From Nanobdellota archaeon (lineage in GTDB: Archaea > Nanobdellota > Nanobdellia > Pacearchaeales > GW2011-AR1): a stretch of DNA of 32,566 nt. Positions 1 through 32,566 of the stretch are shown piece by piece. How positions within the stretch are numbered: the first letter of the stretch is position 1; every line of letters begins with the position of its first letter. The notes beneath the pieces were generated by a model. The model saw only the letters and a program-made list of their open reading frames with translations, had not been told where the DNA came from and made no database searches. Location: NCBI GenBank assembly GCA_022563455.1, contig JADFNI010000005.1, positions 1 to 32,566 on the forward strand, read 5' to 3'. The position numbers and the translations under genes were made by a program.

Positions 1-219
1 GTTATTATAATAGAAGACTTGGCTGTAAAAGAAGAGTTAAAAAAACAAAAAGTTGGAAAAAATCTTATCAACGAAGTAGAGGAATACGCTACAATTATTA
101 AAGCAAAGGCCGTATGTTTTACAACGCATAGGAAGTCTTCTTCCTTAAGGTTTTATACCAAACAAGGTTATAAAGTAGAAAAGAACAAATTGTTTATGAG
201 AAAAGAAATAGTTTATTAA
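1..219 (+). CDS. GNAT-family N-acetyltransferase, C-terminal fragment (5' end outside window)
   Basis: The frame is open to base 1 (VIIIEDLAVKEELKKQKVGKNLINEVEEYA...SLRFYTKQGYKVEKNKLFMRKEI), matching GNAT motif A and the terminal FYxxxGF/Y pattern. Confidence 0.7.
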   Translation, partial: VIIIEDLAVKEELKKQKVGKNLINEVEEYATIIKAKAVCFTTHRKSSSLRFYTKQGYKVEKNKLFMRKEIVY

Positions 220-241
220 GTAGCTTTAGTTACAAAAATTA

Positions 242-451
242 ATGTCAGATAAGGAAGTAGATTCTAAAGAAAAAATATTTTGTCCTCGTTGTAATAGCCA
301 AGATGTCAAGGTAGACTTTTCTGATTCGTTGACTGTTGCTGGAGGACTTTTAAATAATTTTTGAAAGTGTAATCGCTGTGGGTATAAATCTTTTTTTTCC
401 CGATGGCTAAAACTAATCTACATCAAAACTATTATAGTCTTCAATCTTTAA
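242..451 (+). pseudogene. Small zinc-ribbon protein interrupted by in-frame TGA (362-364)
   Basis: MSDKEVDSKEKIFCPRCNSQDVKVDFSDSLTVAGGLLNNF*KCNRCGYKSFFSRWLK: two CxxC knuckles in one frame separated by a TGA. The tail overlaps the convergent ORF ending at 413. Confidence 0.5.
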
Positions 452-778
452 ATATATTCTTTCTATTATTTCATTTATACTATCAATTCTGCTAGTAAGG
501 TTATCTCTTTCTTTCCATTTCCTTAATTCCCCAATCTCATCATCAAAGTCATATGACTTTTCAGGATTTAATCTATCAACTAATGGTAATGAAAAAGAAA
601 TTCCATATCTTGGAAGAATATAGGAGGGAATGAAAGGTTCTAAAGGCGTTATATTCGATGATGGATCCCCTTCCCAAGGAACATCCAGAACTTCAAGTCC
701 AAGACAAGTCTTGCCATCTGAACCTTTCCATATTAAAAAGTGGTAAAGTTCCGTTTTAATTTCCAATTCTTCCATCAT
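413..778 (-). CDS. Hypothetical protein (121 aa)
   Basis: Intact ORF; no family recognised. Confidence 0.6.
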   Translation of the reverse strand: MMEELEIKTELYHFLIWKGSDGKTCLGLEVLDVPWEGDPSSNITPLEPFIPSYILPRYGISFSLPLVDRLNPEKSYDFDDEIGELRKWKERDNLTSRIDSINEIIERIYLKIEDYNSFDVD

Positions 779-1008
779 ATTAAATATGCTCCCACCGGGT
801 TAGCAGCCGAAATGGAATCCGCTAGGGACTCGGAAATTCTTATATGGATTTTTTATATTTTATGATTTATTGACGCTGTTAGACTTTATAAGGATTGTCG
901 AGATTGAGTGGATAGAACGCCCCAACAGGGAATAGAGCTTTTTGTCCAGATCATGGAGCCGCTAGGGTTTTCCTTGATTTGTGTATACGTTATAGGATTC
1001 TGAAACTT

Positions 1009-1809
1009 TTATAATTTACTATTTGCTTCTTTTAGTACAAATTTTCCAATACCATTTACTAATTTTATTATTTCATTTTTGTTAGTTGTTGGAAATACTG
1101 CGAATTCAAGGCATTTTTTCATTTCACCTTCCTTGCTAGGATAATATTTAGAAAATAAACTATATGCGGGATATAAGTCTCTAGTAAATGCCTTTTCTTT
1201 TTCTAAGGTCAATAATGCTCCAGTCCTTAAAATTCGTTTCATGATCCAGGTACACCATAACCTTGTTCTTTTATCTTTTGATCTTTTTAATTCATTTTTC
1301 AATTTGTTTATCTCGTCATGCATTAGATATCCATTTTGTCTGCAAGCCATAAATTTCGTTGGTTTAAATTCTTCAAAGTTTTTCCCTAGATCTTTTCCAT
1401 AAATACAAACACTCTGAATTTTTATTTCAAACCTTCGGTTATAATCTTTATATTTCTTAGTGGTCCTACTTATTGGTTCGATATGGATATCTAATTTTGT
1501 TATAAATTTATATTTAGATAATAATTTTTCCCTAACATTATTGAGCCATAATGTATTGCTTAATTTTCGCCTAACGATAACAATCCCATCTAAATCTGAG
1601 ACACCTTTAATGGAAGCCCCTTTAGCAACAGATCCCCTGATGTAAATACTATGTATGCTTTTTCCAAGATTAATTATTAATTCCTTTTTCAAGTCATCCA
1701 CGGCCTTTTTCCAAGGGGATTTTATTTTTCCAATGGAGGATTCTTTTATGAGATATCCTTTCTTGTTTGTTTTTAATATACTCCCAATTTTTCTTATTTT
1801 TAAGTCCAT
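1009..1809 (-). CDS. Nucleotidyltransferase-fold protein
   Basis: IYIRGSVAKGASIKGVSDLDGIVIV matches the GSxAKG...SDLD motif of pol-beta-type nucleotidyltransferases. Confidence 0.75.
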   Translation of the reverse strand: MDLKIRKIGSILKTNKKGYLIKESSIGKIKSPWKKAVDDLKKELIINLGKSIHSIYIRGSVAKGASIKGVSDLDGIVIVRRKLSNTLWLNNVREKLLSKYKFITKLDIHIEPISRTTKKYKDYNRRFEIKIQSVCIYGKDLGKNFEEFKPTKFMACRQNGYLMHDEINKLKNELKRSKDKRTRLWCTWIMKRILRTGALLTLEKEKAFTRDLYPAYSLFSKYYPSKEGEMKKCLEFAVFPTTNKNEIIKLVNGIGKFVLKEANSKL

Positions 1810-1827
1810 TTTAAGTAATTTTCTAAT

Positions 1828-2265
1828 TTAATTGATAGTTCTTTTCATTAATATATAATCTCTATCATATTTCTTTCCTAATTTCTCAAATCCAAGTTTC
1901 TTGAAATAATTTGGAATTTTTGTACATAGCATAGCCATTTTTACCTTGGGAGATTTTTCTTTTTTAATCCTGTTAATAATATCTTCCATTAGTTTTCTGC
2001 CAAATCCTTTTCCACTGTACTCTAAATTTGTATTTATCCAAAATATATCACAAATCATATCATCTGCCCCTGACCTAGAGAATCCTCCAAATGCCCTTAT
2101 TTCATTTTTATCTTCAACAACAATGAAAGTCGGAGAATGTAAGGAATCTGAAAACATCTCATTTAATTCTTGCAATGCGAGTTTTTTAGGATACCTTGGG
2201 CTATTAATTTTAATAATTTGATGCATACTGTTAATGTCTGATTTTTTAGCTTTTCTTATATTCAT
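1828..2265 (-). CDS. GNAT-family N-acetyltransferase
   Basis: NLEYSGKGFGRKLMEDIINRIKKE...MLCTKIPNYFKKLGFEKLGKKYDRDYILMKR. Confidence 0.75.
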   Translation of the reverse strand: MNIRKAKKSDINSMHQIIKINSPRYPKKLALQELNEMFSDSLHSPTFIVVEDKNEIRAFGGFSRSGADDMICDIFWINTNLEYSGKGFGRKLMEDIINRIKKEKSPKVKMAMLCTKIPNYFKKLGFEKLGKKYDRDYILMKRTIN

Positions 2266-2437
2266 AGAAATTATAATATTAAGATATTTAAAAATGGTTC
2301 GATTCCCAAATTAATTATTATAAATCGGCATTGTTGAAACGTCCCAACCAGGCTATAACCATTATGGTACAATAATGAAATGTTGTTTTTTAATATGTTA
2401 GTTGGTTAAGGATGTTTATGTTTAAATAATTTTCTGA

Positions 2438-2983
2438 TTACTTGGCGAGTCTTTTTCTTGTGAAGTAGTCTATGCCATCTTCGGTTAATCCGTAAAAGAT
2501 TGATCCAGATTGATCCCCTGTCCAGCTAGATTTTGCTTCCATGAGACCTCGAGATATCCAATAACCAATTCCGTCAACTTGGAATCTTTGTCTACGTGAA
2601 TAGATTTCTGAGGTTGCTTCAGTGCCATGTTTTTCAAAAAATTCCATGAGTTTATCTTCCAGTTCTCCTACTGTCCAGTCTCCGGAGGCCCTATACTCTC
2701 CACTTATGGAGAGAGTATGAGACCATGCTTCTAGTTGGTTGTTGTACGCTTCGGCCCAGTCATCTAATTGTACTTTTTTTGATTTTCCATTGGTTCTTTT
2801 AATGCTCTCGTTAGAGGTTATGAACTTGTATGCTGCCTTAACTTCTATGAATAGTTTCGCTTTATCTTGATCGCCATTATGCATATCTGGATGGTATTTA
2901 TGGGCTAGCACTCTGAAGGCATGTTTTATTTCTTTGAGATCTGCTTCGCGAGAGACTCCGAGGATTTCATATGGGTCTTTCAT
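2438..2983 (-). CDS. J-domain protein with C-terminal winged-helix-like region
   Basis: N-terminal DPYEILGVSREADLKEIKHAFRVLAHKYHPDMHNGD with the HPD motif. C-terminal GYWISRGLMEAKSS...FYGLTEDGIDYFTRKRL resembles a wHTH. Confidence 0.8.
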   Translation of the reverse strand: MKDPYEILGVSREADLKEIKHAFRVLAHKYHPDMHNGDQDKAKLFIEVKAAYKFITSNESIKRTNGKSKKVQLDDWAEAYNNQLEAWSHTLSISGEYRASGDWTVGELEDKLMEFFEKHGTEATSEIYSRRQRFQVDGIGYWISRGLMEAKSSWTGDQSGSIFYGLTEDGIDYFTRKRLAK

Positions 2984-3007
2984 CTCATTCGTCTTGGAGT
3001 GATCTAT

Positions 3008-3397
3008 TTAAGATTTTATGTGATTATTGAATAATTTTCCTTCAATTCCAAAAACTGATCCAAATGGATCTTTTAACTGGCATATTTTATAATTAGAATT
3101 TTCAACTTCAATTGGTCCCCTATGTATTTTAGCCCCTAATTTTATTGCTCGTTTAATAAAATTGTCAAAATTATTTACTTTCCAATAACATACTTGGCCT
3201 CCCGTTGAAACAGGACTTTTTTTATCTGGAAGATGAAACACCAATTTTATTTTGCCGATCTTTATCATACTTTTTTCTTTATCTAGAAAAATTGGCTTAG
3301 TTTTTATAAGTTTACTATACCATTTTGTAGATTTAATTATATTTTTAGAAAATATCATAATTGCGGCTACACCTTCAAAATCTTTCATGTCTAGCAT
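3008..3397 (-). CDS. VOC/glyoxalase-fold protein
   Basis: AAIMIFSKNIIKSTKWYSKLI...GAKIHRGPIEVENSNYKICQLKDPFGSVFGIEGKL. Confidence 0.75.
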   Translation of the reverse strand: MLDMKDFEGVAAIMIFSKNIIKSTKWYSKLIKTKPIFLDKEKSMIKIGKIKLVFHLPDKKSPVSTGGQVCYWKVNNFDNFIKRAIKLGAKIHRGPIEVENSNYKICQLKDPFGSVFGIEGKLFNNHIKS

Positions 3398-3423
3398 TAG
3401 TGGATGAACTTATTAAATATTTG

Positions 3424-4290
3424 CTAAAACTTCCTTAACAACCCTTTTAGGGCCTTATATTCTTCCTTATAGTTTCTTCCTAATTTTGCCCTATCATGTA
3501 GTGCTTGAACTAAAAAATGTAAGTATAATAAATCCATATATTCTTCAGTTAGAAAATTATTTTCTAAAATGGAAAGATAACCGTTTAAAAAAGCTTTTTT
3601 TTGTTTATCATTTTTTGCCCATTTGAAAAAACATTTAGCAATACCTATACCCTTAATCTTTGGTTTTATAGCATCCATATCTACAAAATAAACTTTTCCA
3701 TTGCTTAGCCTAAAATTGGCTGGAGAAACATCAAATGCATCTAAAGAAACTTTAATCTTTGTTTTAGTTATTAACTTTTTGTTAATTGTTCTTAACTTTT
3801 TGTTTTCTTCTTTAGTAATTAATGCCTTTATTCTTCTTATATCATGTCTTTCACTAGGTCGTCTAGCCCTCTTTTCTTCTGTTTCTTGTAAAGTATATTT
3901 TCTATATTTTCCATTTGTTAGCTCACTTAGTTGTTTATTAAAACTAGAATTTATATCTTCTTTAGAACTATATTCTAGATTATTTATTCTAGCACAAATA
4001 GACCCTATTTGTTCAAAGATCTTTAAATTCTCTTTATTCTTTAGATCTCTTCCAGGTAAATATTCAAAGAATACATTGCTATTCTGTCTTTCAATAAACT
4101 TTGGCAAAATCTTATACTTCGAAAGCCTTCTTGAGATAGATTCATAGAATTTTGCTTGTTGTTTAGATTTACATATTCTAACAACATACTTTTTATTGCC
4201 TAATTCAACTAAGTGGGCTTCCATACTAAGGCCACCTCCGATTTTTGGAACTAAGGGGGAAATTCTTCCCTTAGAAATGGTTTCTTTCAT
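3424..4290 (-). CDS. Protein-kinase-like/APH-fold phosphotransferase
   Basis: KYVVRICKSKQQAKFYESI..., SLDAFDVSPANFRLSNGKVYFVDMDAI resembles the catalytic and metal-binding segments of APH-type kinases. Confidence 0.55.
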   Translation of the reverse strand: MKETISKGRISPLVPKIGGGLSMEAHLVELGNKKYVVRICKSKQQAKFYESISRRLSKYKILPKFIERQNSNVFFEYLPGRDLKNKENLKIFEQIGSICARINNLEYSSKEDINSSFNKQLSELTNGKYRKYTLQETEEKRARRPSERHDIRRIKALITKEENKKLRTINKKLITKTKIKVSLDAFDVSPANFRLSNGKVYFVDMDAIKPKIKGIGIAKCFFKWAKNDKQKKAFLNGYLSILENNFLTEEYMDLLYLHFLVQALHDRAKLGRNYKEEYKALKGLLRKF

Positions 4291-4320
4291 AGGAGATATA
4301 ACTATTACAGATATTTAAGG

Positions 4321-4734
4321 CTATTCTCTGCTATATGGAACTTCATCAACAAATCTTACATCAGTTCCTTCTGCTTCGTCTACTTTTTGAAGGATATCAT
4401 ATAAGATCAATCTATGACACTTTGTTTTTGGTCCTTCATGTTTTTCATAACATAAAAGAACCAAGCTTTTTCTTTTTGATCTTTTTAATAGATCATGAAA
4501 ATCTTCGGGAGAATCTCTATAGTGCTTTCTTTGCTCGTTACGGTACCGTCTACTATATTCTCCCCAAGTAATCTCCTCCTCCTTATAATCTGAAAGTAAA
4601 TCAGGTGATGGGGCAAATGAACTAATTACCTCATCCATACTATTTCTTACAAAAGGAAGATGAAATCTAGCTATAGATATTTTTGTTCCATTTAATCTTT
4701 TACTTACTGCAAAATATGAGGTTGTTATTGACAT
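4321..4734 (-). CDS. DUF488-like protein
   Basis: EITWGEYSRRYRNEQRKHYRDSPEDFHDLLKRSKRKSLVLLCYEKHEGPKTKCHRLILYDIL matches the DUF488 pattern (W..F..RY...LLCYE....CHR..L). Confidence 0.65.
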   Translation of the reverse strand: MSITTSYFAVSKRLNGTKISIARFHLPFVRNSMDEVISSFAPSPDLLSDYKEEEITWGEYSRRYRNEQRKHYRDSPEDFHDLLKRSKRKSLVLLCYEKHEGPKTKCHRLILYDILQKVDEAEGTDVRFVDEVPYSRE

Positions 4735-4735
4735 T

Positions 4736-5866
4736 TTAGGCGGCCTTACCTTTTAAGCTTCCATGTCCAGGAATCCTAAAGTTATAAACTTCGGTATAAT
4801 GGTTCGATACTTTTCTAGCTAACTTGGCGATATCGCTTTTGCCTTGCTTGAATTTTCTTAGTTCTTTTAATGTTTTATTAGGATTACTATTAAAGGGGAT
4901 TTGGTATTGGTTGATCATTATTGCAGATAATATATCATCAAGAGCTTGATAAACTCTTTTTGGTGCATCACCAATTTCTTCATAAAAAGACTTCGCATGT
5001 CCTAGTGTAAATGGCACTAGGGAATGTCCAACATGTTTTATTGCTCCTGGAAGTGATCTTGCGAGTTCTGCAGCTGGAGGAAATCTATCCGGATACATTT
5101 CGACCAAGATTTCAGCAACACTATATGAATCATCTGTTAAAGTGACTAAAGAGCCTATTTCAAGAGCTTCAGGGGTTTCTTTTAAGATTTCTTCTATGGA
5201 TTTTTTTCTTTGAAGCCGTGTTGCAATAAAACTAAAATCATTCAACCAGTCATTTCTCTGACCCTTAGAATACCAAGCTCTCTCTTCATCAATCTCACTT
5301 CTGGATAGGCTAGTAGAAGTTCTTTCATTGTGTTCATGATCCAACCCATGTTGTTTCCAGTCTTGGAGATTTGTCCATCTTTGTCTTACTCCTCCAAAAC
5401 TAAAATCCTTCAACCAACCTTCATGGACACCTTTAGAATACCAAGATCTTTCCTGATCATTATTACTTTGTGTTAAACTGGTAGAACTCACTTCGTTGTA
5501 TTTATTGTCTAAACCATGTTGTTTCCAGTCTTGGAGGTTCTGCCAGGGGGTTTTTCTACTTCCCCCTATAAAACTAAAATCCTTCAACCAACCCTTGTCG
5601 TTACCCTTAGAATACCAAGCTCTCTCTTCATCAATTTCACTTTTGGCTAAACAATCAGATATTTTTTCATATCCATTATCTAATCCGTGTTGTTTCCAGT
5701 CTTGGAGGTTTGTCCATCGTCCTCTGGAACTAGTAAAACCAAATTTCTTTAACCAACCATTGCCATTTCCCTTAATATGCCAGGATCTTTCTTCTTTATC
5801 GTTACTCCTCCTTAAACTTGTAGGGTTTCTCTTATCATATCCGTTGTCTAATCCGATTGGGTTGTT
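4736..5866 (-). pseudogene. Repeat protein (about 55-aa RSWYSKGxxxGWLKDFSF...RWTNLQDWKQHGLD repeats), 5'-truncated
   Basis: The ORF track starts at an internal TTG (5587), but the frame stays open to 5866, adding NNPIGLDNGYDKRNPTSLRRSNDKEERSWHIKGNGNGWLKKFGFTSSRGRWTNLQDWKQHGLDNGYEKISDCLAKSEIDEERAWYSKGNDKGW with no ATG/GTG/TTG. At 5867-5869 it runs into TAG inside an upstream-type element. Confidence 0.65.
5342..5720 (-). repeat. In-frame tandem DNA repeats (period about 170 bp) within the repeat-protein gene
   Basis: TGTTGTTTCCAGTCTTGGAG (plus strand) occurs three times, roughly 170 bp apart. Confidence 0.85.
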
Positions 5867-5980
5867 CTACAGGTTTGATCCTAAGTAGAATTTTTGTCAG
5901 AAGCCTGTCTGAAGTAAAAATTCAAAATTGAGGACAATCATAAATAATTGTGTTGATCTCATTTTATATAGATCCTTAAT

Positions 5981-6106
5981 CTATAAAAACTTTGCTAACC
6001 AAGGCCCTAGCCAAGCAATAGCAACTACTCCTTATAGTATCCCCAGAGTAAATGCAAAGGCTATTTTTCTCCATTCACTTAGTTCGTTTGGTTTTCTTAG
6101 TGTCAT
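5981..6106 (-). pseudogene. Small membrane protein with in-frame TAA (6032-6034)
   Basis: MTLRKPNELSEWRKIAFAFTLGIL*GVVAIAWLGPWLAKFL*: a continuous TM-like segment across the stop. Confidence 0.4.
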
Positions 6107-6217
6107 TTTTTCTTACCATGTTGTTTTAAGAAACTCTTACCCGCTTCGCTTATTTTAAAATACTTTTCAACCAATGGTGGTTGATAGTTTTATATAGATA
6201 ATTAGCTAATTAATTTT

Positions 6218-7432
6218 ATGTTCGATAAAAAAGTAGGTCGCGGACAACCTTCATGCTTTTCTCGCAAGGCTCGAAAGAGGGGTATTAGTGCAGTTGTTGC
6301 GACAGTATTGATTATTTTGATTACGGTTTCTGCGGTTGCGATTATTTGGGTTGCGATTATTCCGATGATTAGGGATAATTTAGAAATAGGGACGGTGTGT
6401 CTCGAGGCTGATGTTATAGTTGATTCGAGTTCTGGGTATACTTGTTACGATGCTGAGAAAAAAATTTTGGCAGTTCGTGTTAAGAAGGGTCCGAATGAAG
6501 TAGATATTGCTGAGATTGAGTTGCTTTTAGCCTCGGGTGGGACTTCTAGTAAAATGAGTATGCCCTTTGATCTTGGCATTAACGAAGGTAAAATTTTTTA
6601 TTTTCCTGTTGATGAGAATATCGACGAGGTGAGCATTGCTCCGGTTATTCAGATTGGTAACAGTGAGAGGACTTGCGATGTTACAACGAGGGTTAGTTTG
6701 GCTAGTTTGAAGAATTGTAGTTTGAGTTCTGTTGATGCTAGATCTTGTTTAGCTTGGTTCAATGAAGGGCAAGGTGAAGACGGTCTTTATTGGATTGATC
6801 CTGATGGAGGTGGAGGAGAAGATATATTCCAAGTTTATTGTGATATGACTACTGATGATGGTGGATGGACAGTTGTTGCTGCTGCAAATATTGAAATTAA
6901 TTCTTGGTATCCAGATTTAAGTTCAACAGAAGTTCCAACAACTATCCCTACAGACGAAACTTATTCTAGGATTTATACTTGGCCAAAATATACCGAATAC
7001 ATGACTAGGACAATTTATAGCGATCATTTTGATGGAACCACGACTGATAGAACGGCGGGCCCAAAAGATACGGGAATTTATGGAGAAGTCGAATGCAACA
7101 TAATTGATTTTTATATAGATAACGCTAATTATCAAAATGGGAAATGTACTGATGCAATGGTTGGAAGTTGGACAGATTGTAATCCAAATCCTAATTATGA
7201 TGGTTATGATTGGTTTGGGACATATTGTAATACATACTATTTTTTTGGACAACACGATTTAATGGGACATGTTGTTTCAAGTGATATTTATCGTTTGAAC
7301 GGTTCGTCTTCAAGATGGATTTCAATAGATGGGTGTGGGACTGGATGGGCAAATAATGCTTGCAGAGAAGGAAAAGATTCTTATACAAAACAAGATCAAC
7401 TTTCTCAGAAATTGGTTTTAATGGTAAGATAA
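6218..7432 (+). CDS. Archaeal type IV pilin-like N-terminus fused to fibrinogen-like C-terminal domain
   Basis: KRGISAVVATVLIILITVSAVAIIWVAIIPMI (class III signal/pilin helix), then SCLAWFNEGQGEDGLYWIDPDGGGGEDIFQVYCDMTTDDGGWTVVAAANIE (FReD signature GLYWIDP...VYCDM...GGWTVV). Confidence 0.8.
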   Translation: MFDKKVGRGQPSCFSRKARKRGISAVVATVLIILITVSAVAIIWVAIIPMIRDNLEIGTVCLEADVIVDSSSGYTCYDAEKKILAVRVKKGPNEVDIAEIELLLASGGTSSKMSMPFDLGINEGKIFYFPVDENIDEVSIAPVIQIGNSERTCDVTTRVSLASLKNCSLSSVDARSCLAWFNEGQGEDGLYWIDPDGGGGEDIFQVYCDMTTDDGGWTVVAAANIEINSWYPDLSSTEVPTTIPTDETYSRIYTWPKYTEYMTRTIYSDHFDGTTTDRTAGPKDTGIYGEVECNIIDFYIDNANYQNGKCTDAMVGSWTDCNPNPNYDGYDWFGTYCNTYYFFGQHDLMGHVVSSDIYRLNGSSSRWISIDGCGTGWANNACREGKDSYTKQDQLSQKLVLMVR

Positions 7433-7515
7433 ATAAATGGAAAATGTGTAAAATTATTATGAAAAAAGAATTGTTGTTTCGGCGGGTTTTTATAAGAGAT
7501 TTGGTTATTTAATAA

Positions 7516-7611
7516 ATGGAAAAAAAGTATTATTTTATTGGAATAATGATATTAATTCTAATTCTTGGGGTATTCATAAAATATAATCCGAGCCAAACTA
7601 GACGAGTTTAA
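7516..7611 (+). CDS. Putative small membrane peptide (31 aa)
   Basis: MEKKYYFIGIMILILILGVFIKYNPSQTRRV; short, so uncertain. Confidence 0.35.
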   Translation: MEKKYYFIGIMILILILGVFIKYNPSQTRRV

Positions 7612-7677
7612 TTTATATGGTGATTGTATTGAACAGATTGCTGAACAAAATATTCTCTTAGGTATACTGAGTTCAAA

Positions 7678-7748
7678 TCCCCCCACCCAGAATCGAACTG
7701 GGCCACAGCGGGCTACAACCGCCTGCTCTACCAATGAGCTATGGGAGG
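7678..7748 (-). tRNA. tRNA-Tyr (GTA)
   Basis: Reverse complement CCTCCCATAGCTCATTGGTAGAGCAGGCGGTTGTAGCCCGCTGTGGCCCAGTTCGATTCTGGGTGGGGGGA folds as a cloverleaf with anticodon GTA, C1-G72 and A73. No CCA is encoded. Confidence 0.92.
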
Positions 7749-7828
7749 ATAACATTTCTCATGCATTTTTATTTATAAAGCTTTATCTTAGTAAAAACTA
7801 TTAAATACCTGTTTCTATAAATTTTAAC

Positions 7829-8194
7829 ATGGTAAGGCAATGGTATTCAAACATATGGAAAGAAGGAAAGTATATTGATCTTTGGTCAATTAATCATATT
7901 CTTGGAGGAATGGTTCTTGCTGGAATATTTATATTTTTTAATTTGTCACTAACATGGGCACTAATATTAGGTTTTCTAATCACGATTTCATATGAAATAT
8001 ATGAAATGTTAACCGACCATTTTGAAACTCCTGCAAATAAAATTCTTGATATTTTAACAAGTTTACTTGGAGTTTATTTAATGTATATGTTAAAAGATCT
8101 TAATTTATTAGATTTTAATGCGATATTTGCAAGTGTTTTCTTTATTTTCTTAATACTTGAAGTCTGGGGATTTTTAGCGTTAGCAAATAGGTAG
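7829..8194 (+). CDS. VanZ-like/DUF2238-like small membrane protein
   Basis: INHILGGMVLAGIFIFFNLSLTWALILGFLITISYEIYEML; TTAAATACC box about 26 nt upstream of the ATG. Confidence 0.55.
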   Translation: MVRQWYSNIWKEGKYIDLWSINHILGGMVLAGIFIFFNLSLTWALILGFLITISYEIYEMLTDHFETPANKILDILTSLLGVYLMYMLKDLNLLDFNAIFASVFFIFLILEVWGFLALANR

Positions 8195-8232
8195 ATTAAT
8201 CACAAACTCTTTTCTTTCTAGAATTTAAATAA

Positions 8233-10779
8233 TTATTTTGTTCGGCAAGTAATCCCATCATTAACCATACTTCCTGTAGCAGGTTGGGGTAGTTCTCCCC
8301 TCCATGAACTGGAACCCGGCACTAGATTTCGGCTTCCATCAGTAAAATTACAATAAGGGTTTATATTAATATCACATAAAGTTCTATCATAAATAGCTTT
8401 TAAATCTAAATCTGCCTGATTAAAAAACCCGTCATGATTAAAATCCACACCCCCATAATTTCTACCCATACTGTAATCTGCATAATAACGCTGCCCAGGG
8501 ATGATATCTACACAATAATAACATGAAGATAAATCTGTAATCTCAGTGAACTCGCAAAATCCTCCGATACATATATCCTCAGAACAATCATTATAATCCT
8601 CACAGTCTGAGTCTATACTACATTCAAAACTCCTACAAGTATTATCCCACCAACAAGTTTCATTATTTTCTTCATCACAGTCACTATGAACCACACATTC
8701 AACATACCTTTCATTATAACAAACTTCTCCTGAAGGGTTTCCAGAACATACGTTTCCAGTATTACATTCAGGTTCACAAAATCCTGCATTACAAACTCGT
8801 CCATAACTATATGCTGGAGTAAATTCACCTACATTAATAGAAACCTTACAATCACTATCAACAACGCAAGTTTCCCCAGGACACGTTTGCCCATTACATG
8901 TATTATAATAAGAATCAACACTTGTAACATTAGGTGCAATAATGCAAAAATTAAAAGGTATACAATCAGGGTCATCCGGTTCAAAGATTACATCAATATC
9001 TATATCATGACTTTTGAAAAGTTTAATGTCATCATAATTATTATTAATATAATTTGTTCCAACAAAGGATATATTTGAGCTATCATAAAATTCTATGCCT
9101 ATTAATCCTGTAGAATTAATTAATATATCTCTAAATAAAATATTTTGACATCCACTACAAACTAACCCTCCAATTTCTCCAGTTATTTCAAGATCTTTTT
9201 CATCTACAAGATATAAATATTCATTCCCGTCCACCAGATTATTCTTCCAACTATTTTGTTTATAACAATCTTTATTATCACAATATGGAGAATTTCCACT
9301 AATTCCAGTAATTAATCTACCATATTCAAATACGAAATTAAATCTTTCATTATTGCATAAGATATTATCTTCAACTATATTTTCTCTTTCATGGTTCGTA
9401 GGCTTGGTTTTAAATTTAATAGCCAATTCGTTATCAAATATGATATTTCCTTTTATTATAGATCCTTTTCCAGGGCCTATTTCCATTGCACTTTTTAATC
9501 CATACATAGTATTATTAATAATTGTATTTCCAAGAACTGTGGCCCTTCCACCATTTGATATTCCAACTCCATAACCAGTATTACTAAATATATAATTTTC
9601 AATAACAGTTAAATATCCGGCTTCATCATCATAGATTCCAATAAAAGCAAAATCATAGATAACATTTTTAAAAATTACTACCCTGCTAGTTCCCTGATTC
9701 CCCTTAATACCCTCACGAACATCATGAAGAATATTATTTTTTATCTCTCCATAAGTTAAATGCCCATGAATATTTATTCCTGTATGTACATCATAGATCT
9801 CACAGTTTTCAATTAAGGGGTTTTTTGCATTGCTAAATAGCCCTATACCATTTGTTCTTGGTCCAATAAATCCAAAGTACCCATAATTTGGATTAGAAAC
9901 TCCATTAGAATAAATTTTATTACCTCTACAATTTAAACTAACGTTTTCTGCATTTATTTTTATTGCATATTGATCCTTAGTGTTTAAGTTACATACAAAA
10001 TCAGTATTAAGATTTATATCAACGTTTGGCTCAGTTATAGTCATCTCACAAACTACTGGTACACAGTTTCCAGCAGCATTACAATATCCATTATTACATG
10101 AGGCTCCAAGTGAACAAGTAATATCCTCAATAGTAAAACTCTCCAGCCAATTTCCATCCCAAGGAATTGCTTTTTGTGCACATATATTTGGATCTCGTTG
10201 AATTGTTAATGGAGTAATTGATCCTGCTATAGGCTTAATTGGAACATATCCACATGATTTTACAACCTCATTATTAATAGGATCAATAGTATTTTCTCCA
10301 GTTGAACCTCCTCCAGTTCCTATATTTGACGAATCTTCTTTAGGAATAATTTTCGCAATATCTTCTATATCCTTATTTTCATAAGCAAAAACTATACTTA
10401 CACTTTCTGGCTTCCCATATTCACTCAAATTAAAATGATAAACTTTCTTTTCATTTTCGGATGGAATTTCTAAAACTCTCTTTGTAATTGAATTCTCTTC
10501 AAAAGTAAATATAAAATCTATTGCATCTGGAATTTTGTCCCCATATTGTTCAACACTAATTTGAATAGTCATTTTCCCAGTTTCTTGATTCCAAATAGTG
10601 TATCCCTCCAGATTCTTAATATCTGTCTTTATTTCAACAGATGAAATTGTGTAAACATCTGATGCGGTATCCATAATCTCCATCAAAACAATAGCAACAC
10701 TAATAATCATCACAAGTATAATTAGCACCGTAGCAGCAGCCAAAGATATCCACTCTTTTTTATAAATATGCATTATCAA
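8233..10779 (-). CDS. Large surface protein: pilin-like N-helix, beta-helix (NosD-like) repeats, Cys-rich repeats and a dockerin/EF-hand-like segment
   Basis: N-terminal EWISLAAATVLIILVMIISVAIVLMEIMD; repeats of NPLIENCEIYDVHTGINIHGHLTYGEIKNNILHDV type; CSIDSDCEDYNDCSEDICIGGFCEF; GGVDFNHDGFFNQADLDLKAIYD. Confidence 0.75.
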   Translation of the reverse strand: MIMHIYKKEWISLAAATVLIILVMIISVAIVLMEIMDTASDVYTISSVEIKTDIKNLEGYTIWNQETGKMTIQISVEQYGDKIPDAIDFIFTFEENSITKRVLEIPSENEKKVYHFNLSEYGKPESVSIVFAYENKDIEDIAKIIPKEDSSNIGTGGGSTGENTIDPINNEVVKSCGYVPIKPIAGSITPLTIQRDPNICAQKAIPWDGNWLESFTIEDITCSLGASCNNGYCNAAGNCVPVVCEMTITEPNVDINLNTDFVCNLNTKDQYAIKINAENVSLNCRGNKIYSNGVSNPNYGYFGFIGPRTNGIGLFSNAKNPLIENCEIYDVHTGINIHGHLTYGEIKNNILHDVREGIKGNQGTSRVVIFKNVIYDFAFIGIYDDEAGYLTVIENYIFSNTGYGVGISNGGRATVLGNTIINNTMYGLKSAMEIGPGKGSIIKGNIIFDNELAIKFKTKPTNHERENIVEDNILCNNERFNFVFEYGRLITGISGNSPYCDNKDCYKQNSWKNNLVDGNEYLYLVDEKDLEITGEIGGLVCSGCQNILFRDILINSTGLIGIEFYDSSNISFVGTNYINNNYDDIKLFKSHDIDIDVIFEPDDPDCIPFNFCIIAPNVTSVDSYYNTCNGQTCPGETCVVDSDCKVSINVGEFTPAYSYGRVCNAGFCEPECNTGNVCSGNPSGEVCYNERYVECVVHSDCDEENNETCWWDNTCRSFECSIDSDCEDYNDCSEDICIGGFCEFTEITDLSSCYYCVDIIPGQRYYADYSMGRNYGGVDFNHDGFFNQADLDLKAIYDRTLCDININPYCNFTDGSRNLVPGSSSWRGELPQPATGSMVNDGITCRTK

Positions 10780-10871
10780 ATAATATAAATTAGATTAATA
10801 AATTTACCGAGTTGTAATATTTAAAATAAAATAATAAAAAACATTAAATACCTTACCTTCTAAAGTTTAAC

Positions 10872-10952
10872 ATGGAAAACCCATGGTATAAAGAAATCTG
10901 GAAAGAGGAGAAGTATGTAAAATTAATGCGACTCTGCTGCTATCTAAAGTAG
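10872..10952 (+). pseudogene. Truncated 5' copy of the 7829..8194 gene
   Basis: MENPWYKEIWKEEKYVKLMRLCCYLK* versus MVRQWYSNIWKEGKYIDLWSIN...; the upstream TTAAATACC...TTTAACATGG is also shared. Confidence 0.65.
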
Positions 10953-10961
10953 CTTTTGACA

Positions 10962-11711
10962 TCACCCAAGCTTTATCTTTCCTTGTTGCCAGTCACTAAT
11001 TATCTTTATAGCAGTTCTATTTTCGTTTACAATTCCGCCCTTCAACAAAAACCCTTTCTTGATACCGATAGCTTCAAACATCTCATAAGCATTTCCAGAC
11101 TCAACCCCAAAATGCTTTTCTAAAGTTTTTCCACCACGTTTTTCTAAATACTCAATTATACCAATAGCAACTTTTTCAGGATTTCGAATCTTATGAGGAT
11201 CTTTTGATGCCGTCATCCCAAGCTTAGACTTTGAATCTCCAAAAGGAATAACTCCGGGGGAATCCATATACCTAATTTTGCCTTCCCTTATCCACTGTGT
11301 CTTTTTCGTAGTCCCGCTAACCTTAGAAATCTTGGCCCTAGCCTTTGGAGCTAGTAGATTAATGAGAGTAGACTTTCCAATATTAGGATATCCAACTATT
11401 CCCACTCGAAGACTTTTTCCCCCTCGCCACTCTTCTGAATACTCAGTCAAATATTTCTTAAGAGTATTAACTCCAATCTTCTTCAAACTAGATATAAAAA
11501 AACTCTCTGGAAATTCCTTTCGGATTTTAGCAACATCAGTCTTCGAGATAAGATCAATCTTATTAAATACAATGATAAGCTCTCTTCTCATGTATTCAGC
11601 CTTCTCTATAATCTCAGAATTCTGAGTAATCTCAGGCATCCGAGCATCCACTAGGAGAATTATAACATCTGAATTCCTAAGAACGTTAAGTACAACCGGC
11701 CAAAATCCCAT
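10962..11711 (-). CDS. Circularly permuted GTPase (YlqF/RbgA/YawG-like)
   Basis: NKID (G4) precedes GYPNIGKSTLIN (G1) and DSPGV (G3); N-terminal VIILLVDARMPE. Confidence 0.85.
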   Translation of the reverse strand: MGFWPVVLNVLRNSDVIILLVDARMPEITQNSEIIEKAEYMRRELIIVFNKIDLISKTDVAKIRKEFPESFFISSLKKIGVNTLKKYLTEYSEEWRGGKSLRVGIVGYPNIGKSTLINLLAPKARAKISKVSGTTKKTQWIREGKIRYMDSPGVIPFGDSKSKLGMTASKDPHKIRNPEKVAIGIIEYLEKRGGKTLEKHFGVESGNAYEMFEAIGIKKGFLLKGGIVNENRTAIKIISDWQQGKIKLG

Positions 11712-11779
11712 ATTTAACCAATGAAAATTGGTGTTATAAATTTACCTTCTTAGAAGGTTGAGTTAGTTAGTTAATTAGC

Positions 11780-12409
11780 CTAGAAAAATAAAAGCTTAAC
11801 TGCCATGGCTACCATTAAAATATTTTCAAGTAATGTCACTTTTGTTAATGGAACTTTTATTTTCGTTCCAAGACATGCGCATTGAAACTTTTCATTTTTT
11901 AATAATTTTATTGAAACACCTATTGCGCCTACTGCCATGATAACTAAAGTTACCCATGCTAAAGGGACTATGTAGAAACCCTCTATGTAGAAGTTTACTA
12001 TAAATAAAACTCCTATAATAAATTCTAAGGCTGGATAAACCTCCGAGTATCCTGGGATTAATTTTGCTGGAATATCGTATTCTTTGAAGGCTACTGTGAA
12101 TCCTTTCCAATCGATCATTTTGAATAAGGAAAATATGATAAAGAAAATACCCATGTATAGAAGCATGAAGTTAAACATAATTGATAAACCGGTGCCTAGA
12201 ATTAATATTATTGCGAGAATCCACGGAAACGCTTTTCCAAATCCCTCTGACTGATACCAAGGAGTAGGTTTTCCGCTAAATTTATCTTTACATGTGTTAC
12301 TACAAAAATAATAATCTTTACCGTCTTTTGAAGTTGTTAGATTTTTTTTCTTTGCTTTATTAATATCTATACTCATTTTACAGACGGGGTCTGTTGCTTT
12401 GTTAATCAT
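11780..12409 (-). CDS. YHS-domain metal-binding segment fused to MauE/DoxX-like membrane domain
   Basis: DPVCKMSIDINKAKKKNLTTSKDGKDYYFCSNTCKDKF (YHS), then four TM-like helices and FQCACLGTKIKVPLTKVTLLENILM (MauE-like). Confidence 0.7.
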   Translation of the reverse strand: MINKATDPVCKMSIDINKAKKKNLTTSKDGKDYYFCSNTCKDKFSGKPTPWYQSEGFGKAFPWILAIILILGTGLSIMFNFMLLYMGIFFIIFSLFKMIDWKGFTVAFKEYDIPAKLIPGYSEVYPALEFIIGVLFIVNFYIEGFYIVPLAWVTLVIMAVGAIGVSIKLLKNEKFQCACLGTKIKVPLTKVTLLENILMVAMAVKLLFF

Positions 12410-12555
12410 TTTTTATTCTTTGGAGATTTAATAGAATAGTAAATCCAACCACCAATTATAACAGCAAAGATTATGATTAATGTTAGGTCCAATGTAGAAA
12501 AACCAGCTGAACTTGGAGGTGATATAGCCCCTCCTGAAATTGGGTGATGTCCCAT
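12406..12555 (-). CDS. Small single-TM protein (49 aa)
   Basis: MGHHPISGGAISPPSSAGFSTLDLTLIIIFAVIIGGWIYYSIKSPKNKK; its TGA overlaps the ATG of the YHS-MauE gene (ATGA). Confidence 0.6.
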   Translation of the reverse strand: MGHHPISGGAISPPSSAGFSTLDLTLIIIFAVIIGGWIYYSIKSPKNKK

Positions 12556-12663
12556 TTTAAGATATGAATTTTAATGTTTAAAATATTATCGGTGAAGCTA
12601 ATTTATGTTAATAAAAGATATATAAAGGTGTTAATTATTTGTTAATTATTATTAATTAGAGAT

Positions 12664-13236
12664 ATGGCAGAAAAAGTTAGATGTGAAAAGTGTAATAGGA
12701 ATTTTAAGAATGAAGAGGGATTAGCCATGCATAATCATGCGAAACACTTTGATGAAGAGGAGGTTGAAAAGAAGCCACTTATTACAAAAAAAATAAGAAA
12801 TTGGGGTATATTTATAGTTATTTTTGGAGTGTTTCTTTTCGGAATTGTCTGGTCATTTACTAGTATTTCAAGTGCACAGGAATTACCTCCGACGACGATG
12901 GCCGGACATGTTGAAGCAAGCCCACCAGCTCATGTTATTAAAAAACCGATGGGCGTTGCTGTACAAAAACATATGTTGGAACATGTTGATGGAAATGATG
13001 GTGGGAAGGGCGGTGTAATAATTAATTATAATTGTAAAGATTTTGAGTGTGAAGACGATTTAATTTCAAATTTGGAATCCTTTGCTGGTAAATTTAACTA
13101 TGTGTATGTTGCACCTTTCAAAAATATGCCTGTAAAAATTGCCCTTACTAAACTAGGATTCATAGAAACATATGATGAATATGATTCTATTAAAATAGAG
13201 ACTTTCATTACTGGGATTATTCCTGAGAGTGGTTAA
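12664..13236 (+). CDS. C2H2 zinc finger, TM helix and DUF3105-like extracytoplasmic domain
   Basis: VRCEKCNRNFKNEEGLAMHNHAKH, TM segment, then HMLEHVDGNDGGKGGVIINYNCKDFEC...YVYVAPFKNMPVKIALTKLGFIETYDEYD. Confidence 0.65.
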   Translation: MAEKVRCEKCNRNFKNEEGLAMHNHAKHFDEEEVEKKPLITKKIRNWGIFIVIFGVFLFGIVWSFTSISSAQELPPTTMAGHVEASPPAHVIKKPMGVAVQKHMLEHVDGNDGGKGGVIINYNCKDFECEDDLISNLESFAGKFNYVYVAPFKNMPVKIALTKLGFIETYDEYDSIKIETFITGIIPESG

Positions 13237-13329
13237 ATTAAACATCTCTATTTCAAAAATTTAGTGTGGAATTCTAATTTCATTAATCTCATTAAATAAC
13301 TATATAAATTTTGGACACCTCTTTAATTT

Positions 13330-13938
13330 ATGAATAATAAAGAGAGGTTGTTAGAGAAATTAAAAGACCAGGGCTTTTCTAAAGGGATAGTTTCTGTTTT
13401 TAGAAAAGTTGATAGAAAGTTGTTTGTTGGTGAATCTTACCTCGATGAATCTTACCTCGATATCGCCCTTCCAATTGGTAATAGCCAGACTATTTCTCAA
13501 CCATATACAATTGCCTTCATGTTCTCATTATTAAAGTTAGAAAAAGGACTAAAAGTATTAGAGGTAGGATCTGGATCTGGATATGTTTTAGCTCTTCTAT
13601 CTAAGTTTTGTTCTTCGGGGCAAGTTTTTGGAATTGAATTAATAGAGGATTTGGCGAAAAAATCTATTCTTCGGCTTCGAAATTATAAGAATGTTAAGGT
13701 GATTATTGGAGATGGTAAGAAGGGTTTGATAAAGGAAGCTTTGTTTGATAGAATATTGGTTAGTGCTGCTGGAAAAAAAGTCCCAGGCGAACTATTAAAG
13801 CAATTAAAGGTTGGGGGAATTCTTGTTATGCCTATTAGTAGTACAAGTACAGAAAATTCCATTAGGGTTGTTGAGAAAGGGAAAAATAAAAATAAAGTTA
13901 TGGATATTTCTGGTTTCGTTTTTGTTCCATTGAAATAA
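13330..13938 (+). CDS. pcm: Protein-L-isoaspartate O-methyltransferase
   Basis: ALPIGNSQTISQPYTIAFMFSLL...KVLEVGSGSGYVLALLSKF...DRILVSAAGKKVPGELLKQLKVGGILVMPI. Confidence 0.85.
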   Translation: MNNKERLLEKLKDQGFSKGIVSVFRKVDRKLFVGESYLDESYLDIALPIGNSQTISQPYTIAFMFSLLKLEKGLKVLEVGSGSGYVLALLSKFCSSGQVFGIELIEDLAKKSILRLRNYKNVKVIIGDGKKGLIKEALFDRILVSAAGKKVPGELLKQLKVGGILVMPISSTSTENSIRVVEKGKNKNKVMDISGFVFVPLK

Positions 13939-14023
13939 TCTTATAATCGTGTTGGCTAGATCTGTAGAACAGATTCAGTCTGAAGTATAGTTTTTGTCCG
14001 AAGTTTGTCCGAGCTTCATTTCT

Positions 14024-14206
14024 ATGATCCCAACACCAGTTTTAGGAGAAATAAGAAAGAAAGCCAATGAACAAAATATTTCAATGGCTGAATGGTGTCG
14101 GAGAAAGTTGAGGGGAGATGATCAGTTGGATGGGATTGAGGAGAAGTTGGATAATGTGGTTACTTCAGGTAATCCAATTCTACTTAAAAAATTAGAAAAT
14201 CTTTGA
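14024..14206 (+). CDS. Small putative ribbon-helix-helix-like protein (60 aa)
   Basis: MIPTPVLGEIRKKANEQNISMAEWCRRKLRGDDQLDGIEEKLDN; its 3' end overlaps the convergent ORF at 14122. Confidence 0.4.
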   Translation: MIPTPVLGEIRKKANEQNISMAEWCRRKLRGDDQLDGIEEKLDNVVTSGNPILLKKLENL

Positions 14207-14859
14207 GATAAATTTTCTCTAAATAAAATATTCATAGTCGCTAAATAACTCTTTTCATATTGTTCATATATTATATCTCTAGGAATTGTATAAAAATGTT
14301 TAAAGTCTATAACCAGTTCAGGAATCTGTAAGTCTACTTCTTCATGGAGGTAATGAAATCTTTCATATTCTTTATTATTCTTTACTTTAATAATTTCTTT
14401 TTCAGGAAAGTTCCTCATTTTAATATGTTGACTCTTTAAATGATCTCCCTTCTTGAAATTATTAATATCATAAGCTGGACAAACTAAGATAGTATGAAGT
14501 TTGTGGTCTTGAGTTTCTTCTTCAGTAATTTCTAGTTTGACTTCTTTTCTGCCAAAATCAGACTCTAGATCACAATCTTGACTTATAACTATCAAGTAAG
14601 GATAGGTGAACAATCTCCCTTTTTTTGATGTAAAAGATACAAATTCTAAAAATTTAACATCTTTCAGTATATCTCCTTGACAAACTCTTCTACTATTATG
14701 TTTCCCATATCTATTATTAATTTTGCTTAATTTCAAATTCGATGATTTCACATTCAACACTGGTTCTTCCATATTTTTCATAATTAATATCTTTTGGTTT
14801 AGGTTGATCTGCTTTAATTTCATTCTCAGATAATGGGGTGGAAATTTCCTCAAATTCAT
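14122..14859 (-). CDS. Hypothetical protein with YLIVISQDCDLE motif, third gene of the cassette
   Basis: VCQGDILKDVKFLEF...YPYLIVISQDCDLESDFGRKEVKL. The true start is probably near 14731 (TTG), since the N-terminal part overlaps the preceding ORF. Confidence 0.6.
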   Translation of the reverse strand: MNLRKFPPHYLRMKLKQINLNQKILIMKNMEEPVLNVKSSNLKLSKINNRYGKHNSRRVCQGDILKDVKFLEFVSFTSKKGRLFTYPYLIVISQDCDLESDFGRKEVKLEITEEETQDHKLHTILVCPAYDINNFKKGDHLKSQHIKMRNFPEKEIIKVKNNKEYERFHYLHEEVDLQIPELVIDFKHFYTIPRDIIYEQYEKSYLATMNILFRENLSQRFSNFLSRIGLPEVTTLSNFSSIPSN

Positions 14860-14926
14860 TTAATGAAGGATTTATAATACTCTTTGTTAATGGCTGGGTT
14901 TCTTTATCCATCAATAATTTCTCCAT
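14717..14926 (-). CDS. Small hypothetical protein, second gene of the cassette
   Basis: MDKETQPLTKSIINPSLNEFEEISTPLSENEIKADQ...; overlaps the 3' end of the TIGR04255-like gene. Confidence 0.5.
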   Translation of the reverse strand: MEKLLMDKETQPLTKSIINPSLNEFEEISTPLSENEIKADQPKPKDINYEKYGRTSVECEIIEFEIKQN

Positions 14927-15665
14927 TCATTATTTTCCTAAGATTATTACCTATACTTTTTTCAAAAGTCTTTTTAACAACCTCATGAAACTCTTCTAAT
15001 AGATTAATTATGTCCTCCTTGGACAATTCCCCTTCTAAAAAACAATCAGTATCTAAGGTAAATTCCTTTCTCACTATTTTACTTGGATACAAACTATTTG
15101 GGATACCATATTTAAAAACAATAGTATAATTATCTTCTTTAATGTAAATTTCTTGCATTGTTCTCATCAAGTTCTTAGAACTCACAAATCTTATTGAAGA
15201 TGTAAGATCATCACAGATAATGTCTTTCCAATCAAGTGGATCTCCTGAATCTAATTTTATTTCATCTATATATCTTAATCCAATTCTATCTATAATCTCA
15301 ATAGTATATTCTTCAAAAAGAGACTTAAGAATTAATTTGATATCTGAAGTAAGCTCTTTAAAATTAGAGTAGTAATTTTTATATTCTAAATTCAATGAAT
15401 TTTTAGATAATATAACAGCTTTTGTTTTCTCTTTATTGTAAAATTGCCATGTTCTTGCTCCTACAGATACTTGATTTTTATTTAAATTTTCCCCTGATGA
15501 AACAGATAGATTAATATTTAGTTCGCTTGGTTCCCTCAATATGGGGAATAAATCAATTATCTTTGATTGAAACCCTGAAGGAAGTTTGTTTTCAAGTTCA
15601 AGAATTGTAGGAAAGTCAATTCTAAAGATTATATTACTAATAAAATTCTTTTTATATTCTCCCAT
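14904..15665 (-). CDS. TIGR04255-like sporadically distributed protein
   Basis: NIIFRIDFPTILELENKLPSGFQSKIIDLFPIL...SVGARTWQFYNKEKTKAVILSKNSLNLEYKNYYSNFKEL...IDRIGLRYIDEIKL is typical of this family. Confidence 0.7.
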   Translation of the reverse strand: MGEYKKNFISNIIFRIDFPTILELENKLPSGFQSKIIDLFPILREPSELNINLSVSSGENLNKNQVSVGARTWQFYNKEKTKAVILSKNSLNLEYKNYYSNFKELTSDIKLILKSLFEEYTIEIIDRIGLRYIDEIKLDSGDPLDWKDIICDDLTSSIRFVSSKNLMRTMQEIYIKEDNYTIVFKYGIPNSLYPSKIVRKEFTLDTDCFLEGELSKEDIINLLEEFHEVVKKTFEKSIGNNLRKIMNGEIIDG

Positions 15666-15778
15666 ATATTTTACAACACTCTAGACTATTTAAAAATATA
15701 TCTTTTTTCGCAATTCTGACAGTTGCTAGTATGCCTTGATTTGAAAAGTTTTTTAAAGTTGAAAATATTTATAGAACT

Positions 15779-15961
15779 ATGGAATTTTGTAATGTCAGTT
15801 GGTGGTTGGATATTGTGGCCATTCTTATTCTTCTCGGATTTAATGTTGTAGGGATCTTTTCCAAGTGGCTTAGAGAGAATTTTGGGATCCCAAAGAATAT
15901 AATTCAATCAATTCTGGCGGCATACCTGATTGTCTCTGTTATTCTTTGTAGACCATTTTAA
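15779..15961 (+). CDS. Putative small membrane protein (60 aa)
   Basis: WWLDIVAILILLGFNVVGIFSKWLRENFGIPKNIIQSILAAYLIVSVIL: two TM-like segments. Confidence 0.35.
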   Translation: MEFCNVSWWLDIVAILILLGFNVVGIFSKWLRENFGIPKNIIQSILAAYLIVSVILCRPF

Positions 15962-16030
15962 TCTATATAGATTTACTTCGGACAGTATCATTCTACTTCG
16001 GATACCCCCAACGTATGCTCGGACTGAATC

Positions 16031-16053
16031 TGTAGAACAACCCAATTTATAAA
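16031..16053 (+). promoter_or_regulatory. Promoter and upstream element TGTAGAACAACCCAATTTATAAA
   Basis: TATA-like TTTATAAA centred about 25 nt before ATG 16075; 22/23 identical to the element upstream of the 28876 minus gene. Confidence 0.7.
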
Positions 16054-16074
16054 TGGTGAATTTTTGAATTTACC

Positions 16075-16857
16075 ATGGAAAATGGAGAATTATCTCCGAG
16101 ACAATTTACCGCGATTAAAGGAAGCATTGATCTAGGGAGAACTTTGACAGAAGAACATCCAGAAATAGCTAATCTTTACAGGGAGGGTAGCTCCATACCT
16201 CAAATCGTAGAAGAATTAGACATACAATCAAGATATGACGTTACAGGTAATATCGCATGGAGTGGTGTTCAAAGAGCAATCTCAGGTCATGAGAGTGGTT
16301 TTAATTCGGATCCATATGAAGGACTAATTCCAGATACTAGAGAAAGAGGGGAATTGGCAAAAGACCACAATCGGAAAAGTGGCCTTAAATCATATGAAAT
16401 GAGAATTGGTGCTCATGGGAGAACTGCTGAACAAACAACGAAAGATAATAGAAGGGCTGGTCGTAAGACCTATCAAATGGGGGTTGGAATTCATGCCCAA
16501 ACATCAGAAAGATTAAGTGAACTTGGTCGCAAGGGAGGTCGCAAAGCATACGAAGAAGGATTAGGAATGTTTGGGAGAACTTCGGAACAAACTAGTGAGG
16601 ATAGTCACAAAGGGGGTTACAATGCTACACTAAATAGGGGTCAAATACCTTGGGTAATAGGGAGAATACCTGAAGTAGAATATGCCTACGCATTAACTTT
16701 TCTTCCAGAATTTCAAAAAGATTCTTCCAGAGTCAATAATAAATTAATTGCTCTAGAATTAAACATAGAATATCATGATTGTGAAGAAGTGAGAACTGTA
16801 AGTGCAGTTAGATCTCAACTTTCGAAATACAGAAAATCTCTTGAGGAGAAGGTTTAG
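16075..16857 (+). CDS. KGG-type repeat protein with N-terminal HTH-like segment
   Basis: Roughly 27-aa repeats: DHNRKSGLKSYEMRIGAHGRTAEQTTK / DNRRAGRKTYQMGVGIHAQTSERLSE / LGRKGGRKAYEEGLGMFGRTSEQTSE / DSHKGGYNA. Confidence 0.65.
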   Translation: MENGELSPRQFTAIKGSIDLGRTLTEEHPEIANLYREGSSIPQIVEELDIQSRYDVTGNIAWSGVQRAISGHESGFNSDPYEGLIPDTRERGELAKDHNRKSGLKSYEMRIGAHGRTAEQTTKDNRRAGRKTYQMGVGIHAQTSERLSELGRKGGRKAYEEGLGMFGRTSEQTSEDSHKGGYNATLNRGQIPWVIGRIPEVEYAYALTFLPEFQKDSSRVNNKLIALELNIEYHDCEEVRTVSAVRSQLSKYRKSLEEKV

Positions 16858-16865
16858 GTTGGTTA

Positions 16866-16907
16866 ATCAGCGTTGCTGATACGCCCTTGGGACGCCCCAA
16901 CCGGCGT
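16866..16907 (+). repeat. Two adjacent hairpins downstream of the KGG-repeat gene
   Basis: ATCAGC-GTT-GCTGAT (16866-16880) and ACGCC-CCAACC-GGCGT (16892-16907), both perfect stems. Confidence 0.7.
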
Positions 16908-17039
16908 GACTGGAGATGTGTGACTTTTATGGGTGGAAAAATCCCTACCAGAGTTTAGTATTTAGATAAATTGGTTCTTTAGTTTCTAAAACTCTTTTTA
17001 TAAAATTATCCCTTTCATAAAACACTCCGTCCCCAGTTG

Positions 17040-17174
17040 ATGGAAAAGAGATCTTCGTTTTCTTATAAATTAAAATACTATAGAGACCCTGACGAATTTA
17101 TAACTGAAATGAAAAAGATGGTTAAATCTGGACAGGCAATGCCTTTGCTGATATGGTTGTTCAAAGAAAAATAA
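17040..17174 (+). CDS. Putative small protein (44 aa)
   Basis: MEKRSSFSYKLKYYRDPDEFITEMKKMVKSGQAMPLLIWLFKEK; short, so uncertain. Confidence 0.35.
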   Translation: MEKRSSFSYKLKYYRDPDEFITEMKKMVKSGQAMPLLIWLFKEK

Positions 17175-17353
17175 TTCTAACTTTATATAAAACTCCAAGA
17201 TCTAACTGGGACACTTTTGTCCAACGCCCTGTTAGGGTATTACTTTTTTGGCGGTTTATTCACAATTAGCTTAGTCAGTGCAATGTTTTTTGATATTGGT
17301 GACGATAAGGATAGTTTAGATACTTTTTTATATTCAATTTCATCCTATAAAAT

Positions 17354-18523
17354 ATGAATAAATTTATAATTGGATTTATTATGTTTGTTGTATTTGTGGT
17401 AGCAAATTTATTAGTTCTTATTTATGACCCTTTTGAACTGTCTAAGAAGGATGTTGGAACTTCAACAAGAGAAGTTATTGAAAATTCTTCTCAAGAGATT
17501 AAAGTGAAGGTTCCAAATGAGAAAGTTAATGAAAGTACTTCTGTAGTTGAAGAACCTGATGAGGTCCCGATTATTTTTGAAGAAGAACTTAGTGATGCTT
17601 CATTTAATGGATGCTTGGAGTTGATACCAGGCCATAATATCCAGGAGGCAAATAGGGCTAATATAATTATAATTGGGATGGGGATAGAGAAATTAGGTGG
17701 TATTCCGCCCCTAGAAATTCTAAAATCGATTTCAGAGCATATTATAGATTTTGATGGAGATAATTATGGCTTATTTAATGTTACACCATTTAAAGAGAAT
17801 AAAGATAAATTTAATTTATGGTATGTAAGCGAAATACCTCCGCTTGAGAACTGTGGAGGCCCCCATAGTTATGGATGTAGCAGTCCTCCCCTAAACGTAA
17901 GGCTTGAATGTGAATTACCAAATCAATATTTAATTTTCGTACAAAATTCAGTATTTACAGCTAATGGAGTTCATTCTCAACCTTCCGGACTTGATATTCC
18001 AATCGAACCTAGTGAGGTGACTCTTCCTGTGCCAATTCAACTATCTGAAGAAGGCTTACAGGAAGTTGAAGGAAATAAATTATTATTCTTTGAACATATA
18101 ATTGAGGGATCTAAAATATCCGTTTCTGAGCATCCTTCTAAGGTTTTTGTTCATGAGTTTGGTCATGCATTTGGAGATCTAGCGGATGAACGTCCATTGG
18201 TACGAACCAATTCAGGATCTGAACCTGAACAGTTAAATTGCTGGGGGAAAGATATTAGTGAAGAAACTTGTATGGAGGACAGTCCTTGGAGTCACCTAAT
18301 AGGAAATGGTTGTGGAGAAAATGGCGTAATTGATTGCACTTATTCAGATCCTAACTATAATGTTGAAATTGGATGTTTTGAAGGATGTGCTAAATGGGCT
18401 ACAGGTACTTTTAATCCTACAAGAAGATCTATAATGTTTGGTTCTTCTTATGAACCTTATAAGTTTGGGTTGTGGAATGAGGAGTTATTATCCATTGAAA
18501 TAGAGAAATTTAGTGGAGTTTAA
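17354..18523 (+). CDS. Secreted metallopeptidase, M64 (IgA-peptidase)-like
   Basis: N-terminal TM/signal; SKVFVHEFGHAFGDLADE (HExxHxxxxxxD) and TRRSIMFGSSYEPYKFGLWNE. Confidence 0.65.
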   Translation: MNKFIIGFIMFVVFVVANLLVLIYDPFELSKKDVGTSTREVIENSSQEIKVKVPNEKVNESTSVVEEPDEVPIIFEEELSDASFNGCLELIPGHNIQEANRANIIIIGMGIEKLGGIPPLEILKSISEHIIDFDGDNYGLFNVTPFKENKDKFNLWYVSEIPPLENCGGPHSYGCSSPPLNVRLECELPNQYLIFVQNSVFTANGVHSQPSGLDIPIEPSEVTLPVPIQLSEEGLQEVEGNKLLFFEHIIEGSKISVSEHPSKVFVHEFGHAFGDLADERPLVRTNSGSEPEQLNCWGKDISEETCMEDSPWSHLIGNGCGENGVIDCTYSDPNYNVEIGCFEGCAKWATGTFNPTRRSIMFGSSYEPYKFGLWNEELLSIEIEKFSGV

Positions 18524-18615
18524 TTTTCTATTAATACATTTAGATTATGGAATAAGTTATTAAAGAATCAGATTCTAATAATTATATTTATAAACCTTAA
18601 TTTCATTAGATATAC

Positions 18616-19107
18616 ATGCAAGGTGAAGATTTCTCAAAATTTAATAAGATTTTAATTGGATATATTCTAATTGCAACCTTAATTTCAGTAATCTTTGACT
18701 TTGTTTCTAGTGGAACTGGAATTATTGGTCTTATTGTTTTAATATTATATGGGATTTTTGGAGGATATATCTGGTATATGGTTATTGGGAAGTATGTTCT
18801 TATGAATGGAGATGATAGGGATATGAGGGGATACATCTTGCTATTACTTCCCCTATTAATTTTGATTATTGTCGCTGCTGTAACTGGAAGACTTGAAGGA
18901 GATCAGAGATATATTTTAGCAATACTTTACGGGATTGCATTTATCGGAATTTGTTATTATAGAGTACGGCAGCTAGGATATGGAATGTTTAGTGGATCAA
19001 AGAGGTTATTTGCTTCAGATAATATGGGGTTCATAATTGTATTTGTAGGGTATATTTTGTTGATATTCCTTGCAATATATGTTTTTGGGATACTTGGATA
19101 CGGATAA
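18616..19107 (+). CDS. Multi-TM hypothetical membrane protein
   Basis: Several hydrophobic helices; TTTATAAA about 25 nt upstream of the ATG. Confidence 0.6.
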   Translation: MQGEDFSKFNKILIGYILIATLISVIFDFVSSGTGIIGLIVLILYGIFGGYIWYMVIGKYVLMNGDDRDMRGYILLLLPLLILIIVAAVTGRLEGDQRYILAILYGIAFIGICYYRVRQLGYGMFSGSKRLFASDNMGFIIVFVGYILLIFLAIYVFGILGYG

Positions 19108-19108
19108 A

Positions 19109-19528
19109 ATGAGTTGGGAAGGACAAATAAAGGCGGTAGGAATTTCAGCGATTGTAGTTGGGGTTCTAACTTTATTGTATTTAGTTAGTGAATTTGCTCA
19201 GAGCAGTCTTTCTTCACTTCCTGGTGGAATGGGCTTTATCCTTATGGGAGTTTTAATGGTTCCAATAATTATTCCATTTATTGCTTGTGGAATTGGTCTT
19301 ATAAAACACAAGAACTGGGCGAGAATAGTTTTAATAGTTATTTCTATTTTAGGACTAATTTCGGTTCCTAATACTTTTATCGGTATAAAGCTTAAACAGA
19401 GTCTTGGTGTTTCTCTTGGATTTATTGACTATGTTCCATTCATATTTGCTGTTTTCTTAATTTGGTTTTTAATAGTATTGTTTAATAAAAATGTTAAAGC
19501 CTTGATGATGCCCAATAGTGGATATTAA
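19109..19528 (+). CDS. Multi-TM hypothetical membrane protein
   Basis: MSWEGQIKAVGISAIVVGVLTLLYLVSEF...; its ATG lies just after the preceding stop (TAAAATG), so the 19070 start in the track is probably too early. Confidence 0.6.
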   Translation: MSWEGQIKAVGISAIVVGVLTLLYLVSEFAQSSLSSLPGGMGFILMGVLMVPIIIPFIACGIGLIKHKNWARIVLIVISILGLISVPNTFIGIKLKQSLGVSLGFIDYVPFIFAVFLIWFLIVLFNKNVKALMMPNSGY

Positions 19529-19747
19529 TCTTATAATGACCCACCTTATCCAAATATACTCGTTACGGAGTTAAAAGGCCATAGGGTTCAAATCTTTGGT
19601 AGGACCATATTCTCCTTATTTTTCCAAAAATTATTTAAACTTCATCTCCTTCAATAAATAATACTAAATACAAAAGGGTGTTGAGTAAATTCCTAATAAA
19701 AAACCCAACTGGGACACTTTTGTCCTACCCTTGGTTGGAACGTCCAG

Positions 19748-19840
19748 TTAAATCTCCAATTTCTCCTTAATTTTAGCACACCTATCACAAAACTCTCTTA
19801 CTTAGATTTCTAGTATATCTAGTTCTTCGTCAGTTATCAT
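19748..19840 (-). pseudogene. Very small CxxC protein with in-frame TAA (19802-19804)
   Basis: MITDEELDILEI*VREFCDRCAKIKEKLEI*: helical, coherent composition on both sides of the stop. Confidence 0.35.
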
Positions 19841-20155
19841 TTTCTTATTCTCCTACCCCTTAATCTTCTCCCACAATAATATTTATAAATTTCATGCACA
19901 TAAGTTGAACATAAGACTTGAAAGGATTTTCTGTTCAAAGAAAAATAAAACCACAACACTTATAACGTCCACCCATGAATGTCACAAAAGTCCGGTACGC
20001 CCCAACCGGGTACTTAGAATTTTGCTTATGCCCCTTTTTATTTAATATTATTTGTTGAAGGGATAGAGTTTAAATAATTTTCTTAATCGTTGGAAGAAAA
20101 CTCCAGTTACACGATCACATAAATATATTAAAAGAGACTTAATATTTGGATAATT

Positions 20156-21661
20156 ATGCGATCAAAAAATGTTCTAGAAAGGGCTAGAGATGAGGGATTA
20201 GCTCTAACTTATGATGATGTAAGATTAAGAACGGGTTTTGCAGAAGTCATGCCTGAAGATGTTGACATTGGGTCAAATTTTTCTAGAAATGTTGGGTTAA
20301 AAATTCCCATAGTAGGTGCTGCAATGGATACAGTTACTGAATATAGATTAGCTATTGAACTTGCCAAACTTGGGGGTATGGGGGTAATTCATAGAAGTTT
20401 GAGTCCGAGTGAACAGGCTTCTAATGTTTCTAAGGTTAAACATCATTTAAATGGATTGATAGAAAAACCCATATACATACTTGAAAGTGAAACAGTCTCT
20501 GAAGTTCTCTCTAGGAGAGAATCCAAGGGATATTCTTTCCATAGTTATCCAGTTTTAGGAAGTGAAGGGAACTTAGTTGGAATAGTCACAAGAAATGATT
20601 TTGAATTTTGTGATAATGATTCTTCCTCTATTGGAGATATTATGTCAACAGAATTAGTAACTTCTCCGGAGAATACTAGCCTTAGTATGGCTTACGATAT
20701 TATGAGAATGGGGAAAAAGAAAATTTTGCCATTGGTAAATGGAGGTGGAGAGATTGTTGGAATGTATGTCTACAGTGATGTTAAAAGGATTAAAACAAGA
20801 AGTGCAGAAAAATATAATTTAGATGAAGGAGGTCAGTTACAGGTAGCTGCAGCTGTTGGAGTTGGTGAAGAAGCTATCGAGAGGGTAGAACTGTTAACTG
20901 AAAAAAAGGTGGATGTTATAGTAATTGATACCGCCCACGGGGATACAAAATCTGTAGTAGACACTTTATTAGAAATAAAGAGAAATTATAGTAATTTAGA
21001 TGTTGTTGTTGGGAATGTATCTGTAGGAGAATCCGCAAAAAGGCTGGCTGATGCTGGAGCTGATGGTATAAAGGTTGGTCAAGGTCCAGGTACAATATGT
21101 ACTACAAGAATGATCGCTGGAATTGGAAGACCACAAGTTTCTGCCATATATGACTGTGCTAAAAGTTTGGAAGGATATGAAATTCCTATATGTGCTGATG
21201 GTGGATTAAGATATTCTGGAGATATTCCCATAGCTATTGCTGCTGGAGCACATTCTGTTATGATGGGCAGTATGTTGGCCGGAACAGATGAAGCTCCTGG
21301 GGAAATGGTATTTTTCCAGGGGAGACAATGGAAAAGATATAGGGGGATGGGATCTTTAAGTGCAATGGAAGAAAGTAGTGCTTCAAGAGAAAGATATTCA
21401 CAGGAGGGGAATGGAAAAAATCAAATGATCCCTGAAGGAATTGAAGGGCTTGTTTCCTATAAGGGGAGACTCGAAGATGTTGTTTTCCAATATGTGGGAG
21501 GTTTAAAGAGGGGAATGGGATATGTCGGGACAAATTCAATAAAAGAACTTAGAGAGAAAGGAGATTTCGATAGAATAACTACTGCAGGATTCTCTGAATC
21601 TCATCCACACGATATAAAAATTACGGGAGATTCTCCAAACTATAGGGGGGAAGAAAGATGA
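20156..21661 (+). CDS. guaB: IMP dehydrogenase-like, with CBS domains
   Basis: LTYDDVRL, IPIVGAAMDTVTE, paired CBS-like region, GQGPGTICTTRMIAGIGRPQ, ICADGGLRYSGDI, YRGMGSLSAM. Confidence 0.9.
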   Translation: MRSKNVLERARDEGLALTYDDVRLRTGFAEVMPEDVDIGSNFSRNVGLKIPIVGAAMDTVTEYRLAIELAKLGGMGVIHRSLSPSEQASNVSKVKHHLNGLIEKPIYILESETVSEVLSRRESKGYSFHSYPVLGSEGNLVGIVTRNDFEFCDNDSSSIGDIMSTELVTSPENTSLSMAYDIMRMGKKKILPLVNGGGEIVGMYVYSDVKRIKTRSAEKYNLDEGGQLQVAAAVGVGEEAIERVELLTEKKVDVIVIDTAHGDTKSVVDTLLEIKRNYSNLDVVVGNVSVGESAKRLADAGADGIKVGQGPGTICTTRMIAGIGRPQVSAIYDCAKSLEGYEIPICADGGLRYSGDIPIAIAAGAHSVMMGSMLAGTDEAPGEMVFFQGRQWKRYRGMGSLSAMEESSASRERYSQEGNGKNQMIPEGIEGLVSYKGRLEDVVFQYVGGLKRGMGYVGTNSIKELREKGDFDRITTAGFSESHPHDIKITGDSPNYRGEER

Positions 21662-23091
21662 CATTAGATAATTTGCTAAAAGGTGTACAGACAGTAGCAG
21701 TAATATGTAATCAGTGGGGCGACACTGGGAAGGGGAAATTTTCTGATTACTTTGCTTCTCAATGGGCTGATGTTACAGCAAGAGGAACTGGGGGGAATAA
21801 TGCAGGACATACAGTTGTTGTTAATGGGATAAAAAAGGTATTCCATTTAATCCCTGCAGGCATTACCAATGATTCATTAGGAAAAATTACAATTCTGGGA
21901 AATGGAATGGTAATAGATTTAGAAGTTTTGTCTTCCGAGTTAGATGAGTTGGATAGTGATGGAGTTAGTTATAATAATCTCATGTTAAGTGGGGATGCTA
22001 ATGTTATTATGCCTTATCATGTTAACCGAGACAGGGCAAAACACCAGTCTCAAAAAAATGGAGGAATTGGATCTACTGGCAGGGGAATTGGTCCTTCTTA
22101 TTCAGACAAGATTGCTAGGAGGGGAATTATGGTTAGAGATCTTTTTGATGAGGATAATCTTGCTAATAAAATTAGGAAAGCTAGTGAATTATATCCTGAA
22201 CAAAATATTAATGTAGAAGAAGTTATAGAACGGCTTAGACCTTATGCAGAGAGAGTTCATCCATTTGTAAGAGATACTGTAGCTGAAATGCATAGGTTTA
22301 TGGGAGAAGGTAAGAAAATTCTCTTAGAAGGAGCTCAAGGCTTACTCCTGAGTATAGAACATGGAACGTATCCGTATGTAACATCATCTGATTGTTCTTT
22401 AAATGGAACAGCAGGAGGGGTCGGCTTGTCTGCTAAGGATATTGATTTGCCCTTAGGAATAGTAAAGTTTCCGTTTATGACAAGAGTTGGTGCTGGTCCC
22501 TTTCCAACTGAGCTCGGGGGAAATATGTCTGAATCTTATTGTGCTGAAGAAGGGCATACTAGATTAGATGAATTGCAGGAACATGGCATCCCACATACAT
22601 CTTCTAATGGGAAGATTGAATATAATTGGAGAGATCCTAGAATAATAGAAATGATTAATTCAGAGGATTTCTTTACTCAAGGGATTGGAATTAGATTGGC
22701 GGCAAGTGAGTATGGTGCAACTACCGGACGTCCTAGAAGGGTTGGTTGGACAGATGCAGTAGCTGCTAAGTATGCCTCACGTATTAATGGTGGATTAATG
22801 ATACTTACAAAACCTGATTCTTTATCAGGATTAAATGAGTTTAAGATTTGTTATGGATATGAAAGGGGTTCTGAAGTTAGCGAAACATTCTCTAGAGATG
22901 GGGAGCTATTAAGGTCTGCATCTCCAGTGTATAAATCTTATCAAGGATATGGAGATATTGGAGATATTAGGAGTCATGGAAATTTACCTAGAAGTTTGAA
23001 AGAAGCTATTTATGATTTTGAGAAATTTACTTCTGGAAAAGTTGCTGTGGTTTCTGTTGGCCCAGATAGGGAAGAAACTATTGTGATATAG
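21658..23091 (+). CDS. purA: Adenylosuccinate synthetase
   Basis: QWGDTGKGKFSDYFA...GTGGNNAGHTV..., GGIGSTGRGIGPSYSDKIAR, LLEGAQGLLLSIEHGTYPYVTSS, ATTGRPRRVGWTD. The ATG overlaps the upstream TGA (ATGA). Confidence 0.92.
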   Translation: MTLDNLLKGVQTVAVICNQWGDTGKGKFSDYFASQWADVTARGTGGNNAGHTVVVNGIKKVFHLIPAGITNDSLGKITILGNGMVIDLEVLSSELDELDSDGVSYNNLMLSGDANVIMPYHVNRDRAKHQSQKNGGIGSTGRGIGPSYSDKIARRGIMVRDLFDEDNLANKIRKASELYPEQNINVEEVIERLRPYAERVHPFVRDTVAEMHRFMGEGKKILLEGAQGLLLSIEHGTYPYVTSSDCSLNGTAGGVGLSAKDIDLPLGIVKFPFMTRVGAGPFPTELGGNMSESYCAEEGHTRLDELQEHGIPHTSSNGKIEYNWRDPRIIEMINSEDFFTQGIGIRLAASEYGATTGRPRRVGWTDAVAAKYASRINGGLMILTKPDSLSGLNEFKICYGYERGSEVSETFSRDGELLRSASPVYKSYQGYGDIGDIRSHGNLPRSLKEAIYDFEKFTSGKVAVVSVGPDREETIVI

Positions 23092-23102
23092 AATATTTCT
23101 TA

Positions 23103-23121
23103 AACGTCCTAACAGGGCGTT
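23103..23121 (+). repeat. Hairpin of the dispersed intergenic family
   Basis: AACGTCC-TAACA-GGGCGTT, a 7-bp stem (one G-T pair) 12 nt after the purA stop. Confidence 0.75.
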
Positions 23122-23188
23122 GGATAATTTGGAGTGGTGGAATAAATTATTTAGAAAGATTTATATAGAATGTAAGAATAATCTTACT

Positions 23189-23458
23189 ATGGCAAATATT
23201 GGTATTACGAGGCTTAGTTCAAAGGGGCAGGTGGTAATTCCTGCTTGGATGAGGAAGAATTTTAATGAAGGAGATAAAATAGTGATAATTGAAAATGGGG
23301 ATCAATTAATTTTAAAGAAGGCAACAGACTTTGATAAGAATATTGAAGAGGACTTAGAATTTGCAAAAAGAACTGAAGAGGCTTATAAGAGAATAGAAAA
23401 CGGGAATTTTATTAGTCTTGATTCTGAAAGCTTATTTGAAGAAATGGAGAAATGGTAG
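23189..23458 (+). CDS. SpoVT/AbrB-type antitoxin
   Basis: MANIGITRLSSKGQVVIPAWMRKNFNEGDKIVIIENGDQLILKK. Confidence 0.85.
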   Translation: MANIGITRLSSKGQVVIPAWMRKNFNEGDKIVIIENGDQLILKKATDFDKNIEEDLEFAKRTEEAYKRIENGNFISLDSESLFEEMEKW

Positions 23459-23700
23459 AGATTCGATTTGATAAAAAATTTAAAACTATTTTTTCAAAGA
23501 TTAAAGACAATCTCCAAAGAGAAAGAATTATTAAACAAATTAAGAAAATATCTGAGAATCCTGAAGTCGGAAAGCCTATGAGAAATGTAAGGAAAGGATC
23601 TAGGGAATTATACATTAAACCTTTTAGATTATCTTATCATTTTTTAAAAGAAAAAAATTTGATCTATATCTTGGATTTGTATCATAAGAAGTTGCAATAA
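23452..23700 (+). CDS. RelE/ParE-family toxin
   Basis: MVEIRFDKKFKTIFSKIKDNLQRERIIKQIKKISENPEVGKPMRNVRKGSRELYIKPFRLSYHF...ILDLYHKK; overlaps the AbrB gene by 7 nt. Confidence 0.85.
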   Translation: MVEIRFDKKFKTIFSKIKDNLQRERIIKQIKKISENPEVGKPMRNVRKGSRELYIKPFRLSYHFLKEKNLIYILDLYHKKLQ

Positions 23701-23774
23701 TTTTATTGAGTAGATTAACGCTCCAATTGGTCTCTGGTATAGTGTGGGATTATTAGGAGTGGAAACATATAAAA

Positions 23775-23812
23775 TGTAGACAAAATATTAGAAACATTTA
23801 AATATGTAGACA
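23775..23812 (+). promoter_or_regulatory. Two TGTAGACA octamers upstream of the first fic gene
   Basis: Exact TGTAGACA at 23775-23782 and 23805-23812. Confidence 0.7.
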
Positions 23813-23825
23813 CTATTATAATATT

Positions 23826-24764
23826 ATGTATCTAGAGAAAAGAAAGTATTATGGTAAAACGAAGTATTGGCTTTCTCATTCATTTAGGGAGGGTGGAAAA
23901 ATACACAAAATTCGTAAGTTTCTTGGCACTGACTTATCTAAAAAGGTCTTAGAAGATCGAATGAAAAAGGCAGAGAAATTAATTCTAGATGAGATTGAAA
24001 AATATAAGATAATTAAGGATCCTTTACATGATAAAATCTCAAAGGAAGAAATTGAATTTATTAAGAGACTTGAGAAAGAGGCTAACTTGAAAGTTATTCA
24101 TTTATCTGAATCTGATTGGAAAAAATTTTCTGAAGTTTTTAGTTATAATACAAATGCTATTGAAGGAAGTGAGCTTACATTAAAGGAAACAGAAAATGTG
24201 ATAGAGCATGGTGTTTGGCCTGTTGAGAAGTCAAAACAAGATATTGCAGAAGCTTTGGGAGTGGATGAAGCTATAACTTTTATAAGAAAGACAAAAGAAA
24301 ATATTTCTTTAGATTTGATAAAAGAAATTCATAGAATTGTTTTTAAAAATTCTAAAGATTTTGCTGGGGAATTTAGAAAAAGGGGTGAAGAGGTAGTTAT
24401 TAGAACCGGTACTGGAATAATTGTTCATGAAGGAGCTCCTTCTTCAAGAGTTGTAACACTACTCAAGGAATTAATTATGTGGTATAATAAATATAAAAAT
24501 GAGTATCCTGGTATTCTTTTAGCAGCAGTTGTGCATAATCAGTTTGAGAATATTCATCCTTTTGTAGATGGTAATGGGAGGGTAGGTAGGATATTATTAA
24601 ATAATATCTTGTTGAAAAATAATCTTCCACCCTTGAATATAGATTTGAAGAATCAAAGAGAATATTATTCTACCTTGCAAGTCTATGAAAATGAAGGAAA
24701 TATAAGGCCAACAATTGAGCTTATGTTGAAAGAATATAAAGATTTAAAGAAAATCATGAATTAA
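23826..24764 (+). CDS. Fic-domain protein
   Basis: HPFVDGNGRVGRILLNNILL (HPFxxGNGRxxR) and N-terminal YNTNAIEGSELTLKETENVI (alpha-inh/N-terminal Fic region). Confidence 0.9.
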   Translation: MYLEKRKYYGKTKYWLSHSFREGGKIHKIRKFLGTDLSKKVLEDRMKKAEKLILDEIEKYKIIKDPLHDKISKEEIEFIKRLEKEANLKVIHLSESDWKKFSEVFSYNTNAIEGSELTLKETENVIEHGVWPVEKSKQDIAEALGVDEAITFIRKTKENISLDLIKEIHRIVFKNSKDFAGEFRKRGEEVVIRTGTGIIVHEGAPSSRVVTLLKELIMWYNKYKNEYPGILLAAVVHNQFENIHPFVDGNGRVGRILLNNILLKNNLPPLNIDLKNQREYYSTLQVYENEGNIRPTIELMLKEYKDLKKIMN

Positions 24765-24796
24765 TTTTTGAAGAAGTAAATATGACTCAAATGAAG

Positions 24797-24819
24797 TGGA
24801 AAACGCTTTGCGTTTTCCA
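24797..24819 (+). repeat. Strong hairpin downstream of fic
   Basis: TGGAAAACGC-TTT-GCGTTTTCCA, perfect 10-bp stem. Confidence 0.85.
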
Positions 24820-24856
24820 GTTTATTATAGTTTATAAATATATTTACTTCTTTAAG

Positions 24857-24894
24857 TGTAGACAAAAGTGTAGACAAAAATATTATTGTAGACA
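24857..24894 (+). promoter_or_regulatory. Three TGTAGACA octamers downstream of the first fic gene
   Basis: TGTAGACA at 24857-24864, 24869-24876 and 24887-24894. Confidence 0.65.
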
Positions 24895-24955
24895 AAGTAC
24901 TCCCATTGATTTTTATTAAAGTTCAATACGCCCCAACCGCTCTCTTTTATATTGT

Positions 24956-25783
24956 TTAATATAAATTAATTATTCCTTGGATATCGCCTGCATTTAAGGA
25001 TCGTTTTTTGGTTTCTCCAAAGGAGGCAAAGGCATACATTGTTTCTTCAGTGCAAGTAGTGTCTGGATGAGCTAGTCCAAAACTATGACCCATTTCGTGT
25101 TGAACTATATTTTCAAAATCCATTGCGTTAGGATCTCCAACATGACTCCAACTAAAATCTACGTCATCGTAAACTTGATCCCATTCAACTAATTCTCTTC
25201 CTCCTGGAGGACCACTGAAGATTCCCCAAACAAATGTTACTGCAATTGCTCCAGGGCTATTTATATCTGCAAATGCAATTTCGTTTTTTCCGTTTAAGTT
25301 TCCTATGTTAGCTAAATCTACAGTTCCATTAATTTCATTTCCAAAAATATCTTGATTTCCTGATTCAATTTCCCATTCATCTATAGCATAAAAAACTGTA
25401 TCTCGGATTTGGGCTTCATTTAGACTTGCATTGTTAGTTGAATCTAAAATATAAGGTTCATTTGATTTCCATTTTGCTCCTTTTGATATGAATGAATAAC
25501 ATGTTGTTTTGCCGCTGTTTGTATTGCCACCTGCCCATGGAGGTCTTGCATGTTCTTTTTTATAATCAATAATTGCATATCCTTCTATAACTCTTCCATT
25601 TTCTATTGTGTTTTCTAATTTGAATATTCCAGGAGCCACTTTAACTGCTGTTGTTGGTATATTAATAACAGCATCATCATTAGAGGGTATTATTGATGCT
25701 GATTCAAAACTAGGAATGGATGCTATTACTACGCTTAAAGTAAGTAAAAACACCAATGCTAATGCAAAACTTTCTTTTTTCAT
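24956..25783 (-). CDS. Secreted matrixin-like (metzincin) metalloprotease
   Basis: Signal-like N-terminus; NIVQHEMGHSFGLAHPDTTCTEETMYAFASFGETKKRSLNAGDIQGI (HExGHxxGxxH plus Met-turn). Confidence 0.8.
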   Translation of the reverse strand: MKKESFALALVFLLTLSVVIASIPSFESASIIPSNDDAVINIPTTAVKVAPGIFKLENTIENGRVIEGYAIIDYKKEHARPPWAGGNTNSGKTTCYSFISKGAKWKSNEPYILDSTNNASLNEAQIRDTVFYAIDEWEIESGNQDIFGNEINGTVDLANIGNLNGKNEIAFADINSPGAIAVTFVWGIFSGPPGGRELVEWDQVYDDVDFSWSHVGDPNAMDFENIVQHEMGHSFGLAHPDTTCTEETMYAFASFGETKKRSLNAGDIQGIINLY

Positions 25784-25966
25784 GTATTATATGGATCATA
25801 GTTGTTTATAAATTTTACTGAATTTAAGACTCTCTCATATTGTGGGATAAATGTTTCTATGTTGGTAATATTTTAGATAAATTTTTGATAAGGAGAAAAA
25901 AGTAACCCTATTAATTGAAAAGTTTATAAAGAACAGTTAATTGTAATTGAAAAGGAGAAAATAAAA

Positions 25967-26464
25967 ATGTATAAAAGAGCACAAAAAAATTTACAAATTA
26001 AGAAAAAGACATTGTTTCGAGGAGTTGGGGCTTTAGTTGTTGTTTTATTTATTTATATGGTTGCTGGCGGAGGATCGGAGAGTTCGGGATTTACCCTTAC
26101 AGGTCAAGTTGTAGCATTGGATCCTAATAGGCCAATGGCTGGAAGTCCATGCCATTTTATGGATGGACAAGCAATGGGAGATTGTGAGACTCGGGAAATT
26201 GAATTAGTGGCTAGTCAGTGGGATTGGAGTGAACCTACAATTACTGTAAAATCTGGGGAACTTATTAGAATTAAAGCCACAAGTAAGGATGTTACTCATG
26301 GAATTACAATTCCTAAAATCAGATTTAATTTAAATATTAACCCTGGAAGAACAACTGTTGGAGAATTTGTGGCACCGGCACCTGGAGAATATTTATATGG
26401 ATGTTCTGTAATGTGTGGTGCAGGACATGGAACTCATACAGGTAAATTAATAGTAATGGGATAA
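25967..26464 (+). CDS. Membrane-anchored cupredoxin, COX2/CuA-like
   Basis: EIELVASQWDWSEPTITVKSGELIRIKATSKDVTHGITIP...GEYLYGCSVMCGAGHGTHTGKLIVMG (CxxxCxxxH). Confidence 0.75.
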   Translation: MYKRAQKNLQIKKKTLFRGVGALVVVLFIYMVAGGGSESSGFTLTGQVVALDPNRPMAGSPCHFMDGQAMGDCETREIELVASQWDWSEPTITVKSGELIRIKATSKDVTHGITIPKIRFNLNINPGRTTVGEFVAPAPGEYLYGCSVMCGAGHGTHTGKLIVMG

Positions 26465-26526
26465 GTTTGTAGCTAGCAAAAAGGGGAACCAGGATGTTTT
26501 GTTCAGTGGTGTGTGGTGATGACAAA

Positions 26527-26904
26527 ATGAATATAAATAAAGAATATGCGCCAGTAATCCTTAGAATTGGAATTAGTTTAACTTTTCTTTGGTTCGGCCT
26601 TACTCAAATATTTAATCCAGCTTCTTTATCTGTTTATTTACCCAATTTTGTATATTCATTATCTGTTGATCCGTTAACCTTTGTTAGGATTAACGGAATC
26701 TTTGAGGCTATTCTAGGATTATTTTTATTGGTGGGTTATCATACGAGATTAAGTTCTTTTATACTCGGAATTCATTTGCTTATAATCTCATTTGGTTTGG
26801 GATATAATGATATAGCAGTTAGAGATGTTGGACTTGTATTTGCAATATTTGCAATATTCTTTTATGGGAATGATAGATGGTGTTATGATTGGGAGAAAAA
26901 ATGA
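26527..26904 (+). CDS. DoxX-family membrane protein
   Basis: VILRIGISLTFLWFGLTQIFNPASL...RINGIFEAILGLFLLVGYHTRLSSFILGIHLL. The ATG at 26527 is preferred over the 26494 start. Confidence 0.7.
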   Translation: MNINKEYAPVILRIGISLTFLWFGLTQIFNPASLSVYLPNFVYSLSVDPLTFVRINGIFEAILGLFLLVGYHTRLSSFILGIHLLIISFGLGYNDIAVRDVGLVFAIFAIFFYGNDRWCYDWEKK

Positions 26905-26990
26905 AACTTAGAAAGGTTACCCTTTAATCAAGTGATTTAGCATGATAAATCTTTAGATATCCTTATTAATTCTAATTTTCTTAAATATTT

Positions 26991-28379
26991 ATGGAAAAAC
27001 TAATTTCAACAAATCCTGGGAAGAATTATGAAGTGATCGGAGAAGTAGATGTTACAACAGGGGAAGAGATTAAAAAAATATTTATTGATGCAAAAAATGC
27101 AAAACTTAGTTGGAAAGAAACATCAATTTCTAAAAGAATTTCACTTCTAAGACCCATTTGTGAAAGTTTTAAGAAAATAAGAAGTGAGTTGGCACTTACT
27201 ACTTGTAAGGAAATAGGAAAACCCATTACTTCGGCTCTTGAGGGAATAGATTCGGGGGTTAGTTATTTTGAAGATTTTATGAATGATGCATCAGAATATT
27301 TAGAGGACGAGATTTCATATGATGTAAAAGGTCTTAAACATAGGATTGTTTTTGAGCCGTTAGGTGTTGTTGCAGTAATTGTCCCATGGAATTTTCCATT
27401 TGAATCTTTTGTTTCTTCAGTTATTCCTAATTTGATTGTTGGAAATACTGTAATTTTTAAAATATCTGAAGAATGTCCATTAGTTGGAAAACTTATGGGT
27501 GAAATAATGGACGAGCATAATTTACCAAAAGGAGTTTTTAGGCAGATATATGGAAATGGAAGTGTTGGTGCGAAATTACTAGAAGAGGAAGTAGATTTTA
27601 TTAGCTTTACTGGGAGCACAAAACTAGGTCAAGAAATATATAAAATTTCTAGTGAGAAATTTATTAGAAACTCTTTGGAACTTGGAGGAAGTAATCCTGG
27701 AATAGTTTTTGAAGATGTTGAATTAAATGATGAATTAATTTCTAGAATAGCATTTAGGCGATTTGATAATTGTGGCCAATATTGTGACGGAGTAAAAAGA
27801 TTAATTGTTCATGAATCAATATTTGATGAATTAGTTGAAAAATTGAAAAACTATATTGAAGAAAATATTATTGTTGGAGATCCAGAAGATATAAATACAA
27901 ATATTGGAAGCCTTGTTGCTAAAAGACAACAAATTTTATTAGAATCTCAAATTGAAGATGCTCTTAACAAAGGTGCTACGCTAATTACTGGTGGAATTGT
28001 TCCTAAAAAACCCTCTGGTGCGTATTTTCTTCCGACCATTCTTACTAATATAAATAAGGGTATGAGAGTTTGGCATGAAGAAGTTTTTGGTCCAGCACTA
28101 CCAATTGTAAAATTTAAAACTGAAGAGGAAGCAATAAATCTTGCTAATGACACTATATATGGTCTTGGTGGGGAAGTATATTCAGAAGATATTATAAGAT
28201 GTAAAAGAGTTGCTTCGAAAATAGAAGCTGGAACTATTGGAATTAACTTTGCAGATGTATGGTCTTCATCTACACCATTTGGAGGATATAAAAAGTCTGG
28301 AATTGGACGAGGGCTAGGAAAATATGGGTTTAGGGAACTTTGCCAAATTAAGGTTGTTGCGGAATATATTGATGAATAA
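26991..28379 (+). CDS. Aldehyde/succinate-semialdehyde dehydrogenase-family protein
   Basis: GVVAVIVPWNFPFESFV, SFTGSTKLGQEIY, LELGGSNPGIVFEDV, FDNCGQYCDGVKR, EEVFGPALPIVKF. Confidence 0.9.
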   Translation: MEKLISTNPGKNYEVIGEVDVTTGEEIKKIFIDAKNAKLSWKETSISKRISLLRPICESFKKIRSELALTTCKEIGKPITSALEGIDSGVSYFEDFMNDASEYLEDEISYDVKGLKHRIVFEPLGVVAVIVPWNFPFESFVSSVIPNLIVGNTVIFKISEECPLVGKLMGEIMDEHNLPKGVFRQIYGNGSVGAKLLEEEVDFISFTGSTKLGQEIYKISSEKFIRNSLELGGSNPGIVFEDVELNDELISRIAFRRFDNCGQYCDGVKRLIVHESIFDELVEKLKNYIEENIIVGDPEDINTNIGSLVAKRQQILLESQIEDALNKGATLITGGIVPKKPSGAYFLPTILTNINKGMRVWHEEVFGPALPIVKFKTEEEAINLANDTIYGLGGEVYSEDIIRCKRVASKIEAGTIGINFADVWSSSTPFGGYKKSGIGRGLGKYGFRELCQIKVVAEYIDE

Positions 28380-28453
28380 TAAAGAGATTAATTCCTCTGG
28401 AGGTTGCTAATCTGTAAGACACCCCAACCGGCCCAGGGTACATTGTGGGATAA

Positions 28454-28876
28454 TTAAGGATTTTTTATATCTAAATATTTTGTAGTAATTGTTCTAATTT
28501 TGGGTATAGAATAAGGTCTTTGAAGTTTACTTATCCAATCCCCATGGATCCTTAGTTCTCGATGTTTTGCTAATTCACTAACAATTTCACCTATTCCTAA
28601 AAATCCTACTCTAAATTGTGAAGATGGCAAACTATCACCAATCCTCGGATATGCAGAAGGTGTAGAAACCCCATCTATATCTACAGGTCTTCTTAAAAAA
28701 ATAGTGGGATCCTCAAATCTTATAAAGATTCTTGTTCCAGTATAATGTTGAATTTGATTGAATATTCCAATAAATGGACTACCCCATCTTTCATTAACCT
28801 GTTTAGACCAAATTAACATTAAATCTCCAGCACTTGCACTTGTTTCAATATCTTCCCTGTTGTATAATATTGTCAT
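28454..28876 (-). CDS. Hypothetical protein (140 aa)
   Basis: Intact ORF with TATA (TTTATAAA) about 25 nt upstream of the ATG; no family recognised. Confidence 0.6.
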   Translation of the reverse strand: MTILYNREDIETSASAGDLMLIWSKQVNERWGSPFIGIFNQIQHYTGTRIFIRFEDPTIFLRRPVDIDGVSTPSAYPRIGDSLPSSQFRVGFLGIGEIVSELAKHRELRIHGDWISKLQRPYSIPKIRTITTKYLDIKNP

Positions 28877-28897
28877 ATAGAATCAACAAAATTTCTC

Positions 28898-28920
28898 TTT
28901 ATAAATTGAGTTGTTCTACA
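28898..28920 (-). promoter_or_regulatory. Promoter and upstream element TGTAGAACAACTCAATTTATAAA
   Basis: Reverse complement of TTTATAAATTGAGTTGTTCTACA; 22/23 match to 16031-16053. Confidence 0.7.
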
Positions 28921-29033
28921 AAAGTTTAAGAGCTCCCCAACCCGGCTTCATAGTGTTTTGTGATATTGATGAGCTTCTTTTTTGTCTGTTTTTTAGTATT
29001 GGTTTACTAAGGGTAGTGCTAGTTTAAATAATT

Positions 29034-29918
29034 TTAGGAGTATTTCTTATATTCATCTAAATACCTTCTAAAAAACCATTGAACAAAGATATTATCGTCA
29101 TTTTTTAAATTTGACCTTTCTAAGGCATTATAATATGCATTTCTTTTAGTATAGGGGATGTCTAATAATGGAAAGTCATTGTCCTTTAATACAAAATTCA
29201 TCATAAGCCTTGAGATTCTCCCATTACCATCTCCAAAGGGATGAATAGTAACAAATTTTAAATGGACTAGTGCAGACAATTCCACTGGGTGAATAGTTTT
29301 TTTATTCTTAACGTACCAATCGAAGAATTCTCTCAGTAAGGTATCTAGCTCTAGGTGCATTGGAGGCTTAAATTTTGATCTAGCAATAGCTATATCAAAA
29401 TCTCTTACTTTTCCAGCTATGTCTGGTTTAGTTTCTTTTAGAAGATCCTTATGCCATTTGAGTACTGGTTTAAAGCTGAGGTTTTTTTTATAATCCATCA
29501 TTTCAAAAAATATTTTTTCATGAGCTTCTGCTTCCTTTACATCTCCTAAGGGTTTAGATGAGGGAGTTATATTGTCTTCCAATAAATTGGCAGTTTCTTT
29601 AAGTGTTAATGTAGATCCTTCAATTCTCTGAGTGTTATACGTAAATTTAATCGCAAAATTTTCTTTAGATTTCTCTTTTGCAGAGCTAGGCATCTTTTTG
29701 TATTCAACATTAAAATTTTTCTTTATTAGATCTATGCTTTTTAAAAATTTTTCTGCATAAAATTCTTGCATAAAATTCTTTTTCTTTTCTTCAATATCTT
29801 TTGGGACCAGACCTCCCAAGTAAGTTCTTTTCTTCTTTATCTTCTTCCCATCCCTATAACTGTGGGCTAGATAAAAGTATTTTTTCTCTCCCTTAATCTG
29901 TTTTTCTATTTCTACCAT
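29034..29918 (-). CDS. Fic-domain protein
   Basis: HPFGDGNGRISRLMMNFVL and YNTQRIEGSTLTLKETANLL; N-terminal region resembles the 23826 Fic protein (YFLAHSYRDGKKIKKKRTYLG / YWLSHSFREGGKIHKIRKFLG). Confidence 0.9.
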   Translation of the reverse strand: MVEIEKQIKGEKKYFYLAHSYRDGKKIKKKRTYLGGLVPKDIEEKKKNFMQEFYAEKFLKSIDLIKKNFNVEYKKMPSSAKEKSKENFAIKFTYNTQRIEGSTLTLKETANLLEDNITPSSKPLGDVKEAEAHEKIFFEMMDYKKNLSFKPVLKWHKDLLKETKPDIAGKVRDFDIAIARSKFKPPMHLELDTLLREFFDWYVKNKKTIHPVELSALVHLKFVTIHPFGDGNGRISRLMMNFVLKDNDFPLLDIPYTKRNAYYNALERSNLKNDDNIFVQWFFRRYLDEYKKYS

Positions 29919-29929
29919 TGGATATCTTA

Positions 29930-29975
29930 TGTCTACATATTTATAAATCTTTCGTTTATCTAATAAATGTAGACA
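29930..29975 (-). promoter_or_regulatory. Inverted pair of TGTAGACA octamers upstream of the second fic gene
   Basis: TGTCTACA at 29930-29937 and TGTAGACA at 29968-29975 (plus strand). Confidence 0.7.
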
Positions 29976-30142
29976 TAAGGATAAATAGGAGTGGTGAAGA
30001 TACCTAAAGTTAATATAATATAATTAAAGAAATTAATAGGTCTGTTTCTTCACAAATTAAAAATTAAAAGAAATGCAACAATTATAATAGAATAATATTG
30101 GGATTATAATAAACCTTATATATCTATTTACAATAACATATC

Positions 30143-32053
30143 ATGAATAAAAGAGGAATTTCAGCAGTAGTTGCTACAGTTTTGATTATATTAATTACTA
30201 TCTCTTCCATTTCAATAGTATGGTTAATGATTATCCCAATAATTAAAGAAAATTTAGAGTTTAGTTCTCTTGAAAGAGGAGTTGTCATTGTGACATCTGG
30301 AGGATATACTGTTTATGATCCAGAAAGAAAAATTGCAGCGGTAAAAGTAAAGATGGAAGAAGATACTGTTGAAATTCCTTTTGTAGAAGTTATTTTTATG
30401 GTGGATGGAAATTCAATTAAATTTGTAAGAGATTTTAATCTTGAGATTAATGAAGATAAATTATTTTATTTCATCTTGAACAAAAAACCAGAAAGTGTTA
30501 GTGTTGCTCCTATTTTTCGAATTGGAAATAAAGAGAAAGTTGGTTCAATTTATAATAGTGTTCAATTGAAGAGCGGGGACTTAACTCCATCAGACATTGA
30601 ACTTTATGATGGGCTTGTTAGTTATTGGAGATTTGAAGGAGATGCGCTGGATACTGCAGGGAATAATAATGGAATATTAAACGGAGATGATGGAGAATTA
30701 ATTATAAACAGGGGAGCAGAAACCGGGACGAACGAGGGTTGGTGGGGCTTTGATGGAGCTACAAATGCTAATAAATATTCTGGAATTTATAGTTTTTATC
30801 AAGAAGGACCTAAGTTTCTTTTAAGTTCTGAATTTATCCCATTAGATTTAAACAAAGAATATCATTTGGAAGGGTGGTTTAAATCTTATGGAGTTGGAAA
30901 TAGCAGAATTTATTATGGTTTTGAGGCTTATGATATAAACAAGGTTTGGATTGAGTCTGTTGATGTAAATGTTGTTCCTAATTCAGAAACGACATTCTCT
31001 GAGGATTGTTCATCAGCAGACACATCATTTAGAATATTGGACGGATCTAATTGGGTTACAACTTATCATGCAAGAATCATATTTGATATTGATGATTCAG
31101 GTAATTTTGCTGACTTACCAAATAGAAATCAGAGCAACAGGCTTGGAATCTCAACAATTCCATCAATAATTACAGATTCTGGATTAGGTTATTGGGAGAT
31201 CACCCTTGGAGGGGGTCAAACAATTGGTAAAGATTGTGTATCTGGAGAAACAATAAGACAACATATTTCTGGTTCAGCACGAATTTATACTGCTGCCAGC
31301 TCTAAATTTGTTCCTCCGGCATGGACCTCTTATTCTGGAAATGTTAATGGAATAGCCCTAACTGGAATTCCTGCTAATAATTGGTGGGCTGGTACGAAAT
31401 ATTTTAAGATTATGGTTTTGGTGAATTATAAACAAACAGCAGATTATAAAATTTATGTTGATGATATATCTCTTAAAACTACTCCTCCCACTTATACTGG
31501 TCCTAAATGGATTGGAGGAATAAGTGGGCAGTCTGTGAGTTTTGATGGTGATAACGACTATATTGATTTTGGAAATAATATTGGGATTGTTGATACTGGA
31601 ACGACTGTTTCATTCTGGATGAATGCGAAGAGTTCTGAAAACAAAGATGGAATTGTATCTAAATCTGTTGGAGGGGCCATGAATGATTTTGTATATGTTG
31701 TTGGTTTTGCACAAGCAGGCTCAGCGAAAAAAATAGGATTGCATACGAGTAATTTTACTAATCAATATAATGATAACTGTTTGAGCACTAATGATATAGC
31801 ATATAATGAATGGATCCATGTTGTTATGACTTGGAATAAAAGTTATTGTGAACTTTATATAAATGGTGTTTTGGATATTTCAGAATTTACTGAGATTGGT
31901 ATGAATACTACTGTTTCTTATCCTACACAAATAGGAATTGGATTTGGAAATAATGGGAATCTTTTCGAGGGGGATGTTGATGAGGTAATGATATTTAATC
32001 GTATTATATCTGGTGGTGAAGTTGGAGAAATTTATAATTCACAATTTATTTAA
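30143..32053 (+). CDS. Archaeal type IV pilin-like N-terminus fused to LamG/concanavalin-like domain(s)
   Basis: MNKRGISAVVATVLIILITISSISIVWLMIIPIIKENL; GLVSYWRFEGDALDTAGNNNGIL...GQSVSFDGDNDYIDFGNNIGIVDTGTTVSFWMNAKS...EWIHVVMTWNKSYCELYINGVL...GDVDEVMIFNRIIS. Confidence 0.85.
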   Translation: MNKRGISAVVATVLIILITISSISIVWLMIIPIIKENLEFSSLERGVVIVTSGGYTVYDPERKIAAVKVKMEEDTVEIPFVEVIFMVDGNSIKFVRDFNLEINEDKLFYFILNKKPESVSVAPIFRIGNKEKVGSIYNSVQLKSGDLTPSDIELYDGLVSYWRFEGDALDTAGNNNGILNGDDGELIINRGAETGTNEGWWGFDGATNANKYSGIYSFYQEGPKFLLSSEFIPLDLNKEYHLEGWFKSYGVGNSRIYYGFEAYDINKVWIESVDVNVVPNSETTFSEDCSSADTSFRILDGSNWVTTYHARIIFDIDDSGNFADLPNRNQSNRLGISTIPSIITDSGLGYWEITLGGGQTIGKDCVSGETIRQHISGSARIYTAASSKFVPPAWTSYSGNVNGIALTGIPANNWWAGTKYFKIMVLVNYKQTADYKIYVDDISLKTTPPTYTGPKWIGGISGQSVSFDGDNDYIDFGNNIGIVDTGTTVSFWMNAKSSENKDGIVSKSVGGAMNDFVYVVGFAQAGSAKKIGLHTSNFTNQYNDNCLSTNDIAYNEWIHVVMTWNKSYCELYINGVLDISEFTEIGMNTTVSYPTQIGIGFGNNGNLFEGDVDEVMIFNRIISGGEVGEIYNSQFI

Positions 32054-32121
32054 TATTATAATATTGATAAGTCTATAAACATTTTAATAAACCTTATATA
32101 TACATTTACAATTAACATATT

Positions 32122-32566
32122 ATGAATAAAAGGGGAATTTCAGCAGTAGTTGCTACAGTTTTGATTATATTAATTACTATCTCTTCCATTTCAATAGTAT
32201 GGTTAATGATTATGCCACTAATTCGAGAAAATTTAGAGTTTAATTCTATTGAAAGAGGAGTTGTCATTGTGACATCTGGAGGATATACTGTTTATGATCC
32301 GGAAAGAAAAATTGCAGCGGTAAAAGTAAAGATGGAAGAAGATACTGTTGAAATTCCTTTTGTAGAAGTTATTTTTATGGTGGATGGAAACTCTATTAAA
32401 TTTGTAAGAGATTTTAATCTTGAGATTAATGAAGATATTTTATTTTATTTCATCTTGAACAAAAAACCAGAAAGTGTTAGTGTTGCTCCTATTTTTCGAA
32501 TTGGAAATAAAGAGAAAGTTGGTTCAATTTATAATAGTGTTCAATTGAAGAGCGGGGACTTAACTC
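32122..32566 (+). CDS. Second pilin-like protein, near-identical N-terminal copy (3' end outside window)
   Basis: MNKRGISAVVATVLIILITISSISIVWLMIMPLIRENLEFNSIERGVVIVTSGGYTVYDPERKIAAVKV... I count about 12 differences over 445 nt versus the 30143 copy. Confidence 0.85.
   Translation, partial: MNKRGISAVVATVLIILITISSISIVWLMIMPLIRENLEFNSIERGVVIVTSGGYTVYDPERKIAAVKVKMEEDTVEIPFVEVIFMVDGNSIKFVRDFNLEINEDILFYFILNKKPESVSVAPIFRIGNKEKVGSIYNSVQLKSGDLT

Follow-up and report, generated by a model that had tools for sequence, protein, structure and literature searches.

The 404-aa protein encoded at positions 6218..7432 (+) of the window, the complete 32,566-nucleotide stretch of Nanobdellota DNA that was analysed here, consists of a complete operon-type pilin to which a fibrinogen-related domain (FReD) is joined at the point where the pilin would naturally end. 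It belongs to a large family of archaeal modular pilins in which a common pilin base carries diverse C-terminal domains (cargos). It is likely that this protein functions as a modular minor type IV pilin that would be cleaved by a peptidase, enter the filament through its helix, display the FReD outward and bind a ligand.

The gene begins with a prepilin leader of 22 aa that ends in KRG (6218..6283, +) and was delineated from the sequence and by alignment with the MNKRG- leaders of relatives; cleavage is expected immediately after KRG, before I23. A TATA-like box (TTTATATA; 6189..6196, +) is located 25-26 bp before the ATG at 6218, which supports this start and therefore a leader of 22 aa, compared to about 5 aa in the relatives. 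The gene probably has its own promoter and a leaderless mRNA. Most modular pilin genes have a similar AT-rich TATA-like box at the same, leaderless distance, whereas the pilin gene of the pilus operon (locus L040) has a Shine-Dalgarno-like sequence (AAAGGAGG) instead. The class III-type signal and pilin helix quoted in the earlier note (KRGISAVVATVLIILITVSAVAIIW) is indeed present, the KRG leader being followed by a hydrophobic helix of about 20 residues. This pilin N-terminus scores slightly below the curated cut-off of TIGR02537 (18.8 bits vs 20) and also below that of Pilin_N. The leader is of the archaeal type and, with respect to the bacterial N-methylation motif (IPR012902/PF07963), the 404-aa protein shows no PF07963 match.

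The mature part of the protein starts with a full-length pilin module (6284..6718, +), a helix up to approximately residue 63 followed by a beta-sandwich. This module is 43% identical to the short pilin of the operon (L040:2800-3411, 204 aa), and the homology spans the whole module, not the signal helix alone; C61, C76, C153 and C167 align with all four cysteines of the operon pilin. The FReD starts shortly past ...SLKNC, which corresponds to the C-termini of the operon pilins (...LLEC, ...LLAC, ...LRAC). In the tree of the modules, the operon pilins form one clade (support 99/94) and the module of the 404-aa protein is its sister (83/86). The type IV machinery, the absence of which had been named as a result that would speak against a pilin, is encoded in the genome: in the operon, the pilin gene is directly followed by genes for a small protein resembling class III proteins, the ATPase (T2SSE, 8e-32) and two platform proteins (T2SSF), and a prepilin peptidase A24 (PF01478, 4.6e-10) is encoded at G000:C66. 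The genome thus holds the predicted machinery to process and assemble the pilin-FReD protein. In 14 of the 16 congeneric genomes, a short module copy precedes the ATPase gene on the same strand at a distance of no more than 1.8 kb, and one of the remaining two has a broken contig. In the AlphaFold models, the pilin part folds into a long helix and a subsequent beta-sandwich, with pLDDT of about 90 in a sibling (L047) and about 55-85 in the 404-aa protein. Foldseek searches retrieved only weak matches, to Ig/FnIII sandwiches and to an archaellum filament, the latter being the best match of the model of the 404-aa protein (4.7e-3), and a search of the PDB with the pilin-module profile yielded nothing significant.

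The fibrinogen-like segment (GLYWIDPDG...FQVYCDMTTDDGGWTVV) is present as previously quoted and is far beyond chance: residues 176-220 match NF040941 (fibrinogen-like YCDxxxxGGGW; NCBIfam) with an E-value of 1.2e-15 (57.2 bits, cut-off 30). Residues 175-221 further match Pfam Fibrinogen_C (PF00147; 1.6e-7, 31.8 bits, cut-off 22) and COLFI (4.6e-8, above the curated cut-off). This stretch corresponds to the N-terminal (A) subdomain of the FReD (YCDMTTDDGGWT; 6740..6880, +), in which C177 and C208 are the conserved FReD cysteines. The closest solved structures by sequence are FIBCD1 (9e-6 in phmmer with the 404-aa protein) and fibrinogen beta chains, over approximately the same stretch only. The earlier proposal that a FReD occupies residues 175-404 thus holds directly for the N-terminal subdomain and is inferred for the remainder, since the HMM matches, which overall cover about residues 165-236, support only the 47 residues of the YCDM..GGW subdomain. 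A lack of any HMM match, which had been named as a result that would speak against a FReD, is therefore not what was observed, although the match is limited to this N-terminal subdomain.

The C-terminal lobe of the putative FReD (residues 222-404, 183 residues; 6881..7429, +) is an orphan sequence. No credible relative was found among phages, plasmids (no match at all) and the 186 genomes of the family, where only two marginal matches (E-value about 0.005) were obtained, and its score with the full-domain HMM is no better than that of shuffled sequence. Of the AlphaFold model suggested previously as a check, the pilin-like helix and sandwich came out as described above, but the FReD lobe is below pLDDT 50 in both the 404-aa protein and the sibling L047, so that no claim of a FReD fold rests on these models. 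These features, together with the small portion of the Pfam profile that is matched (47 of 221 positions; in the alignment of the 404-aa protein alone, profile positions 3-47), could be taken to mean that a mobile YCDM-GGW motif (residues 175-221) is joined to a lobe of an unrelated fold, in which case the protein would have no true FReD. We regard this as improbable, given several features of the entire region. The last residues of the lobe, LVLMVR, form the hydrophobic strand plus Arg with which prokaryotic FReDs typically terminate; a hydrophobic-Arg/Lys strand forms the exact C-terminus in 59 of the 65 prokaryotic family members as well as in the 404-aa protein, and the terminal Arg is invariant in all 21 aligned domains. 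We take this strand to resemble the one that closes animal FReDs. Solved animal FReDs are also matched by the family profile that has the 404-aa protein as its head (tenascin-R, 8e-13), covering positions 5-215 of 220 in the case of FGL1. Together with the length of about 230 residues, which is right for a FReD, the terminal strand and the profile match point to a single intact domain over residues 175-404.

The pilin module is widespread. Its residues 20-167 yield nine further matches in the same genome, which correspond to eight further genes, and the module profile matches 120 of the 186 relatives (E-value at most 1e-8). Within the genus, at least 38 long module copies are found in 9 of the 16 congeneric genomes, in open frames of 297 to 1632 aa. 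Three further members of the family that were missed by the earlier note are encoded in the window itself: a divergent 848-aa modular pilin with a right-handed beta-helix cargo (8233..10779, -; module profile 9.9e-48, Beta_helix 1.2e-12), a 636-aa modular pilin with a C-terminal LamG cargo (30143..32053, +; Laminin_G_3 2.7e-19), and a tandem module copy that runs off the end of the contig (32122..32566, +), with module DNA about 97% identical to that of the preceding gene. Three module copies of this genome (C48, C49 and the end of C72) are cut by contig ends, a pattern that assembly breaks at near-identical modules would produce. A Pfam census of cargos over 50 scanned proteins identified NosD/beta-helix in 10-11, Laminin_G_3 in 10, DUF285 in 2, GLUG in 2 and Fibrinogen_C in 2 at 1e-5 (seven by NF040941 at 1e-3), along with singletons that include peptidase C25, a GH123 N-domain, FG-GAP and NHL; one modular pilin has a weak GH43-like match beside LamG. 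Several siblings also match TafC, a fimbrial family; this match is confined to the LamG part, and the papers found under that name are unrelated. The pilin base may display enzymes as well. Among modular pilins with enzyme-like ends (L093, L108 and L086, in genomes G005, G120 and G014), we observed a long helical region that appears epimerase-like by eye, a GH123 N-domain (probably in L108) and a GH43-like propeller. Another modular pilin with a LamG-like end (L041; G000:C24:1-6019) adjoins small genes that, by eye, include a HerA/FtsK-like ATPase, and its contig has the appearance of a mobile element or a virus.

Proteins containing FReDs are rare and were detected in 6 of the 186 relatives and in 8 of 377 in the phylum sample, non-pilin proteins included in the latter. 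The same fusion, which had been suggested as worth searching for in other DPANN genomes, was found in further Pacearchaeota and in one MAG each of Nanoarchaeota and Aenigmatarchaeota. Nanoarchaeota WY1.bin114 encodes four FReD genes, of which two are complete with class III N-termini and two are cut by contig ends; other DPANN FReDs are located within large secreted proteins. In a homologous pilin-FReD gene (L014, G066:C8), an in-frame TAG stands in place of a Trp codon that the relatives have in the signal helix, which points to either a pseudogene or a sequencing error. Two proteins of Patescibacteria (L167:2305-3597 and L191:2383-3597) combine a bacterial prepilin N-terminus (PF07963 above the cut-off in one and just below it in the other) with a FReD, a fusion that apparently is independent of the archaeal one and convergent. 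Most of the bacterial FReD proteins among the matches listed look like ordinary secreted proteins. The same fibrinogen-like segment is also encoded by the cyanophages S-RIM14, S-ShM2 and S-SSM2 and by viral contigs (together H1-H12 and L212-L214), possibly as part of receptor-binding proteins; these matches cover essentially only the YCD segment.

If the FReD had been acquired once, its carriers would be expected to form a clade of modules. Such a clade is rejected (p-AU 8.5e-5), as is a single clade of LamG carriers (p-AU 5e-114); these tests refer to groups named by cargo in a tree with long branches. Exchange within the FReD is suggested by three paralogues in the sister species Candidatus Pacearchaeota RS_3_14 (G004), which mostly are 70-94% identical at the DNA level from the ATG to GGGWT and past that point have nothing alignable. 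Over the domain, the lobe of one of these (L047) shows 46-54% identity to proteins of Saprospiraceae, Gracilibacteria, Campbellbacteria and Thioploca (best 3.7e-49), and the lobes of its two paralogues resemble those of a Nanoarchaeota MAG. As judged from the sequences, lobe exchange would explain this pattern better than fast divergence. We tentatively suggest, as a scenario somewhat short of an even chance, that Pacearchaea possess a swappable surface display in which a constant pilin and promoter receive grafted and exchanged binding domains, with recombination boundaries where the pilin ends and, within the FReD, directly past GGWT, and in which C-terminal ligand lobes, some of them closest to bacterial ones, are swapped to change partner recognition. 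A conserved N-terminal part followed by a hypervariable C-terminal part is also what a diversity-generating retroelement would produce, and such elements are known in DPANN. This origin of the lobe variation is, nevertheless, extremely unlikely because no reverse transcriptase (PF00078) was found in the genome studied here (87% complete) or in G001 and G004; moreover, the lobes are wholly different sequences, some closest to bacterial FReDs, rather than variants at adenine positions.

Under the preferred interpretation of the 404-aa protein as a modular minor pilin, its processing, filament location, ligand and partner are steps that we infer as follows. The prepilin peptidase would remove the leader after KRG, and the hydrophobic helix would enter the filament, at the tip or in low abundance given the bulk of the cargo. 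The FReD would then be displayed outward and bind a ligand on a partner cell, a matrix or a particle, probably a glycan or an acetylated sugar, the type of ligand bound by ficolins and intelectins. Since each modular gene would have its own promoter, the cell could vary what the pilus presents by changing which cargos it expresses on the constant pilin, and evolutionary swapping of cargos could have the same effect. Location at the tip, binding and host attachment would be reasonable by analogy with the PilB and PilC pilins (PMC8179133, PMC9934059).

Alternatively, the pilin N-terminus might only anchor the protein in the membrane, so that a surface protein with a class III signal, of the bindosome type, would show the FReD without joining a pilus. 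Class III signals do occur on non-pilus archaeal proteins, the NCBIfam bindosome model BasC shows a weak N-terminal match (0.081), the modular genes are located outside the pilus operon with promoters of their own, and the cargos are bulky, reaching more than 1400 aa. We nevertheless consider this option rather unlikely, as the homology to operon pilins extends over the whole pilin head, including the cysteines and the C-terminal strand. With regard to the ligand, it is quite conceivable, if not the expected case, that it is environmental, such as a polysaccharide, particles or the cell's own or biofilm matrix, rather than a host cell: the LamG, beta-helix and enzyme-like cargos of the siblings (GH43-like, GH123 N-domain, peptidase C25) suggest polymer binding or processing, and most bacterial FReDs among the matches listed look like ordinary secreted proteins. 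Conversely, cultivated DPANN archaea are contact-dependent ectosymbionts (PMC11291902), which favors binding to a partner. The source archaeon itself is tiny and probably host-dependent.

The closest known counterparts are the modular pilins PilB and PilC of Streptococcus sanguinis, in which a vWA or a ConA-like lectin domain, respectively, is grafted on the pilin C-terminus and probably shown at the tip (Raynaud 2021, PMC8179133; PMC9934059). Both systems join a small pilin module to a non-pilus binding domain at the C-terminus, and the LamG/ConA type of cargo of PilC is also found on siblings in the Pacearchaeota family. However, the S. sanguinis proteins are prepilins of the bacterial IPR012902 type whose genes lie in the pilus operon, whereas those described here are archaeal class III pilins, with FReD cargo and a common base shared by many single genes scattered over each genome. 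The 404-aa protein combines a pilin module with an extra domain that is not particular to pili and would work in the manner of a modular pilin, but it does not belong to the bacterial modular-pilin family, as it has no IPR012902-type motif. The InterPro survey in PMC8179133 covers bacteria, and the word archaea is absent from its main text. The Tad/Kil pilus tips of Myxococcus, where paralogous minor pilins with exchangeable terminal domains customise the filament tip (PMC12075869), likewise involve paralogous pilins that differ in the terminal domain, but these form heterotrimeric tip complexes encoded in clusters, in contrast to the single archaeal genes. The NF040941 proteins of Myxococcota, Bdellovibrionota and Saprospiraceae share the domain and the terminal strand with the archaeal FReDs, and some archaeal lobes are closest to such proteins (3.7e-49, 1.9e-55), although among the matches listed these are mostly secreted or lipoprotein-type, not pilins. 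The animal FReDs (FIBCD1, ficolins, tenascin, intelectins) share the YCDM-GGW of the A subdomain, the two conserved cysteines and the Arg-ended strand, but their C-terminal ligand lobe is not alignable with the archaeal one. For DPANN archaea, PMC11291902 and PMC7414124 describe type IV pilus loci that are conserved among Pacearchaeota and related groups, and LamG proteins of Undinarchaeota that are proposed as adhesins, two themes shared with the present family; the passages on these themes contain no description of a pilin-cargo fusion family or a FReD. In the open-licence literature, we found no paper that combines fibrinogen, DPANN and pilin, and no account of an archaeal pilin-cargo family or of a FReD on a pilin.

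The modular pilins are concrete candidates for the recognition proteins by which DPANN archaea choose and hold their partners, with one pilin base and dozens of interchangeable cargos, FReDs included. They also extend to archaea the concept of modular pilins, described from bacteria. The FReD is best known as an animal immune lectin, and this type of domain is joined to a pilus subunit in both archaea and bacteria. Patescibacteria, the other major ultrasmall group, are very small and often episymbiotic cells, and the FReD-on-pilin fusion in these bacteria suggests convergent use.

Several other genes in the window deserve mention. Just upstream of the modular pilin gene, in divergent orientation, is a gene for a 283-aa protein (4736..5587, -) with repeats of a 111-nt unit at 5261, 5429 and 5603 and no Pfam match. 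Two apparently exported metalloproteases (17354..18523 and 24956..25783; Peptidase_M64, 1.3e-10, and Peptidase_M10/matrixin, 8e-10) are notable neighbours in a reduced genome. Finally, in the regions 23120-23700, 23826-24764 and 29034-29918, reading by eye suggested adjacent small genes for an AbrB-type antitoxin and a RelE-like toxin, as well as a Fic-like motif (HPFxDGNGR) in two proteins.

Follow-up and report, generated by a model that had tools for sequence, protein, structure and literature searches.

The window analysed here, the whole 32,566-nucleotide stretch of DNA, is contig C72 of a 974 kb genome that is 87% complete and assembled in 74 contigs; judged from its relatives, its host is a small-genome archaeon. 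All three minus-strand open reading frames that the original prediction had placed in a single cassette (15665-14904, 14926-14717 and 14859-14122) were found in the window, and the GC content inside the cassette is 25-30%, versus approximately 30-34% to its left and 35-40% to its right. The genes and the candidate promoter in this region are listed below.

14904 to 15665, minus strand: first cassette gene, a TIGR04255 family protein of 253 aa (NCBIfam TIGR04255, 1e-39; AlphaFold2 pLDDT 92.3)
14717 to 14926, minus strand: small second gene, 69 aa (family alignment of 34 sequences; a small ORF is found here in most loci)
14122 to 14736, minus strand: third gene, a protein with a predicted MazF/PemK fold and a QxCDL motif, about 204 aa from a probable TTG start, with the ORF open to an ATG at 14859 (family alignment, AlphaFold2, Foldseek)
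15666 to 15720, minus strand: likely leaderless archaeal promoter of the cassette, an AT-rich, TATA-like stretch directly upstream of the ATG at 15665, as read from the sequence
14024 to 14206, plus strand: small RHH-like gene encoding 60 aa (17 of the 52 genomes searched, its own included, have homologues; weak NikA-like match, 0.049)
15779 to 15961, plus strand: predicted membrane ORF of 60 aa within the bounded segment described below (no family match above threshold)

The first protein, predicted to be TIGR04255-like, proved to be a member of that family (sporadTIGR04255, NCBIfam TIGR04255), matching the profile over its full length (2-252 of 252) with 136.9 bits, far above the curated cut-off of 30. 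The family itself is uncharacterised, and no paper naming it was found in the literature searched. The structural model of this protein is confident, but AdoMetDC/prozyme and TBP, which were considered as its fold, gave weak matches (TM approximately 0.3, rmsd 10-19 Å) from which no assignment was made. The small gene lies upstream of the third gene and overlaps it, and encodes a protein with a variable N-terminus and a conserved, strand-like C-terminal tail, Y-x-x-x-(K)-x-x-R-x-(V/I), in the alignment of 34. The start of the third gene probably differs from the one first proposed, being TTG 14736 (204 aa) and not ATG 14859, because members of its family open with the motif (M)xLSKIxxxYxKHNxxRxxQGDIL near the stop of the small gene, and in the window this motif comes after TTG 14736. 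Convergent with the third gene, and overlapping its 3' end, is the RHH-like gene, which, like the 60-aa plus-strand ORF, the original prediction had overlooked.

When 84,980 species genomes were scanned using an alignment built on the third protein alone, seeded on Q[DA]CDLE or QGDI, 49 loci were returned, and in 45 of these a TIGR04255 gene was found directly upstream on the same strand. The gap between the two genes in the 45 loci is the size of the small gene and mostly contains an ORF of 55-90 aa, with a different-looking ORF of about 110-140 aa in one clade (Planctomycetota, Myxococcota and others). The other four loci were either truncated by a contig end (L050, L052) or had no TIGR04255 match (L039, L053). 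The same three genes are found in identical order in a relative from the same family as the window's archaeon (G346), in a divergent version in a relative from the same genus (G009), and on a Methylocystis plasmid, where they adjoin an AbiJ-type abortive infection gene and WGR genes. The adjacency of the three genes in other genomes, on which the original prediction had staked its case, was thus seen in the 45 of 49 loci, in the two relatives and on the plasmid. No conserved fourth gene was found, the genes beyond these three not being recurrent among loci, and the three genes are therefore the unit.

The hosts of the cassette are archaea and bacteria from at least 14 NCBI phyla, and the distribution is patchy: a TIGR04255 match was present in only 4 of 371 genomes of the phylum, and cassette members occur sporadically, on plasmids and IMG/VR contigs as well. 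The tree of the third protein intermixes phyla, in places with good support (Omnitrophota with Planctomycetota at 100/96, WOR-3 within Methanobacteriota), a pattern that can also stem from binning errors and paralogues. On two IMG/VR contigs (L073, L074), QxCDL proteins come after two other small genes in place of TIGR04255, perhaps a phage version.

The AlphaFold2 model of the third protein (mean pLDDT 90.8, pTM 0.82) predicts a PemK/MazF fold with confidence. All 50 of its best PDB matches in Foldseek were MazF proteins, from Staphylococcus, Bacillus, Mycobacterium, E. coli and others, with probabilities of 0.91-1.00, modest E-values of about 1e-3, and TM-scores of 0.51-0.72 by target and 0.30-0.40 by query. 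Among the five best viral matches (BFVD), four were PemK/MazF and one was an endoribonuclease. Sequence comparisons did not find this relationship: none of 47 family members had a Pfam or NCBIfam match, a search of PDB sequences returned nothing credible, a search of the archaeon's own genome with PF02452 gave no match, and profile-profile comparison (hhalign) of the family with 11 archaeal MazFs gave none either. Since that last comparison gave nothing, the assignment is one of fold alone, and homology to MazF is not proven.

The active site appears to be different. MazF activity needs Arg28 and Thr51 in the Klebsiella protein (PMC8086154). In the third-protein family, F, L, H, Y or I precedes the conserved proline where MazF has its catalytic arginine ("RP"), and the position equivalent to Thr51, mapped by eye, is occupied by Y or F, so the catalytic pair of MazF appears not to be conserved and a MazF-type active site seems to have been lost. 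In its place the family strongly conserves QGD/E, a Q-x-C-D-L that closes a strand, R-(Y/F)-H, DFK and two arginines in the C-terminal part; the invariance of QxCDL and QGDI is inflated in the 47-sequence alignment by their use as search seeds, while the conservation of R141, D159, K161, R194 and R201 (numbering of the 219-aa form) is free of this effect. With the Arg/Thr pair apparently lost and the Gln-x-Cys-Asp-Leu, Arg, His and Asp-Phe-Lys residues kept, the chemistry or the target of this protein is probably unlike that of MazF.

The best-known system with a similar plan is MazEF/PemIK (PF02452, PemK_toxin), and a strict type II toxin-antitoxin reading, in which the small protein would be a MazE-like antitoxin and the third an mRNA interferase, would account for the predicted fold, for the small gene just upstream of and overlapping the MazF-fold gene, and for a small protein whose C-terminal tail is conserved and whose N-terminal region is poorly so. 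We consider this reading unlikely, as no MazE or AbrB match was found, a TIGR04255 gene is an additional presence at nearly every locus, and the catalytic residues of MazF appear not to be kept in the third protein. The cassette protein is also larger, at about 200 aa versus about 110, and has no Pfam match.

The same apparent absence of Arg and Thr, along with conserved positions unlike those of MazF (MazF residues as in PMC8086154), would fit a MazF-fold protein that is a non-catalytic subunit, binding nucleic acid or protein within a complex that it forms with TIGR04255 for regulation or modification; the operon would then be a sporadic accessory function and not defence. The weak, AdoMetDC/TBP-like structural matches of TIGR04255 and the mostly non-defence neighbours of the cassette agree with this explanation, which we regard as plausible but not probable. 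Against it stand the sporadic, transferred and self-contained nature of the cassette, its presence on plasmids and IMG/VR contigs, and the replacement of the third gene by HEPN genes in some operons.

This replacement was seen on a Thermus plasmid (L021 3785-5479, near cas6), where TIGR04255 is followed by a gene of 160-192 aa and then, in the slot otherwise taken by the MazF-fold gene, by a HEPN protein (4.2e-6), and again in a relative (G046; L011 636-2256), where TIGR04255 and a gene of 160-192 aa precede a 36%-identical homologue of the Thermus HEPN protein. The Thermus operon resembles HEPN toxin-antitoxin and Abi modules (PF05168) in this respect, whereas the window's cassette has no HEPN gene. 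Downstream of TIGR04255 on plasmids and IMG/VR contigs come an HTH or small gene and, after it, proteins bearing a GD...(S/H/D)xxC motif, for example HPCA or DPCC; the divergent version in G009 shares 50% identity in the third protein, and 63% in the small protein, with one IMG/VR contig. Because HEPN or divergent GD...C-motif proteins take the third place elsewhere, third genes appear to be swapped around TIGR04255, in a group whose structure was predicted for the QxCDL proteins and whose wider membership is linked by motif and position.

The classic RNase toxins include proteins of the MazF fold as well as HEPN proteins, and for this reason, the best argument we can offer, the third gene may be regarded as the effector. 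A broader proposal, to which we would give somewhat short of even chances, places TIGR04255 proteins at the centre of a class of defence or toxin-antitoxin systems, undescribed and widely transferred, in which both the third gene (MazF-fold QxCD, divergent HPCA/DPCC-motif, HEPN) and the middle gene (disordered peptide, helical protein, HTH) can be exchanged; one such module would here travel as a transposon-like cassette in a small-genome archaeon. In a Rhodococcus plasmid (L019 4779-5654), the third gene of a TIGR04255-HTH-HPCA operon stops after 67 aa, right before an ISL3-family transposase gene.

The gene neighbourhoods lend partial support to the defence-type role that had been suggested for the cassette. 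The MazF fold, the HEPN alternative and certain neighbours make a defence role plausible: at L044 the cassette comes after type I methyltransferase and specificity genes, at L034 it adjoins a type IIG restriction enzyme, at L048 a DNA methyltransferase, and on the Methylocystis plasmid (L017) the AbiJ gene. Most neighbours are not defence genes, however; the 141 examined belong mostly to scattered housekeeping families and do not point to a defence-island enrichment, and neither PADLOC models nor Pfam gave a match for the cassette proteins. A link to MADS defence was considered and dropped when those mad2 and mad5 matches that were inspected proved to be generic type I methyltransferase/specificity homology.

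The cassette lies within a segment of 2,059 bp (13972-16030) that is bounded by the following repeats.

13963 to 13971, plus strand: left 9-bp direct repeat TGTAGAACA, a putative target-site duplication (sequence, repeat statistics)
13972 to 13983, plus strand: left terminal inverted repeat GATTCAGTCTGA
13995 to 14013, minus strand: two left sub-terminal units TGTCCGAAG / TGTCCGAG
15976 to 16004, plus strand: two right sub-terminal units CTTCGGACA / CTTCGGATA
16019 to 16030, minus strand: right terminal inverted repeat GATTCAGTCCGA
16031 to 16039, plus strand: right 9-bp direct repeat TGTAGAACA (sequence, repeat statistics)

The inverted repeat first proposed, ACAGATTCAGTCTGA / ACAGATTCAGTCCGA at 13969-13983 and 16019-16033, is real, with 14 of 15 positions complementary, and the CTTCGGACA-like units were located where they had been described. 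Taken alone, an imperfect inverted repeat of 15 nt carries little evidential weight in DNA rich in AT: under a strict scheme, 345 of 60,000 real segment pairs scored as well as the two ends. Under a gapped scheme the two ends outscored all of 3,000 dinucleotide shuffles, and only 39 of 40,000 real inverted pairs were not outscored by them. The segment ends read GATTCAGTC(T/C)GA, a 12-bp inverted repeat matching at 11 of 12 positions, and both of its outer sides are abutted by the exact 9-bp direct repeat TGTAGAACA, a feature that the original prediction had missed. Among the 274 inverted pairs in the window, the flanking direct match was at most 6 bp apart from the TGTAGAACA pair and its shifted registers, and it never exceeded 7 bp in 13,298 inverted pairs from 60 shuffled windows or in 1,164 pairs from 171 kb of other archaeal and related loci.

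Inverted ends with an abutting 9-bp direct repeat are the mark left by an insertion that duplicates 9 bp of its target, and these statistics make it fairly probable that the segment was inserted as a transposed element. Non-autonomous insertion elements likewise have terminal inverted repeats and target duplications of 8-9 bp, but this segment is single-copy, has no identified transposase or parent element, and carries an operon. Of the mobile-type cassette with sub-terminal binding repeats that had been proposed, the terminal inverted repeat has thus held, now with a target-duplication signature, and the TTCGGACA units are at most putative transposase-binding sites. The genome-wide search for further copies of the ends that had been proposed as a check yielded none, the ends being single-copy in their own genome. 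Apart from chance matches, they were absent from 274 relatives, and a comparison of synteny around the PCMT gene in five relatives, which might have revealed an empty site, found that the neighbours are not shared. Matches to ACAGTTTCAGTCTGAGG in relatives were rejected as element ends, as the ones inspected were mostly EF-2 coding sequence. The EF-2 gene of one related genome (L119 1-3015) apparently contains an intein.

The main rival for the ends is that the left end holds an operator for the RHH-like gene. Under this explanation the palindrome ATCTGTAGAACAGAT and the TGTCCGA units would bind the RHH-like protein (14024-14206) or another regulator, both in the RHH-like gene's own promoter and in that of the gene at 16075, and the cassette would merely lie between them. 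The latter gene (16075-16857) encodes a KGG-repeat-like protein with a 62%-identical paralogue in the same genome (G000:C16:22659-23444), and was not found in 29 other genomes searched. The positions of the units fit operators, with the left ones 11-29 bp ahead of the RHH-like ATG and the right ones directly upstream of the TATA-like TTTATAAA and the ATG at 16075, and RHH proteins commonly autoregulate. The 9-bp direct repeat is, in addition, near-palindromic (TGT-AGA-ACA), so the inverted and the direct match partly share one cause, and an operator could mimic part of the insertion signature. Yet no such units precede the paralogue of the 16075 gene, the RHH paralogues of the same genome differ in their upstream sequence, and an exact 9-bp match abutting an inverted repeat occurred in none of the shuffled and none of the other real pairs; we hold the operator explanation to be possible but would not favour it. 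The ends were also rejected as promoters of the 16075 gene family, the upstream region of the paralogue being without them.

The conserved module of three genes, with its candidate effector of MazF fold, has good support. Taking the cassette and its ends together, the explanation we prefer, with about even confidence in it as a whole, is a horizontally spread, three-gene, toxin-antitoxin-like module, consisting of a TIGR04255 protein, a small linker or antitoxin-like peptide and a MazF-fold effector, that was inserted here as a segment. The function of the cassette is most likely that of a toxin-antitoxin-like or abortive-infection module, and for toxicity, antitoxin role, trigger, catalysis and transposition we infer the following scheme. 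The small protein, antitoxin-like in being encoded just before the effector gene and overlapping it, and/or the TIGR04255 protein would keep the MazF-fold protein inactive until it is set free by a trigger, for example when a virus infects the cell or the locus is lost; the freed protein would then act on RNA, on a different nucleic acid or on a target in translation, and growth would stop. The module, together with the RHH-like gene and the 60-aa ORF, would have been mobilised in trans and inserted as the 2,059-bp segment, with inverted ends of 12 bp and a target duplication of 9 bp.

The linkage of TIGR04255 to a MazF-fold partner was found here, and it provides an uncharacterised, sporadic family with a frequent partner whose predicted fold is testable, in a three-gene unit that is now defined across at least 14 phyla of bacteria and archaea. 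It leads us to predict that this unit acts as a toxin or defence module complete in itself, whose active site differs from MazF's. Should this prove correct, it would be a module type missed by current defence and toxin-antitoxin libraries, and it would account for the patchy distribution of TIGR04255.

Two minor observations concern the genes beside the cassette and their paralogues. The paralogue of the 16075 gene begins beside a tRNA-like sequence with an apparent intron. Two RHH paralogues of the same genome (L115 1-400, L116 1345-1745) share a near-identical upstream region, about 110 bp long, that contains an inverted repeat, AATCGGAGAAA...TTTCTCCGATT, and may be a small repeated element.
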